Origin: Bacteroidota bacterium
GTDB lineage: Bacteria; Bacteroidota; Bacteroidia; Cytophagales; Cyclobacteriaceae
Assembly: GCA_022571715.1 (NCBI GenBank)
Contig: JACZXH010000015.1
Location: 1 to 54,174 of the forward strand
Direction of reading: 5' to 3'
DNA length: 54,174 nucleotides
Shown here: piece after piece, positions 1 to 54,174 of the stretch
Layout of the letters: each line of letters begins with the position of its first letter
Numbering within the stretch: the stretch's first letter is position 1
Made by a program: the position numbers and the translations under genes
Notes under the pieces: generated by a model
What the model was told of the DNA's origin: nothing
What the model saw: the letters and a program-made list of their open reading frames with translations, nothing else
The model's database searches: none

Positions 1-2
1 AT

Positions 3-329
3 CCGATTAAATTCTTTATCAAAGATTATCTTGAAGCTGACAAACCGATATTTACAGATGATATAACTGGTGATCAGGAAGAAACACAGGAGGATTCGGA
101 ATCGGTAAAAAAAATCAAAAAAATCCTAGAAGAGTATGTAAAGCCTGCTGTTGAACAAGATGGTGGGGCCATCATATTTGATTCCTTCGAAAAAGGTATT
201 GTTAAGCTCCAGCTCCAGGGTTCATGCAGCGGCTGTCCTTCATCAATGCTTACACTTAAATCGGGAATTGAGAATCTTTTGAAGAGTATGATGCCCGAAG
301 TAGAGGCAGTGGAGGCTGAAGGTGTTTAG
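3..329 (+). CDS. NifU-like Fe-S scaffold protein, C-terminal part (5' end outside window)
   Basis: The reading frame is already open at the left edge and ends at TAG 327-329, leaving 108 visible codons. The last ~75 residues form a NifU C-terminal domain: a helix (KKIKKILEEYVKPAVEQDGG), then a strand region and the cluster-binding CxxC in GSCSGCPSSMLTLKSGIE. In this family the two cysteines bind a transient 4Fe-4S cluster that is passed to apo-proteins. The upstream visible part (IKFFIKDYLEADKPIF, then an acidic linker) looks like the end of the Nfu N-terminal domain found in NfuA/NFU1-type carriers. The true start and full length cannot be seen. Alternatives within the NifU/Nfu group cannot be separated from this fragment. 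Confidence 0.9.
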   Translation, partial: PIKFFIKDYLEADKPIFTDDITGDQEETQEDSESVKKIKKILEEYVKPAVEQDGGAIIFDSFEKGIVKLQLQGSCSGCPSSMLTLKSGIENLLKSMMPEVEAVEAEGV

Positions 330-549
330 CGTTTATATGGCAACAGACTTACTACCCAGCCATCTAGGTACCTGACAGGGTAGTTATTCCTACTATCCAG
401 TAATAGAACATTGTAAAATATTCAATGGCTATAGCGTTAGTCCAACCCGCTGTATAACTGTTGCCTTTGTGCTTTTCTCAGGCTTTTTGAGGCTAAACCT
501 GACGTTATTAATACAGATAATAGTATATAAAAGAATGACAGATCGGATT

Positions 550-1000
550 TTATTTTTTAATAACTTCAATAACTTCAATAAAATTTCCTTCTGGGTCTCT
601 GATAATAAGCTTATCATTTTTCTTCGCTACCTTAATATTCTTACCGGTTAAATATGACTTATATGTTAAGATATCAGCCACCTCCAGTATGAGAACTATT
701 TGCGGATGTTCTCCATATATGGCAGAATTTTCGTCCAGTTCTTTTTTTTAATGAACCATAAAAGCAAAACTTCCATCCTTATGTTTGAGTGGCATAGCAT
801 CCGGAAGATAATTTCTTGACCATTCTTCGAACCCAAGAATATTTTCATAATAGTCCAGGGCCTTTGTCATTTCATTGATTACCATACCTGAATTGTATAC
901 TCTTAGTCCTGTAAAAAACGGAACTTCTCTGATCTGCACCTCAATCAAGTGTAATATGTTTCCGGAAGGATCCTCTATGGGAACCCTACAAGGTCTTGTT
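550..1000 (-). pseudogene. Decayed VOC (glyoxalase/dioxygenase-fold) gene: 5' end missing, internal stop
   Basis: On the minus strand one frame encodes the end of a VOC repeat (VPIEDPSGNILHLIEVQ), then a further VOC repeat (GLRVYNSGMVINEMTKALDYYENILGFEEW). It meets an in-frame TAA at 748-750 and continues in the same frame as KKELDENSAIYGEHPQIV to a normal VOC ending, DPEGNFIEVIEVIKK, before TAA at 550-552. No plausible start exists: the frame enters from inside the 3' end of the EamA gene, with only a TTG at 1003-1005. The first VOC repeat is lost at that junction. The remnant is therefore a two-domain VOC gene truncated by a deletion and then interrupted by a nonsense change. Readthrough is possible but has no support here. 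Confidence 0.8.
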
Positions 1001-1876
1001 GGCAATGTATACTCCGGCCAGTATCAGACCCATTCCCATTAGCTGACTTATTACTATCTTTTCACCATCAATAATTCCCCAGCCGACCGCTACAACCGGT
1101 ATCATGTATGTTACGCTGCTTGCAAATACCGGACTTTTTATCTGCACAAGCTTGTTAAACATTACCAGTGCCACCGCAGTTCCAAGTACACCCAGGAGCA
1201 CAATAGCACCCAACGAAGTCATTGCCTGATAACCAGTTCCAATCATGCTTATAAAATCAGTTGAAGCCAGCAAGTATAATATTGCAATGGGGCCTGTCAT
1301 AACCAGGGAAACACTTGTAATTGTAATTGCATCTAATTCTGAAAGCTTGAATTTGATTAAGTTCAGGATTAAACCATAACAAACCGTGGCTGCAATTACA
1401 AACAACCCATACAGATTTACATTATCCAATCCTTCCTTACCAGCAATTACCAAAACAGCCGTACCAGCAAATCCTAAAAATAAACCGATTGCAATTCTGA
1501 GGGATATCTTTTGATAAAAAAATAGTGTCCCAAGCAAAATTACCCAGAAAGGTGTAATCGCATTCAGAACACCGGCAATAGCGCTGTCGATACGGGTTTG
1601 GGCCACGGCAAATAAAAAGGCCGGAATCAGGCTGCCGGTAATCCCCACGGTAAGAAGCACTATAAAGTGCTTTCTTTTTGCCCGCTTTACTCTTTGTATA
1701 GCAAACGGCAACAAAAATACCGCAGCTGCAATGATCCTAAGTGCACCAACCTGGCCGGCGTCAAAAGCAACAAGACCTTTTTTGATAAGAATGAATGAAC
1801 TGCCCCAAATCAATGATAAGATAAATAACAGCACCCATGCCAGCCGGTTTTGCCGGACATCATTAACCGGAAACAT
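986..1876 (-). CDS. EamA/DMT-family permease
   Basis: This 296-residue protein has about ten hydrophobic segments in two EamA repeats. The first opens with WVLLFILSLIWGSSFILIKKGL and the second with LFVIAATVCYGLILNLIKFK, the usual drug/metabolite transporter layout. Members export amino acids or other small metabolites across the inner membrane; the substrate here is unknown. I chose ATG 1874-1876 as the start, not a TTG 15 bases upstream, because it overlaps the stop of dusB as TAATG, which suggests translational coupling. The 3' end overlaps the VOC remnant. The C-terminus (LILAGVYIANKTL) is a complete family ending, so this gene looks intact. Confidence 0.88.
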   Translation of the reverse strand: MFPVNDVRQNRLAWVLLFILSLIWGSSFILIKKGLVAFDAGQVGALRIIAAAVFLLPFAIQRVKRAKRKHFIVLLTVGITGSLIPAFLFAVAQTRIDSAIAGVLNAITPFWVILLGTLFFYQKISLRIAIGLFLGFAGTAVLVIAGKEGLDNVNLYGLFVIAATVCYGLILNLIKFKLSELDAITITSVSLVMTGPIAILYLLASTDFISMIGTGYQAMTSLGAIVLLGVLGTAVALVMFNKLVQIKSPVFASSVTYMIPVVAVGWGIIDGEKIVISQLMGMGLILAGVYIANKTL

Positions 1877-2874
1877 TAAACAACTAGGCAATGTTCTGTA
1901 TTAAAAACAAAGGCTATTTCATCAAGTGTATCGAATAATTCACCAGGTAAAAGCGATTGAACCAGGCGGGTGCGGTATGGTTTGAATCCAGATAGGCCTC
2001 TGAAATAGTTTGAATAATGGCGTCTCATTTCCAAAATCCCCAAACGTTCTCCTTTCCATTCGATTGACAACTCAAGATGCTTCTTTGTGACACTCACGCG
2101 TTCATGAATGTCTGGCTCATCCAATTTTTCTCCTGTTTCGAAATAATGTTTAATCTGCCTGAATATCCAGGGATTTCCAATCGCAGCCCTGCCGATCATT
2201 ATCCCGTCAACCCCATATTTCTGACGGTATTCAAGGGCTTTTTCGGGAGAAACAATATCACCGTTTCCAAAAATAGGTATATGAATATTCGGATGGTCTT
2301 TCACTTCAGCAATATGATTCCAGTTTGCCTCACCCTTATACATTTGCTTTCTTGTCCGACCATGTATGGTGAGCGCTTTAATACCTACATCCTGAAGCCT
2401 CCTGGCCACTTCAACTATTCTGATGTTTGATTCATCCCATCCAAGCCTGGTTTTTACTGTTACCGGTACAGATACTTGCTTTACAATCTCTTCCGTCATT
2501 TTCTGCATTTTCGGAATATCCAGTAGTATGCCGGCACCGGCACCTTTGCACGCAATTTTTTTTACTGGACAACCATAGTTTATATCAATCAACTCCGGAC
2601 CTGCAGCTTCCGCGATAGCTGCTGCTTTTCGCATAGATTCGATCTTATCTCCAAAAATCTGAACGCCTACTGGCCTTTCATACTCATAAATGTCCAATTT
2701 CTGCACACTTTTTGTAGCGTCGCGGATCAGACCTTCCGCTGAGATAAACTCAGTGAACATCAAATCCGCCCCATTTGTCTTGCATACGGCCCTGAACGGT
2801 GGATCGCTCACATCCTCCATCGGAGCCAGCAACAGAGGAAACTCACATAAATCTATATTCCCTATGCGTACCAT
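1876..2874 (-). CDS. dusB: tRNA-dihydrouridine synthase (DusB type)
   Basis: This 332-residue flavoenzyme reduces specific uridines in the tRNA D-loop to dihydrouridine, using NADPH and FMN. Visible family motifs are the N-terminal LLLAPMEDVSDPPFR FMN-barrel start, the active-site NYGCPVKKI with the catalytic cysteine, GAGAGILLD, VTVKTRLGWD, LTIHGRTRKQMYKGEANW, PIFGNGDI and GVDGIMIGRAAIGNPW. The C-terminal helical tRNA-binding domain is present and the length is normal. The stop overlaps the start of the EamA gene, so the two are probably one minus-strand transcript. In many bacteria dusB sits with fis; here the partner is an unrelated permease. Confidence 0.95.
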   Translation of the reverse strand: MVRIGNIDLCEFPLLLAPMEDVSDPPFRAVCKTNGADLMFTEFISAEGLIRDATKSVQKLDIYEYERPVGVQIFGDKIESMRKAAAIAEAAGPELIDINYGCPVKKIACKGAGAGILLDIPKMQKMTEEIVKQVSVPVTVKTRLGWDESNIRIVEVARRLQDVGIKALTIHGRTRKQMYKGEANWNHIAEVKDHPNIHIPIFGNGDIVSPEKALEYRQKYGVDGIMIGRAAIGNPWIFRQIKHYFETGEKLDEPDIHERVSVTKKHLELSIEWKGERLGILEMRRHYSNYFRGLSGFKPYRTRLVQSLLPGELFDTLDEIAFVFNTEHCLVV

Positions 2875-2965
2875 TATAAATTATAAGATTTAAAAGTTCA
2901 AAGAAAGCCAACAAAAGATCAAAATTCAATTTTTAAATTAAATTTGCCTTTAATCCTATATACAT

Positions 2966-3910
2966 ATGTACTTATCTGAAGACCATTGGCACAAGGTTAG
3001 TCCGCTACAATCATTGCTATTGATTATATTGATCTCATTCACCGGTTTCATGTTTATCGGACCCTTCATTGGATTAATCATTTCCTTGCCTTTTTTTGAA
3101 GGATCAATAGTGGATCTTGCCAAATCGCAGCTTGATCCGATCGGAAACCCCGCCATCAAACTACCTATTCTGATCACCCAGGGTACTGCCACCTTGATCG
3201 GGTTTATTATTATTCCTTATATCTATGGAAAACAAATTCTCAACCTTCACACTTCTCAAATGTTTGGAAACACCATGCCTTCTCCGGTGATTATCCTGCT
3301 TACATTCACCATTGTTGTGGTATTTATGGGTTTCAACAGCATCTTCATTGAGTGGAACGCTAACTTTACACTGCCTGAATCTATGTCAGGTTTCGAAAAC
3401 TGGGCCCGGAATATCGAAGATAAAGCCCGCATATTTACTGAATATATTACAACCTTTGATCATAGTTATGAGCTACTGATAAGCTTGTTGGTTATTGCCG
3501 TTTTGCCAGCAGTAGGTGAAGAACTCGTATTCCGAGGATTTATCCAGAATCATTTGTATGTGCTGACCAAAAATATTCATTTGGCAATATGGATAGCTGC
3601 TGCATTTTTCAGTTTCTTTCATTTTCAGTTTTTCGGGTTTGTGCCAAGATTACTGTTAGGAGCCTTGTTCGGCTATATGTATGTGTTTTCAGGAAAAATC
3701 ATTTTCCCCATGTTGGCACATTTTATCAATAATGGTTTCACATTGATAATGATTTTCTTCTATAACAAAGGAGCATTGGAATTTGATATCGAATCAACGG
3801 ACACGGTGCCACTGAGTGGAGTACTTATTTCGGCTGTTATTTCTGTTGTTCTGTTATATTTGTTTAAAATGTATTTTATAAGGCAGAATCAAAAAGCTGT
3901 TCATGAGTAA
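2966..3910 (+). CDS. CPBP-family (Rce1-like) intramembrane protease
   Basis: This 314-residue polytopic membrane protein has the CPBP/Abi motifs in order: EELVFRGF (the Glu-Glu plus Arg motif, about residues 188-195), FSFFHFQFFGFVPRLLLG (motif 2 His) and MLAHFINN (motif 3 His/Asn). These residues form the glutamate-activated protease centre known in Rce1. About eight hydrophobic stretches surround it, and the N-terminus carries two long helices. The substrate is unknown; bacterial members act in protein processing, bacteriocin immunity or stress. The stop overlaps the DUF2007 gene by 8 bases, so it heads a transcript with that gene and cdsA. A TAAATTTG box at 2939-2946 could be its -7 element, but no clear -33 partner is present. 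Confidence 0.9.
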   Translation: MYLSEDHWHKVSPLQSLLLIILISFTGFMFIGPFIGLIISLPFFEGSIVDLAKSQLDPIGNPAIKLPILITQGTATLIGFIIIPYIYGKQILNLHTSQMFGNTMPSPVIILLTFTIVVVFMGFNSIFIEWNANFTLPESMSGFENWARNIEDKARIFTEYITTFDHSYELLISLLVIAVLPAVGEELVFRGFIQNHLYVLTKNIHLAIWIAAAFFSFFHFQFFGFVPRLLLGALFGYMYVFSGKIIFPMLAHFINNGFTLIMIFFYNKGALEFDIESTDTVPLSGVLISAVISVVLLYLFKMYFIRQNQKAVHE

Positions 3911-4112
3911 CTGGAAAAAAGTTTATAGCAGTGAATTTGGGCATAGAGCAAAAATCGTAAATGATATCCTGGAAGAAGCGGGGCTGAACCCGGTAATGCT
4001 AAATAAAAGGGATAGCAGTTATAATAATTTTGGAAATTATGAAGTAACAGTGAGTTCTGACAATATTATATTGGCTTTGAAAATAATAACTGATGAAATC
4101 GATTTTCGATAA
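3903..4112 (+). CDS. DUF2007-type small protein
   Basis: This soluble protein has 69 residues. The pattern WKKVYSSEFGHRAKIVNDILEEAGLNPVMLNKRDSS, followed by YEVTVSSDNIILALKIITDE, matches the DUF2007 'putative signal-transducing protein' fold: a ferredoxin-like strand-helix-strand that resembles PII-type or ACT units. No catalytic residues are evident. It overlaps the CPBP gene by 8 bases and cdsA by 20 bases, so the three are translationally linked. The function is not established for the family. Its place between a membrane protease and cdsA suggests a regulatory partner of one of them, which is inference only. Confidence 0.8.
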   Translation: MSNWKKVYSSEFGHRAKIVNDILEEAGLNPVMLNKRDSSYNNFGNYEVTVSSDNIILALKIITDEIDFR

Positions 4113-4923
4113 TTTGAGTGACCTGACCCAACGTGCAATCACAGCTGTTTTAGGAGCCATTGTAATTATCGTTGCAATTATATGGAGTGAATGGGGCTAT
4201 TTTTCAATCTTTTTGGGAATATGCATTTTCACGCAACTCGAATTTTATAAACTGCTCAAGCTCGACGAAATGGTACCTCTCAAATTCTGGGGGACACTGA
4301 CGGGTGTTTTTATTTACATCATTATTTTTTTGGAGCAGAAATACGAAATGTCTTCAAAGTATTATTTCCTGCTTCTTCCGGTGATTTATATGGCTTTCCT
4401 GATCAAACTATATAAAAAAACAGATAAAAAGCCATTTACAAATATTGGGTTAACCTTTCTGGGTATCATATATGTGGCATTGCCTTTTGCACTTTTGCAT
4501 TTATCGGCATATCATACCGGCTTTTACACTTATCAGATCATTGTCGGGATAATATTTATTCAATGGGCCAGCGATACGGGAGCTTACTTTGCAGGTATCA
4601 GGTTCGGCAAAAGGAAACTTTTTGAACGGGTGAGTCCTAAAAAATCATGGGAGGGTTTCCTTGGCGGCATGATGCTAGCCCTTCTTATGAGCGTAGGTAT
4701 GTCAATATATTTTGGAACGCTCGAATTTTGGAAATGGATTTCTATTGCTCTCATTGTTGCCGTAGTTGGGACCTACGGGGACCTGCTGGAATCGCTTTTC
4801 AAACGAAGTATGGAAATCAAAGATTCGGGCTCTTCCATACCGGGCCATGGTGGATTTCTCGACCGCTTTGACAGCCTCTTGTTATCACTTCCTTTTATCG
4901 CTGCATTTTTAAAAATATTTTGA
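4093..4923 (+). CDS. cdsA: Phosphatidate cytidylyltransferase (CDP-diacylglycerol synthase)
   Basis: This inner-membrane enzyme joins CTP and phosphatidate to give CDP-diacylglycerol, the precursor of phosphatidylserine, phosphatidylethanolamine and phosphatidylglycerol. The protein has 276 residues and about eight membrane segments. The diagnostic CDP-alcohol signature is intact near the C-terminus: S234-LFKR, then KDSGSSIPGHGGFLDR at about 242-258, including the acidic and His-Gly-Gly residues. The start lies inside the DUF2007 gene (20-base overlap). The next genes are glutamate dehydrogenase and psd, which encodes the last step of phosphatidylethanolamine synthesis; the phosphatidylserine synthase gene itself is not in the window. 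Confidence 0.95.
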   Translation: MKSIFDNLSDLTQRAITAVLGAIVIIVAIIWSEWGYFSIFLGICIFTQLEFYKLLKLDEMVPLKFWGTLTGVFIYIIIFLEQKYEMSSKYYFLLLPVIYMAFLIKLYKKTDKKPFTNIGLTFLGIIYVALPFALLHLSAYHTGFYTYQIIVGIIFIQWASDTGAYFAGIRFGKRKLFERVSPKKSWEGFLGGMMLALLMSVGMSIYFGTLEFWKWISIALIVAVVGTYGDLLESLFKRSMEIKDSGSSIPGHGGFLDRFDSLLLSLPFIAAFLKIF

Positions 4924-4990
4924 TAATAAACATTTTAAAGATTAAAAGAAATTTATCTTTACAATCGTTTTAAATTGTCAAAAAACAGCT

Positions 4991-6265
4991 ATGGGTTATA
5001 TAGAACCGGCCCCAATCGTGGACCATGAAAATCCGTTCGAGTCCATGATGTCCAGGTTTAAAATTGCCTCCGAAATTCTAGGTCTGGACGAAGAAATTTA
5101 TAACGTATTAAAGTCCCCGGCAAAACAAGTAGCTGTTTCCCTGCCCATTACAATGGACGACGAATCCATACGGGTCTTCGAAGGTTTCCGCGTAATACAT
5201 TCAAATATACTTGGACCTTCAAAAGGCGGAATAAGGTACGACCCCGCAGTGAATATTGATGAAATGAAGGCGCTTGCTGCATGGATGACCTGGAAATGTG
5301 CCGTTGTGGATATCCCTTATGGGGGCGCCAAAGGAGGGATTATCTGCAATCCCAGGGAAATGTCAAGTGGGGAAATTGAGCGTTTAACGAGAGCCTATAC
5401 CATGTCAATGTTTGAAATATTCGGTCCTGACAAGGATATTCCAGCACCAGACATGGGTACTGGACCACGGGAAATGGCATGGCTGATGGACCAGTACTCC
5501 AGGGCAGTTGGCCATACCACCATTTCCGTGGTTACTGGAAAACCACTGGTGTTGGGTGGTTCTCTTGGAAGAACAGAAGCCACGGGCCGGGGCGTAATGG
5601 TAACTACCCTGGCGGCAATGGAAAAACTACGGATAAATCCGTATGGGGCTACGTGTGCTGTTCAGGGATTTGGAAATGTAGGTTCTTTTGCAGCTTTGCT
5701 GCTGGAAGAGAGAGGTGTGAAAATAATTGCCATAAGTGACCTGTCAGGAGCCTATTACAATAAAGACGGCCTGGATATTGAAAAAGTCATCGCGTACAGG
5801 GATGCCAACAAAGGAACCCTCGAAGGGTTAGCAGATGCAGAGAAAATTGCCAGAAACGAGTTACTCACACTCGAAGCAGATGTATTGATTCCTGCAGCCA
5901 CTGAAGACGTGATTACCGTTAAAAACGCAGATAAAATAAAAGCAAAGTTGATTGTTGAAGGTGCCAACGGACCTACTTCATATAAAGCCGATTCCATTAT
6001 CCATGATAAGGGTATAGTAGTCATTCCTGATATCCTTGCAAATGCAGGTGGTGTTACGGTTTCCTATTTTGAGTGGGTACAAAACAGACAGGGATATAAA
6101 TGGACACGCGAACGGGTGAACAGACGCTCTGACAGAATCATGAAAGACGCTTTCGAAAAAGTATATGAAACGGCGGTGAAATATAAAGTTTCCTTCAGGA
6201 TTGCCGCTTACATCGTAGCTATTGACAAAGTTGCAAAAACATACAAGTACCGGGGCGGGTATTAA
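4991..6265 (+). CDS. Glutamate dehydrogenase (Glu/Leu/Phe/Val dehydrogenase family)
   Basis: This 424-residue enzyme interconverts glutamate and 2-oxoglutarate plus ammonia. The N-terminal substrate domain holds GPSKGGIRYDP (about 75-85), the catalytic lysine in YGGAKGG (K114) and PAPDMGTG with the catalytic Asp at 154. The Rossmann domain has AVQGFGNVG at about 223-231. The length is that of hexameric catabolic-type GDHs (GudB/RocG-like) rather than the ~450-residue NADP type, so NAD use is likely but not proven. The gap after cdsA is 67 bases, with a TATCTTTA box near 4954 that could be a promoter. The gap to psd is only 17 bases, so the two may be cotranscribed. Confidence 0.93.
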   Translation: MGYIEPAPIVDHENPFESMMSRFKIASEILGLDEEIYNVLKSPAKQVAVSLPITMDDESIRVFEGFRVIHSNILGPSKGGIRYDPAVNIDEMKALAAWMTWKCAVVDIPYGGAKGGIICNPREMSSGEIERLTRAYTMSMFEIFGPDKDIPAPDMGTGPREMAWLMDQYSRAVGHTTISVVTGKPLVLGGSLGRTEATGRGVMVTTLAAMEKLRINPYGATCAVQGFGNVGSFAALLLEERGVKIIAISDLSGAYYNKDGLDIEKVIAYRDANKGTLEGLADAEKIARNELLTLEADVLIPAATEDVITVKNADKIKAKLIVEGANGPTSYKADSIIHDKGIVVIPDILANAGGVTVSYFEWVQNRQGYKWTRERVNRRSDRIMKDAFEKVYETAVKYKVSFRIAAYIVAIDKVAKTYKYRGGY

Positions 6266-6282
6266 ATCATCAGCGAAGTCAT

Positions 6283-6945
6283 ATGACCATACACAAAGAG
6301 GGTAAAAAACCGCTTTTTTATTTACTCATTACGCTATTTCTGATAAATGTAGCTATAAGTTATTTAGTATCTCAGGAAGATATTCTGAATGTGGTTATTG
6401 CCGTAAGCGTTATATTTTATGTACTCGTATTGCAGTTTTTCAGAAGTCCAGATATTGTTACGAAAGAAGATTCAAATCTTGTATATGCCCCTGCAGACGG
6501 AAAAGTGGTTGTGGTTGAAAAAACCCTGGAAAATGAGTATTTTGAAGATGAACGTATACAGGTTTCAATATTTATGTCTCCACTGAATGCGCATGTAAAC
6601 CGTACCCCGGCAGGCGGCATCATTTCGTATTTCAAATATCATCCCGGAAAATACCTGGTTGCCTGGCACCCGAAATCGAGTACCGAAAACGAACGTACCA
6701 CGATGGTGATAAGATTGAAAAATAATGTTGAAATCCTGGTCAGACAGGTAGCAGGGGCTGTTGCACGAAGAATCAAATGGTACGTTCACGAAGGAAATTA
6801 CGTCAGACAAGGGCAGGAATTTGGTTTTATCAAGTTTGGATCAAGGTTAGATGTATATCTGCCCACAGATGCAGAACTGAAGGTGAAGCCTGGTGACAAA
6901 ACAACCGGAGGCAAAACAGTGATTGCAGAACTTAATTCCATATAA
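6283..6945 (+). CDS. psd: Phosphatidylserine decarboxylase, short (PSD-A) type
   Basis: This enzyme makes phosphatidylethanolamine by decarboxylating phosphatidylserine. It is a self-cleaving pyruvoyl enzyme. The 220-residue proprotein has two N-terminal membrane segments (FYLLITLFLINVAISYLV and VVIAVSVIFYVLVLQFF), then YAPADGKVVVVE, SIFMSPLNAHVNRTPAGG and HPKSSTENERTTMVI. The FGSRLDVYLP processing site lies at residues 185-194. Cleavage between G186 and S187 would create the pyruvoyl alpha chain. The short length and absence of the long N-terminal extension mark the archaeal/Bacteroidota PSD-A subtype. It works downstream of cdsA in the same gene neighbourhood. It converges with the methionine sulfoxide reductase gene, with 26 bases between them. 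Confidence 0.94.
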   Translation: MTIHKEGKKPLFYLLITLFLINVAISYLVSQEDILNVVIAVSVIFYVLVLQFFRSPDIVTKEDSNLVYAPADGKVVVVEKTLENEYFEDERIQVSIFMSPLNAHVNRTPAGGIISYFKYHPGKYLVAWHPKSSTENERTTMVIRLKNNVEILVRQVAGAVARRIKWYVHEGNYVRQGQEFGFIKFGSRLDVYLPTDAELKVKPGDKTTGGKTVIAELNSI

Positions 6946-6971
6946 AAGTAAAACAAGTCAGAGCTTTCACA

Positions 6972-7454
6972 TTACAGATATCCCTCTGCTGTTTTTAATA
7001 ATTTCTCAAGCCAGATTTTATCTGTCTGGTCAAAATCATTCAGCATCGTACTGTCAACATCAAGAACATATAAAACCTCTTTACTCCGTATTACCGGTAC
7101 AACAATTTCTGATCTCGACGACGGACTACATGCAATGTGCCCCGGAAATTTATCAACATCAGGCACGATGATCGTTTCTTTCGTTTCCCACACTGTGCCG
7201 CATACGCCACGTCCTCTGGCTATTCTTGTGCAGGCAACAGGTCCCTGAAAAGGCCCTAACACCAACTCATCGCCTGCCACTTTATAAAACCCGACCCAAA
7301 AAAAACCCATTCCGGTTTTAAGGGCTGCCACAAGGTTTGCCTGATTCGCAACAACATCTGGCTCATCACGTATCAGCGCAATGATCTGCGGTAACAGTGA
7401 TTCGTATTTCGACGCCTTGTCTTCAGATTCAGAAACGATTATTTCCTCTTCCAT
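6972..7454 (-). CDS. msrC: Free methionine-(R)-sulfoxide reductase (GAF-domain fRMsr)
   Basis: This 160-residue single-GAF protein reduces free methionine-R-sulfoxide, a repair step after oxidative damage, and is recycled by thioredoxin. The three family cysteines are present: C75 in GPVACTRI, C85 in GRGVCGTVW and C109 in GHIACSPSSRSEIVVP. The WVGFYK core and the DVDS ending of the GAF fold are also clear. Other GAF proteins bind cyclic nucleotides or sense light, but the Cys pattern points to fRMsr. It lies alone on the minus strand, downstream of ribD with an 87-base gap. ATG 7452-7454 is the only sensible start. Confidence 0.9.
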   Translation of the reverse strand: MEEEIIVSESEDKASKYESLLPQIIALIRDEPDVVANQANLVAALKTGMGFFWVGFYKVAGDELVLGPFQGPVACTRIARGRGVCGTVWETKETIIVPDVDKFPGHIACSPSSRSEIVVPVIRSKEVLYVLDVDSTMLNDFDQTDKIWLEKLLKTAEGYL

Positions 7455-7541
7455 TATTCATAAATTAACATATAATAAAGGCTACTTTCATGATACATGC
7501 GCCGCTTGTCCCATAGCTCACCTGCCCGCAAACATAATTAT

Positions 7542-8594
7542 TTATTCACCGGTATTACCGTTTTCTGTAGCATTGAATCTGTAAATGTATAGTTTGTCTT
7601 CTGCAATCATTTCTTGTGATTCCGGATCTTTTATAATTTTCGGCGCTTCAATGCCCTTTTTAAATTTATCAGGCGATACAAAGACCCTTGCTTCATCCCA
7701 TAGGCCTGCTTTAATAAAATTATTCAGGGTTGCCGCGCCTCCCTCCACAATGATACTTCCCAGCCCTTTTTCATTAAGATCATTTAACATCCCCTCCAGA
7801 AAATTGTCTTTATTGATTCTTCTGAAAATCAGATTTCCCTGAATTTGATCTTTAACGTAATTATAAACAATGGTTTCAATCCGTTGGTCAAATATTAGAT
7901 AGCTATTATCGAGTTTCAATCCGGTATCAATCACTATTCGTACCGGATTATTCCCCTCCCAATCCCTGACATTCAGTGTGGGGTTATCGAACTGAACCGT
8001 GCCCCTTCCTACTAATATGGCATCTTCTTCCGCGCGCCATTTATGTACGATTTTGCGCGAAGCGTCCGAACTGATCCATTTCGAATCACGATTTTCCTTC
8101 GCAATAAAACCGTCAGCGGTCTGCGCCCATTTCAGAATGACATACGGCCGCTCTTTTTCCTGATTTGTAAAAAACCGTCGGTTCAGTTCTCGCCCTTCCG
8201 CCCAAAGTATTCCTTCTTTTATCTTAATTTTATGTTTCAGAAGCTGTTGGATTCCACCCCCTGATACACGAGGATTTGGATCCCGGTTACTGATTACAAC
8301 CCGTTTCACTTTATGCTTGGTCAGCATATCTGTACAGGCAGGCGTTTTCCCATGATACGAACATGGCTCAAGGTTGATATATATTGTGCTTCCGTGTAGT
8401 AATGACTTATCTTCAACATTGTTAACAGCATATACTTCTGCATGTGGCCCGCCAAATTTTTTATGCCACCCTTCACCGATAATATTATCCTCATATACAA
8501 TCACACACCCCACCATCGGATTAGGGCTTACATTTCCAAGTCCAAACCTGGCGATGTCAAGCGCACGTTTCATATATTGTTCATCCTTTGACAA
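7542..8594 (-). CDS. ribD: Riboflavin biosynthesis deaminase/reductase RibD
   Basis: This bifunctional enzyme carries out the second and third steps of riboflavin synthesis: deamination of the pyrimidine intermediate, then NADPH reduction of the ribose side chain. The N-terminal zinc deaminase has HAE at 51-53 and PCSYHGKTPAC with the zinc cysteines C78 and C87. The C-terminal reductase (from about residue 150) shows PYVILKWAQTADGFIA, WISSDASRKIVHKWRA, AILVGRGTV and IIVEGGAATLNNFI. The total is 350 residues. The first codon is TTG at 8594. I prefer it over the ATG seven codons later because residues DEQYMKRAL fit the usual deaminase start. It is divergent from prmC across 56 bases. Confidence 0.94.
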   Translation of the reverse strand: MSKDEQYMKRALDIARFGLGNVSPNPMVGCVIVYEDNIIGEGWHKKFGGPHAEVYAVNNVEDKSLLHGSTIYINLEPCSYHGKTPACTDMLTKHKVKRVVISNRDPNPRVSGGGIQQLLKHKIKIKEGILWAEGRELNRRFFTNQEKERPYVILKWAQTADGFIAKENRDSKWISSDASRKIVHKWRAEEDAILVGRGTVQFDNPTLNVRDWEGNNPVRIVIDTGLKLDNSYLIFDQRIETIVYNYVKDQIQGNLIFRRINKDNFLEGMLNDLNEKGLGSIIVEGGAATLNNFIKAGLWDEARVFVSPDKFKKGIEAPKIIKDPESQEMIAEDKLYIYRFNATENGNTGE

Positions 8595-8650
8595 GGTCTT
8601 CGTATTTTAGATGACAAAATAAACGGTTTAAATTATAATAGCCATTAAAA

Positions 8651-9496
8651 ATGACTATACGTGACGAGCACTTCACGGATCTCCAGGCGGCACTTTCAAC
8701 CATTTATTCCGGAAAGGAAGCAGAAAGTATTGCATTTCTCGTATTTGAACACCTTGGAATAGATAAAACAGAAGTTCTTGCAGGTAAAAAAATTATATTG
8801 AATGAATCTGATAGGCAATTCCTATCGGGTACTAAAGCACGATTGTTCACAAATGAACCCATACAATACATTCTTGGAAAAACTGTTTTTTACGGATTGA
8901 AATTCGATGTAAACAAAGAGGTGCTTATACCCCGCCAGGAAACCGAAGAACTAGTGGATCTGATCATTCGCGAAAACACACTGGAAAAACCCAGCATTCT
9001 GGATATCGGGACCGGCAGCGGATGCATTGCCATAAGCTTAAAAAAAAATATACCGGACGCTGATGTCAGCGCTTGTGATATCAGGCGGAAGGCAATTAAT
9101 CTCGCTAAAAAAAACGCCCGGTTGAATGGAATCGAAATTCAATTTCATCAAAAAGATGTACTGCGTATAGCATCCCTTTATGGGAAGAAATTTGATATTA
9201 TTGTGAGTAACCCTCCTTATATAACCAAAAAAGAAAAAATTCTGATGGATAGCAATGTGGTTGATTTCGAGCCGGCAGAAGCCTTGTTCGTTCCCGAAAA
9301 TAACCCGCTTGTTTTCTACGAATGCATTATCGAGCTGGCTGCCCGTAACCTGACTGACAATGGCAGCGTTTATTTCGAGATCAATGAATCGAGAGGCGCT
9401 GAAGTAGAAATGCTTCTTAACAAAGCCAGATTTAAGGCAGTACGAATCATTAAAGATATTAATGGAAAAGACCGGTTTGCAACTGGAAATATTTAA
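8651..9496 (+). CDS. prmC: Peptide chain release factor N5-glutamine methyltransferase
   Basis: PrmC (HemK) methylates the glutamine of the GGQ motif in release factors RF1 and RF2 with S-adenosylmethionine. The 281-residue protein has an N-terminal helical bundle (about 1-85), the inter-domain IPRQETEELVD at 93-103, motif I DIGTGSGCIAIS from 118, and the catalytic VSNPPYI at 185-191, where NPPY positions the amide nitrogen. These motifs separate it from other methyltransferases. It is divergent from ribD. The next gene (amidase) starts 30 bases downstream, so cotranscription is possible, but no functional link is known. Confidence 0.95.
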   Translation: MTIRDEHFTDLQAALSTIYSGKEAESIAFLVFEHLGIDKTEVLAGKKIILNESDRQFLSGTKARLFTNEPIQYILGKTVFYGLKFDVNKEVLIPRQETEELVDLIIRENTLEKPSILDIGTGSGCIAISLKKNIPDADVSACDIRRKAINLAKKNARLNGIEIQFHQKDVLRIASLYGKKFDIIVSNPPYITKKEKILMDSNVVDFEPAEALFVPENNPLVFYECIIELAARNLTDNGSVYFEINESRGAEVEMLLNKARFKAVRIIKDINGKDRFATGNI

Positions 9497-9526
9497 TTTT
9501 CCGGTACTATTTTAAAATAAATACAT

Positions 9527-11086
9527 ATGCATGCAACATCCGGATTTATTTTCCTTTTATCCTTTTCAATTGCTTTTACAATGAATAGTTGTAACTCTCC
9601 TGATAAGTTTGAACTACAGGAAGCATCCTTCGCTGACATTCACCAGGCACTCAACTCAGGAGCCTGCACCTGCGAATCTCTAGTGAAAGATTACATTAAA
9701 AGAATAGAAACCTACGATCAGCCATCAAAACTCAATGCCATAACACTGATAAATCCGGAGGCGCTGGATCGGGCGATTGAACTGGACAAAGAATATAAAG
9801 AAACAGGTAAATTAATGCCATTGCATTGTATTCCATTGATTGTAAAAGACAATTATGATGTTGCCGGATTACCTACTACCGCAGGCTCGTTAACCCTTAA
9901 AGATAACATTTCAATAAAAGATGCCTGGCAGGTACGGAAACTCAAAGAAGCCGGAGCAATCGTTCTGGCCCGGTCCAATATGGCCGAATGGGCTTTCAGT
10001 CCGAAGGTAACCATAAGTTCAACTGCAGGAGAAACATTGAATCCTTACAATCCGGAGCACGTACCGGCCGGTTCGAGTGGAGGTACCGCCGCCGCAGTAG
10101 CGGCTAATTTTGGTGCAGCTGGACTGGGTAGCGACACAGGCAATTCGATCCGCGGGCCTTCTTCGCATAATGCCCTGGTTGGATTTCGTTCTACGCTGGG
10201 ATTAACAAGTCGTAATGGAATAATACCCCTGTACAACAGGAACGATGTAGGAGGTCCAATGGCCCGTACGGTTGAAGATGCTGTGCGAATACTTGAAGTA
10301 ATTGCCGGCTACGATCCTGATGATCCGGTTACTAAATACAGCAAGGGGAAGGTGCCGGAAAATTATATGCAATATCTGGACAAAGACGGATTGAAAGGCA
10401 CCCGGATTGGCGTTTTAAGACTATTAAGTGAAGTTGATCCTGATCCTGAAATACATACGTTATTCGAGCAGGCAATCGAAGACCTGCAAATAGCAGGTGC
10501 CGTAATCATCGATCCCATTGATATCCCGGATTTTGACAGTTTGAAACAAAACCAATGGTGTCCGATGTTCCGGCACGACATCAATGAATACCTTGCGTCG
10601 CTGGGAGAAGCGGCGTCTGTGAAAAATCTCGAGGAAATATTGTCTTCGGGGCAATACGCTGGGTACATCAAAGAAAGACTTGAATATTTTTTACGTGCAT
10701 CCGACACACTGCAGCTACATGAAGATGGTTCACCCTGTTCGGATCCTTACACCGATACCAACAGAATTGCCTTCCGTGATGCCATCATAGCATCCATGGC
10801 CACTTATGATGTAGATGCATTGATATATCCATCCTGGAACAATCCACCTGCAAAAGTTGGCGATATTGAGGGTTACAAAGGCGATAACAGCCAGGTAATT
10901 GCTCCGCACACAGGCCAACCTGCCTTTACAGTGCCCATGGGATATACGACCGGAAATTTACCTGCCGGGCTTCAGTTTACGGGCCGGATGTTTGATGAAC
11001 CAACACTGATCCGTATTGCATATGCCTACGAGCAAGCTACCATGCACAGAAAATCACCTGAGTTATTTCCTGCCCTGGTAGAATAG
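9527..11086 (+). CDS. Amidase-signature hydrolase, predicted lipoprotein
   Basis: This 519-residue protein is of the amidase-signature family, whose Ser-cisSer-Lys triad hydrolyses amides. The likely triad is K107 (IPLIVKDNYD), S183 (AGSSGGTAAAVAA) and nucleophile S207 (SDTGNSIRGPSS). The usual nucleophile loop is DTGGS; here the second Gly is Asn. A hydrophobic N-terminus followed by MNSC makes C22 a likely lipidation site, so the enzyme should sit in the periplasm or outer membrane and not be a GatA-type translation factor. Its substrate is unknown; peptide-amide or amino-acid-amide turnover is plausible. It follows prmC by 30 bases and precedes an oxidoreductase by 45. Confidence 0.9.
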   Translation: MHATSGFIFLLSFSIAFTMNSCNSPDKFELQEASFADIHQALNSGACTCESLVKDYIKRIETYDQPSKLNAITLINPEALDRAIELDKEYKETGKLMPLHCIPLIVKDNYDVAGLPTTAGSLTLKDNISIKDAWQVRKLKEAGAIVLARSNMAEWAFSPKVTISSTAGETLNPYNPEHVPAGSSGGTAAAVAANFGAAGLGSDTGNSIRGPSSHNALVGFRSTLGLTSRNGIIPLYNRNDVGGPMARTVEDAVRILEVIAGYDPDDPVTKYSKGKVPENYMQYLDKDGLKGTRIGVLRLLSEVDPDPEIHTLFEQAIEDLQIAGAVIIDPIDIPDFDSLKQNQWCPMFRHDINEYLASLGEAASVKNLEEILSSGQYAGYIKERLEYFLRASDTLQLHEDGSPCSDPYTDTNRIAFRDAIIASMATYDVDALIYPSWNNPPAKVGDIEGYKGDNSQVIAPHTGQPAFTVPMGYTTGNLPAGLQFTGRMFDEPTLIRIAYAYEQATMHRKSPELFPALVE

Positions 11087-11131
11087 CACATTTTATGATA
11101 TGAAATTTATAAAATAATCGAAACACATATA

Positions 11132-12133
11132 TTGAAAAAACCTGTAATAAAAGTTAAATGGGGAATCCTGAGTACAGCCAAAATAGGTACGTCACAAGTA
11201 ATACCTGCCATGCAACAGGGAGAACTAACAGAGGTTTGTGCCATTGCTTCGCGTAGTATAGATGAGGCGAAGGTGTGGGCGGGCAAGCTCAACATCCCAA
11301 AAGCGTATGGCAGTTATGAGGAGTTGTTGCTAGATGAAGAAATTGAGGCAATCTACAATCCGCTTCCAAATCACCTGCATGTGGAATGGACGATAAAAAG
11401 TATGCAATACGGAAAGCATGTGCTGTGTGAAAAACCATTTGCATTACGTTCCAGTGACATACCCTCTGTAATTTCTCTTAAGAAAAAAAAAGGGCTTAAA
11501 ATTGGCGAAGCGTTTATGGTAAAAACCCACCCTCAGTGGCTCAAAGTAAAACAACTTATTGAGGAAGGATTCATAGGTAAATTGGAGTTGATCCATGGAT
11601 TTTTCAGTTATTTTAATAACGATCCTAAAAATATACGAAACATTGCCACTTATGGAGGTGGGGCACTCTGGGACATAGGTTGCTATCTTGTTATGACATC
11701 AAGGTTCATTTTTGGTGAAGAGCCTGTGAATGTAAAAGCGAGTATGACCTATGATGCTACATTTAATATAGATAAAATCGTTTCCGCAATTCTTGAATTC
11801 CCTTCCGGAAAAGCCGTTTTTTCTGCCTCTACGCAACTTGTACCCTATCAACGAATGCAATTTTTCGGAACAGAAAAAATGCTTGAAATCTCCATACCGT
11901 TTAATGCCCCCGTTGAACAACCCGCTGAAATAATAATTTTGAAAGGGGATAAGTTTGAAAAAACCAACCAAGTAATAACCATTCCGGTCTGTAACCAATA
12001 TACGATTCAGTTCGATGCCTTTTCAAAAGCCATTATTGAGGATGGAGAAGAGCCTGTAACACTTGAAGAAACATACCTGAACACAAAAGTGATTGAAGCA
12101 TTGTTCAGATCAGCCGGAGTGCAAAAACCATAA
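11132..12133 (+). CDS. Gfo/Idh/MocA-family NAD(P)-dependent oxidoreductase
   Basis: The 333-residue product has an N-terminal Rossmann domain (WGILSTAKIGTSQVIPAMQ, about 10-28) and the EKPFAL motif, whose lysine (K101) is catalytic in the family. An alpha/beta substrate domain follows, with the GGGALWDIGCYLV signature at about residues 174-186. Members oxidise or reduce sugars, inositols or related polyols; trans-dihydrodiol dehydrogenase-like members share this short layout. Translation most likely starts at TTG 11132: an in-frame stop lies at 11096-11098, no ATG occurs between, and the Rossmann strand begins only a few residues later. No sugar-use genes surround it, so the substrate stays open. 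Confidence 0.88.
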   Translation: MKKPVIKVKWGILSTAKIGTSQVIPAMQQGELTEVCAIASRSIDEAKVWAGKLNIPKAYGSYEELLLDEEIEAIYNPLPNHLHVEWTIKSMQYGKHVLCEKPFALRSSDIPSVISLKKKKGLKIGEAFMVKTHPQWLKVKQLIEEGFIGKLELIHGFFSYFNNDPKNIRNIATYGGGALWDIGCYLVMTSRFIFGEEPVNVKASMTYDATFNIDKIVSAILEFPSGKAVFSASTQLVPYQRMQFFGTEKMLEISIPFNAPVEQPAEIIILKGDKFEKTNQVITIPVCNQYTIQFDAFSKAIIEDGEEPVTLEETYLNTKVIEALFRSAGVQKP

Positions 12134-12159
12134 ATTAAAAATGTTGTTTATTTGCAGAA

Positions 12160-12945
12160 ATGAAAATATTAATGTGGCTGATTCTCATTATTCCGGCAGC
12201 GTATGCTCTGGGAATCCTCGGCGTATATATGTTTGAAGATACCCTCATATTTCAATCTGCCCATCTCAGAAAGGATCATAATTTTAGATTTGACCAACCC
12301 TTCCAGGAGTTTTTTATTCCAACTAGCGATGGGGATCAACTAAACACTCTATTATTCAAAACTGAACAGGCAACAAGGGGGTTAATCGTCTATTTTCATG
12401 GTAATGCCGGAAACCTCCAGGGATGGGGCACACTGGCAAATGATTTTACACGCTTCGGGTATGATCTTTTAATAACCGATTACAGGGGGTATGGTAAAAG
12501 CACAGGAACTCCATCGGAAACAGTCCTTTATTATGATGCCGAAATAGTCTGGAACTGGGCCCAAAAAAATTACAGCTACGATAAATGGGTTATCTACGGT
12601 CGCTCGCTGGGCTCTGCCGTTGCTTCAAAGCTCGCGGTTACTGCCAGCCATGATCTCCTGATTCTGGAAACACCTTTTGATGAAATTAGTAGTTTATTCC
12701 CAGCTAATCTATTCAAATGGGCCATAAAAAATAAATTTTCCAATCTGGAGTTTATACCTCATATAAAAACCAGGATCATTATTTTTCAGGGAACGGATGA
12801 TAACGTTGTGCCTGTATCATCTGCATTGCGTCTTAAACCTTTATTAAAAGATAGCGATCAAATGTTCATTATTGAGGGAGGAGGCCATAATGATCTGAGG
12901 GAATTTGTTCAATATTATGAAAAGCTTGCGGAGGTACTGCCCTAA
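12160..12945 (+). CDS. Membrane-anchored alpha/beta hydrolase (BEM46/ABHD13-like)
   Basis: The 261-residue protein begins with a hydrophobic segment (MWLILIIPAAYALGILGVYMF) that likely anchors it, followed by the FEDTLIFQSA lead-in typical of this hydrolase group. The catalytic features are the oxyanion region YFHGNAGNLQGW (about 78-89), nucleophile elbow IYGRSLGS with S149, the acid in FQGTDDNVVP (D213/D214) and H243 in GGGHNDL. The family contains lipases, thioesterases and acyl-protein hydrolases, and the substrate is unknown. It is about 26 bases after the oxidoreductase gene. A paralogue with the same order of motifs follows after a 335-base gap. Confidence 0.88.
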   Translation: MKILMWLILIIPAAYALGILGVYMFEDTLIFQSAHLRKDHNFRFDQPFQEFFIPTSDGDQLNTLLFKTEQATRGLIVYFHGNAGNLQGWGTLANDFTRFGYDLLITDYRGYGKSTGTPSETVLYYDAEIVWNWAQKNYSYDKWVIYGRSLGSAVASKLAVTASHDLLILETPFDEISSLFPANLFKWAIKNKFSNLEFIPHIKTRIIIFQGTDDNVVPVSSALRLKPLLKDSDQMFIIEGGGHNDLREFVQYYEKLAEVLP

Positions 12946-13280
12946 CCAATTTCTTTTATTTATATCCACAAATATTCTATAATACTCGTATATATTAGTA
13001 TAAACGCCAATTTCCAAATTTAATTTACCGGATTCGTACCCAATTATCTGATTACAAATCAAAAGGCTATTTTTTACTTCACTCAAAAATTATTAGTTTA
13101 ATCCGGATTTAGTATAAGAAAAATGTTATTCTGATACAATGTGTTATTACCTACCGGATTCAGATTGTTCGCCGGGGTAAGTCCACGGTAATTCATTAAC
13201 CACATAAATGTTTAAGAAATTATCTGTTACCCAGGCGGATTTTGTTGCATATTTCGGATCATAATATAATTCAATTCAGC
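12946..13280. other. Intergenic stretch between the two hydrolase genes
   Basis: This is an AT-rich gap of 335 bases between two related hydrolase genes. I see no credible coding frame, tRNA or long hairpin. Short partial repeats of an 'accggatt' type occur near 13028, 13099 and 13154. The downstream gene's promoter probably lies here, but no clear TAnnTTTG box was found close to its start. Confidence 0.5.
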
Positions 13281-14096
13281 ATGCTAACCACGCTATTGGT
13301 AATTGCACTTATTTATACCGGGCTTTGTCTGCTTTTCTATTTTTTTCAACATTTTATTTTTTTCAGGCCTGAAATACTTCCTTCCACCTTCAGTTACTCC
13401 TACGAATTTCCTTTTGAAGAACTGCACTTTGATATGGAAGACGGAGGATACATCAACGGGATATATTTTAAAGTACCGTCGTCGCGGGGTGTAGTATATT
13501 ACCTGAAGGGAAATTCAAGAAGTATAAAAGGGTGGGGAAAATTTGCAAAAGATTTTTTGAGTAACGGATATGACATCTTCATGATGGATTACAGGGGTTT
13601 CGGTAAAAGCAAAGGTAAACGAACCCAGAAAAAATTATTCGAAGATGCACAATTTATGTACGAATGGCTGACAAAAACCTATGCAGCAGAAAAGATCATT
13701 ATATACGGCAGATCGCTTGGAAGTGGTATTGCCGCACGCATTGCATCATGGAATCATGCAAGAATGCTTATTCTTGACTCGCCGTATTTCAGCTTTTTTT
13801 ATAACATAAAGCGATTCTTGTTTTTTATGCCACTTCGATGGATCCTGCGATATGATATCCGAACTGATGAATACCTGAAATCTGTAAAATGTCCCGTTTA
13901 TATCATTCATGGAACCAAAGACCGGCTGATCCCGATTATTCAGAGTGAAAAACTTAAAGCATTGTATCCGGATAAAATATCGCTTATCAAAATCGTAGAT
14001 GGTCATCACAACGATCTGACTGATTTTCCGGAATTCTTTGAAACACTTTATGATATTCTTTATGTGAAGCCGGTAAGTGAATCACCACAGGTATGA
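13281..14096 (+). CDS. Second membrane-anchored alpha/beta hydrolase, paralogue of the preceding one
   Basis: The 271-residue protein is built like the gene at 12160: N-terminal membrane helix (LLVIALIYTGLCLLFYFF), FQHFIFFRPE lead-in, GYDIFMMDYRGFGKSKG, nucleophile elbow IYGRSLGSG (S145), acid in HGTKDRLIP and terminal His in DGHHNDLTDFPEF. The oxyanion motif differs: YYLKGNSRSIKGW replaces the usual His-Gly with Lys-Gly, which may change activity. I start it at ATG 13281 because an upstream in-frame TTG (13242) would put a polar stretch before the membrane helix. It overlaps the acyl-CoA synthetase gene as ATGA, so the two are coupled. A role in releasing or handling fatty acids is inference. 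Confidence 0.87.
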   Translation: MLTTLLVIALIYTGLCLLFYFFQHFIFFRPEILPSTFSYSYEFPFEELHFDMEDGGYINGIYFKVPSSRGVVYYLKGNSRSIKGWGKFAKDFLSNGYDIFMMDYRGFGKSKGKRTQKKLFEDAQFMYEWLTKTYAAEKIIIYGRSLGSGIAARIASWNHARMLILDSPYFSFFYNIKRFLFFMPLRWILRYDIRTDEYLKSVKCPVYIIHGTKDRLIPIIQSEKLKALYPDKISLIKIVDGHHNDLTDFPEFFETLYDILYVKPVSESPQV

Positions 14097-15883
14097 AAAA
14101 TACAGAAGTTGGTTTTACACGAGTATTCGAAATTCTGACCTATCAACGGAACAAATTTCCACAACAAAAGGCATTAAACGTTTTTATAAACGGAACCTGG
14201 CGCAACTATTCCATAGATGATATTCAATCCAGAGCTGATGCCATTTCTGCATGGTTTATCGGGAACGGATTTAACCGGGGTGATAAAATTGCTATCGTAC
14301 CCGAATTGGGGCGTCCTGAATGGATGATTCTCGATTTTGCGTGTCAGCAAGCCGGCCTGATTGTAGTACCTCTGCATGTATCTGCATCGCTTGCCGAAAT
14401 AACGTTCATTCTTAACGAAACGAACGCCAGGCTGTGTATTACAGCCACTGAAGGTATTTATTACAAAATACTGTCGCTTCGCGAAAAACTTGAAGGATTA
14501 GTAGTGCAACACATTGAGCCACAGAAAAAAGGATATTTCGAGCCATTGAATCTGACAAAACCTGACCCTGGTCAGCTTGATTCCCTTATAGAAGTTAAAA
14601 GTCGTATTAATGAAGAGGATCTTTTTACCATTATGTACACTTCGGGCACATCCGGAATACCCAAAGGGGTCATGCTGACTCATGCAAATATGGTTAGCAA
14701 TTTGCAGAATACAATCGCGGTTTTCCCACTTCATCATTCAAAACGCGTACTAAGTTTTCTCCCTTTCAGCCACATTTTTGAACGTAGCGCCTGCTATGCG
14801 TACATCGCTTGCGGTGTTGAAGTTTATTTCAGTCACGACCGCGAAAGCATAGCCTACGATTTCAAATCCGTACGTCCTTATTTTTGCACTGCTGTGCCTC
14901 GTATTCTGGAGAAAATGTATGCTTTTTTGCAGGAGGAGCAGATGGGTAAAAACTGGTTTAAAAGGCATTTGGTAACCCGTGCCATGAAAATTGCCAAAGC
15001 ATACCGCGGGGGCCATAAACTTCGGCAAAAGTTGGCTTTTGATTTATTCCTGGCAAGAATAATGGTACTTTATCCCTGGCGCAAATTACTTGGTGGCAAA
15101 TTGAAATGCATTGTAGTTGGAGCCGCAGCGCTACAACCGGATATCGGTCGGTTTTTTTCAGCGGCAAATATACGTATACGCGAAGGCTATGGCATGACTG
15201 AAACTTCACCTATTATTTCTATCAACCGGTTTGAACCGGGATTGAATCGGTTTGGAACAGTAGGCATACCCGTGCCTGGAGTATCGGTAAAAATAGATGT
15301 CACGTTGGGTTCGGATGAGGGAGAAATTCTTGTGAAAGGCCACAATGTAATGAAAGGGTACTATAAAAAACCCGGTCTCACGCAACAAATACTAACACCT
15401 GACGGGTGGCTTCGAACAGGCGATATAGGTAAGTTTGTGGATGGTAAATTTTTGCAGATTACCGACAGGAAAAAAGACATTTTTAAAACATCTGCAGGTA
15501 AATACATTGCACCACTGCCATTAACGAACCTATTTACATCTTCTCCTTTTATTGAGCAGTGCCTGATCATCGGTTTTAAAAGGCCTTTTGTAACGGCACT
15601 GCTGGTTCCGCAATTTTCGATACTGAAAAAATGGTGTGAAGCAAATGCCATCCATTGGACAGCTCCGCGGTACATGGTGCACAACATCAAGGTCCGCAAT
15701 ATAATCAACAGCGAAGTGGTAGGCCTCAACGAGGAGCTACCCAATTATAAACGGGTGAAAAATTTTGTGCTATGTCATAAAGAGTGGACCTCAGAAAAAG
15801 GTGAAATTACTGCCACCTTAAAACCGGTCAGGCAGGTGCTGTTGGAAAATTACAGGAAGGAAATCGAGAAGATGTATAGCTGA
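14093..15883 (+). CDS. Long-chain acyl-CoA synthetase (AMP-forming)
   Basis: This 596-residue ANL-superfamily enzyme activates fatty acids through an acyl-adenylate to acyl-CoA. The phosphate loop IMYTSGTSGIPKGVML lies at about 180-195, followed by LPFSHIFERS, the adenine-binding EGYGMTETSP and the GWLRTGDIGKF hinge region. The C-terminal lid contains DRKKDIFKTSAGKYI, including the usual catalytic lysine region. The FadD15-like large-type layout, with the R-x-x-K-D-x-F-K hinge, supports a long-chain substrate. The start overlaps the upstream hydrolase by 4 bases (ATGA). The last ~28 codons have a near-copy 512 bases downstream (see 16305-16395), and no gene follows on this strand. Confidence 0.92.
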   Translation: MKNTEVGFTRVFEILTYQRNKFPQQKALNVFINGTWRNYSIDDIQSRADAISAWFIGNGFNRGDKIAIVPELGRPEWMILDFACQQAGLIVVPLHVSASLAEITFILNETNARLCITATEGIYYKILSLREKLEGLVVQHIEPQKKGYFEPLNLTKPDPGQLDSLIEVKSRINEEDLFTIMYTSGTSGIPKGVMLTHANMVSNLQNTIAVFPLHHSKRVLSFLPFSHIFERSACYAYIACGVEVYFSHDRESIAYDFKSVRPYFCTAVPRILEKMYAFLQEEQMGKNWFKRHLVTRAMKIAKAYRGGHKLRQKLAFDLFLARIMVLYPWRKLLGGKLKCIVVGAAALQPDIGRFFSAANIRIREGYGMTETSPIISINRFEPGLNRFGTVGIPVPGVSVKIDVTLGSDEGEILVKGHNVMKGYYKKPGLTQQILTPDGWLRTGDIGKFVDGKFLQITDRKKDIFKTSAGKYIAPLPLTNLFTSSPFIEQCLIIGFKRPFVTALLVPQFSILKKWCEANAIHWTAPRYMVHNIKVRNIINSEVVGLNEELPNYKRVKNFVLCHKEWTSEKGEITATLKPVRQVLLENYRKEIEKMYS

Positions 15884-15927
15884 TCAATCCCAGTCTATCA
15901 TGCACGAACAACTTACTGCCAAATCTA

Positions 15928-15994
15928 ACGCAGCCGTGAATTGCATTCGTGGTAAATTCCATCAAACACGGAAGTAACTTCAGCGCCAGTATTA
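15928..15994 (+). repeat. 67-bp direct repeat, copy 1 (REP-like hairpin element)
   Basis: This 67-base segment recurs at 16237-16303 with six mismatches. It contains ccgtgaat-tgc-attcgtgg, an 8-base-pair imperfect stem with a 3-base loop once G-T pairs are allowed. It begins 45 bases after the acyl-CoA synthetase stop. A related 26-base stretch lies at 37615-37640. The pattern resembles intergenic REP-type elements; no transposase for it is in the window. Confidence 0.7.
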
Positions 15995-16153
15995 CATCTT
16001 CCCACTGGTTCGTCTACTTGCAGCAAGCAGGGAAGTTACTTCCGGACCAATGAAGTTTGATACAGAAAATATCAGTTATGCCATGACTCCTGCTATTTTA
16101 TAAATTCAGACAAACAATAAATGAACCAGTCATGGCATGACTAATACACATTC

Positions 16154-16173
16154 CCGTCCCGTTTACGGGACGG
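16154..16173. repeat. 20-base palindrome
   Basis: The arms ccgtcccgt and acgggacgg are exactly complementary over 9 bases with a 2-base spacer. An A-rich run, not a T-run, follows on the plus strand, and no T-run follows on the minus strand, so it does not look like an intrinsic terminator. It lies between the two copies of the 67-bp repeat and may belong to the same mobile or REP-like unit. Confidence 0.7.
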
Positions 16174-16236
16174 ATAAAAAAATAAGACCATAATCCGGCT
16201 TTAGCCACATAAACCATGACTATGGCCTGATTCAAC

Positions 16237-16303
16237 ACGTAGCCGCGAATTGCATTTGTGGTAAATTCTATCAAGCACGGAAGTAACTTCCGCGCCAGTA
16301 TTA
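16237..16303 (+). repeat. 67-bp direct repeat, copy 2 (REP-like hairpin element)
   Basis: This copy matches 15928-15994 in 61 of 67 positions. Its hairpin ccgcgaat-tgc-atttgtgg keeps eight pairs although two stem positions changed relative to copy 1. The element ends directly where the duplicated tail of the acyl-CoA synthetase gene begins (16305), which makes it a likely rearrangement boundary. Confidence 0.7.
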
Positions 16304-16304
16304 G

Positions 16305-16395
16305 GGAGAAAGGAGAAATTACTGCCACATTAAAACCGGTTAGGCAGGTGCTGCTGGAAAATTACAGGAAGGAAATCGAGAAAATGTATAAGTAA
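16305..16395 (+). pseudogene. Remnant: duplicated 3' tail of an acyl-CoA synthetase gene
   Basis: This 91-base segment matches the last 91 bases of the acyl-CoA synthetase gene (15793-15883) at a constant offset of 512. It still reads EKGEITATLKPVRQVLLENY and on to EIEKMYK before TAA 16393-16395. Aligned codon by codon, six differences are synonymous, only the last sense codon changes (Ser to Lys), and the stop differs (TGA to TAA). That bias suggests the tail belonged to a once-working second copy and is not random drift of a dead copy. No upstream part of the gene remains: homology stops at the edge of the 67-bp repeat. Confidence 0.8.
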
Positions 16396-16449
16396 TTCTT
16401 CCTGGTGAAGGTTTAAAGACTTAATCAAATTTGGCCCTGCGTACATGGA

Positions 16450-18906
16450 CTAAAATTTCAACACCATCGAGGCTAGAACGTGGGTTCCTGCTTGGGGGTA
16501 GTACAAATTTTCCCTGAACTCCTGCCCTCCGCCGATATACCCATAGGTATAACCGTTTGATTCGTACATGTTGTTAAAAATATTACTTACGAGCAGCGAA
16601 AAGGCCATTTCTTTCATAAATTCCGGATAGATTTTATAAATAATCCTCAGGTCATTTACAAAAAAAGAGTTGATTACACGGGCGTTGTTGCTTGTATTGT
16701 CAAGGTATTGTTTACTTACATATTTCGATATTAACGCTATTTCGAAGCCCCTGACAAGGTAATAATTTAGCGTACCTCCTGCAATCACTGAAGGCGAAAA
16801 TGAAATATCCGTATCAGAATAGCTGTTTCTGACAATATTATACTCATCCCAGTTCACGCCAAAATCATACAGGACTTCCTCAAAATTCCTGATTTTATTT
16901 CTGCTTAATGTTCCGGTCAGGTTGAAGCTAAATTTCTGTCCAAGTTTTGTGGCAGCATTCAGTTCAATACCGGCACGGTAACTTTCAGGTACATTGGTCC
17001 TGATGCCTGACCCCACATCATTTAGTTCACCAGTGAGGACTAACTGGTTTTTGTAGTACATATAATAAAAATTTGCTTCAAGCGAAAAATCTGTTCCCTT
17101 TTTCCTGTATCCTGCTTCCAAATCATATAATGTTTCGTGTTCAGGAATTCTTCCTGCCGATGCATCAATAAAATCATTCCTGTCAGGTTCCCGATTACCA
17201 ACACTCAACGAAGTATAGATGTTTTGTTCTTGTGTCATATCATATGTAATGCCCATTTTCGGGTTAAAAAACTTAAGGTTTTCATCCACGTTTAACTGTC
17301 GTTGGTCATCGTCAACACCCTTCACCTTGTACGTTACAATTCGGTACTGCAGGTCTCCAAACAAATGCAGATTGTCATTAACCGAGTAATTGGCTTTAAC
17401 AAATGTGTTGATATCGTCCTTTTCACCCAGGTTATCATAATATGGCTCCCTGATTACTGTATTTCCGGCGATCCGCATCCAGATAACTTCACCAAAATGC
17501 TTACCTGAATATCCTGACCATGCTCCACCGAAAATCAGTTGCAGGTTCGCGGAAGGATTGTAATCAAAAGAAACATTCGTTCCAAATAAATCATTGTCCA
17601 GCCACCTTCTTCTTATCAAGTCGGTTTCCCGAATTGTGTCTCCGCCAATGATCACATCTGCGAATCCATAACTGGCATAATCATCGTCCTGCCGGTATTG
17701 TTCAAAATAACCTTCGCCATGAACATAGTATAACGCGGTATTCAATGTAAGTGAAGAAGTAATGTCCTGTGCAAATAAAAGCTGGTAATGATCCTGCCGG
17801 TAATTGTCGGTTTCGTCATCGTAGGTATAATAATTATAAGTACGTCCGGAACTCAGAAGGTTTTCAGCTTCTTGCTGCGTCAGCCCGTTGTTAATGATAT
17901 ATTCCTGCATGCCCTCAACATCGTCATTAAGTCTTGATTCTGGCACTCCCCACCACGCTTGGTAGGTTTTCTCACCGCCTGAAAATATATTTAGTTTTAC
18001 AAGTGTAGAACGACCGTAATAAGCCGCTGAAGTAAAATACGAGTTCAGATCGGAAGTAGCCCTGTCAATGTAACCATCGGAATGAATTCGCGAAAGCCGT
18101 GCATCAATTGAGAATTTATTATTAAGCAAACCGGTTCCGGCCGCAAGTGTGTGCTTTCGTGTGTTAAATGATCCTAACGAATTGCTCATTGTGGCATAAG
18201 GTTGCTCACTGAATGAGGAAGTCCGAATATTGATAGAAGCTCCAAATGCCCCAGGCCCGTTTGTAGAAGTGCCCACTCCGCGTTGCACTTGTATATCCTG
18301 CACCGAAGAACCGAGATCAGGAAGATCCACCCAATACACCGCCTGTGATTCAGGATCATTCAGCGGAATGCCGTTAATGGTAACGTTGATTCGCGTTGCA
18401 TCACTTCCACGAATTCGTATGCCTGTATAGCCAACACCTGCTCCTGCATCCGAGGTAGAAACTACAGAAGGCAGCTGGTTGAGAAGAAATGGCATGTCCT
18501 GCCCGAAATTTTGCTTTTCGATTTCCTCCTTATTTAATACCGAATACGTCATCGGTGATTTTTCAAGAGCCCTAGTAGCAGTTACAATCACTTCATCGGT
18601 TATGATTGCTGCAGGGATCATCAATATTTCCAATTCCAAATCACCGCTAACTATCATTTTTCTGGTTACTTTTTTATAACCCAGATACGAAATCACCAGT
18701 GTATAATCTCCTTTACTTACCCCTGTTAGCAGGAATGAACCATCTTTCCCGCTAACGGTTGCTTTACCGGAATTTCTAAGCCAGATATTCGCACCGGTAA
18801 GTGTATCCTGGTTATCACTGTCCGATATTTTACCGGATATATTAAACTGCCCGTACACATTCATTGCCAGCAGTCCAAGAACTGTGATTAGTGTTAAAAT
18901 TTTCAT
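16450..18906 (-). CDS. TonB-dependent outer-membrane receptor, TPP-riboswitch controlled (thiamine-type uptake)
   Basis: This 818-residue receptor has a signal peptide (MKILTLITVLGLLAMNVYG), an N-terminal CarboxypepD-regulatory-like domain (about 20-105, FNISGKISDSDNQDTLTGAN), a plug domain (about 110-225, with GYTGIRIRGSDATRINVTING) and a 22-strand-type barrel ending in a terminal Phe (LASMVLKF). Such proteins import scarce compounds with energy from TonB-ExbB-ExbD. The substrate call comes from context: a TPP riboswitch lies immediately upstream, and a PnuC-type permease gene and a kinase gene follow the same direction behind it. Thiamine or a precursor is therefore the likely cargo. It is not SusC-like: no SusD partner is present. 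Confidence 0.92.
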   Translation of the reverse strand: MKILTLITVLGLLAMNVYGQFNISGKISDSDNQDTLTGANIWLRNSGKATVSGKDGSFLLTGVSKGDYTLVISYLGYKKVTRKMIVSGDLELEILMIPAAIITDEVIVTATRALEKSPMTYSVLNKEEIEKQNFGQDMPFLLNQLPSVVSTSDAGAGVGYTGIRIRGSDATRINVTINGIPLNDPESQAVYWVDLPDLGSSVQDIQVQRGVGTSTNGPGAFGASINIRTSSFSEQPYATMSNSLGSFNTRKHTLAAGTGLLNNKFSIDARLSRIHSDGYIDRATSDLNSYFTSAAYYGRSTLVKLNIFSGGEKTYQAWWGVPESRLNDDVEGMQEYIINNGLTQQEAENLLSSGRTYNYYTYDDETDNYRQDHYQLLFAQDITSSLTLNTALYYVHGEGYFEQYRQDDDYASYGFADVIIGGDTIRETDLIRRRWLDNDLFGTNVSFDYNPSANLQLIFGGAWSGYSGKHFGEVIWMRIAGNTVIREPYYDNLGEKDDINTFVKANYSVNDNLHLFGDLQYRIVTYKVKGVDDDQRQLNVDENLKFFNPKMGITYDMTQEQNIYTSLSVGNREPDRNDFIDASAGRIPEHETLYDLEAGYRKKGTDFSLEANFYYMYYKNQLVLTGELNDVGSGIRTNVPESYRAGIELNAATKLGQKFSFNLTGTLSRNKIRNFEEVLYDFGVNWDEYNIVRNSYSDTDISFSPSVIAGGTLNYYLVRGFEIALISKYVSKQYLDNTSNNARVINSFFVNDLRIIYKIYPEFMKEMAFSLLVSNIFNNMYESNGYTYGYIGGGQEFRENLYYPQAGTHVLASMVLKF

Positions 18907-18907
18907 C

Positions 18908-19053
18908 TTTTATCTCTTTTATTGTTGAAACTTATCCGGAGATAGGGGTAATTTCCAGATTGATCATTCTTCCCTGCGTCCGCATTATCGAAATCAGGTT
19001 CAAAGGGTATAATCTCAGCCTGAACTTTTTAAGGCACCCCAATAGAGATAAAA
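18908..19053 (-). promoter_or_regulatory. 10-bp inverted repeat linking the riboswitch 5' flank to the receptor's initiation region
   Basis: On the transcript, UUUUAUCUCU (from 19053 to 19044) lies just 5' of the riboswitch. It is exactly complementary to AGAGAUAAAA (18917 to 18908), which ends two bases before the receptor AUG. Pairing would enclose the whole riboswitch and cover the ribosome-binding region. The repeat is visible; its role as an expression switch is inference. Confidence 0.5.
18966..19048 (-). ncRNA. TPP riboswitch (THI element)
   Basis: Read on the minus strand, the segment has the conserved blocks in order: GGGGTGCC, GGCTGAGATTATACCC, TTTGAACCTGAT, then GATAATGCGGACGCAGGGAAG. 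These are the P2/P3 pyrimidine-sensing arm (CTGAGA) and the P4/P5 pyrophosphate-sensing arm of the thiamine pyrophosphate riboswitch. It lies in the 5' leader of the TonB receptor, with its 3' edge 60 bases before the ATG. In this class, bound TPP normally lowers expression of thiamine genes. There is no T-run terminator between it and the ATG, so control at translation initiation is more likely. Confidence 0.95.
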
Positions 19054-19061
19054 CAAAATTA
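19054..19061 (-). promoter_or_regulatory. Candidate -7 promoter box of the riboswitch-receptor transcript
   Basis: The minus strand reads TAATTTTG, an exact fit to the Bacteroidota -7 consensus TAnnTTTG. It sits just upstream of the riboswitch, so transcription would begin near 19049, at the riboswitch's 5' flank. A convincing TTTG -33 element was not found. Confidence 0.4.
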
Positions 19062-19217
19062 CTAAATAAAAGGGTTTTCTCCTAAAATTAAAATTGTGAT
19101 TTGTAACAAAATACCTGATGCAAAAAGCAATTGTATTACGCACCATTGTAAGAGTTAGGAGCTGCTTTCGGTAAAGTGACTACTATCAGGTTTAAAGAGA
19201 AGCAAAAAGAGTCATTT

Positions 19218-19736
19218 TTACCCGGATACCAATATATTACTCACTGCGGAAGCAGCCTTGTTTAACCGGTTTTTACCTAGTCCTTTAATGATTTTAAAGG
19301 GCAGGTTTCTGTTTTGTAATTCTTTAAGGTATATCGAAAATATCTTATCCCGTTGTTGCGGATGCTCACGTAATGAATCGGGTGTCCAGGGTATATCCGG
19401 ATAAGTCAAAAGATACAGGTCATAAGATTTCCGGTTCAGTTGTCTGACGATCCAACGATGACAACGCCCATATTTATATTTACTCCATATCTTTATAACG
19501 GTAAGATCGGTATCAAAAAAAATGATTTCGCCTTTGCCGCTTATAGCTTCCCGTTCAATGCGAGCCTGGCCTTTCGCAATCTCGAGCAAATCCACCTCAT
19601 TGTAGGCGCCGCCCTGTTTGTTCAAATACTCTCGTGCATATTCCGGTACCCATCTACTATTAAACGCCTCGGCCAGCTCCATGGCTAGCTTTGTCTTTCC
19701 AGTAGATTCCGGCCCAAGAATGACAATTTTTTTCAT
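19218..19736 (-). CDS. NadR-like P-loop kinase (ribosylnicotinamide-kinase-type ATPase)
   Basis: The 172-residue protein has a Walker A GPESTGKTKLA (about 8-18), a YAREYLNKQ segment and a Walker B-like IIFFDTDLTVIKIW. These match the kinase domain of NadR, which phosphorylates nicotinamide riboside. The adenylyltransferase and DNA-binding domains of full NadR are absent. The gene overlaps pnuC (ATGA, 19733-19736), so permease and kinase are coupled and the kinase likely traps the imported compound. Next to a TPP-regulated receptor the substrate could be thiamine, but nicotinamide riboside fits the family name equally well. The sequence does not settle this. Confidence 0.82.
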   Translation of the reverse strand: MKKIVILGPESTGKTKLAMELAEAFNSRWVPEYAREYLNKQGGAYNEVDLLEIAKGQARIEREAISGKGEIIFFDTDLTVIKIWSKYKYGRCHRWIVRQLNRKSYDLYLLTYPDIPWTPDSLREHPQQRDKIFSIYLKELQNRNLPFKIIKGLGKNRLNKAASAVSNILVSG

Positions 19737-20350
19737 GACCGGGCAACTACAACATTTTCCATCGATTTTTTCCAGGAGAAATACCCGACTGATGCCAATA
19801 CAATGTATATGCCATAAAGAGCGGCATAAAAGTATATCTCTTTATAAATATAAATGCCGGTAGCCAGGATGTCCACGATTATCCAGAAAAGCCAGTTTTC
19901 AATTTTCTTTCGGGCAGTAAGCCACATTCCTGCCAGACTGAGTATGGTGGTAGTGCTATCCCAGAATGGTACGGCAGCATCCGTATATTTTTCAAATAAT
20001 GTCCCCATTATCCAAATTCCAACTGCACACATTCCGAAAATTAAACCCAGAAATTTAACTGATATAGTGGTTACCGGAAGATCCAGGCCTTCTTTACGGC
20101 CCTTTATCCAGAAATACCATCCATAGATATTAAGCATTAAAAACACGAAATGCAATGCAAGATCTGCATACAGTTTCGTCCGATAGAAAATCACAAATGA
20201 GATAAAAATATAAATGATCCCTGCAGGCCAGGTGAGAATATTCTCTTTTATCAAATACCAGACGGCCAAAATCCCGAATATGAATCCCGAAAGTTCCAAC
20301 ACATCAATTTGCGATGTAAATGCAATTACTTCCTGCGTAAAATCAGTCAT
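19733..20350 (-). CDS. PnuC-family vitamin permease (PnuT/PnuC type)
   Basis: The 205-residue inner-membrane protein has about seven hydrophobic segments and PnuC-type features: an early FIFGILAVWYLIKENILTWPAG, then LMLNIYGWYFWIKGRK and the late WLFWIIVDILATGIYIYKE. Family members move nicotinamide riboside (PnuC), thiamine (PnuT) or riboflavin (PnuX) by facilitated diffusion, with trapping by phosphorylation. The coupled NadR-like kinase and the nearby TPP-riboswitch receptor point to thiamine or nicotinamide riboside. No riboswitch precedes this gene; the TPP element lies downstream of it, before the receptor. That leaves the permease outside direct riboswitch control. Confidence 0.88.
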   Translation of the reverse strand: MTDFTQEVIAFTSQIDVLELSGFIFGILAVWYLIKENILTWPAGIIYIFISFVIFYRTKLYADLALHFVFLMLNIYGWYFWIKGRKEGLDLPVTTISVKFLGLIFGMCAVGIWIMGTLFEKYTDAAVPFWDSTTTILSLAGMWLTARKKIENWLFWIIVDILATGIYIYKEIYFYAALYGIYIVLASVGYFSWKKSMENVVVARS

Positions 20351-20482
20351 TTTTCGATTTCCTGTCTGCCATTAAACAGCAAATATCTGTTTTTTAGCTA
20401 ATAATTCTTCTTAAAATCGGATTTAGCCTGTTTTTACCAAAATCCTTTTGTTAATTCGGGATCTGAATAACACAGAATCGGA

Positions 20483-21895
20483 TTGAAAAGACGTGAAGTT
20501 ATACGAAAAATAGCCTACACGGTACCGGCAGGTATGGCATTTCCGCATCTTTTTGGCTGCACTACCAACGACGACGATGGGGATTCTGCATTTACCGGCA
20601 AAATTATTGTGATTGGCGCAGGGGCAGCAGGGATGTACATGGCCTTCCTGTTAAATCAGAAAGGTATGAATGTAGAAATACTTGAAGCATCAAGCCGGAA
20701 TGGAGGCAGAATACAATATTTGCAAGGCTTTTCAGATTTTCCTCTCGAACTTGGCGCCGATGAGATTTATGGCAATAATCACATATGGCACGAGCTGATT
20801 ACTGGCATGGGGATTACCGTTATCGAACGTGCACCCCGGCCGGTTTATGTGCTAGACGGTGTGCCTGGAACAGCAGAAGATTACCAAAATGATACGGATT
20901 TTCAGGTGGCACAGGGTTTTATAAATGAGATACCGAATTATCAGGGACCGGATATCACGATTCAGAATGCCATAACTTCAGCGGGAATAAAAAACAGGGT
21001 GCATCATATTATGAATGCTGAAATAGGCAATCAATACGGCACATCAAATGATCGTCTCAGCATCCGCGGGGCATCCAGCCAACAAAACAACTTTGAAGGC
21101 GGTTCCGGGATTTACGTAGTTCAGGGTCAGTCTCATATCACCATATTAAATTCTGTATTCGCCAGCATCAGAGATAAAATCAAACACAATACGCCGGTAT
21201 CTTCGATTGACTACACAGGGGCTTTGGTAGAGATAAGAGATACCAATGGCGAAGTTCACAGCGCTGAAAAAGTCATTATTACGGTACCGATATCTATTTT
21301 GAAAGATGGCGATATTTCCTTTACTCCAACCCTTTCCGGGTCAAAATTAAACGCCATTCAAAACCTGGGAATGGATGCGGGAATGAAAGTAGCGATAGCT
21401 TTTAACGCCAACTTTTGGGGTGCAGATACCACTTCGATTATAAGCGATGGCGTCGTTCCACGATATTACGCTCCCGGTCTTGGACGCAGTAATTCCAACA
21501 GTGTGCTGACAGCTTATATAATGGGTGAGCAGGCCGAATTTCTAAATAATTTCGAAGACAATCAAATATATGAATCCTTACTAGCCGAACTCGACAAGTT
21601 GTACCATGGAAATGCAAGCCGACTAGTAGCCAGAGACAAAGAAGAAAATATTCAGGGCGTAGTTAAGAATTGGACGAAAGAACCTTACATCAAAGGCGCT
21701 TATTCATACCCCAAAGTCGGTTCTTCATTGGCCCGCGAGATCCTTGCCCTACCAGTTGATAATCGCCTTTTCTTTGCAGGTGAAGCTACAGGGCTAAAAG
21801 GGGATTTCGGGACCGTGCAAGGTGCCTTAACCTCAGCCGAAAGGGTACTTGAAGAAATTGTTGAAGCAATAGCCAAAGACCTGGCCCCGTTCTGA
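20483..21895 (+). CDS. FAD-dependent amine oxidase, exported (twin-arginine motif plus lipobox)
   Basis: The 470-residue flavin monoamine-oxidase-family protein has the dinucleotide motif VIGAGAAGMYMA (about 43-54), E68 for ribose binding, the GGR motif at 74-76, and the C-terminal FAD contact LFFAGEATGLKGDFGTVQGALTSA (split here only by function). Translation probably starts at TTG 20483: an in-frame stop lies at 20468-20470, and the next Met is at residue 18. Only the TTG start includes the KRREVIRK twin-arginine signal, a hydrophobic stretch and LFGC, with C26 as lipid site. It is thus likely a folded flavoenzyme exported by Tat and anchored as a lipoprotein. The amine substrate is unknown. 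Confidence 0.88.
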   Translation: MKRREVIRKIAYTVPAGMAFPHLFGCTTNDDDGDSAFTGKIIVIGAGAAGMYMAFLLNQKGMNVEILEASSRNGGRIQYLQGFSDFPLELGADEIYGNNHIWHELITGMGITVIERAPRPVYVLDGVPGTAEDYQNDTDFQVAQGFINEIPNYQGPDITIQNAITSAGIKNRVHHIMNAEIGNQYGTSNDRLSIRGASSQQNNFEGGSGIYVVQGQSHITILNSVFASIRDKIKHNTPVSSIDYTGALVEIRDTNGEVHSAEKVIITVPISILKDGDISFTPTLSGSKLNAIQNLGMDAGMKVAIAFNANFWGADTTSIISDGVVPRYYAPGLGRSNSNSVLTAYIMGEQAEFLNNFEDNQIYESLLAELDKLYHGNASRLVARDKEENIQGVVKNWTKEPYIKGAYSYPKVGSSLAREILALPVDNRLFFAGEATGLKGDFGTVQGALTSAERVLEEIVEAIAKDLAPF

Positions 21896-22010
21896 CTTTA
21901 CCATTAAAGATTGTATAACTTCTGGACATGGGAGCGTCACTAGAAAAAGTGGTTTGAAGAATCTGTTAGTTGCTACCCGGTAAATCCTTCGCTTATGATA
22001 AGGATGACTA

Positions 22011-23270
22011 CTAAGATAATTTGAAGGCTTCTTTTACCTTATCCACGTAATCCAGCTTTTCCCATGTAAACGTCTCCACTTCTATGGTTAGCTGCGTGCC
22101 ATTTTGCTCAAAAGTGCGGGTTTTCTTTTCAGGAGTACGGCCCATATGCCCGTATGCAGCCGTATCGGAATAAATCGGATTTTTAAGTTTTAGCCTGTCA
22201 ATGATGGCAGCCGGCCGCATATCAAAAATAGCGTCAACCTTCTTTGCAATTTCACCATCCGTCATATTAATGTTAGAAGTTCCATAAGTATTAATGTACA
22301 TACCTATAGGTTTGGCCACTCCGATTGCGTACGATACCTGAACCAGTATTTCATCTGCTACCCCCGCAGCTACAAGATTTTTTGCAATATGCCGGGTGGC
22401 GTAGGCAGCCGATCGGTCCACTTTTGAAGGATCTTTACCGGAAAATGAACCCCCTCCATGAGCTCCTTTACCGCCGTAGGTGTCCACAATGATCTTTCTA
22501 CCGGTAAGGCCAGTATCTCCGTGTGGTCCACCGATCACAAATTTTCCGGTAGGGTTTACAAAATATTTAATATCTCCATTAAACAGGTCATTAATATTGT
22601 CAGACAAATTTTCTCTTACACGGGGTATTAGTATATTTATTACATTGTCCTTAATGGTTTCAAGCATTTTTTCCTCTTTGTCGAAATCGTCGTGTTGTGT
22701 AGAAACCACAATTGTATCAATCCGTACAGGGTTATTATTATCATCATATTCAATGGTTACCTGCGATTTCGCATCTGGTCGGAGGTAAGTCATTACCTGG
22801 CCTTTACGTCTTATTTTTGCGAGTTCCAAAAGGATACGGTGTGAAAGATAGAGCGGAAGAGGCATGTAGTCGTGCGTTTCGTTAGTAGCATATCCAAACA
22901 TCATACCCTGATCTCCTGCACCCTGCTCTTTATAAAGACCTTTTCCTTCTTCAACACCCTGACTTATTTCAGGTGATTGCTCGTGAAGTGTAGATATTAC
23001 GCCACATGACTCGGATTCAAACTGGTATTCCGCCTTCGTATATCCGATTTTCTTTATCACATCTCGTGTAACTTTTTGTACGTCTACATAGGCATTGGAT
23101 TTTACTTCACCGCTGATCATTGCCAGTCCGGTGGTTACGAGTGTTTCGCATGCCACTTTTGAGTTTTCATCATAGGCGATAAAATAATCCAGCAGCGCAT
23201 CTGAAATCTGATCAGCGATCTTATCGGGGTGTCCTTCTGAAACTGATTCTGATGTAAACAAATATGACAT
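22011..23270 (-). CDS. metK: S-adenosylmethionine synthetase
   Basis: MetK condenses methionine and ATP into S-adenosylmethionine. The 419-residue protein has all family signatures: [11 protein letters not shown] (ATP-binding His14 and Asp16), [35 protein letters not shown] and [19 protein letters not shown], the Gly-rich phosphate loop. It is slightly longer than the 384-residue E. coli enzyme, as is usual in this phylum. No SAM riboswitch is visible upstream. The 67 bases before it separate it from the next minus-strand gene, a SAM-using methylase, and the two may share a transcript. Confidence 0.96.
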
Positions 23271-23337
23271 CTATTAAATGATTACTTGAAGGGCTCAAAA
23301 TTAGACCAATTATTCAATAAATGAAATGTGATTGCCA

Positions 23338-24072
23338 TCATGTTTCAATTAAAAAGACAGCAGGCGTTTTTTTTAACTGTATTTTATGGTTGTTCCATTC
23401 ACTGATTTCCATAGTGTGTATAAACGCTTCGGAGCCGGTAATTCCGGATGCCACACAAAGCCGGGTATGTGGCGCACAAGCTTCCAACAATGTTTCAAAA
23501 AGCTTTTGATTACGATATGGGGTTTCAATGAATATTTGTGTCTGATAATTACTTTCAGACAAGGTTTCCAGTTTTTTAATTTTCCGGATCAGTTCCTTTT
23601 TGTTTATTGGTAAATAACCATGAAAAGTAAATGATTGTCCGTTCATGCCCGACCCCATTAATGCAAGTAATATTGACGAAGGTCCTGTAAGGGGGATAAC
23701 CTGTATCCCTGCTTGGTGAGCGGCTTTTACAATTATAGAACCCGGATCTGCGATTCCCGGGCATCCTGATTCTGAAATAACTCCGCAATCCATGCCATTT
23801 TTCACCGGCCGCATTAACTCCACCGCCTCTTCATATAATGTCCGTTTATCGAGCAGTTTAAATTCCAAAGATTCGATTTTATGCCTTTTGTTTTCAGGAA
23901 GAAGCTTCATAAGCTTACTCAAAAATCGTCTGCCGTTGCGGATATCTTCGGCAAGATAATAATGGATATCCTGGATTACGGAAAGTACGGCAGGAGGTAC
24001 AACTTTGTTTTCTGTTCCTTCAGATATAACATTTGGAATTAGATAAATTTTACCGGATTTTGACACATTCAT
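23338..24072 (-). CDS. RsmI-like SAM-dependent methyltransferase (tetrapyrrole-methylase fold)
   Basis: The 244-residue protein has the fold shared by RsmI and cobalamin methylases: KIYLIPNVIS, GVISESGCPGIADPGS (the acceptor/SAM loop), VIPLTGPSSILLALMGSGMNGQSFTFHGYLP, and the late IFIETPYRNQKLFETLL. RsmI adds the 2'-O-methyl of C1402 in 16S rRNA. Compared with E. coli RsmI the N-terminal glycine-rich strand is divergent (LIPNVISEG versus the usual LVATPIGN), so it may be the second RsmI-like paralogue common in Bacteroidota, with a different or unproven target. It lies directly upstream of metK on the same strand, which fits shared use of SAM. Confidence 0.85.
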   Translation of the reverse strand: MNVSKSGKIYLIPNVISEGTENKVVPPAVLSVIQDIHYYLAEDIRNGRRFLSKLMKLLPENKRHKIESLEFKLLDKRTLYEEAVELMRPVKNGMDCGVISESGCPGIADPGSIIVKAAHQAGIQVIPLTGPSSILLALMGSGMNGQSFTFHGYLPINKKELIRKIKKLETLSESNYQTQIFIETPYRNQKLFETLLEACAPHTRLCVASGITGSEAFIHTMEISEWNNHKIQLKKTPAVFLIET

Positions 24073-24303
24073 AAATCAAAATTGATATGGGTTAGGTTTT
24101 ACTAATTGCGGGTATTGTAATGCTTGGTTCAAGGATTCTGATTAAATTATATGACAAAATCCGCTTGCAGAGCCGACTTCCCGGTGACATTGCAATTGAA
24201 AAAAAGTAAGTTAAACTATTTTCCATTGGCAACGAGTTTGTTAGCTGTTAACGCCTCTTTTCATGCTTATCCACTGACTTAGAAACTAATATGAACTTCC
24301 CGC

Positions 24304-25068
24304 TTATTCGATCAGAAACTTTTTTACAATATCCAAAAACTTTTCTGTTTTTTCAGCATGAACCCAGTGGCCGGCGTCTCCTACAGTTATCACTTGGTTG
24401 TCGGGAAAGATCTTGTCAATCAATTTCAGGTCATCCTTATTAATATATGTTGATTTTTCACCATCAATAAACAGCGCCGGTTTGTAAAAAGCAAAATTCT
24501 CATCAAGACCTTCTGCAATGCCTTCAATATTTTCCGCAATTACTTTCAGATTTATTTTCCATCTATATGTACCCTCCGGATTGCGGGCCAGATTTTTTAA
24601 CAAAAAGTTACGTACCAAAACCTGAGGTACGTATGCAGCAAGTGCCTTGTCCGCTTCACTTCTGCTTTTGAGAGAGTCGATGTTTATGGATTGCAGTCCT
24701 TCGAGAATTACATCGTGGTGTACTTCATAGGTTTTGGGCGCGATGTCCACTACAACAAGTTTATCCAGAAAGTCAGGGTTCCTGACGGCAAACTGCATTC
24801 CTACTTTACCTCCCATAGAATGGCCCATAATATATGGATTTATAATGCTGTGCATTTTTATAAAATTCATTAAATCTGCAACCATCACCTTATAATTAAA
24901 TTCTTCGCTGTGAAATGACTGGCCGTGATTTCGCTGATCAAGTATAAACAGTTGATATTTTTCCGCCAGCGCCCTTGCAATAGTCATCCAGTTATCGGAA
25001 GAGCCAAAAAGGCCATGTAAAATTATAAGGGGTTTCCCATTTCCCAATTGCCTGTAGAATAGCTCCAT
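24304..25068 (-). CDS. Alpha/beta hydrolase, YbfF-like esterase
   Basis: This 254-residue soluble esterase has the oxyanion motif ILHGLFGSSDNWMTIA (about 16-31), DQRNHGQSFHSEEFNY, nucleophile elbow MGHSMGGKVG with S84, and the terminal GDAGHWVHAEKTE His. This set is characteristic of YbfF/ABHD11-type acyl-ester hydrolases. Acyl-CoA and other short esters are reported substrates for the family; the natural one here is unknown. It lies 31 bases downstream of pdxJ on the same strand, so the two are probably cotranscribed, although no shared pathway is known. Length and ends look complete. Confidence 0.9.
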   Translation of the reverse strand: MELFYRQLGNGKPLIILHGLFGSSDNWMTIARALAEKYQLFILDQRNHGQSFHSEEFNYKVMVADLMNFIKMHSIINPYIMGHSMGGKVGMQFAVRNPDFLDKLVVVDIAPKTYEVHHDVILEGLQSINIDSLKSRSEADKALAAYVPQVLVRNFLLKNLARNPEGTYRWKINLKVIAENIEGIAEGLDENFAFYKPALFIDGEKSTYINKDDLKLIDKIFPDNQVITVGDAGHWVHAEKTEKFLDIVKKFLIE

Positions 25069-25099
25069 TGCCTTTTGTTATGAGTCATACAGCCGAATA

Positions 25100-25816
25100 T
25101 TATATTTTCAGCTCTCTGAGATAAAGTTGAATGGTATTTTCAAGCCCAAAATATAACGCATCACAAATCAAGGCATGGCCGATAGATACCTCGTGAAGAT
25201 AAGGGATGCCTTCGCAAAAATATCTGAGATTATGAAGGTCAAGGTCATGACCGGCATTAATGCTCAAGCCAAGAGATCTGGCAAATTCCGCTGCATTAAT
25301 GTATGGAGCCACTGTTTTTTGCCTGTCAGAATGATACCCGTTGGCGTAGGGTTCGGTATATAATTCGATCCGGTCTGCACCGGCCAGGGCTGCTCCTTCA
25401 ATCATTATTTTTCTGGTATCAGAAAAAACCGACACCCTGGATGCATCTTTTTTTAGCTCAAAAATTACTTCTTTCAGAAAGGATGCTTGTTTAACCGTAT
25501 CCCATCCAGCATTGGATGTAAGCACACCAGGTGGATCGGGAACAAGTGTCGCCTGCATAGGTTTAACCTTCTTAATAATTTCAATGTAACGCTCATCCGG
25601 AAATCCTTCAATATTATATTCTGTGGTTATCACTTCCCTTATCCCTATTACATCATCATAGGTAATGTGCCTTTCGTCAGGTCTCGGATGCACGGTAATT
25701 CCCTGGGCACCGAATCGTTGACAATCTACCGCCGCTTTTATCACATCCGGATTGTTGCCACCCCTGGCATTTCGCAGCGTAGCAATTTTATTAATGTTTA
25801 CGCTTAATCTGGTCAT
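25100..25816 (-). CDS. pdxJ: Pyridoxine 5'-phosphate synthase
   Basis: PdxJ joins 3-amino-2-oxopropyl phosphate and 1-deoxyxylulose 5-phosphate to give pyridoxine 5'-phosphate, the last ring-forming step of the DXP-dependent vitamin B6 pathway. The 238-residue TIM barrel shows [68 protein letters not shown] and [16 protein letters not shown], all conserved. The gene starts within 50 bases of the divergent yqeY promoter. Its presence implies B6 synthesis de novo by the DXP route. Confidence 0.95.
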
Positions 25817-25843
25817 TGAATTTTATATTCTTTTATACCTTTG
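25815..25843 (+). promoter_or_regulatory. Candidate promoter for the yqeY-cvpA transcript
   Basis: The stretch holds ATTG (25815-25818), 17 bases, then TACCTTTG (25836-25843). This closely fits the Bacteroidota -33 TTTG / -7 TAnnTTTG arrangement, with slightly short spacing. It lies 37 bases before the yqeY start and overlaps the first codon of the divergent pdxJ. Confidence 0.5.
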
Positions 25844-25879
25844 ACAAAGTTAGTTATTTAGATTAAATAGGGAATTACC

Positions 25880-26332
25880 ATGAGCTTAAAAGCGCAGATT
25901 GAGTCTGACATCAAAAATGCAATGCTTGCGAAAAATAAGCTGGAATTGCTCGCATTACGGGCCATCAAATCCGCAATTTTAATTGCAGAAACTGAAAAAG
26001 GAGCCCAAGGCAGCATTTCGCACGAGTCGGAAGTAAAATTGCTAATGAAAGCGACCAAACAGCGAAAAGATTCTGCTGAAGTTTACCATACCCAAAATCG
26101 GCAGGATCTCGCGGATAAAGAACTTGCGGAGCTGGATGTAATCAACCGCTACCTGCCGAAGCAAATGTCGGAAGACAAAATCAGAGAAGAACTTAAATTA
26201 ATTATTGAAAAAACTGGTGCAAACAGCCCGGCAGATATGGGTAAAGTGATGGGAATTGCCACAAAACAATTTGCTGGTAAAGCCGACGGAAAAACAATTT
26301 CGATACTTGCAAAGTCTCTATTATCAAACTAA
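25880..26332 (+). CDS. yqeY: GatB/YqeY-domain protein
   Basis: The 150-residue protein is helical throughout and matches the YqeY family: SLKAQIESDIKNAMLAKNKLELLALRAIKSAI, then KQRKDSAEVYHTQNRQDLADKELAELDVINRYLPKQMS (here read in two parts) and a C-terminal ADMGKVMGIATKQFAGKADG. The last part resembles the tRNA-binding tail of GatB of the amidotransferase GatCAB, which is why the family is thought to touch tRNA. Its role is not established. It begins a plus-strand run with cvpA only 6 bases away. Confidence 0.92.
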   Translation: MSLKAQIESDIKNAMLAKNKLELLALRAIKSAILIAETEKGAQGSISHESEVKLLMKATKQRKDSAEVYHTQNRQDLADKELAELDVINRYLPKQMSEDKIREELKLIIEKTGANSPADMGKVMGIATKQFAGKADGKTISILAKSLLSN

Positions 26333-26338
26333 ACCCGA

Positions 26339-26875
26339 ATGAAAACAGTCGATATCATATTGCTGATTATTCTAGGATTGGGCGCCATACAGGGGTTCAG
26401 AAAAGGACTGATCATGGAAATCGTCTCCATTGTAGCTTTTGTACTGGCAATCATCGGTGGTTTTAAATTACTTCATACTGGAATTGACTTGCTTCGCGAT
26501 TATTTTCATCTAGCAGGCAAAATGCTTCCATATCTTTCATTTCTGATCATTTTTATAGGCATCATTATTCTGATAAACCTTCTTGGTAAAGCTGTAAAAA
26601 ATGTATTGGATATGACCTTACTGGGAAGTTTTGACAATTTTGTCGGCGCTGTACTGGGTATTGTTAAATGGACATTCGGCCTTTCGGTGCTCATCTGGAT
26701 ATTTACTTATTTTGAAATAAATATCCTGGAAAATTATGTAGACAACACGATAATATATCCCATGGTATCTTCATTTGCTCCGAAAGTGGTGGAATATATT
26801 GCTGTTTTTCTGCCTTTTGCAGATGATATCTTTTCGTCAGTAGAGAAAATAAGCTTGCTCGTATTGTATCTGTAA
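26339..26875 (+). CDS. CvpA-family membrane protein
   Basis: This 178-residue protein begins TVDIILLIILGLGAIQGFRKGLIMEIVSIV, the typical CvpA first helix with its GxxxGFxxGL pattern. Three more hydrophobic helices follow (VLAIIGGFKLL, LSFLIIFIGIIILINLLG, AVLGIVKWTFGLSVLIWIF). CvpA was first found through colicin V production in E. coli and is linked to envelope integrity; the mechanism is unknown. It lies 6 bases after yqeY, so the two are cotranscribed. The C-terminus is short and likely faces the cytoplasm or periplasm. Confidence 0.9.
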   Translation: MKTVDIILLIILGLGAIQGFRKGLIMEIVSIVAFVLAIIGGFKLLHTGIDLLRDYFHLAGKMLPYLSFLIIFIGIIILINLLGKAVKNVLDMTLLGSFDNFVGAVLGIVKWTFGLSVLIWIFTYFEINILENYVDNTIIYPMVSSFAPKVVEYIAVFLPFADDIFSSVEKISLLVLYL

Positions 26876-26944
26876 GTACGCAAAGCTTGTTTACCGCAAT
26901 TTTTGTTTATTTTGCATTATTCTTAATTAACATTAATCGGTTAA

Positions 26945-27703
26945 ATGGATATCAAAATTCATAAAGAAGGAGAATTCCAGTTTGTAGATGAAGGCAAAGG
27001 AAATGTCATCCTGTTGCTGCATGGACTATTTGGTGCGTTAAGTAACTGGATTGGTGTTGTGAGACACTTTTCAAAAAAATACAGGGTGCTGATCCCTATG
27101 CTTCCTATTTATGAGATGAATATGAAAAAACCTGATCTTGAAGGGCTTGTGGATTTTTTAGAAAAATTCATCGCATTTAAAGATATCAATGAAATGATCC
27201 TGATGGGAAATTCACTGGGTGGTCATTTAGGCCTTATCTATACATTGCGGCATCAACATATGCATATGGTCAGACAACTTGTACTTACTGGTAGTTCCGG
27301 CCTTTTTGAGAATTCTATGGGAGGATCTTTTCCACGAAGGGGGTCATACGAATATATTAAGGAAAGGGTCGAATATACTTTTTTCCATCCTGAAACAGCC
27401 AAAAAAGAACTCGTTGATGAAGTATTTGATACTACAAGAAGCATACCGAAATGCCTGAAGATCGTTTCAATTGCCAAATCCGCCCAGCGGCACAATATGG
27501 CGAAAGACATCACTCGGATTAAAGTACCTACTTTACTCATTTGGGGATTGAACGATACGATCACCCCACCGATGGTTGCGCACGAGTTCAATAACCTGAT
27601 CCCTAATTCGAAACTTAGGTTTATTGATAACTGTTGTCATGCGCCAATGATGGAGTATCCTGATAAATTCAATAAAATATTAGAAAATAATTTAATAACA
27701 TAA
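26945..27703 (+). CDS. Alpha/beta hydrolase
   Basis: This 252-residue soluble hydrolase has VILLLHGLFGALSNWIGV (oxyanion HG at about 26-27), nucleophile elbow LMGNSLGGHLGL with S90, acid in IWGLNDTITPP and the catalytic His in DNCCHAPMMEYPD. It resembles the meta-cleavage-product/epoxide-hydrolase branch, but no substrate can be given. The next gene, a CBS protein, begins 18 bases downstream and then nadK follows 26 bases later, so the three probably form one transcript. This hydrolase-CBS-nadK order places it in a housekeeping and not a degradative setting. Confidence 0.88.
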   Translation: MDIKIHKEGEFQFVDEGKGNVILLLHGLFGALSNWIGVVRHFSKKYRVLIPMLPIYEMNMKKPDLEGLVDFLEKFIAFKDINEMILMGNSLGGHLGLIYTLRHQHMHMVRQLVLTGSSGLFENSMGGSFPRRGSYEYIKERVEYTFFHPETAKKELVDEVFDTTRSIPKCLKIVSIAKSAQRHNMAKDITRIKVPTLLIWGLNDTITPPMVAHEFNNLIPNSKLRFIDNCCHAPMMEYPDKFNKILENNLIT

Positions 27704-27721
27704 CACAAAGACAAAAAGAAC

Positions 27722-28387
27722 ATGATTGCAGAGGAATTAATCAATCACATGATCCCGCCACTTAAATTGTCCGATTCGGCAGAAAAAGCCATTTCCTGGA
27801 TGGAAGAAATGAGATGCAAACAACTTCCGGTGGTTGAAAAAAACAAATTCATTGGCCTTATTTCGGAAGAAATAATTCTTGAACACAATAATATTGACAA
27901 TACGTTATCGGCTTTCGAACTCACAGGGCTCAATTGTGTTGTAAACATTGACCAGCATTTTTACGATGTAATAAAAATAGCTTCTGACCATAACGTGCAG
28001 CTTGTTTCAGTGCAGGACGAAAACCACGAGTATTGTGGGGTCATTACCGTGCAAGACACCATTTCATCCTTTGCCCAAACCGCCTCTGTACAGGCCAAAG
28101 GTGCAATTCTTGTACTATCAATGGATGAAAGAGACTACTCATTATCGGAAATCAGCAGACTTATTGAAGAGGAAGGAGCTAAAATATTGGGCAGTACCAT
28201 ACGCGATGACAGTTCTGATCCACAGAAATTAAAGCTTACTATCAAAATAAATCAAACAAGTTTATCCCGTATTGTAGCTACACTGGAACGGTTCGACTAC
28301 AAAATCATCGCACGATTTCAGGAACCTAAAGTCATCGACGCAGATAAAGAACGGCTTGACATCCTTCTCAGGTATCTGAATATTTAA
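27722..28387 (+). CDS. CBS-domain protein with ACT-like C-terminus
   Basis: The 221-residue protein has two CBS motifs in the first ~115 residues (LINHMIPPLKLSDSAEKAI with KQLPVVEKNKFIGLISEE, then HFYDVIKIASDHNVQLVSVQ with YCGVITVQDT). A second part from about residue 130 (AILVLSMDERDYSLSEISRL, then LKLTIKINQTSLSRIVATLE) has the strand-helix pattern of an ACT-type ligand domain. CBS pairs bind adenine nucleotides, so the protein probably senses energy state or a metabolite. It lies between a hydrolase and nadK; regulation of NAD phosphorylation or of the next operon is a guess. No catalytic domain is attached. Confidence 0.85.
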   Translation: MIAEELINHMIPPLKLSDSAEKAISWMEEMRCKQLPVVEKNKFIGLISEEIILEHNNIDNTLSAFELTGLNCVVNIDQHFYDVIKIASDHNVQLVSVQDENHEYCGVITVQDTISSFAQTASVQAKGAILVLSMDERDYSLSEISRLIEEEGAKILGSTIRDDSSDPQKLKLTIKINQTSLSRIVATLERFDYKIIARFQEPKVIDADKERLDILLRYLNI

Positions 28388-28413
28388 AATTACGTATTTA
28401 CAAATTCCTTTAA

Positions 28414-29286
28414 ATGATAGTAGGTGTACATGGTAAGAGTTTTAAGAAACGGGGAGGAGCTGTTGTCGATGAAGTGTTTCGCATACTGGAAAGTCATAAA
28501 ACCACCATACGTGTCTCTGAACAATTTGATGAAATTCTAAGGTTGTCGCATCTGGACAGAAATTACGAAGTTTATTCTCACGAAGATGACGGAAACAAAC
28601 TGGATTTTCTTTTTTCATTAGGAGGAGATGGCACATTGCTGGAGGCACTTACGCATGTAAACAAGGCAGAAACACCCATACTTGGAATAAACACCGGACG
28701 ACTTGGTTACCTTGCAACCATATCAAGGAATAATGTAAAAGAGGCGATTCAGGCCATTTATGATAATACTTATGAATTAGATGAACGAATTTTGATACAT
28801 CTGGAAGATCCAGGGGTTCTGTTTAACGGCCTGAATTTTGCGCTTAATGATTTTACAATTGTAAAGAAGGACACTTCTTCAATGATTTTTGTCCGTGCAT
28901 ATGTTGATGGTGAATTTATGAATTCCTATTGGGCCGATGGCTTAATAACGGCCACACCCACTGGGTCGACGGGTTATTCGTTAAGCTGCGGGGGTCCTTT
29001 GATTATGCCCCATTCTGATAATTTTGTATTAACCCCTGTGGCGCCGCATAATCTTTCTGCTCGACCTATGGTTTTATCTGCACGTAGCAGGATCACATTT
29101 GAAATAAGAGGTCGAGCAGAAAATGTAATGATATCGTTGGATTCCAGATCACTGATAATCCCTTCTGGCACAAAACTAAGCATTCGTAAAGAGCGGTTCA
29201 AAGCTAAACTGGTGAAAATGAGGGGATACAGTAATTTTGATACATTACGGCAAAAACTTAACTGGGGTTTGGATGTCAGGAATTAA
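28414..29286 (+). CDS. nadK: NAD kinase
   Basis: NadK phosphorylates NAD to NADP. The 290-residue protein has the hallmark GGDGTLLEAL (70-79), GINTGRLGYLAT, the NE/ND motif as NDFTIVKKDTSSM, and the conserved WADGLITATPTGSTGYSLSCGGP (in the family one continuous NAD-binding stretch). The C-terminal VMISLDSR matches the usual VxxDG-type ending. Length is normal. It ends the plus-strand run from the hydrolase at 26945; a 68-base gap with poor promoter signals separates it from the barrel gene. Confidence 0.95.
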   Translation: MIVGVHGKSFKKRGGAVVDEVFRILESHKTTIRVSEQFDEILRLSHLDRNYEVYSHEDDGNKLDFLFSLGGDGTLLEALTHVNKAETPILGINTGRLGYLATISRNNVKEAIQAIYDNTYELDERILIHLEDPGVLFNGLNFALNDFTIVKKDTSSMIFVRAYVDGEFMNSYWADGLITATPTGSTGYSLSCGGPLIMPHSDNFVLTPVAPHNLSARPMVLSARSRITFEIRGRAENVMISLDSRSLIIPSGTKLSIRKERFKAKLVKMRGYSNFDTLRQKLNWGLDVRN

Positions 29287-29354
29287 TTATTGTTAATTGT
29301 AATTTGAATAAGTAATATTGTCTAATTTTTGAACTGTTGGCTTATTAGTAATCC

Positions 29355-30428
29355 ATGAGAAAGGCCTTATATTTTTTACTCTTTATGATAATTTGTACTC
29401 TGGTAACAGAAAATTCATGTGCCCAATTTAACCGGAGGAAAATTAAAAAAAACAACAAACAGATGTCCAAATTCAAGGGATATAAAAATGCTTTTACAAG
29501 ACAAAAGCAATACGCCACGGTTGGATTTTCAATCAATGCCCTGAATTATTTTGGTGACCTGTCACCACTGCGTGGTGCAGCAAGTACTGATATTTCATTT
29601 ACCAGGCCGGGGTTCAGCTTGTGGGGTACCTACCGGTTCGGACCCCGATACACTGCAGAAGCTGCCTATACGTGGGGTACGGTAAGCGGTTCTGATTTTA
29701 AGTCGGCAGATCCAACTGGTGAAAATGCCGTGTTCAGATATATCCGGAACCTGAGCTTTAGAAACAGAATACACGAACTATCGGCATTGTTTGTGGTTGA
29801 CTATTTCGAAAACAACGCCACTTACATCAGCAGGGTCAAAATTACGCCGTATGCATTTATCGGAATTGCAGTATTTTACCATAATCCTGAAGCAAAAGTG
29901 AATCAGGCGAGTACACTCGCTGAAGCAGGGCAATGGGTAAAACTCAAACCACTTGGCACAGAAGGGCAGAATAGTGATAAGTATAATATTAAATCGTACA
30001 AAAATCTGCAAGTGGCCATTCCATTTGGAATCGGGGCTCGGTACCGGCTTAACCAAGCACTTGATTTATCATTTCAGTTCGGAATAAGATATTTATTTTT
30101 CGATTATATAGATGATGTAAGCAGCAGCTTCGTGGACCTTGGCGAACTTGATTCCGACCTGGCCAGAGAATTTTCCGACCGATCAAGAGAATTAACATCT
30201 GCAATATCAAATATTCCAAGGGATTTTAACGTTATTGATGCATTTACGGGTAATCAGACTTATATAGGAGCCGATGGAAATACTTACGACGTTTTTGCCG
30301 GATACGGTAGTGATACACATCCGGACAACGTCCGAGGTAATGAAAACGATAATGATCTTCTTCTGTTCACACAGATACGGATTGCATACATTCTTGGAGG
30401 ATCATTCCGCAGAGCTAAATACAGGTAG
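29355..30428 (+). CDS. DUF6089-type outer-membrane beta-barrel protein
   Basis: The 357-residue protein has a signal peptide ending SCA-Q and a basic linker (RRKIKKNNKQ). A barrel-like series of alternating strands then begins with VGFSINALNYFGDLSPLRG, the DUF6089 hallmark. Later strands include AIPFGIGARYRLNQALDLSFQ, where the 'PFGIGARY' pattern is common to OmpA/OmpW-type small barrels. It also carries an insertion rich in Asp/Asn near the C-terminus (about 290-340) and ends in strand IAYILGGSFRRAKYR. Function is unknown. The next gene is a shorter paralogue 30 bases downstream, and uppS-bamA follow. Confidence 0.82.
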   Translation: MRKALYFLLFMIICTLVTENSCAQFNRRKIKKNNKQMSKFKGYKNAFTRQKQYATVGFSINALNYFGDLSPLRGAASTDISFTRPGFSLWGTYRFGPRYTAEAAYTWGTVSGSDFKSADPTGENAVFRYIRNLSFRNRIHELSALFVVDYFENNATYISRVKITPYAFIGIAVFYHNPEAKVNQASTLAEAGQWVKLKPLGTEGQNSDKYNIKSYKNLQVAIPFGIGARYRLNQALDLSFQFGIRYLFFDYIDDVSSSFVDLGELDSDLAREFSDRSRELTSAISNIPRDFNVIDAFTGNQTYIGADGNTYDVFAGYGSDTHPDNVRGNENDNDLLLFTQIRIAYILGGSFRRAKYR

Positions 30429-30458
30429 TTCATCATTACAACAAACATCCGGAAATCT

Positions 30459-31151
30459 TTGAAATATATTATCCGAACCATAGCGATTATTCTTATTTAC
30501 GGAGGTGTCGCCACTACACCTTCAAAAGCACAGATTGATGAGATCGGATTTGGCCTTGGAGGGCTTTCCTATACCGGAGATCTTGTGAGAGGATATAAAT
30601 TACTACAAAACAAACCTGCCGGCACATTTTTCATCAGACATAACATAAATGATCATGTTTCACTAAGATATGCTGTAACGGGCGGTATATTATCTGGAGG
30701 TGACGCAAACAACCCCGTTGATCCATTTGCCGTACAGCGGAATGCCTCATTCCGCATCACCATTGTAGAGTTGTCAATCATGATGGAATATCATTTTCTT
30801 GATTTCAAATCGGGGTCAGCCCTAACGCGATTTTCGCCATATTTTGCAGGTGGTATAGCCTTGTTTGGAATGTCGGGGAGTAATGAAAAGCCCGAACCAT
30901 ACAGCAGTTTTCAGCCTGCTATCCCGCTCAGTCTGGGCTTGAAGTATATTGTAAATCCCAAGTGGATGGTGGGAATTGAATTCGGCATACGAAATCTTTT
31001 TACCGATTGGCTCGATAATGTATCGGAAGGCGATCCTCTCAAAAAAAACTATCAATACGGAAACTGGTATGATAACGACACCTATTATTTTACAGGTTTT
31101 ACACTGAATTATGCTTTCTACCGTATTCCGTGCCCATTTCCTTATCACTGA
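30459..31151 (+). CDS. Outer-membrane beta-barrel protein, paralogue of the preceding gene
   Basis: This 230-residue protein shares the N-terminal pattern of its neighbour (FGLGGLSYTGDLVRG versus FSINALNYFGDLSPLRG) and the barrel strands PYFAGGIALFG and PLSLGLKYIVNPKWMVGIEFGIR. A signal peptide ends near PSKAQ. Translation likely starts at TTG 30459, as that codon opens a good signal sequence (KYIIRTIAIILIYGGVA) and no ATG lies in range. The pair looks like a tandem duplication with the second copy lacking the long acidic insertion. Role unknown; the position before bamA suggests envelope biogenesis, by inference. Confidence 0.8.
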   Translation: MKYIIRTIAIILIYGGVATTPSKAQIDEIGFGLGGLSYTGDLVRGYKLLQNKPAGTFFIRHNINDHVSLRYAVTGGILSGGDANNPVDPFAVQRNASFRITIVELSIMMEYHFLDFKSGSALTRFSPYFAGGIALFGMSGSNEKPEPYSSFQPAIPLSLGLKYIVNPKWMVGIEFGIRNLFTDWLDNVSEGDPLKKNYQYGNWYDNDTYYFTGFTLNYAFYRIPCPFPYH

Positions 31152-31184
31152 CCAACTCAACCGAATTTCATAATATTTAACATA

Positions 31185-31218
31185 ATTGGATTATATCGGG
31201 TAATTACCTTTAATTTTG
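31185..31218 (+). promoter_or_regulatory. Candidate promoter for uppS-bamA-ompH
   Basis: ATTG at 31185-31188 and TAATTTTG at 31211-31218, with 22 bases between, fit the Bacteroidota -33/-7 pattern. The -7 box lies 14 bases before the uppS ATG. That would make a very short leader. Confidence 0.45.
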
Positions 31219-31232
31219 CCTGTCTTTTAGTT

Positions 31233-31967
31233 ATGAAAGAAAATACTGACTTCTACAATTTACCCACTCATATAGCCGTTATAATGGATGGCAACGGGAG
31301 GTGGGCTAAAAACAGAGGAGCAGCTCGGATTTTTGGACACAAAAACGCAATCAAAGCCGTAAGAGAGATTACAGAAGGATGTGCCGAAATCGGCATTAAA
31401 TACCTTACACTCTATGCCTTTTCGACCGAAAACTGGAACCGCCCCAGGAAAGAAGTCAGCGGGTTGATGGAGCTTCTTGTGTTTACGCTTAGAAATGAGC
31501 TAAAGACGCTGACGCGAAACAATGTAAGATTAAAAACCATAGGTGATATGTCACTTCTTCCAGAAGCCTGCCAGAATGAATTGCTAGAAGTAATGGATGA
31601 AACTAAGAACAATGACAGGTTGACTTTAATTCTGGCATTGAACTATAGTGGAAGATGGGAACTGACTGAAGCAGTGAAAAAAATAGCAACAAAAGTAAGT
31701 GCCGGTGAATTGGATATTAATTCAATTGATACAAATACCATATCGGAACATTTAAACGACTCTATTCCGGACCCGGAATTGCTGATAAGAACAAGTGGTG
31801 AAATGCGGATAAGTAATTTTTTATTGTGGCAAATTGCTTATACTGAGCTCTTTTTCACACCAAAATTATGGCCTGATTTCCGAAAAGCTGATTTGATCGA
31901 AGCACTGAATGAATATCAAAAGAGAGATAGGCGTTTTGGAAGAATTAGTGAACACGTAAAAACCTAA
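31233..31967 (+). CDS. uppS: Undecaprenyl diphosphate synthase (isoprenyl transferase)
   Basis: UppS chains isopentenyl diphosphate onto farnesyl diphosphate to make the C55 carrier for peptidoglycan and O-antigen. The 244-residue protein has HIAVIMDGNGRWAKNRG with the catalytic Asp19, FGHKNAIKAVREI, YLTLYAFSTENWNRP, LALNYSGRWEL and LIRTSGEMRISNFLLWQIAY, all cis-prenyltransferase motifs. The fourth motif usually reads RTSGExR(I/L)SNF; here x is Met. It is 14 bases before bamA, so the operon order uppS-bamA-ompH-ompH is the one common in Bacteroidota and links cell-wall carrier synthesis with outer-membrane assembly. Confidence 0.96.
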   Translation: MKENTDFYNLPTHIAVIMDGNGRWAKNRGAARIFGHKNAIKAVREITEGCAEIGIKYLTLYAFSTENWNRPRKEVSGLMELLVFTLRNELKTLTRNNVRLKTIGDMSLLPEACQNELLEVMDETKNNDRLTLILALNYSGRWELTEAVKKIATKVSAGELDINSIDTNTISEHLNDSIPDPELLIRTSGEMRISNFLLWQIAYTELFFTPKLWPDFRKADLIEALNEYQKRDRRFGRISEHVKT

Positions 31968-31981
31968 TTAATTGGTAGAGC

Positions 31982-34654
31982 ATGAGGAGTCTGATTCTTA
32001 CATTATTATTAATCCTAAGTAGTTCTTTGCTATTTGCTCAGATCCGGCAAAGTAAAACGTTTTCAGAAAAAAATACAGAAATCAGTTATGCTCAACCCCG
32101 TGAATATGAGATCGGAGGCATACGGGTAGTTGGACGTAAAATACTAGATCCTAATACACTTATATCGCTTACCGGATTAAAAGTGGGCGACCGCGTAAGT
32201 ATTCCCGGTCAGGAAATCACGGATGCAATTAAAAAACTTTGGAAACATGGGCTGGTTGATAACTTAGCTGTTTATCAGGAAAAGATTGAAGACGGCAAAA
32301 TTTATCTTATAATCGAATTAATCGAAAGGCCACGATTACGGAAATTTACATTTTCAGGTCTCAATAAAACAGATGAAAAAGAAATTGGCGAAAGCATAAG
32401 CCTGTATCGTGGAAAAATTCTTACCGAGGCAATCATCAAAAACACTCAGTCTACCGTAAAAAAATATTTTAAAGAAAAAGGATATCTATACGTCAATGTC
32501 AAAATAAGCCAGATAAGGGACACGGTATTGCAAAACCATGTGATCGTGCACGTTGACGTAGATAAGAGGTCCAAAGTAAAAATTTATGAAATTTTCATTT
32601 CAGGAAGTAATGAGATTCCGAACAACAAACTGAAGAAAAAGCTGAAGAAAACAGGTGAATTGATACGGTTTACGCTGTTTAATGAACTTGCCAATCAGTT
32701 TTTCACACTTACACCTAAAAAGTTCGGCGAGTTTTTCGATTCCACACGTAACGTATCTGGTAAGGATATGAAGGCATTTCTGCATCGAACGGTAAGACTT
32801 AACGTATTTAAAGGATCAAAGTATGTAAAATCCCAGCTCGATGAAGATTTGAAGAACCTTATTAATTACTATAACAGTAAAGGATATCGCGACGCCCGGA
32901 TTATTTCTGATACCATTATCAAACGTGATGAGAGTACGCTGATTTTGAGGATCGATTTGGAAGAAGGCCATAAGTACTATTTCAGAAACATACTTTGGAC
33001 AGGTAACTATGTATACAATGATCTTACACTCAACGATGCACTCGGAATAAAGAAAGGCGATATATACGACAAGGAAATGCTTGAAAAAAAGCTGAATTTC
33101 AACCCTCAGGGAACAGATATTTCAGGGCTGTATCTTGACAACGGTTACCTGTTTTTCAGGATCGACCCGATTGAGTGGGTTGACGGGGATTCTATAGATA
33201 TTGAAATGCGGATTTTTGAAGGATCTCAGGCTACCATACGAAAAGTGATCATTAACGGTAACGACCGCACCAATGACCATGTGATACTGAGGGAATTACG
33301 CACGATACCCGGGCAAAAATTCAGCAGGCAAAACCTGATCCGTGATAATCAGCAACTGGCTCAGATGGGATACTTCGATCCTGAACAAATCGACATTAAA
33401 CCTTTGCCGAACCCACAGGACGGCACGGTGGATATGATTTATAACCTGGTAGAAAGGCCAAGTGACCAGGTTGAGCTTTCAGGTGGATGGGGCGGTTTTT
33501 ATGGGTTTGTTGGTACCCTTGGCCTTACTTTTAACAACTTTTCGTTGCGAAACATACCTCATTTTGATAAATGGAGACCGTTACCCGTCGGCGACGGCCA
33601 GAAACTTTCAATCAGAATGCAGGCCAACGGCAGGGCATTTCAAAATTATTCCCTAACATTTGTGGAACCTTGGCTTGGAGGGAAAAAACCCAATTCCTTT
33701 TCAATCAGTCTGAATCGTTCACTGCAACGAGATTTTGATCCATTTACGAATGAAACACGAGGAACACTGACGGTTGACGCCATAACCTTAGGTATTGGTA
33801 AAAGGTTAAACTGGCCCGATAATTATTTTACACTGAGCGAATCGGTGTCTTTTACCGTATATGGTTTTCAAAACTGGACATTTAACGCGCTCGGTTTTCC
33901 CGATGGCAATGCACGAAGTATTACATTTAATACCACAATCGCCCGGAGCAGTGTGGATAACCCCATGTACCCCCGGACGGGATCGCTCGTACAACTTTCA
34001 CTTATACTGACACCCCCGTATTCGCTCTGGAATAATCTGGATTATGAAAACGCCAGCAACTCGGTGCGATTTGAATTCGTTGAATATCACAAATGGATGC
34101 TTGACTTTAAGCACTATGTATCCATTACTAAAAACCTTGTACTTGAGTCGCGTGCCCATTTCGGTTTTATCGGTGCTTATAGTGCTCAAGCGCCCGTGGG
34201 TCCATTTGAACGCTTTTTCCTTGGAGGCAACGGATTGGCGGGAGGTATCAATTCCTGGTTGCTGGGTACAGATATAATCGGACTGCGCGGATATGATGAT
34301 AATGTATTGACACCTCCAAATTTCAAGCAGATCGCCACCCCGATTACCCAAGGAATAATTGAAGGAGGTACGATCTACAATAAATTCTCCTTCGAACTCC
34401 GGTATCCGATCACCTCCGGCCAGGCTGCCACTATTTATGTGCTTGGATTTGCTGAAGCTGGAAACAACTGGAACAATTGGGTAGATTTCGATCCGTTCAA
34501 TTTGTACCGATCTGCAGGATTCGGTGCCCGCATTTTTATGCCTGCATTTGGCCTTATCGGAATAAACTGGGCCTACGGGTTTGATACCGTACCCGGAAGA
34601 AATAATGTCAGTGGTTCGCAATTTCATTTTACTATCGGCCAACAGCTCAGATAA
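31982..34654 (+). CDS. bamA: Outer-membrane protein assembly factor BamA
   Basis: BamA is the core of the machine that folds beta-barrels into the outer membrane. The 890-residue protein has a signal peptide (SLILTLLLILSSSLLFAQ), about five POTRA repeats (from YEIGGIRVVGRKILD, about 40-480) and a 16-strand barrel from about residue 490 (DQVELSGGWGGFYGFVGTLGLTFNNFSLRN). The barrel contains GPFERFFLGGNGLAGG and the lid-loop-type RGYDDN, and it ends FHFTIGQQLR. It is longer than the E. coli 810-residue protein because of longer linkers and loops, as usual for the phylum. Its stop overlaps the first ompH start (TAATG). Confidence 0.96.
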   Translation: MRSLILTLLLILSSSLLFAQIRQSKTFSEKNTEISYAQPREYEIGGIRVVGRKILDPNTLISLTGLKVGDRVSIPGQEITDAIKKLWKHGLVDNLAVYQEKIEDGKIYLIIELIERPRLRKFTFSGLNKTDEKEIGESISLYRGKILTEAIIKNTQSTVKKYFKEKGYLYVNVKISQIRDTVLQNHVIVHVDVDKRSKVKIYEIFISGSNEIPNNKLKKKLKKTGELIRFTLFNELANQFFTLTPKKFGEFFDSTRNVSGKDMKAFLHRTVRLNVFKGSKYVKSQLDEDLKNLINYYNSKGYRDARIISDTIIKRDESTLILRIDLEEGHKYYFRNILWTGNYVYNDLTLNDALGIKKGDIYDKEMLEKKLNFNPQGTDISGLYLDNGYLFFRIDPIEWVDGDSIDIEMRIFEGSQATIRKVIINGNDRTNDHVILRELRTIPGQKFSRQNLIRDNQQLAQMGYFDPEQIDIKPLPNPQDGTVDMIYNLVERPSDQVELSGGWGGFYGFVGTLGLTFNNFSLRNIPHFDKWRPLPVGDGQKLSIRMQANGRAFQNYSLTFVEPWLGGKKPNSFSISLNRSLQRDFDPFTNETRGTLTVDAITLGIGKRLNWPDNYFTLSESVSFTVYGFQNWTFNALGFPDGNARSITFNTTIARSSVDNPMYPRTGSLVQLSLILTPPYSLWNNLDYENASNSVRFEFVEYHKWMLDFKHYVSITKNLVLESRAHFGFIGAYSAQAPVGPFERFFLGGNGLAGGINSWLLGTDIIGLRGYDDNVLTPPNFKQIATPITQGIIEGGTIYNKFSFELRYPITSGQAATIYVLGFAEAGNNWNNWVDFDPFNLYRSAGFGARIFMPAFGLIGINWAYGFDTVPGRNNVSGSQFHFTIGQQLR

Positions 34655-35187
34655 TGAAATTTACTTTTTTGGTATCTTTTTTGTTTGTAATTATTTGTAT
34701 TTCATCTTTTGCACAGAAATTTGGCTATGTGGATACAGATTATATACTCAATCGTATGCCAGAATATAAGGAAGCACAGGCAGAAATAGACAAATTGTCT
34801 GTAGCCTGGGTGCAAGAGATTCAGGAAATGAATAAAGAGATAGATGCCATGTACAGCGAACTTCAGGCGCAGGAGGTTCTTCTAACGAAGGATATGAAAG
34901 ATGAAAGATATAAGGCAATACGCAAGAAGGAAAATAATGTAAAGGAATATCAAAAAAAAATATTTGGATTTGATGGCCTTTTCTTCCTTAAAAAGAAAGA
35001 ATTGATAAAGCCAGTTCAGGATAAAGTTTTTGAATCTGTTGAAAAGGTTTGCAAGGAACACCGGCTTGCCATATTGTTTGACAAAGCGGGTGAATTAGTA
35101 ATGATTTATACAGATCCTATACATGATTATACGGATTATGTGTTGGATGAACTGGATTTGGGAGATCCAAATGATAAAATCAACTAA
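34654..35187 (+). CDS. OmpH/Skp-family periplasmic chaperone, copy 1
   Basis: The 177-residue exported protein begins with a signal peptide (FLVSFLFVIICISSFA-Q) and then FGYVDTDYILNRMPEYKEAQ, the OmpH start. A long charged coiled coil runs about 45-120, and a C-terminal strand region (LAILFDKAGELVMIY) completes the fold. Skp trimers hold unfolded outer-membrane proteins in the periplasm for delivery to BamA. Its start codon overlaps the bamA stop, so the two are coupled. The second copy follows after 42 bases. The coiled coil holds a loop (FGFDGLFFLKKK) not present in copy 2. Confidence 0.92.
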   Translation: MKFTFLVSFLFVIICISSFAQKFGYVDTDYILNRMPEYKEAQAEIDKLSVAWVQEIQEMNKEIDAMYSELQAQEVLLTKDMKDERYKAIRKKENNVKEYQKKIFGFDGLFFLKKKELIKPVQDKVFESVEKVCKEHRLAILFDKAGELVMIYTDPIHDYTDYVLDELDLGDPNDKIN

Positions 35188-35229
35188 GTGAGTAAAATCA
35201 ATTACGATTAAATATAAAAGAAAGAAACA

Positions 35230-35763
35230 ATGATGAAAATAGTTTCAGGTATGTTCGGCATCTTAATAATGATGGTCGGCATTAATGTTGCGAAAGCACA
35301 GCAAAAGATAGGGCATGTGGATATACAGTATATATTGACAACTTTGCCGGAGTACAAGGAAGTGGAATCTCAGCTTAAAACGCTTGAAACACAGCTTTTA
35401 AAGCAAAGTCAGGCTAAAGAACAGGAATTTCAGGAAAAGTATCAGGATTACCTGCAAACAAGTCAAAATATGGCCGAAGTTGTACGTCAGGACAAAGAAA
35501 AAGAACTTACCCAGCTTCAGCAAAGTTTTCAAGAATTTCAGCAAAACGCTCAGACTTCACTGCAGCAGAAAAGTACTGAATTACTCAATCCATTGTACAA
35601 AAAAATTGGTGATGCCATTGAACATGTGGCGTTGGAAAAAGGGTATTCGCATATCCTTAATGTAGGTGTGGCTCAACTTGATATCGTCATTTACGGCGAC
35701 GAAAAATTTGATGTTTCTAATCTGGTATTAAAAAACCTGGGCATTGACCCCTCAGCTAACTAG
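35230..35763 (+). CDS. OmpH/Skp-family periplasmic chaperone, copy 2
   Basis: This second 177-residue Skp-like protein has a signal peptide (GMFGILIMMVGINVAKAQ) and the shared start IGHVDIQYILTTLPEYKEVE. Its very Gln/Glu-rich coiled coil (TQLQQSFQEFQQNAQTSLQQ and neighbours) covers residues ~50-125, followed by SHILNVGVAQLDIVIYGDEKFDVSN. Two unequal Skp copies behind bamA are common in Bacteroidota. The second copy may specialise in other clients; that is inference. In many relatives murI (glutamate racemase) follows; here a 783-base gap does. Confidence 0.92.
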   Translation: MMKIVSGMFGILIMMVGINVAKAQQKIGHVDIQYILTTLPEYKEVESQLKTLETQLLKQSQAKEQEFQEKYQDYLQTSQNMAEVVRQDKEKELTQLQQSFQEFQQNAQTSLQQKSTELLNPLYKKIGDAIEHVALEKGYSHILNVGVAQLDIVIYGDEKFDVSNLVLKNLGIDPSAN

Positions 35764-36546
35764 ATTCTGATACGATAAACGTCTTTCAGGCGTGAAATAT
35801 CGTATGCAAAGCCCGGAATCTACAACTGATCCGAAATTACGATCCAGGCGTGATATCTCTGTGCAGTAAATAATATTTATGAGAGGCTGTTTCAAAAAAG
35901 AGCCACCATTCTGAACAAAGTTGTTCGCTACACCTTCGCGCATCGCCGATAGCAAGCCTTTAGCAACCGATTATAGCCTCTTCGGTGAAGCAAGAACTGA
36001 GATCGGATTGCCGCAAGCAACGACAGTCCGGAAGAATCCACATTTTCAGCACAAGTTGATAGCTGGAAATTAATAAATTTCTACAATGACTACTGTATTT
36101 TAATTAGCTGGATATGAGTGTTATACATATTTTAATTATTTAATTAAATTTAGTTTATTTAAAAATAAATTGTATTTGTATTAGTCGGCTGCAAGCCCAA
36201 CTTGAGCAAACCTCAACCTGGATTCTGCGTAGTCTCGCCAAATGGGATTTTTTTCCGATGATGTTTGTCAAGTCCACATAAGATTATTTTACTTCAAAGA
36301 GATGTGGTATCTCGCCTACTTACCGAAGCCAAGCGTCCGGCAAAGGCAGGGAAGACCTTGGGGAATTCAAGATCTTTTGGTTATTTTTCCATCGACTGTG
36401 ATAAGTAAAAAATAAAAATATCGAATAACTGAATTGAAGACTTCAATACATGTCATTCTTACTTTGTGCGTCACTTTTTGTTGCCTTTTTACTCATGATG
36501 ATGTTTTTTTGATCTTTCAAGACAACCCTCATTTATTTTTAGGATT
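35764..36546. other. 783-base gene-free region with repeat remnants
   Basis: No credible gene, tRNA or clear terminator is present. Visible items are a split direct repeat 'aggcgtga-atatc' at about 35788 and 35846, and a gaggctgtttcaaaaaag segment at 35881, resembling terminal repeats of Bacteroidota insertion sequences. There is also an AT-rich block (36120-36180) and a GC-richer patch around 36300-36360. It looks like decayed mobile or intergenic-repeat sequence. A promoter for the LD-carboxypeptidase may lie near its 3' end. Confidence 0.5.
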
Positions 36547-37455
36547 ATGATTAGACCGCAAGCGTTGACTAGTAGAGATTGTATTCGAATCGTAGCTCCT
36601 GCAGGAGTGTTGAAAGCGGGCGACCTTGATAATGCGGTAAATATCCTTCAACAATGGGGCCTGAAAGTTGAAACGGGAAATCATGTTTTCGACTCCTCCG
36701 GTTTTTTATCATCGTCTGATAGCGGGCGTTTAGCAGACTTTCAGAATGCCCTGGATGACGATATAGTTAGAGCTATATTTTGTGCACGCGGAGGATTTGG
36801 GACAGGAAAAATTCTGGATAAAATAGATTTCAACAACTTTCTTGAGAATCCTAAATGGATCATCGGATTCAGTGACATAACACTTTTACACCTGAAACTT
36901 CATTCAATTGGTGTTATGAGTATCCATGGCATTGTAGCGCGTCAGATGGGAAGTACGGTAGATGACGCATCTACAGAAAGCCTGAGAAAAATATTGTTCG
37001 GCAGAGAAAACATTATTTACCGTATCGGGCCCTCCTATCTAAATAAAACAGGAAATGTGCGCGCACTAATTGTTGGAGGTAACCTGACCTTACTATGTAA
37101 TAACATAGGTACATCCTCCGATATTTCCTTTGATGGAAAAATATTATTTGTAGAAGATACAAACGAGTCATTTTACGCAATTGACAGGAACTTTAATCAA
37201 CTCGCCCGGAGCGGCAAACTTGATGATATTGCAGGGTTGATTGCAGGTGAGTTTACTGGTTCGAAAGACACTGTACCGCCTTATGGTAAGACGGTTTATG
37301 AAATCTTACTAGAATATACAGCAGCAGGTAATTACCCGGTTTGTTTTGGTTTTCCTGTCGGCCATGGGCATCGTAATCTATCCATTCCATTTTCTGCAGA
37401 TTGCATCCTTGATGTGAAAACAAGCGGTATTCGGATTGAATTTATGATAGGCTGA
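36547..37455 (+). CDS. LD-carboxypeptidase (peptidase family S66)
   Basis: S66 enzymes remove the last D-amino acid from the tetrapeptide of recycled muropeptides. The 302-residue protein shows the opening IVAPAG, FCARGGFGTGKILDKIDF, nucleophile S109 in WIIGFSDITLLH, IHGIVARQM, the catalytic glutamate E203 in LFVEDTNESFYAIDR and the catalytic His in GFPVGHGHRN (H273). The spacing Ser-Glu-His matches the LdcA triad. No signal peptide is present, which fits cytoplasmic muropeptide recycling. Some S66 members cleave microcin C7 instead (MccF); the cell-envelope surroundings favour LdcA. Confidence 0.92.
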   Translation: MIRPQALTSRDCIRIVAPAGVLKAGDLDNAVNILQQWGLKVETGNHVFDSSGFLSSSDSGRLADFQNALDDDIVRAIFCARGGFGTGKILDKIDFNNFLENPKWIIGFSDITLLHLKLHSIGVMSIHGIVARQMGSTVDDASTESLRKILFGRENIIYRIGPSYLNKTGNVRALIVGGNLTLLCNNIGTSSDISFDGKILFVEDTNESFYAIDRNFNQLARSGKLDDIAGLIAGEFTGSKDTVPPYGKTVYEILLEYTAAGNYPVCFGFPVGHGHRNLSIPFSADCILDVKTSGIRIEFMIG

Positions 37456-37763
37456 ACTGAATTGGGCAGACGAAAGGAATATGGCCTCCTCGGTTGTAGG
37501 TCTGCCAGCTGTCTTGTCCGGCCTTTATCTGGCGTGGAATTCATATTTTCCTTAGTCTCTATGGTGCAATTCTTAGTATTGGAAATATCCCAGGCCAGAC
37601 CTGGGCTCTATAATCACGCAGTCGCAAATTGCATTAGTAGCGATAGTGTTCGGGTTGGTTGAATACTAAATTCCTCCGGATTCACTCCAGAGGTTTCGAA
37701 GTAATCTGATGCGATGGGATAAAAATAAATGGACACAGGGTCTCACCAGGATCTTGCCAGGCA
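37456..37763. other. 308-base intergenic region with hairpins and a REP-like element
   Basis: No gene is seen. Hairpins include cccagg-ccaga-cctggg (37589-37605) and an imperfect cctccgga/tccagagg pair near 37673-37693. A segment at 37615-37640 resembles the 67-bp repeats near 16 kb. Either hairpin could help end transcription from the carboxypeptidase side, but neither has a clear T-run. Confidence 0.5.
37615..37640 (+). repeat. Third, diverged copy of the REP-like repeat core
   Basis: This 26-base segment matches the start of the 67-bp repeats at 16237 (21 of 26 positions) and 15928 (20 of 26). The shared core is aattgcatt with flanking cgcag/agccg-type bases. The rest of the 67-bp unit is not recognisable here. 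Confidence 0.4.
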
Positions 37764-38066
37764 TTACCCAACCTTTTCAAGCAGTGTCCGGAATGCAACA
37801 TGCTTGTTCCTATACCGATCCAGATGCTCCTTCACCAATGCAGGCGCAAAGTCATTCAGATACTTTTCAACTTTTTCCAACGAATCTGAAATATACTGGA
37901 TCGAATAGGAAGAACCATCTCCCTCGTGAGACAACACTTTGTACATATCATACCGCTGAAACATGCCTGTCGCCATCACTTTCGGAATATGGACCTCTAT
38001 CATCCACTCCTGCCACTCCTGCTCAATGTCAGAATCAATACCTACAGTTACATTATAGAGGATCAC
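37764..38066 (-). CDS. DUF4286 family protein
   Basis: The 100-residue soluble protein begins MILYNVTVGIDSDIEQEWQE and continues IEVHIPKVMATGMFQRYDMYK with a later FAPALVKEHLDRYRNKHVAF. This is the DUF4286 pattern, an alpha/beta ferredoxin-like (dimeric ABC-barrel type) fold specific to Bacteroidota. No catalytic residues are proven and no function is known. It is the last gene of the minus-strand group that includes the Spy-like proteins; the gap upstream to the next minus gene is 65 bases. Confidence 0.85.
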   Translation of the reverse strand: MILYNVTVGIDSDIEQEWQEWMIEVHIPKVMATGMFQRYDMYKVLSHEGDGSSYSIQYISDSLEKVEKYLNDFAPALVKEHLDRYRNKHVAFRTLLEKVG

Positions 38067-38131
38067 ATCGCGGTTTTGTTTCCCGACACCAAACTATATC
38101 AAAGTATTAATATTTTACAGTGATTAAGTTT

Positions 38132-38509
38132 TTAATTTCCTCTTCGCCGCCTCATGCGTTCGCGTTGTTCCTCCTTCATCTTTTCGTACTCCTTCTGATC
38201 AGTAGTGAATATCTCTTTCAGATTTTTATCACGGGATTCATTGATGGGTACAATCTTCAATCGCGTAGCCTCCCTGTCTTCTGCAGCCTTTTCAAACACC
38301 TTAGCCATGCTTTCGGAAGCCTCTAGATTTATGGTTTCCACTTGTTTCATCTGGTCGCTGGTAAGATTCAGCCGTTCTTTCATTTCATCCGAAGACCTTT
38401 TTGCCTGCACTTTTGCATCAAACTGCCTTCTACCGCCGGGACCCTGTTGCCCATAGGTGATTACTGCCAGCAACAATGCTACCAACAGCATTAGAATTGA
38501 TTTGTTCAT
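38132..38509 (-). CDS. Small exported helical LTxxQ-type protein (Spy/DUF4890-like)
   Basis: The 125-residue protein has a signal peptide (MLLVALLLAVITYG-QQGP) and a helical, charged mature part. It includes MKERLNLTSDQMKQVETINL, an LTxxQ-like motif, and ends in a basic tail (RERMRRRRGN). Such proteins are periplasmic chaperones or metal/stress sensors of the Spy/CpxP type, or the poorly known DUF4890 group. A strong terminator at 38665-38698 lies upstream, so this gene is likely transcribed separately from the Spy-like gene at 38747. Confidence 0.78.
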   Translation of the reverse strand: MNKSILMLLVALLLAVITYGQQGPGGRRQFDAKVQAKRSSDEMKERLNLTSDQMKQVETINLEASESMAKVFEKAAEDREATRLKIVPINESRDKNLKEIFTTDQKEYEKMKEEQRERMRRRRGN

Positions 38510-38664
38510 AATTTATCACTTTAAGAGTTAACCATTAATTAAAAACCTACTGTAACTGTAACTGAAACCGCAATGCAACAATGGGAAAGTACATTCATGA
38601 TCATCAACAGATCTCTGACCGTAAAATCATCCGGATCACCGGGTCCTGCTTGCTATTTTTAAAG

Positions 38665-38698
38665 TAAAAAATCCGGCACATGGATAACGCGCCGGATT
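38665..38698 (-). terminator. Intrinsic terminator after the anti-sigma/Spy-like operon
   Basis: On the minus strand, aatccggc (38698-38691) pairs exactly with gccggatt (38677-38670), closing a 13-base loop, and a T-run follows. It lies 49 bases past the stop of the gene at 38747, ending that operon before the next small gene. An 8-bp GC-containing stem plus T-tract is a strong intrinsic terminator. Confidence 0.8.
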
Positions 38699-38746
38699 CA
38701 TCAATCTGACATAATTTAAACTAAACCATAAACATAATTTGCATTA

Positions 38747-39268
38747 TCAATTCTGTGATTTCCCTTCAAAATATTTCCTGTCACCATGCCTGCCTCTTCT
38801 GCCATTGCTCTTCATGAATTTCCCTCTCCCAAACCGGTCACCGTTGCCGGCTCTGCTGTCGAATATGATACGTTGATCATCAGTAAGCAATTTTCGCACT
38901 TCCTGATGATTTGCCGCCTTCTCCTTCTTCAAACTTGCCTGCAATATGGAATTTTCGTCGATCAGTTTATCAATTGCTTTCATATCTACAGGATCAGCGG
39001 TTGAAATCGTCTTCAATTTAGCCCAGTTTTCTGCTATCTGGTTGCGTATTGGTAATGCTTCTTTCATCAGTCCGAGGCGTAGTTCCTTTATCTTCTCCTT
39101 TTGCTCATCGGTAAGATCCGGAAGGCCCTGCATCATAATTTCGCCCTTATTGAAATGGTGAGACCGGTTAATCATACTATGGCCGTCGCGTTGTGCAAAT
39201 GCAAATACTACCATTATGGGTGTAAGCGCAAGTAATACAATTGTTAATTTTTTTACTGTATTGTTCAT
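38747..39268 (-). CDS. Spy/CpxP-like periplasmic protein (metal/envelope-stress sensor type)
   Basis: The 173-residue protein has an N-terminal signal or anchor (LTIVLLALTPIMVVFAFAQ), then LPDLTDEQKEKIKELRLGLM and LLTDDQRIIFDSRAG, the two LTxxQ-type motifs of the Spy/CpxP/CnrX fold. The C-terminus is rich in Gly, Arg and Lys. Homologues bind misfolded proteins or metals in the periplasm. The gene lies 34 bases downstream of a related gene and under it in the same operon as the anti-sigma-like protein. Its job as a sensor is inferred from that context. Confidence 0.82.
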   Translation of the reverse strand: MNNTVKKLTIVLLALTPIMVVFAFAQRDGHSMINRSHHFNKGEIMMQGLPDLTDEQKEKIKELRLGLMKEALPIRNQIAENWAKLKTISTADPVDMKAIDKLIDENSILQASLKKEKAANHQEVRKLLTDDQRIIFDSRAGNGDRFGRGKFMKSNGRRGRHGDRKYFEGKSQN

Positions 39269-39302
39269 AATTCTAAAATTTAAAAGTTACCTAATTAGTT
39301 TT

Positions 39303-39860
39303 CTATTTATGGATGAAAGTCGGTTCGATCATATTCAATGTCGATCCGCTACGTCTTCCGAATCCTTTCTCTTTATGCTTATGACTTTTAATCATTTCAA
39401 AATAAATCTCAAGCTGATCCTTGTCCAATATTTTTCTTATTTCCTGATTTAGGTTTACAATCTGTTGTCGAATTTTGGCATCGGTCCGAATGATCTCACC
39501 GTTTATTCCTTCGATTTTTTCCATATTAAGTTGTCGTTCAGTTAAGGCATTGTTTAGCTTGTCTCTACTCTCCGACATCTGTCTATACAATTTCATCATC
39601 CGGGTCCTTTTTTCTACCCTGATAGATGTAAAATGCATTGACTGTTCAGGTGTAAGATTAAACAGTTCAACAAAACGCTTTTTAAAATCACCTCTTGCCC
39701 CGCTACCTCTGAAATCAGGTCCATCGAAATGGGATATTTCTCCTTTTTTGAAAAACCTGGTGTTAGCTGCAATAGTTACAAGCGCTGATATGTTCACTAT
39801 AATGAGTATGATCAGACCAAATGCCCATAACCTGCTGCTTTTGCTTTTATTACTTTTCAT
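39303..39860 (-). CDS. Spy/CnrX-like membrane-anchored periplasmic sensor
   Basis: The 185-residue protein has one membrane anchor (LWAFGLIILIIVNISALVTI) and a periplasmic helical part. That part contains FVELFNLTPEQSMHFTSIR (LTxxQ motif), a central helix (RMMKLYRQMSESRDKLNNAL) and a second helical turn ILDKDQLEIYFEMIKSH. Anchor plus LTxxQ hairpin is the layout of CnrX-type sensors, which hold the anti-sigma factor until a metal or stress signal arrives. It overlaps the anti-sigma-like gene by 11 bases, so the two are made together. Metal specificity cannot be read from the sequence. Confidence 0.82.
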   Translation of the reverse strand: MKSNKSKSSRLWAFGLIILIIVNISALVTIAANTRFFKKGEISHFDGPDFRGSGARGDFKKRFVELFNLTPEQSMHFTSIRVEKRTRMMKLYRQMSESRDKLNNALTERQLNMEKIEGINGEIIRTDAKIRQQIVNLNQEIRKILDKDQLEIYFEMIKSHKHKEKGFGRRSGSTLNMIEPTFIHK

Positions 39861-40281
39861 TACTTTCTAAATTCATTCCTAATAAATGAGAGTCATCCAA
39901 TTCATAATTACTGATCATGAATTCATTCGTAAAGGAGTCAGCTTCTGACACAGGGGTATAACCCACCTGGTTTCCGAGTAACACGCCAAGTACGATTGCA
40001 AAAGAAGCAAGTGCTGTATACGACGCCCACTTCACTTCTTCAAATACCGGTTTAGGTTGTTTTCTTTCTTCCATCCTGTGCTTCAGCTTGGCCAGAAAGA
40101 ACGGATTTGCAGGAATTTCTGAGCTGTCAAAAACTTCTGCATAATCATTGCAATAATCAAGGTAGGCTCTGTATGCAGACGGATACTGTTTCAATTGCAT
40201 TTCGAGCTCAGATTTTCGTACGCTGTCGGATTCGCTGCTGATAAGTTCATTAATGATTTCTCTGATATTGCTTTGACTCAT
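39850..40281 (-). CDS. Anti-sigma-factor-like single-pass membrane protein
   Basis: The 143-residue protein has a charged cytoplasmic N-terminal part (~1-85, with IREIINELISSESDSVRKSELEMQLKQYPS split by function). One membrane helix at about 88-110 (YTALASFAIVLGVLLGNQVG) and a short outer tail follow. This is the shape of FecR/CnrY-type anti-sigma factors. Its gene is divergent from an ECF sigma gene across 344 bases and overlaps the CnrX-like sensor gene. The family name cannot be assigned by motif; the role is deduced from topology and context. Confidence 0.75.
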   Translation of the reverse strand: MSQSNIREIINELISSESDSVRKSELEMQLKQYPSAYRAYLDYCNDYAEVFDSSEIPANPFFLAKLKHRMEERKQPKPVFEEVKWASYTALASFAIVLGVLLGNQVGYTPVSEADSFTNEFMISNYELDDSHLLGMNLESNEK

Positions 40282-40625
40282 ATTTGTTTTGTCTTTTGGT
40301 ATTTAGACACACCTTCGTTTTAAAACTTGTGTTTTGTTGAAAATTTTTTCATATCGTGAATGTTATGTTTGCACTCTATTCATCCTGCCTATACAAAAAA
40401 ACCTTTCCAGGCACACTGGAGTTAGAAAAGGTAAGAAATCAAGGCTATTGATAGCACGGGAAGCAAACTCCTCTGCATATTGCGCATGCTATGGAAAAAG
40501 GAAGAGTCTTGTTTTTCTAAAAAAGTACTTCCAATTCAAAATAATTCTTCAATTTGAATCGATCTTTATGTTAAATCATTCAAAAGGAAAATCAACATTA
40601 ATCGGTTACCATAAAATCGGCTCGG
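40282..40625. promoter_or_regulatory. Divergent control region between anti-sigma and sigma operons
   Basis: The 344-base region must hold promoters for both directions. A TATGTTTG sequence at 40374-40381 on the plus strand fits the -7 consensus TAnnTTTG and would give the sigma operon a leader of about 240 bases; no matching -33 is at the usual distance. A possible open frame across this region (40334-40684) has no recognisable features and is judged spurious. A partial hairpin lies at about 40399-40430. The ECF sigma may also read its own promoter here, but I cannot point to it. Confidence 0.4.
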
Positions 40626-41177
40626 ATGGGCGACGAAAAACTGATAATAAAACTGATGAAAGGCGATTCATCTGCCTTCGATGAGGTGGTCACAACCTAT
40701 CAGTCGATGGTAATAAACGTGTGTTATGGATTCAGCGGTAACAGAGAAGACGCCGAAGACATTGCCCAGGATGTATTTATCAAGATATGGGAAAAGATCC
40801 ATTCATTTAAAAACGAAGCCTCTTTGAAAACCTGGATTTACAGGATTGCCGTCAATGCGAGCCTTAATTTTATCCGAAAGCAAAAATTCCATGCTCTTCT
40901 TGAAAACCTGGACAAGGCTTTTTTATTTGTAATGGAAGGGCATGATCCCGAAGAAGAAACCAGGTTAAAAGAACAAAAAAACAGGGTCAGAAAAGCGATC
41001 GGGTTACTGCCGAAAAATCAGCGGATTGCTATTACTCTGCAGCATATGAACGATCTTTCTTACTATGAAATTGCCGAAATCATGGAAACTTCGGTTTCTT
41101 CAATAGAATCGCTAATTTTTCGCGCGAAAAAAAACCTTCGCAAAAAGCTCTATAAGTATTACTTTTCCGGTCAATGA
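40626..41177 (+). CDS. ECF-type RNA polymerase sigma factor
   Basis: The 183-residue protein has region 2 (LMKGDSSAFDEVVTTYQSMV, then DAEDIAQDVFIKIWEKI at about 50-66 and LKTWIYRIAVNASLNFIRKQK) and region 4 (LLPKNQRIAITLQHMNDLSYYEIAEIMETSVSSIESLIFRAKKNL, split by function). These bind the -10 and -35 elements. The layout is a short, two-domain ECF factor. An anti-sigma-like gene is divergent, so the sigma is probably kept inactive until an envelope signal. It overlaps the next small gene as ATGA, and that gene overlaps ppk1, so the sigma may drive polyphosphate synthesis directly. Confidence 0.95.
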   Translation: MGDEKLIIKLMKGDSSAFDEVVTTYQSMVINVCYGFSGNREDAEDIAQDVFIKIWEKIHSFKNEASLKTWIYRIAVNASLNFIRKQKFHALLENLDKAFLFVMEGHDPEEETRLKEQKNRVRKAIGLLPKNQRIAITLQHMNDLSYYEIAEIMETSVSSIESLIFRAKKNLRKKLYKYYFSGQ

Positions 41178-41437
41178 AAATACACCGCATGAATTTTCGT
41201 CATCAGACATTTAATATATTAATGATTATGGTGATCTGGGTTATCACCATGATATTACTGTTTTTTAACGGGAATTATGACGTAGATTATGTGATTACAG
41301 GCGTATCTCAAATCAATTATTTTGAAGACTCCCCCGATGTGTTGCTTTTATATATATTTGGTGGTGTAATTTTTGGCATTTCCAACGGTTTAAGTTCCAG
41401 TTTGCCTGACCTTAACATCAGCCCGAAACATGGATAA
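41174..41437 (+). CDS. Small two-helix membrane protein of unknown family
   Basis: The 87-residue protein has two hydrophobic helices (TFNILMIMVIWVITMILLFF, then LLLYIFGGVIFGISNGL) with a short outer loop rich in Asp between them (NGNYDVDYVITG). I do not recognise a family. It overlaps the sigma gene as ATGA and overlaps ppk1 by 8 bases, so it is made with both. It could be a membrane partner for Ppk1, a modulator of the sigma, or an envelope protein of the regulon. Confidence 0.7.
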   Translation: MKIHRMNFRHQTFNILMIMVIWVITMILLFFNGNYDVDYVITGVSQINYFEDSPDVLLLYIFGGVIFGISNGLSSSLPDLNISPKHG

Positions 41438-43502
41438 ATATTCTTCATATAATAATCGTGATCTCAGTTGGTTGTCGTTCAATGGGAGAGTCCTTGAAGA
41501 GGCAGCCGATAGATCACTCCCGCTTTATGAGCAAATAAAATTTCTGGCCATTTACTCCTCGAATCTTGATGAGTTTTACCGTGTAAGGGTTGCCAGATTG
41601 AAAAGTTTCAAAGCGCTAAACAAGAAAAAAATCAACAAAGAACTAAATATAGACCCTGACAATAATCTTGAAGAAATAAAAGTGCGTGTTCACCGGCAGC
41701 TTGAATTTTTTGGCACTATCTTGACAGAAAATATCCTTCCCGGACTTCGGGAACATAATATCGTGCTGGCGTACCATAAAGATGAAATCCCTGAAGAAGC
41801 CGGCCAGTTAATATCTTCTTATTTCAAGAGCAGAGTACTTTCTTATTTGCAACCTGTGATTCTGCAGCCAGGTGAAAAGGCGTTTCTGGCCAACCGGGCT
41901 CTTTATCTTATGCTTAAACTTACTTCGGTCGAATCGGGAGATTTTTATTACGCATACGTAAATATTCCCGTTCCTCCACTCAACCGTTTTTTTTACTACC
42001 AACAGCGTGAAACCTCGTACTTTATTTTTCTCGATGACATCATCCGGCTAAATCTTTCTTTCATCTTTCCAGGGTATAATATTTCGGATGGATTCTGTGT
42101 GAAACTGAACCGCGACGCTGATCTTCAGATCGATGATGAATTTTCCGGTGACCTTGTTGAAAAAATTAAAATGCGGTTAAAGAAAAGAAATGTGGGTGCT
42201 CCTTCCAGGTTGCTGTATGACAGCAACCTGCCTTTTGACATGCTGAATGTGATGATGGAAGCCACCGAAACCGAGGATGAAGACCTTGTACCCGGAGGCA
42301 GGTACCATAATCTGCATGATTTGTTTACACTGCCTAATCCGAAAGATCCTGAATTTGCCATACAGCCCTGGGCGGCAATAAGAAAACCTTTATTAGACAA
42401 AAGTATGTCCATTTTCAATGAAATTGACAAGCAGGATATTCTTTTTCACTTTCCATATCACTCCTACGATTATGTACTAAGGTTTTTTAATGAAGCAGCT
42501 GTTAATCCGAACGTACAGGAGATCAAAGTCACCTTTTACAGAGTAGCCTCTGATTCATTTATTGTGAATGCCCTGATAAGCGCAGCGCGTAATGGCAAAA
42601 AAGTAAAAGCATTTATTGAAGTTAAAGCCCGGTTTGATGAAGAAAATAATTTACGCTGGGCCAATAAAATGAAAGAAGCCGGCGTGAAGATCACCTACAG
42701 CATACCCGGACTGAAAGTGCATGCCAAAGTGGCTCTGGTACATAAAACGGATGAAAACGGCAATTTAAAATCGTATGCCTATCTCGGAACTGGAAATTTT
42801 AATGAGAAAACAGCAGGTATTTATGCCGATCACGGCCTTCTTACAACTCACGAAGAACTAACCAAAGAAATTGATACCGTATTCAAATACCTGTACAGGC
42901 GAAAACCCATTGAAAATTTAAACCTGTTGCTGGTTAGTCAGTTTAATATGACGGACAGGTTTAACGCCCTGATTGACCGGGAAATCGGAAATGCAAAAAA
43001 GGGTAAAAAGGCAGATATCCTCATCAAATTAAACAATATAGAAGACAAAAAGATGATTGACAGGCTTTATGAAGCAGCACTGTCAGGAGTTAACATCAGG
43101 CTGATCATCAGGGGAATATGCTGTTTGAAACCGGGTATAAAACCACTTGGGAGCAAAATTAAGGCGATCAGGCTAGTTGATAGATACCTGGAACACTCCC
43201 GAATCTTTATTTTTCACAATGGAGGTAACCCTGAAGTTTATATGGGCTCAGCCGACTGGATGCAACGCAATCTTTATCACCGAATAGAAGTGATCTTTCC
43301 GATACTTGACAAGAACCTGAAAAAGGAATTAATCATCTATATCGCTTTCCAATTGCATGACAATACTAAAGCGAGAATCCTGGATGAAGATCTGAACAAC
43401 ATTGTGATCCTGAACAAAAACGGCACCCGTGAAATCCGTGCGCAACGGCACTTTTACTTATGGTTGAAAAAGAAGGAGGAAACTGATAAGATAGTTACGT
43501 AA
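41430..43502 (+). CDS. ppk1: Polyphosphate kinase 1
   Basis: Ppk1 makes polyphosphate from ATP and can reverse the reaction. The 690-residue protein has the N-terminal opening NRDLSWLSFNGRVLEEAADR, then SSNLDEFYRVRVARLKSF. The phosphorylated His lies at H431 in GLKVHAKVALV, followed by YLGTGNFNEKTAGIYADHGL, and the second catalytic His at H589 in LEHSRIFIF, followed by MGSADWMQRNLYHRIEV. Both match the E. coli active-site pair (H435/H592) in position. It overlaps the upstream membrane protein gene by 8 bases and the convergent HD-PycTM gene by 8 at the 3' end. No exopolyphosphatase gene is in the window. Confidence 0.96.
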   Translation: MDKYSSYNNRDLSWLSFNGRVLEEAADRSLPLYEQIKFLAIYSSNLDEFYRVRVARLKSFKALNKKKINKELNIDPDNNLEEIKVRVHRQLEFFGTILTENILPGLREHNIVLAYHKDEIPEEAGQLISSYFKSRVLSYLQPVILQPGEKAFLANRALYLMLKLTSVESGDFYYAYVNIPVPPLNRFFYYQQRETSYFIFLDDIIRLNLSFIFPGYNISDGFCVKLNRDADLQIDDEFSGDLVEKIKMRLKKRNVGAPSRLLYDSNLPFDMLNVMMEATETEDEDLVPGGRYHNLHDLFTLPNPKDPEFAIQPWAAIRKPLLDKSMSIFNEIDKQDILFHFPYHSYDYVLRFFNEAAVNPNVQEIKVTFYRVASDSFIVNALISAARNGKKVKAFIEVKARFDEENNLRWANKMKEAGVKITYSIPGLKVHAKVALVHKTDENGNLKSYAYLGTGNFNEKTAGIYADHGLLTTHEELTKEIDTVFKYLYRRKPIENLNLLLVSQFNMTDRFNALIDREIGNAKKGKKADILIKLNNIEDKKMIDRLYEAALSGVNIRLIIRGICCLKPGIKPLGSKIKAIRLVDRYLEHSRIFIFHNGGNPEVYMGSADWMQRNLYHRIEVIFPILDKNLKKELIIYIAFQLHDNTKARILDEDLNNIVILNKNGTREIRAQRHFYLWLKKKEETDKIVT

Positions 43503-44718
43503 CAGTAAACAACAATGGGTACATCTCCGCCAGTATAAACAAAATGATAGAAATGGTCAATCCAAACATAAAAACAGTATAGGATGAGCGTAGCAGCTTA
43601 TACTTACGACCCAGCACAACACCCAGATAATATATATCCTTTATGAGTGAGCTGTACAGGTAATCCCCATCATTCATCATTTCTTTCATTCCCCATAAGT
43701 AATTATCGATGCCCATTCCATGGAAATTGCCAAAAAATAACAGATTTGTTTTCCTGTTTTTAATATCCTCATCGGTAAATTTTCCTGAAGATACATTAGG
43801 CCTTGTGGCTAATATTGCAAATACGATTGTAATCAGACATGTTGCAGTTAGGGCAATGGCTGGAATAAGCAAAAACGGATCTTCATCTAATTTTCTGAAT
43901 AGTACGGTCAGTACAATGGATAGAATGATTGAATTAACTGATATCATTATATTGGCTTTATTGTCGGCCATACCGCTCAGGGTAAGGTGATTACGCGACG
44001 TGATCCTGAACATGGTTTCAACACCGCGGGTTGGCGGCTTGATCTCTTTTTCCTGATCCAGCTTGTTTTTTATCTTAACAAGTTCACTTTCCAGTTGGTC
44101 AACATACTTGTCAGAGTCCGATATCTTCTGTAATTTCTTAAGTTTCTTTATGTTTTTGCTCTTCTTTTTACTCAGTACGTATTTGCCATAATTAGTGAAA
44201 TAGCTATGTTGATTTGCAAATTTCAGTGTTTCACTTACCCATTTATCTTTATCGATGGTCTTGCCATGAACAGCTTCCATTTCTTTTTTAAGCAGCTGAG
44301 ACTTGTCCATAAACTGGTTTGTTGACAGGTGATACATATCGGCATCACACAACACTTCGCCAATAATGTCCTTCGGCCTTTGAGGCATTTTTGTAGCTTC
44401 AATGGTGTTTTCTATAATCTTAATTTTATCTTCAGGAAAGTTGTTGCTTTGAAGGAATTCTCTTGCAATCTGCCTGCTTTGCTTTTCATGGTCTGTACAT
44501 CCTTTGGAATAGCCGGTATCATGAAGCCAGGCAGCCAGAATTACCAGCTCAACCTGATCGTCAGTCAACTCCGAGCGTTCCCCTATTACAATGGCCGCTT
44601 CTACAACCTCTTTAGTGTGATCAATACTATGATAATAGAAATCATCCGAATAATGATTCCCAAGGATTTTTTCGACGTATTTTCCTGTTTCAATTATTAC
44701 ATTTGAATCGATACGCAT
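43495..44718 (-). CDS. HD-domain phosphohydrolase fused to a PycTM (DUF5706) membrane effector domain
   Basis: The 407-residue protein has an HD domain (about 1-170) with metal-binding H34 (YYHSIDHT), H66-D67 (AAWLHDTGYSKG) and D125/D127 (LCDADMYHL). A charged coiled coil follows (about 185-228). The rest is the PycTM domain: RGVETMFRITSRNHLTLSGM then ADNKANIMISVNSIILSIVL, and more helices (FLLIPAIALTATCLITIVFA, YTVFMFGLTISIILFILAEM). PycTM is the membrane-damaging effector of Pycsar phage defence, where a cyclase makes cCMP or cUMP; no cyclase is nearby. I chose ATG 44716-44718 over an upstream TTG. HD proteins often cut nucleotides or (p)ppGpp. Confidence 0.9.
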   Translation of the reverse strand: MRIDSNVIIETGKYVEKILGNHYSDDFYYHSIDHTKEVVEAAIVIGERSELTDDQVELVILAAWLHDTGYSKGCTDHEKQSRQIAREFLQSNNFPEDKIKIIENTIEATKMPQRPKDIIGEVLCDADMYHLSTNQFMDKSQLLKKEMEAVHGKTIDKDKWVSETLKFANQHSYFTNYGKYVLSKKKSKNIKKLKKLQKISDSDKYVDQLESELVKIKNKLDQEKEIKPPTRGVETMFRITSRNHLTLSGMADNKANIMISVNSIILSIVLTVLFRKLDEDPFLLIPAIALTATCLITIVFAILATRPNVSSGKFTDEDIKNRKTNLLFFGNFHGMGIDNYLWGMKEMMNDGDYLYSSLIKDIYYLGVVLGRKYKLLRSSYTVFMFGLTISIILFILAEMYPLLFTVT

Positions 44719-44786
44719 TAAATTGTCTTTTTTAATCCGCAAAATTAGGATATATATTAATACCTTGTGCAATTCAAAGTTAACCA

Positions 44787-45701
44787 ATGTTTCATAAAAT
44801 GCTTTTTTATGGCAAGATAATCGGTTTCAGCATTATTTTATTGCTTTATACGAGTTGTACTGATGCTGCAAAATCATACTATGAAAAAATGTATCCACCT
44901 GAAATGTACGTGCATTCCGGATATAAGCTGGATGCACCTGATCGTTCATTCAAGCTTCCTCACTTTTTGATTGAGATATCTGGATTAAGTTGTGTGAATG
45001 ATACCCACTTAGTTGCCGTACAGGATGAAAAGGGGATTCTCTATGTGATAAACATTGAAAACGGCAATATCGAACGAGAATTAAAATTTGGGAAAAAAGG
45101 TGATTATGAAGACGTGGAGTTTGTTGACGGGAAGATCTACATATTAAAAAGTGATGGAAGTGTATTCCATTTCAAATATCCTGAAGCGTTTGTTGAAGAA
45201 ATCAAGGTGGATAAAATAGAAACGCCCTTATTGAAGAAAAATGATGTCGAAGGACTGGGATATGATCCGATAAACCACACCCTCTTGTTTGCCTGCAAAG
45301 CCGACGGTTATCTGGGAGAAGATAAAAGAAAAGGAAGGTCGGTTTTTGCTTATGATCTGGAAGAAAAAAAATTTAATAAGAAACCTCTATATGTTATCAG
45401 TGTTAAAAAAATAAAGAAATTTGCATCGGAAAATAATATTGAACTTCCTAAGAAGGTGGAATTCAGGCCTTCTGCTATTGCCTTTCATCCATTAACCAAT
45501 CATATTTATCTGCTTGCACATATCGGCAAATCATTAATAGTTCTAAACCGCGAAGGTGATATTGTGGAGTACTACCGGTTAAATCCTTCAATATTCAGAC
45601 AACCTGAGGGAATTTGTTTTAGCTCCGACGGTACACTTTATATCTCAAATGAAGGACGAGGTAAACAGGCTAATATTTTAGTATTTTCTTACGCCAGATG
45701 A
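44787..45701 (+). CDS. YjiK/SdiA-regulated-type beta-propeller lipoprotein
   Basis: The 304-residue protein has a lipoprotein signal (GFSIILLLYTSC, C24) and a beta-propeller with the SdiA-regulated family signature. Visible parts are LIEISGLSCVNDTHLVAVQDEKG, GDYEDVEFVDGKIYILKSDG, KNDVEGLGYDPINHTLLFAC, PSAIAFHPLTNHIYLLAHIG and QPEGICFSSDGTLYISNEG. Acidic motifs (YEDVE, DVEGL, QPEGI) probably bind Ca. The function of YjiK is unknown; a phytase-like phosphate role has been suggested for related propellers. Its stop overlaps the next gene's start (ATGA), so it may work with the phosphatase-barrel protein. Confidence 0.85.
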   Translation: MFHKMLFYGKIIGFSIILLLYTSCTDAAKSYYEKMYPPEMYVHSGYKLDAPDRSFKLPHFLIEISGLSCVNDTHLVAVQDEKGILYVINIENGNIERELKFGKKGDYEDVEFVDGKIYILKSDGSVFHFKYPEAFVEEIKVDKIETPLLKKNDVEGLGYDPINHTLLFACKADGYLGEDKRKGRSVFAYDLEEKKFNKKPLYVISVKKIKKFASENNIELPKKVEFRPSAIAFHPLTNHIYLLAHIGKSLIVLNREGDIVEYYRLNPSIFRQPEGICFSSDGTLYISNEGRGKQANILVFSYAR

Positions 45702-48700
45702 TCTCCGTTTTTTTTAAAACCATTTTCCTTTTTCTTTGTTTTTCATTGGCTGTCGCTACCATTCTGGTGAGCCAGACATTACAACCCCGGTATTCGGTAT
45801 TTCTAATCGGTGACGCCGGCGAACCCTCGATTATAAACTCACCTCAGATAAATCTTCTTAAATCCCAACTGCTACAAGCGGCGGGGAACAGCGCCGTCAT
45901 ATTTCTGGGAGACAATATTTATCCGAAAGGAATGCCTTCTTACGACGATTCGGAAAGACAAAAAGCGGAAAAAATCATTGTAGGGCAACTCAGTATTACC
46001 AAAAATACTGCCGGAAGGGTTTTTGTAATACCAGGGAACCACGACTGGGATAAGGGAAAAAAGGACGGAGTATATAATAATTATTTCCAGGAGGAATTTG
46101 TAGAAATTTACATGGACAGTGTAAATATTTACCTTCCTGACAAAGGTTGCCCGGGCCCTGTAGAAGTACCACTTACTGAATATTTGGTGCTTATAATTAT
46201 TGATACTCAGTGGATTTTGCACCCCTGGGACAAACCACGGAAAGAACATGGATGCCAGGTACAAACGCCTTATGACGTGATAACCCTCACCGAGGATATT
46301 TTACGAAGAAATGAAGGTAAAAAGATAATTGTAGCATCGCATCATCCAATGTTCTCGTATGGCATTCACGGTGGTGTTACCACCCTGAAAAATCATCTTT
46401 TCCCTTTAACCGATATCAGCGACAATTTATACATACCTCTTCCGGTTGTCGGTTCCCTATATCCCTTTTACAGAAAATACGTTGGCAGTTTGCAAGATAT
46501 TGCCAACCCGTTGTACAAAACCTTTCGTGACCAGTTGGTCGAACTTTTTGAGCGGTACCCTGACCTTATACATGTGGCCGGGCATGAACACAGCCTACAG
46601 TACAGTTACAAAGACAGTATTCATTATATCGTAAGTGGTGCCGGTTCAAAACATACGCATGTAAAACTTAAAGGGTATTCACAGTTTGTTAAAGAAACTA
46701 TTGGGTTTGCCCGGCTCGACTATTACGATGACGGAAAAGTAGTGGTTTCTTACTGGGATGCAGATGGCAGCATGCTTTTTGAAAAGCTGTTGATGAAAAA
46801 AATATACAATCCACCTGTTTCGATTTCGGAATTTGTAAAAACCTCCCATTTTGAAGATAGTATGGTAAACACTGTAGCCAGTCGGCGATACATTGTGAAA
46901 CCGTCAAAATACTGGCTGAAAGGTGAAAATTACCGGGAAGTGTGGGCAGCGCCGGTAAATGTGCCTGTATTTGACATCGGTAAGGTTAAAGGCGGATTGA
47001 CTATATTGAAACGCGGTGGTGGCATGCAAACCAAATCACTCAGATTTGAAAATCCCGATGGCAAACAATACGTGATCAGATCGATCGAAAAATATGTTGA
47101 AAAAGCTATTCCTGAAATTTTCAGAGAGACCTTTGCAGCCGATCTTGTTCAAGATCAGATTTCTTCTTCCAATCCTTACGGTGCATTTGCCGTGCCCAAA
47201 TTGGCGGAAGCGGCCGGTATATATCACACAAATCCCCAAATGTATTTTATACCCGATGACCCCAGGTTTGGCCCCTACCGCTACGATTTTGCAAACACCC
47301 TGGTGCTTTTTGAAGAAAGACCAGCTGGAAACCGCAAAGATATTGACAGTTTTGGGAATTCTAAAAAAATATATAATACGGCTGACTTACTGGAACAATT
47401 GTACAAAGATAATGACAACAATGTTGACCAACATTGGGTTTTAAAGTCACGCCTTTTCGATCTCTATATTGGCGACTGGGACCGCCACGATGACCAGTGG
47501 AGATGGGCAAGTTTTAATAATAAAAAGGGAAAGGGCAAATTATTCAGGCCTATTCCACGCGATCGTGACAACGCTTTTTTTGTAAGCGAGGGCCTTTTGA
47601 TGAGCATAGTAAAGAGGAAATGGGCGATGCCGAAATTTCAGGGATTTGATTATGATCTGAAAAATCCTCCTGGATTTATGTTCAATGCCCGATATTTCGA
47701 TCGTGATTTTCTAAGTGAAATGGATGCGGAAGACTGGCGCACTGCCATACACGACCTGCAACAAAACATGACAGATGAGGTAATTGAAGATGCAATCAGT
47801 ACCTGGCAACAACCGGTATATATATTGGCAGGAGAGGAAGTAATATCCAAATTAAAGGTTAGAAGAGGCAAGCTTGAGGAATGGGCAATGGATTATTACA
47901 GCTTTCTTTCAGAAATTGTGAACGTACGGGGTTCTTTTAAGAAAGAATATTTTATAGTGGAACGGCTTGATGACCTTAAAACACGGGTGCGGGTTTTTAA
48001 AATGACTGATAAGAAAAAAAAGTCGAAGCTTATATATGACCGTACATTTATCCTTGGAGAAACAAAAGAAATAAGATTGTACGGGCTTAAGGGTAACGAC
48101 GAATTCAGTATAAGTGGTAACGTGCATAAAGGAATAAAAATAAGAGTGATCGGAGGTCCGGGAAAAGATATTATCATAGACAGTAGCAGGGTAAAAGGAT
48201 TATTAAAAAGAACAATTGTGTACGATACCCGTGAAGATACGGATCTGAGACTTGGTAAAGAAAGCAGAAACAAAACCTCAAATGATCCGTTAGTAAACCG
48301 CTATGCCCGCAATGATTTCAAGTACAATTTCACTGCGCCGCTGGTTTTGCTTAATTACAATGCGGATGATAAACTGTTTTTAGGTGGTGGTCTTGTTGCC
48401 ACAACTCATGGATTTCGCAAAACTCCCTTTAAATCCAAGCATTTTTTACTTGGAAGCATCGCACCAGCTACTTCTTCATTTTCCTTCACCTACCGCAGCA
48501 CGTATACCGATGTTATTAGAAACCTTGATCTGCAAATAAACCTGAGTGCGCTGTCGCCAAATTATACGTCAAACTTTTTCGGTCTTGGAAATAATTCTGT
48601 ATTTGACCAGAAAATTGCCGAAAATAAAAATATTCAAACTTCCATTAAATACTACCGGGTACGATTTCAATTATTTTCTACTGAATTACTACTGTCAAAA

Positions 48701-49402
48701 CAGCTTGGAACTAAAGCAAATATGCACTTCGGGGTGGACTGGCAAGCATTCAAAACTGTGGACGACTACGATGGCGAAGACCGTTTTATCCTGGATTATG
48801 CGGGATCCATTAACGATTTTTCCATTTTTAATTTGAAAACATATCAAGGTCTCGTATTTCAAATGGACATGGATACCCGCGACAATTCAATAATTCCGGA
48901 AAGAGGCATGGTTTGGAACCTGGATCTACGGGGTTATGTTGGCCTGAACAATGCTTCCAATGACTTCACACGTTTCCAGTCCGGGGCTTCTTTTTATTAC
49001 ACGTTCCGGCTTCCTTCCAAACTCACCCTGGCAGCTCATATTGAAGGAGGCCATAATTTTGGTACATACGAATACTATCAGGGTCAGATACTCAGTGGTC
49101 CGTTGCATCTAAGAGGATACTGGAAAACACGCTTTATAGGCGACAGCCGTGCATTCAGTAACCTGGAAGTCAGATACCATCTGGCGAGGATCAGAAGCAG
49201 GGTGGTACCAATGAAAGTGGGATTGACCGGATTTTATGATATTGGCCGTGTTTGGTTGGAAGGTGAGAATTCAACTACCTGGCACAGAGGTTATGGGGGA
49301 GGATTATGGTTAGCTCCTTTTTATACCACCGTTGTAGCCTTTGAATTAGCCGGATCAGTAGAGGGAACCCGTTTTTATATCAGGCTTGGTTTCCTGTTCT
49401 GA
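45698..49402 (+). CDS. Calcineurin-type phosphatase, kinase-like middle region and outer-membrane beta-barrel in one protein
   Basis: The 1234-residue protein has a signal peptide and a metallophosphoesterase domain (about 30-390): D39 (FLIGDAGE), GDNIYPKG at 71-78, GNHDWDKG from 113, ASHHPMFSYGIHG and VAGHEHSLQY. A middle region follows: KRGGGMQTKSLRF (438-450, glycine-rich), a QYVIRS strand, LVLFEERPAG (hinge-like), DWDRHDDQW at 593-601 and PIPRDRDNAFF with D622/D624. This resembles the P-loop, catalytic loop and metal motifs of CotH/FAM20/HipA-type atypical kinases. From about 870 to the end is a BamA/Omp85-like beta-barrel (SGPLHLRGYWKTRFIG, ending FYIRLGFLF). Phosphatase and barrel are firm; the kinase reading is inference. 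Confidence 0.85.
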   Translation: MISVFFKTIFLFLCFSLAVATILVSQTLQPRYSVFLIGDAGEPSIINSPQINLLKSQLLQAAGNSAVIFLGDNIYPKGMPSYDDSERQKAEKIIVGQLSITKNTAGRVFVIPGNHDWDKGKKDGVYNNYFQEEFVEIYMDSVNIYLPDKGCPGPVEVPLTEYLVLIIIDTQWILHPWDKPRKEHGCQVQTPYDVITLTEDILRRNEGKKIIVASHHPMFSYGIHGGVTTLKNHLFPLTDISDNLYIPLPVVGSLYPFYRKYVGSLQDIANPLYKTFRDQLVELFERYPDLIHVAGHEHSLQYSYKDSIHYIVSGAGSKHTHVKLKGYSQFVKETIGFARLDYYDDGKVVVSYWDADGSMLFEKLLMKKIYNPPVSISEFVKTSHFEDSMVNTVASRRYIVKPSKYWLKGENYREVWAAPVNVPVFDIGKVKGGLTILKRGGGMQTKSLRFENPDGKQYVIRSIEKYVEKAIPEIFRETFAADLVQDQISSSNPYGAFAVPKLAEAAGIYHTNPQMYFIPDDPRFGPYRYDFANTLVLFEERPAGNRKDIDSFGNSKKIYNTADLLEQLYKDNDNNVDQHWVLKSRLFDLYIGDWDRHDDQWRWASFNNKKGKGKLFRPIPRDRDNAFFVSEGLLMSIVKRKWAMPKFQGFDYDLKNPPGFMFNARYFDRDFLSEMDAEDWRTAIHDLQQNMTDEVIEDAISTWQQPVYILAGEEVISKLKVRRGKLEEWAMDYYSFLSEIVNVRGSFKKEYFIVERLDDLKTRVRVFKMTDKKKKSKLIYDRTFILGETKEIRLYGLKGNDEFSISGNVHKGIKIRVIGGPGKDIIIDSSRVKGLLKRTIVYDTREDTDLRLGKESRNKTSNDPLVNRYARNDFKYNFTAPLVLLNYNADDKLFLGGGLVATTHGFRKTPFKSKHFLLGSIAPATSSFSFTYRSTYTDVIRNLDLQINLSALSPNYTSNFFGLGNNSVFDQKIAENKNIQTSIKYYRVRFQLFSTELLLSKQLGTKANMHFGVDWQAFKTVDDYDGEDRFILDYAGSINDFSIFNLKTYQGLVFQMDMDTRDNSIIPERGMVWNLDLRGYVGLNNASNDFTRFQSGASFYYTFRLPSKLTLAAHIEGGHNFGTYEYYQGQILSGPLHLRGYWKTRFIGDSRAFSNLEVRYHLARIRSRVVPMKVGLTGFYDIGRVWLEGENSTTWHRGYGGGLWLAPFYTTVVAFELAGSVEGTRFYIRLGFLF

Positions 49403-49575
49403 AATTTGTAAATAAGGGTTTAGTATTGTTTGGAAGATTTTAAAGTACAACAATCATAGACGGATATATTTATAAAATGTTTATCCATATATTATTCACT
49501 TTTTTTAGAATAAAATAGTTAGCTTGCGTCCCCTTTATATTCGTTAATATCAACCGACTATGATTCGATGACCTG

Positions 49576-50637
49576 ATGATTTTACTGGGTTATTTTTTTG
49601 CATTAATTATTTCATTTTACCTGCTGGCGGAAGTAAGCGACAGGTTTTTCGTACCCTCGCTTGACAAAATCGCCGAACGATTCAATATGTCTCATGATAT
49701 GGCAGGTGCTACATTAATGGCAATCGGATCAAGCGCGCCCGAACTTTTCGTAGCCATTATTTCACTTGCGTTACCAGGCAATCACGGTATCATAGGTATC
49801 GGTACCATTGTCGGGTCGGCGTTGTTTAATTTACTGGTGATAGTCGGGGCTTCCGCAGTTGTGCGTGCTGCCACGCTGTCCTGGCAGCCAATTGTACGTG
49901 ATATGTCGTTTTATACCATATCAATTGCTGCATTATTCTTCGTATTGAGGGATGGATTTGTTACAAAGTATGAAGCAGGATTAATGATCTTGTTTTATGT
50001 TGTTTATGTAATTGCAGTTGTCAAATGGAGAAAGATATTCCCATATGTAGATCAGGACCAGATCGATGAAGAAGAACCTGCCGAAGTGGAATTGAAAACG
50101 GGGTGGAAAAGAATACTTATTCCTCTTGATATGTTTCTCGAAAAGTTGTTTCCTCCTGCCCGATATTATTTTGCCATGTTCGCCCTCTCCATTATCTTTA
50201 TTGCCATATTATGCTGGGTACTAGTTGAAAGTGCGATTGGCGTTTCCAGAATCATTCATATCCCTGAACTTATAATTGCACTCACCGTGTTGGCAGTGGG
50301 TACATCTGTACCCGATATGATTTCTTCTGTGATTGTAGCTAAACAAGGCCGCGGTGGTATGGCTGTAAGCAATGCAGTTGGATCAAATATTTTTGACATA
50401 CTTATTGGTCTGGGGTTGCCCTGGCTGGTCTATATCATTTATACAGGTGGCGTACTGGTTGGAGAATCTGAAAAAGGCCTTGATAGATCAATTATTTTTC
50501 TTTTGGGGTCAGTAATAGTTGTATTTTTCACCTTTTGGATTAGAAAGTGGAAAGTAGGCCCCGGAATGGGATACTTCTTCATCTTTGCCTATCTCTTTTA
50601 CCTAATCTGGGAGCTTATGGATGTTTATCTCATCTAA
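49576..50637 (+). CDS. Na+/Ca2+ exchanger (CaCA family, K+-dependent-type residues)
   Basis: The 353-residue inner-membrane protein has two inverted halves, each with the alpha-repeat. Repeat 1 has ATLMAIGSSAPELFVAI (E56), and repeat 2 has ALTVLAVGTSVPDMISSVIV (D247) followed by GGMAVSNAVGSNIFDILIGL. The first acidic residue is Glu and the second Asp, the pair seen in K+-dependent exchangers (NCKX). About ten membrane helices are split by a cytoplasmic loop (about 160-185). It probably expels Ca2+ in exchange for Na+. It starts alone after a 173-base AT-rich gap. Confidence 0.92.
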   Translation: MILLGYFFALIISFYLLAEVSDRFFVPSLDKIAERFNMSHDMAGATLMAIGSSAPELFVAIISLALPGNHGIIGIGTIVGSALFNLLVIVGASAVVRAATLSWQPIVRDMSFYTISIAALFFVLRDGFVTKYEAGLMILFYVVYVIAVVKWRKIFPYVDQDQIDEEEPAEVELKTGWKRILIPLDMFLEKLFPPARYYFAMFALSIIFIAILCWVLVESAIGVSRIIHIPELIIALTVLAVGTSVPDMISSVIVAKQGRGGMAVSNAVGSNIFDILIGLGLPWLVYIIYTGGVLVGESEKGLDRSIIFLLGSVIVVFFTFWIRKWKVGPGMGYFFIFAYLFYLIWELMDVYLI

Positions 50638-50642
50638 GCAAA

Positions 50643-50661
50643 CAGGAACAATATATTCCTG
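50643..50661 (+). terminator. Weak hairpin after the exchanger gene
   Basis: Six complementary bases (caggaa/ttcctg) close a 7-base loop, 6 bases after the exchanger stop. The following sequence is AT-rich but has no long T-run, so termination would be modest. Confidence 0.4.
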
Positions 50662-50723
50662 TAATTATTCACAATTATTAGTTGTATATATTTAGATTAG
50701 CTGATTCTTCAATATCAGGTTTG

Positions 50724-52094
50724 ATGCACAGAATTAAACTATTTTTATTTTTTTTGACAACATCAGTGTTTTCGTATGCACAATCTGATGAAGTAGTCAT
50801 ACGTGATATTTATAACGAAGCGCTGACAAATGGGCGTAGTTATGATGTTCTTGCATATTTAAGTAACCAGATTGGAGGCAGGCTCTCAGGATCTCCGCAG
50901 GCGGCAGCGGCTGTTGAATATACCCGTCAAGTCATGCTTGATTTTGGTTTCGACACAGTTTTTCTGCAACCCATTATGGTACCTCGCTGGGTTCGAGGAG
51001 AAGTAGAAAAAGCAAAAATCATCAACAGTAAAAAAATCGGATCTGTTGAAGTAAATATTTGTGCCTTAGGCAACTCCATTGGAACTGACATGGGCGGAAT
51101 TTCTGCTCCGGTTATCGAAGTGCATAATTTCGAGGAACTGGCCGATCTGGAAGAATCAGAGGTAAAAGGAAAAATAGTGTTTTTTAACCGCCCGCTAGAC
51201 CCCACCCTGATAAATACCTTTCGGGCCTATGGCGGTGCGGTAAACCAGCGTGGCGGCGGACCCGTTATGGCGGCAAAACTAGGGGCTATAGGTGTAGTTG
51301 TCAGATCAATGACATTGTCTCTGGATGACATACCCCACACCGGGGCTACACGCTACCAGGACGGTGTGCCTAAAATACCTGCTGTTGCCATTTCCACTAA
51401 CGACGCCAATATGCTCAGCAGCCTTCTTAAAGATGACCCCGGTTTGAGGTTCTACTTCGAAACACACTGCAAAATGATGCCAGATGTGCTTTCATATAAT
51501 GTAGTAGGAGAAATTACAGGAAGTAAAAAACCGGATGAATACATCTTGGTCGGTGGCCATCTTGATTCATGGGACATTGGCGACGGTGCACACGATGACG
51601 GGGCCGGTTGTGTACAGGCAATTGAAGTATTACGGATATTTAAAGCGCTGGAAATAACACCGGTTCATTCCATACGGGCCGTAATGTTTATGAATGAAGA
51701 AAACGGCCTTAGGGGCGGAACCAGGTATGCGGAACTCGCTAAAAAGAATAACGAAAAACACATCGCTGGAATTGAATCTGACCGTGGTGGTTTTACCCCA
51801 CGTGGGTTTACAATTAGCGCTGAAGACGAAACACTCGACAAAATCATGTCCTGGAAAAACCTTTTTACACCTTACGAAGCTGACAACTTTCTCAAGGGAG
51901 GCGGGGGTGCCGACATTGGGCCTTTGCGGGCACAGGGAACGGTTCTGATAGGCCTTTATACGGATTCACAGCGGTATTTTGATTACCATCATACCGCGAT
52001 TGATACGTTTGATAAAGTGAATAAGAGAGAACTTGAAATGGGTGCGGCATCCATGGCAGCGCTTATTTATCTAATTGACCACTATGGCCTTTAG
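50724..52094 (+). CDS. Secreted M28-family zinc metallopeptidase
   Basis: The 456-residue exported peptidase has a signal peptide (LFLFFLTTSVFSYAQ) and a protease-associated-like insert (about 120-235). The M28 di-zinc centre follows: H279 and D281 in GGHLDSWD, HDDGAGC at 290-296 with the bridging Asp, catalytic Glu in NEENGLRGG, a zinc Asp in IESDRGGF and the last His in YHHTAIDTFDKV. It probably removes amino acids or dipeptides from peptides in the periplasm or outside. I place the start at ATG 50724 rather than an upstream TTG (50682), because that ATG opens the signal peptide. Confidence 0.92.
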   Translation: MHRIKLFLFFLTTSVFSYAQSDEVVIRDIYNEALTNGRSYDVLAYLSNQIGGRLSGSPQAAAAVEYTRQVMLDFGFDTVFLQPIMVPRWVRGEVEKAKIINSKKIGSVEVNICALGNSIGTDMGGISAPVIEVHNFEELADLEESEVKGKIVFFNRPLDPTLINTFRAYGGAVNQRGGGPVMAAKLGAIGVVVRSMTLSLDDIPHTGATRYQDGVPKIPAVAISTNDANMLSSLLKDDPGLRFYFETHCKMMPDVLSYNVVGEITGSKKPDEYILVGGHLDSWDIGDGAHDDGAGCVQAIEVLRIFKALEITPVHSIRAVMFMNEENGLRGGTRYAELAKKNNEKHIAGIESDRGGFTPRGFTISAEDETLDKIMSWKNLFTPYEADNFLKGGGGADIGPLRAQGTVLIGLYTDSQRYFDYHHTAIDTFDKVNKRELEMGAASMAALIYLIDHYGL

Positions 52095-52106
52095 AAAATT
52101 AATTGA

Positions 52107-52129
52107 TCCTGATTACCTCATTATCAGGA
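52107..52129 (+). terminator. Candidate intrinsic terminator after the M28 peptidase gene
   Basis: The sequence tcctga/tcagga forms a 6-base stem around an 11-base loop, 12 bases after the stop, followed by AATTTAATTTTATTTT. This is a plausible weak intrinsic terminator and separates the peptidase from the efflux operon. Confidence 0.5.
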
Positions 52130-52169
52130 ATTTAATTTTATTTTAGGAAAATTTTAAATTTCAAATAAT

Positions 52170-53327
52170 ATGAACACAATAGCAATATGTTTGAAACGAG
52201 GAAGTCTGCATCTCGCTATATGCTGTGCGCTGTTGCTAGTATCCTGTGGTAAAGAAAGTGAAAAGCAGGCGCTGCTACCTCCAACGATCCAAGTAATTGA
52301 AGTTATTCAAAAGGATGTTCCGATATACCAGGAATTCGTTGGCCAGGCATACGGGTTGCTTGACATACCCATTCGGGCCAGGGTAGAAGGATTTCTTGAG
52401 GGAATCTATTTTGATGAAGGCCATGGGGTTAAAAAGGGACAATTGCTTTATACCATTGATTCACAACCCTTTCAGGCAGAGGTAGCAGCCCAGAAAAGTA
52501 AACTTGCAGAAGCCAAAACCATTCTTGTAAATGCACAAAACGAATTGGCAAGGTACCAACCATTGGCAGATATAAATGCGGTGAGTAAAAGCGATCTTGA
52601 CGCAGCACAGGCGTCTAAAGATGCAGCTGAGTCCGGTGTAAGTGCTGCTGAAGCTAACCTCGAATTAGCATTGATTAATATGAGCTATACAAAAATCAAA
52701 TCACCTATAAACGGACTTATCGGAAAAACAGAAGCCCGGGTAGGGGAGTTTGTAGGCCAATCGCCGAACCCGGTTATCTTAAATACGGTTTCGCGAATTG
52801 ATCATATGCGTGTGCAGTTTTTCTTAACGGAATCACAGTATATTACCCTGGCAAGATATTACCTGCAGGAGCAAAGCATACCGGCTGAAAAGGTTCGAAG
52901 TCTTGAGCTAATATTGTCAGATGGATCATTGTATAGTGAAAAAGGGAAAGTGGATTTTCTTGACCGTAATGTAGATCCCGCCACAGGCTCAATGATGGTC
53001 CAGGCAAGTTTCTCAAACCCAAACAATATATTGCGTCCGGGAATGTACGCTAAAGTGAAAGTAGAAATGGAACTAATTGAAGGGGCTTTACTCGTTCCTC
53101 AGCGATGTGTGATGGAATTACAGGGACAATACTCCGTGTATGTTGTAAATGACAACAATACCGTACAATCGCGCCAGGTTGTTGTTTCTGAAAAAATCGG
53201 AGATCTCTGGCTTATCAAAGAAGGTTTGAATGCAGGCAATAAAGTGGTGATTGACGGGCTACAAAAAGTGAGATCCGGTGTTGTAATCACACCTGATCTA
53301 ATTGAATTTACGAGTGAATCCAACTAA
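52170..53327 (+). CDS. RND efflux periplasmic adaptor subunit (AcrA/MexA type), lipoprotein
   Basis: The 385-residue membrane-fusion protein has a lipobox (CALLLVSC, C26). It then shows the barrel-hairpin-lipoyl order of RND adaptors: VRARVEGFLEGIYFDEGHGVKKGQ (split by function; lipoyl half 1), a coiled-coil hairpin of about 95-160, lipoyl half 2 (INMSYTKIKSPINGLIGKTE), beta-barrel (about 200-280) and the membrane-proximal part. It links the inner-membrane pump to an outer-membrane TolC channel. The permease begins 13 bases downstream, so the two are one operon. The substrate is unknown; antibiotic or bile-type export is usual. Confidence 0.93.
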   Translation: MNTIAICLKRGSLHLAICCALLLVSCGKESEKQALLPPTIQVIEVIQKDVPIYQEFVGQAYGLLDIPIRARVEGFLEGIYFDEGHGVKKGQLLYTIDSQPFQAEVAAQKSKLAEAKTILVNAQNELARYQPLADINAVSKSDLDAAQASKDAAESGVSAAEANLELALINMSYTKIKSPINGLIGKTEARVGEFVGQSPNPVILNTVSRIDHMRVQFFLTESQYITLARYYLQEQSIPAEKVRSLELILSDGSLYSEKGKVDFLDRNVDPATGSMMVQASFSNPNNILRPGMYAKVKVEMELIEGALLVPQRCVMELQGQYSVYVVNDNNTVQSRQVVVSEKIGDLWLIKEGLNAGNKVVIDGLQKVRSGVVITPDLIEFTSESN

Positions 53328-53340
53328 TTAGCGCTGAGTT

Positions 53341-54174
53341 ATGTCTGATAATAAAGGAAACTTTTTCGTTCACAGACCTATTGTGGCCATGGTCATTGCC
53401 ATACTGATTGTCATTGTTGGTGGCGTGTCTATGATAGGCTTGCCAATAGAGCAATATCCAAACCTTACGCCACCCATTGTTCAGGTTCGAGGCACATATA
53501 CGGGCGCCAGTGCTATCAGTGTTGAAGAATCAGTGGCTACACCCCTGGAACAGCAGATCAATGGGGTGGACAATATGATCTACATGAAATCAACCAATGC
53601 CAATGACGGCACCATGGTAATTGATATTTCATTTGAAGTTGGCACAAATCCGGATATGAATACCGTACTGTCACAAAACAGGGTTTCGGCTGCAACCGCA
53701 AAATTACCCGAATCGGTTAAAAAACTAGGTGTTACCACAGAAAAGTCATTACCCAATATTCTGATGCTGATCTCCCTGACATCGGACGGCCGATACGATC
53801 AGGATTTTTTAGGTAATTACGCATTAATAAATATTAAAGACCAGTTGGCACGTATCAAAGGCATAGGCCGTGTAAATGTACTTGGGGCGTCTGATTATTC
53901 CATGCGAATTTGGGTAAAACCAGACCGCCTTGCACATATGGGGCTTACGATACCTGAAATTCAGAACGCCATAAATGAGCAGAATATCATAGTGCCAGGT
54001 GGAAAATTCGGAGCAGAACCTGCTCCGCCGGGTACTGAATTTACCTATACTGTAAGGCTTCCCGAAAGGTTCAGCAGCCCGGAAGCATTTGGCGAAATTG
54101 TAGTCAGAACACAGCCGGACGGGTCCCAAGTAAAACTTCGTGACATCGCATCCATCAACCTGGGAGTGGAAACC
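53341..54174 (+). CDS. RND efflux permease (AcrB type), 5' part only
   Basis: The frame starts at ATG 53341 and is still open at the window edge, giving 278 residues of an expected ~1050. It shows the HAE1-type start FFVHRPIVAMVIAILIVIVG (first membrane helix), QYPNLTPPIVQVRGTYTGAS, VEESVATPLEQQINGVDNM, YMKSTNANDGTMVIDISFEV and the porter-domain DYSMRIWVKPDRLAHMGLT. This is the drug-exporting RND class driven by the proton gradient. A TolC-like gene would be expected after it but lies outside the window. Confidence 0.95.
   Translation, partial: MSDNKGNFFVHRPIVAMVIAILIVIVGGVSMIGLPIEQYPNLTPPIVQVRGTYTGASAISVEESVATPLEQQINGVDNMIYMKSTNANDGTMVIDISFEVGTNPDMNTVLSQNRVSAATAKLPESVKKLGVTTEKSLPNILMLISLTSDGRYDQDFLGNYALINIKDQLARIKGIGRVNVLGASDYSMRIWVKPDRLAHMGLTIPEIQNAINEQNIIVPGGKFGAEPAPPGTEFTYTVRLPERFSSPEAFGEIVVRTQPDGSQVKLRDIASINLGVET

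Follow-up and report, generated by a model that had tools for sequence, protein, structure and literature searches.

A predicted kinase-like domain between a purple acid phosphatase-type domain and an Omp85-type barrel in a protein family of Bacteroidota

The stretch of DNA analyzed here (the window) covers 54,174 nucleotides of contig JACZXH010000015.1 from a member of the Cyclobacteriaceae (Bacteroidota; assembly GCA_022571715.1). At positions 45698-49402 of its forward strand lies a single uninterrupted frame encoding a protein of 1234 residues, in which a Pfam scan detected a Metallophos domain (residues 51-231, e-value 1.5e-7) and an Omp85 domain (residues 943-1199, e-value 6.5e-11), and no family between them. 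The protein begins with an export signal discernible from the sequence (approximately residues 1-25; 45698..45772, + strand), and by a permissive heuristic such signals were found in every class of its relatives described below, including 97 of the 102 with an intact phosphatase domain. A PADLOC match of the protein to an 'Effector' of the Endonuclease type (residues 81-124, e-value 0.0023) was taken as noise from the phosphatase part. Three neighboring genes are of relevance: an SdiA-regulated one for a probable lipoprotein (44787..45701, + strand; PF06977 in the Pfam search), the last 4 bases of which are shared with the beginning of the main gene, a divergently transcribed one for a membrane protein combining HD and PycTM modules (43495..44787, - strand; PF01966, and PF18967 with an e-value of 4.2e-36), and one for polyphosphate kinase 1 (41430..43502, + strand), recognized by both Pfam and NCBIfam models.

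The N-terminal domain (residues 27-370; 45776..46807, + strand) was delineated through PF00149, a phmmer search of PDB, Foldseek and its metal ligands. The original prediction had seen in it a calcineurin-type phosphatase with intact motifs, and these are all in place (D39, GDN at 71-73 and GNHD at 113-116); its type can now be refined to the purple acid phosphatases (PAPs) or TRAPs. The phmmer search recovered TRAP (e-value 1.2e-4), and Foldseek recovered human PAP (2bq8, e-value 2.3e-11). Measured against the metal ligands of PAPs, which include a Tyr, and the catalytic His, all the metal-site residues are present, namely D39, D72, Y75, N114, H115, H215, H296 and H298. The conservation of Cys151 and Cys186 further suggests a possible disulfide. 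While the domain shares its fold and its ligands, including the Tyr, with the PAPs, it differs from them in sharing a polypeptide with a kinase fold and a barrel, and in that the ligands have been lost in 42 of the 144 classified genes with a PAP domain beside the middle domain.

The C-terminal barrel (residues 878-1234; 48329..49399, + strand) had likewise been anticipated as Omp85-like; it scores above the PF01103 cut-off, shows structural matches to BamA and TamA, and has 16 strands by our count from the model listing. NF047779 also matches it, below the cut-off of that model. It is preceded by a linker (LNK, residues 746-877; 47933..48328, + strand), defined by its secondary structure and by its presence in relatives that lack the barrel and retain only the middle domain (MID) and the linker.

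The segment between the two recognized domains, MID (residues 385-745; 46850..47932, + strand), had been proposed to be an atypical kinase-like domain, to be compared with CotH, FAM20C and HipA. An AlphaFold2 model of residues 385-870 (mean pLDDT 93.3, pTM 0.92) shows a two-lobed fold whose nearest relatives in structure comparisons are CotH, PI4K-II, CtkA and HipA. In Foldseek searches the nine PDB matches with e-values of at most 0.001 were six CtkA chains (the best with an e-value of 2e-5), CotH, PI4K-II alpha and Rio2, with moderate TM-scores to the individual kinases (0.27-0.51, rmsd 6.8-13.4). VIA-align, which re-examines the list produced by Foldseek, gave Z-scores of 14.5 for CotH (254 aligned residues, rmsd 4.2), 13.9 and 13.6 for PI4K-II, 13.1 for CtkA and 11.1 for HipA. 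Its best 50 rows were all kinases or kinase-fold proteins as judged by title, with the HipA/MDT entries and LepB presumed to belong to the latter. As to FAM20C, the Golgi casein kinase (4kqb) was found by Foldseek with an e-value of 2.7e-3 and was absent from these 50 rows.

The residues singled out in the original prediction are found at the positions given there, and they fall on apposite elements of the model, with equivalences to kinases drawn from motif alignment and secondary structure rather than from superposed coordinates. The Gly-rich loop G440-G442 (47015..47023, + strand) sits between the predicted strands 435-440 and 447-451, and R461 (47078..47080, + strand) occupies the position of the ATP-binding lysine on the N-lobe strand 457-462. 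LVLFEERPAG spans residues 534-543. The catalytic loop DWDRHDDQW (D593-W601; 47474..47500, + strand) includes Q600 at a metal-ligand position, and the metal-Asp motif P618-D624 (47549..47569, + strand), part of PIPRDRDNAFF at 618-628 with D624 and the DFG-like D622, follows strand 614-620. The earlier proposal of a catalytic loop with conserved Asp and His residues stands, but its catalytic Asp shifts: a weak profile match aligns the loop of CtkA with D595, making this, and not D593, the likely catalytic residue.

Sequence searches do not place MID in any known kinase family. With the PDB profile search CtkA was the top match at a noise-level e-value of 0.21, the next, unrelated match standing at 0.43. 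Neither Pfam nor NCBIfam gave a kinase match for MID of the window protein or six barrel-less relatives. In these seven proteins the CotH model PF08757 had no match at an e-value of 10, nor did it match at 0.1 in 84 members of sample A2, and HipA_C (PF07804) had no Pfam match in either set. The 84 members matched 18 Pfam families at an e-value of 0.1 and 7 NCBIfam families at 0.05, each in at most two members and none of kinase fold; at an e-value of 1, the best 25 of 42 Pfam families included no kinase-fold family and were each seen in at most three members. The hhalign probabilities against alignments built here were 5.6 % and 1.9 % for CotH and 1.7 % for HipA. Because there was neither a family-model match nor a significant profile match, we reject membership in the CotH or HipA families, though the fold is common to both. 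One barrel-less relative gave a chance-level match to dephospho-CoA kinase (e-value 0.028), a P-loop family of another fold.

There are nonetheless specific likenesses. MID shares with CotH the motifs G-x-W-D and P-x-D-x-D, which follow each other as they do in a consensus built from 26 CotH sequences of the phylum, the P-x-D-x-D spacing being identical, and differs from it in being fused to PAP and Omp85 domains. The genome under study also encodes a separate CotH-family protein (G000:C135). Unlike HipA, CtkA and their relatives (PF07804), the window protein is exported and membrane-anchored, with Arg at the ATP-lysine site. The type II phosphatidylinositol 4-kinases, which are eukaryotic lipid kinases, share 9-13 % identity with MID in the VIA-align comparison.

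Relatives were sought in the window's own genome, in related genomes, across the phylum and among bacterial and archaeal species. Including the genome under study, 38 of 59 related genomes had some match to the window protein and, by our count from the listing, 27 had one spanning MID; across the phylum, a profile of MID with the linker matched 94 of the 247 genomes sampled, again counting the one under study, four of them weakly and partially. In the bacterial and archaeal search relatives were encoded in at least 586 of at least 595 stretches, and the 80 listed titles were of Bacteroidota type except for one labelled Chlorobiota and one Rhodothermales. Partial domains were left out; a near-complete MID was present in 122 of the 135 non-redundant genes that showed a domain match of any kind. 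Conservation was assessed in 184 sequences from two samples, the window's included, with no exact duplicate between them. G441, R461, D588, D593, D622 and D624 are invariant in all 184, and D595 is present in 173; position 600 is Q in 174 and N in 10. The Asp/His motifs that had been put forward for a conservation check are conserved, and the Arg noted in place of the ATP-binding lysine occurs in all 184 sequences. Neither of the two outcomes named beforehand as fatal to the proposal, a middle region of some other fold or unconserved Asp/His motifs, was thus observed. D595 is lacking in a paralogous clade with Gly or Ser in its place, to which a second copy in the same genome belongs; by their sequences, at least some family members are therefore probably inactive or work otherwise.

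Once four split, cut or doubtful genes (L084_5407, L119_2, L050 and L095) were left out, the remaining 180 could be classified as having an intact PAP domain (102), one with a broken metal site (42) or none (36). D595 is kept in 34 of the 42 PAP-broken genes, all of which keep D622, and in 34 of the 36 PAP-less ones, or 68 of 78 together, and its loss is seen in none of the 102 PAP-intact copies. In 600 random pairs per class from the first sample, the pairwise identity of PAP-broken proteins was 44.7 % in MID and 26.8 % in PAP, as against 46.8 % and 39.6 % in the PAP-intact ones. Comparing intact with broken phosphatases in this way suggests that the conserved core of these sequences is the kinase-like half and that the phosphatase half is dispensable. 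One of the alternatives originally offered, a dead kinase fold serving the phosphatase, is disfavored, since the kinase motifs mostly outlast the phosphatase and no PAP-intact copy lacks D595. A joint function would also agree with one locus (L241), where only 17 bp separate a MID-LNK gene from an independent PAP gene.

In the first sample a histidine-phosphatase gene adjoins the main gene at 11 of 26 PAP-broken loci (one split gene, L084, included), at 0 of 43 PAP-intact and at 0 of 11 PAP-less loci (counting the identical pair L096/L097); nine of these 11 neighbors appear by eye to have a hydrophobic N-terminus. The association with broken PAPs has a Fisher p of 8e-6 over 67 rows of the tree, but there are just two changes of the gene along that tree, and a test on independent pairs is unable to become significant; in the second sample it was found at 0 of 60 loci, which include only 4 broken genes. 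Replacement of the broken PAP by a histidine phosphatase is a lead only. In two related genomes whose fused PAP is broken (G007 and G013), a stand-alone PAP with intact ligands is encoded near the PycTM gene, while the related-genome listing has no second PAP for G006 and G045.

Taken together, we favor, with moderate confidence, the interpretation that the family constitutes an outer-membrane-anchored extracytoplasmic kinase-phosphatase, in which MID is the predicted phosphotransferase and PAP opposes it or processes its products. The Omp85-type barrel would hold the protein in the outer membrane, and the beta linker would carry MID, kinase-like and of the CotH/PI4K-II/HipA branch. Most likely MID genuinely transfers phosphate and forms the core that the family conserves, with D595 as the catalytic residue, D622 and Q/N600 binding metal and R461 replacing the ATP lysine. 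The N-terminal PAP-type domain would take phosphate off, either opposing the kinase-like domain or processing its nucleotide or product, an activity probably lost by many lineages. The order of the domains, the predicted fold, the placement of the motifs, their conservation, the export signals and the linkage of genes were computed directly; catalysis and a periplasmic substrate and donor are inferred. Weighing against this interpretation are the Arg at the ATP-lysine site, the insignificant profile comparisons with CotH and HipA and the noise-level match to CtkA, the moderate TM-scores, a periplasm not known to contain ATP, the clade lacking D595, and the absence of the PycTM gene from the PAP-less loci of the first sample.

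An unlikely alternative is a pseudokinase scaffold, in which the kinase fold would serve as a sensor or substrate holder that binds a nucleotide, a lipid or a sugar phosphate without transferring phosphate, and PAP, where intact, would be the sole enzyme. The Arg found throughout at the ATP-lysine site is compatible with this, as is the clade with Gly or Ser for D595; further, ATP is not expected outside the cytoplasm, and the periplasm is not known to contain it. Against it stand the invariance of D593, D622, D624 and R461, the near-universal D595 and its retention in most genes whose PAP is broken or missing. Moreover, a predicted kinase family has been described with Arg for Lys and an otherwise conserved active site (PMC9758233).

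The side of the membrane bears on a second alternative. The N-terminal part of known Omp85 proteins lies in the periplasm, and type Vd autotransporters have POTRA domains between passenger and barrel. The model of the window protein has no POTRA domain, the linker being mostly beta in both models, and some of the MID-LNK relatives resemble lipoproteins that lack a barrel. A periplasmic position of the PAP-kinase part seems likelier than a surface one, and we regard as rather improbable a type Vd-like role, in which the barrel would, as in PlpD, export this part onto the cell surface or into the medium to act on outside phosphate compounds. N-terminal enzymes before a C-terminal Omp85 barrel would suit such a role, and translocation was raised by Heinz and Lithgow (2014) by analogy with patatin-like Omp85 proteins, in a passage that also supports a periplasmic role (PMC4104836). 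That study describes a 'Metallo' subfamily with a PF00149 domain before the Omp85 barrel, read there as a metalloprotease, and the word 'kinase' occurs 0 times in its text (PMC4104836). As a PF00149 domain and an Omp85 barrel are common to both, this subfamily very probably represents the same proteins; the pairing is already known from 2014, and the kinase-like domain between the two goes unmentioned in that text. The window protein is not BamM, a subunit of the BAM complex in F. johnsoniae, which is described as a lipoprotein with a prolyl-isomerase fold (PMC12611786).

Gene neighborhoods offer further context. An SdiA-regulated gene lies no more than 400 bp away at 28 of 80 loci, and a gene similar to that for the HD-PycTM protein is nearby in 89 of 140 (50 of 80 in the first sample, 39 of 60 in the second), these linkage counts ignoring kinship; it was near none of the 11 PAP-less loci of the first sample. 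Across the 247 genomes, counting any match at an e-value of 1e-3, PycTM and the MID family occur together in 79, one without the other in 15 and 15, and neither in 138. The stricter PycTM thresholds (a long form of at least 390 residues; e-value below 1e-25) were chosen after viewing the lists. A functional link of the family to the HD-PycTM protein may be surmised from this linkage.

Kinase-fold proteins with non-kinase activities exist, and a third alternative, which we hold to be distinctly unlikely, is another transfer of the kinase superfamily (AMPylation, glutamylation) or a donor other than ATP, such as polyphosphate or a secreted nucleotide. The extracytoplasmic setting and the Arg at the lysine site are consistent with it, as is the presence of a gene for polyphosphate kinase in 12 of 80 neighborhoods in the first sample and 9 of 60 in the second, a minority linkage that may only follow from that of other genes. 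It is highly improbable that residues 385-745 resemble kinases by chance and lack the fold: the named kinase families show no profile-level similarity, but the nine best Foldseek matches and the best 50 VIA-align rows are kinases or kinase-fold proteins, with Z-scores up to 14.5, and the motifs lie on the right structural elements.

Kinases of the CotH/PI4K-II/HipA branch are familiar as cytosolic, Golgi and spore-coat proteins, and none is known to form part of an outer-membrane barrel protein. Of the 247 genomes sampled from the phylum, 94 encode MID, and yet it is absent from Pfam and NCBIfam; these databases see only the phosphatase and the barrel because neither has a model for it. A bolder reading, rather unlikely at present, is that Gram-negative bacteria would have here their first phosphorylation system anchored in the outer membrane. 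On this view an enzyme widespread in Bacteroidota would transfer phosphate outside the cytoplasm, drawing not on cytosolic ATP but on another donor, such as polyphosphate or a nucleotide that has been exported; the phosphatase fused to it would undo the reaction, and the enzyme would be linked to the HD-PycTM protein. The kinase-phosphatase interpretation suggests that Bacteroidota may add and remove phosphate outside the cytoplasm, a setting in which no kinase of this kind would be anticipated, and raises the testable question of whether enzymatic phosphorylation takes place in their periplasm or on their surface, and from which donor.

The frame at 45698-49402 (forward strand) is free of stops over 1234 residues; the gene before it, of the SdiA-regulated type, overlaps it by 4 bases, stop codon on start codon. 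All the residues named in the original prediction were found at their numbers in the protein, in which Pfam delineates a Metallophos domain (residues 51-231) and an Omp85 domain (943-1199) and detects no family in the stretch between them. The N-terminal module is, as had been proposed, a phosphatase, of the purple acid phosphatase (PAP) type: its closest solved sequences are the mammalian tartrate-resistant (purple) acid phosphatases (best E 1.2e-4), human PAP (2bq8) is the top match (E 2.3e-11) in a fold search with a model of residues 35-1234 (pLDDT 88.7, pTM 0.85), and D39, D72, Y75, N114, H115, H215, H296 and H298, which we take to be the PAP ligands and catalytic histidine, are all retained. 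The same model contains the anticipated C-terminal Omp85-like barrel, with 16 strands, no POTRA and structural matches to BamA and TamA. We regard this architecture, together with the kinase-like fold described below, as very well supported. For the mostly beta linker (window 47933-48328), a search at E 1 gave weak RTX-like matches (PF00353) with two of the 84 relatives, the best at E 0.023. At four related loci (L006, L023, L030, L084) the gene copies are broken by stops or split over two frames.

A permissive heuristic detected export signals, in part lipoprotein-like, in 97/102 relatives with an intact PAP domain, 41/42 with a broken one (metal-site residues lost), 23/25 lacking it but retaining the barrel, and 9/11 barrel-less forms. 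Omp85 proteins with known topology have their N-terminal part on the periplasmic side; the surface placement originally suggested may be possible via a PlpD-like route.

At a cut-off of E 10 the middle domain (residues 385-745) had no hit in Pfam; in NCBIfam it hit a single hypothetical entry, at E 0.12. No kinase-fold family was detected in Pfam or NCBIfam with six barrel-less relatives, or with the 84 members of its alignment in Pfam (E 0.1) or NCBIfam (E 0.05). An AlphaFold2 model built from this alignment (mean pLDDT 93.3, pTM 0.92) recovered the predicted kinase-like fold: the nine Foldseek matches in the PDB at E <=0.001 were six CtkA chains, CotH, PI4K-II alpha and Rio2. When Foldseek's list was passed to VIA-align, the 50 rows listed were all kinases or kinase-fold proteins as judged by title, with Z-scores of 14.5 for CotH (rmsd 4.2, 254 aligned), 13.9 for PI4K-II beta, 13.1 for CtkA and 11.1 for HipA; we take the HipA/MDT and LepB entries among the rows to be kinase-fold proteins. 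Kinases present a Gly-rich loop, lysine strand, hinge, catalytic loop and metal Asp in succession, and the motifs fall on model elements in this order: G440-442 between strands 435-440 and 447-451, R461 in strand 457-462, the hinge-like 534-540 as a strand, helix 578-591 running into the loop D593-Q600, and D622 after strand 614-620. Despite these structural likenesses, and the G-x-W-D and P-x-D-x-D motifs common to the domain and the phylum's CotH sequences, profile comparison separates the family from both CotH and HipA. The window's own genome also encodes a CotH-family protein above the Pfam cut-off (G000:C135:28674-29780), and partial divergent matches in four other genomes (G071, G092, G263, G295), in reading frames some 600-740 aa long, might connect the family with further kinase families.

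Conservation was assessed over 184 middle domains, the window's included, from two samples (122 + 62) with zero exact overlap. G441, R461, D588, D593, D622 and D624 are invariant, K465 and E539 occur in 183 each, and H597 and R623 in 182 each; position 600 is Q in 174 and N in the other 10, while D595 is kept in 173 (G in 8, S in 3). The motif set singled out beforehand is therefore conserved, as is the arginine noted at the ATP-lysine site. The proposed catalytic loop at 593-601 also stands, with D593 and H597 conserved, but its likely catalytic Asp is D595 rather than D593, because D595 pairs with the CtkA catalytic loop in a weak profile match (E 0.22) and the motifs are shared with CotH. 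According to PMC9758233, predicted Legionella kinases have Arg for this lysine in an otherwise conserved site; the published inactive CotH variant is D228Q (PMC7821199). On balance we lean slightly towards the domain being an active kinase, a predicted activity whose main rivals are a scaffold role and another type of transferase.

Within Omp85, Heinz and Lithgow (2014) set apart a 'Metallo' subfamily by PF00149; they termed it a metalloprotease and considered that it might act in the periplasm or be secreted, and the word 'kinase' does not occur in their text (PMC4104836). Literature searches turned up, among the matches listed, no paper on an Omp85 protein with a kinase-like part; as far as these searches reach, a domain of this kind placed between a phosphatase and a barrel has not been described before.

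Gene neighbourhoods were surveyed in a first sample of 80 named loci (genes within about 6 kb) and a second of 60. At 43495-44787 the window encodes a membrane protein with HD and PycTM domains, of the Pycsar effector type, and a similar gene occurs at 50/80 and 39/60 loci; PADLOC, too, calls this neighbour PycTM, a label we adopt as a name and not as a defence role. SdiA-regulated genes (30/80, 28 of them within 400 bp; 18/60), nucleotide cyclases (22/80; 1/60) and PPK1 (12/80; 9/60) also recur. By class, PycTM-like genes accompany 37/43 PAP-intact, 13/26 PAP-broken and 0/11 PAP-less loci in the first sample, and 30/41, 2/4 and 7/15 in the second, so that the link is strongest where PAP is intact. 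Of 39 genomes of relatives, 18 have the middle domain, and exactly these 18 also have the long form of PycTM; of 247 genomes of the phylum, 76 have both, 14 the middle domain only, 3 PycTM only and 154 neither, at a threshold picked after seeing the data and in counts that ignore kinship. A histidine-phosphatase gene adjoins the main gene at eleven first-sample loci (L057, L062, L085, L086, L090, L093, L094, L096, L097, L104, L114), restricted to PAP-broken copies. Given that this reflects two changes on the tree and that no such neighbour was found in the second sample, we treat it as a lead and not a result.

Comparison of the gene classes suggests which half is the conserved core. In the first sample all seven core PAP residues are kept in 60 of 98 usable genes that fuse PAP, middle domain, linker and barrel (a 99th row, a split gene, is left out), and one to seven are gone in 38. 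The PAP scaffold is still kept in these 38 PAP-broken copies, 37 of which have Cys151 and 37 Cys186. Both samples together yield 180 classifiable genes: 102 PAP-intact, 42 PAP-broken, 25 PAP-less with a barrel and 11 with neither PAP nor barrel. D595 is lost in none of the 102 PAP-intact copies and kept in 34/42 PAP-broken and 34/36 PAP-less genes; the eight PAP-broken losses comprise seven in one first-sample clade and one from the second sample, which lies outside the tree, as this covers the first sample only. A quick tree of that sample required 13 changes for the three PAP states versus two for D595 loss.

Two other arrangements were observed: at L241:6051-7685 the middle domain and linker form a lipoprotein-like gene with a PAP gene of its own 17 bp away, the same pair in unfused form, and L032:4129-9148 holds three adjacent middle-domain genes without barrel or PAP. 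Loss of both PAP ligands and D595 was seen in eight classified genes, including the second full-length copy in the window's own genome (L049:6127-9765, contig C44 of G000; D595 to Gly, within the D595-less clade), so that one copy in this organism looks intact at both sites and the other broken at both. As PAP losses are frequent and D595 is mostly kept, it is the kinase-like domain, not the phosphatase, that looks like the conserved core of the family.
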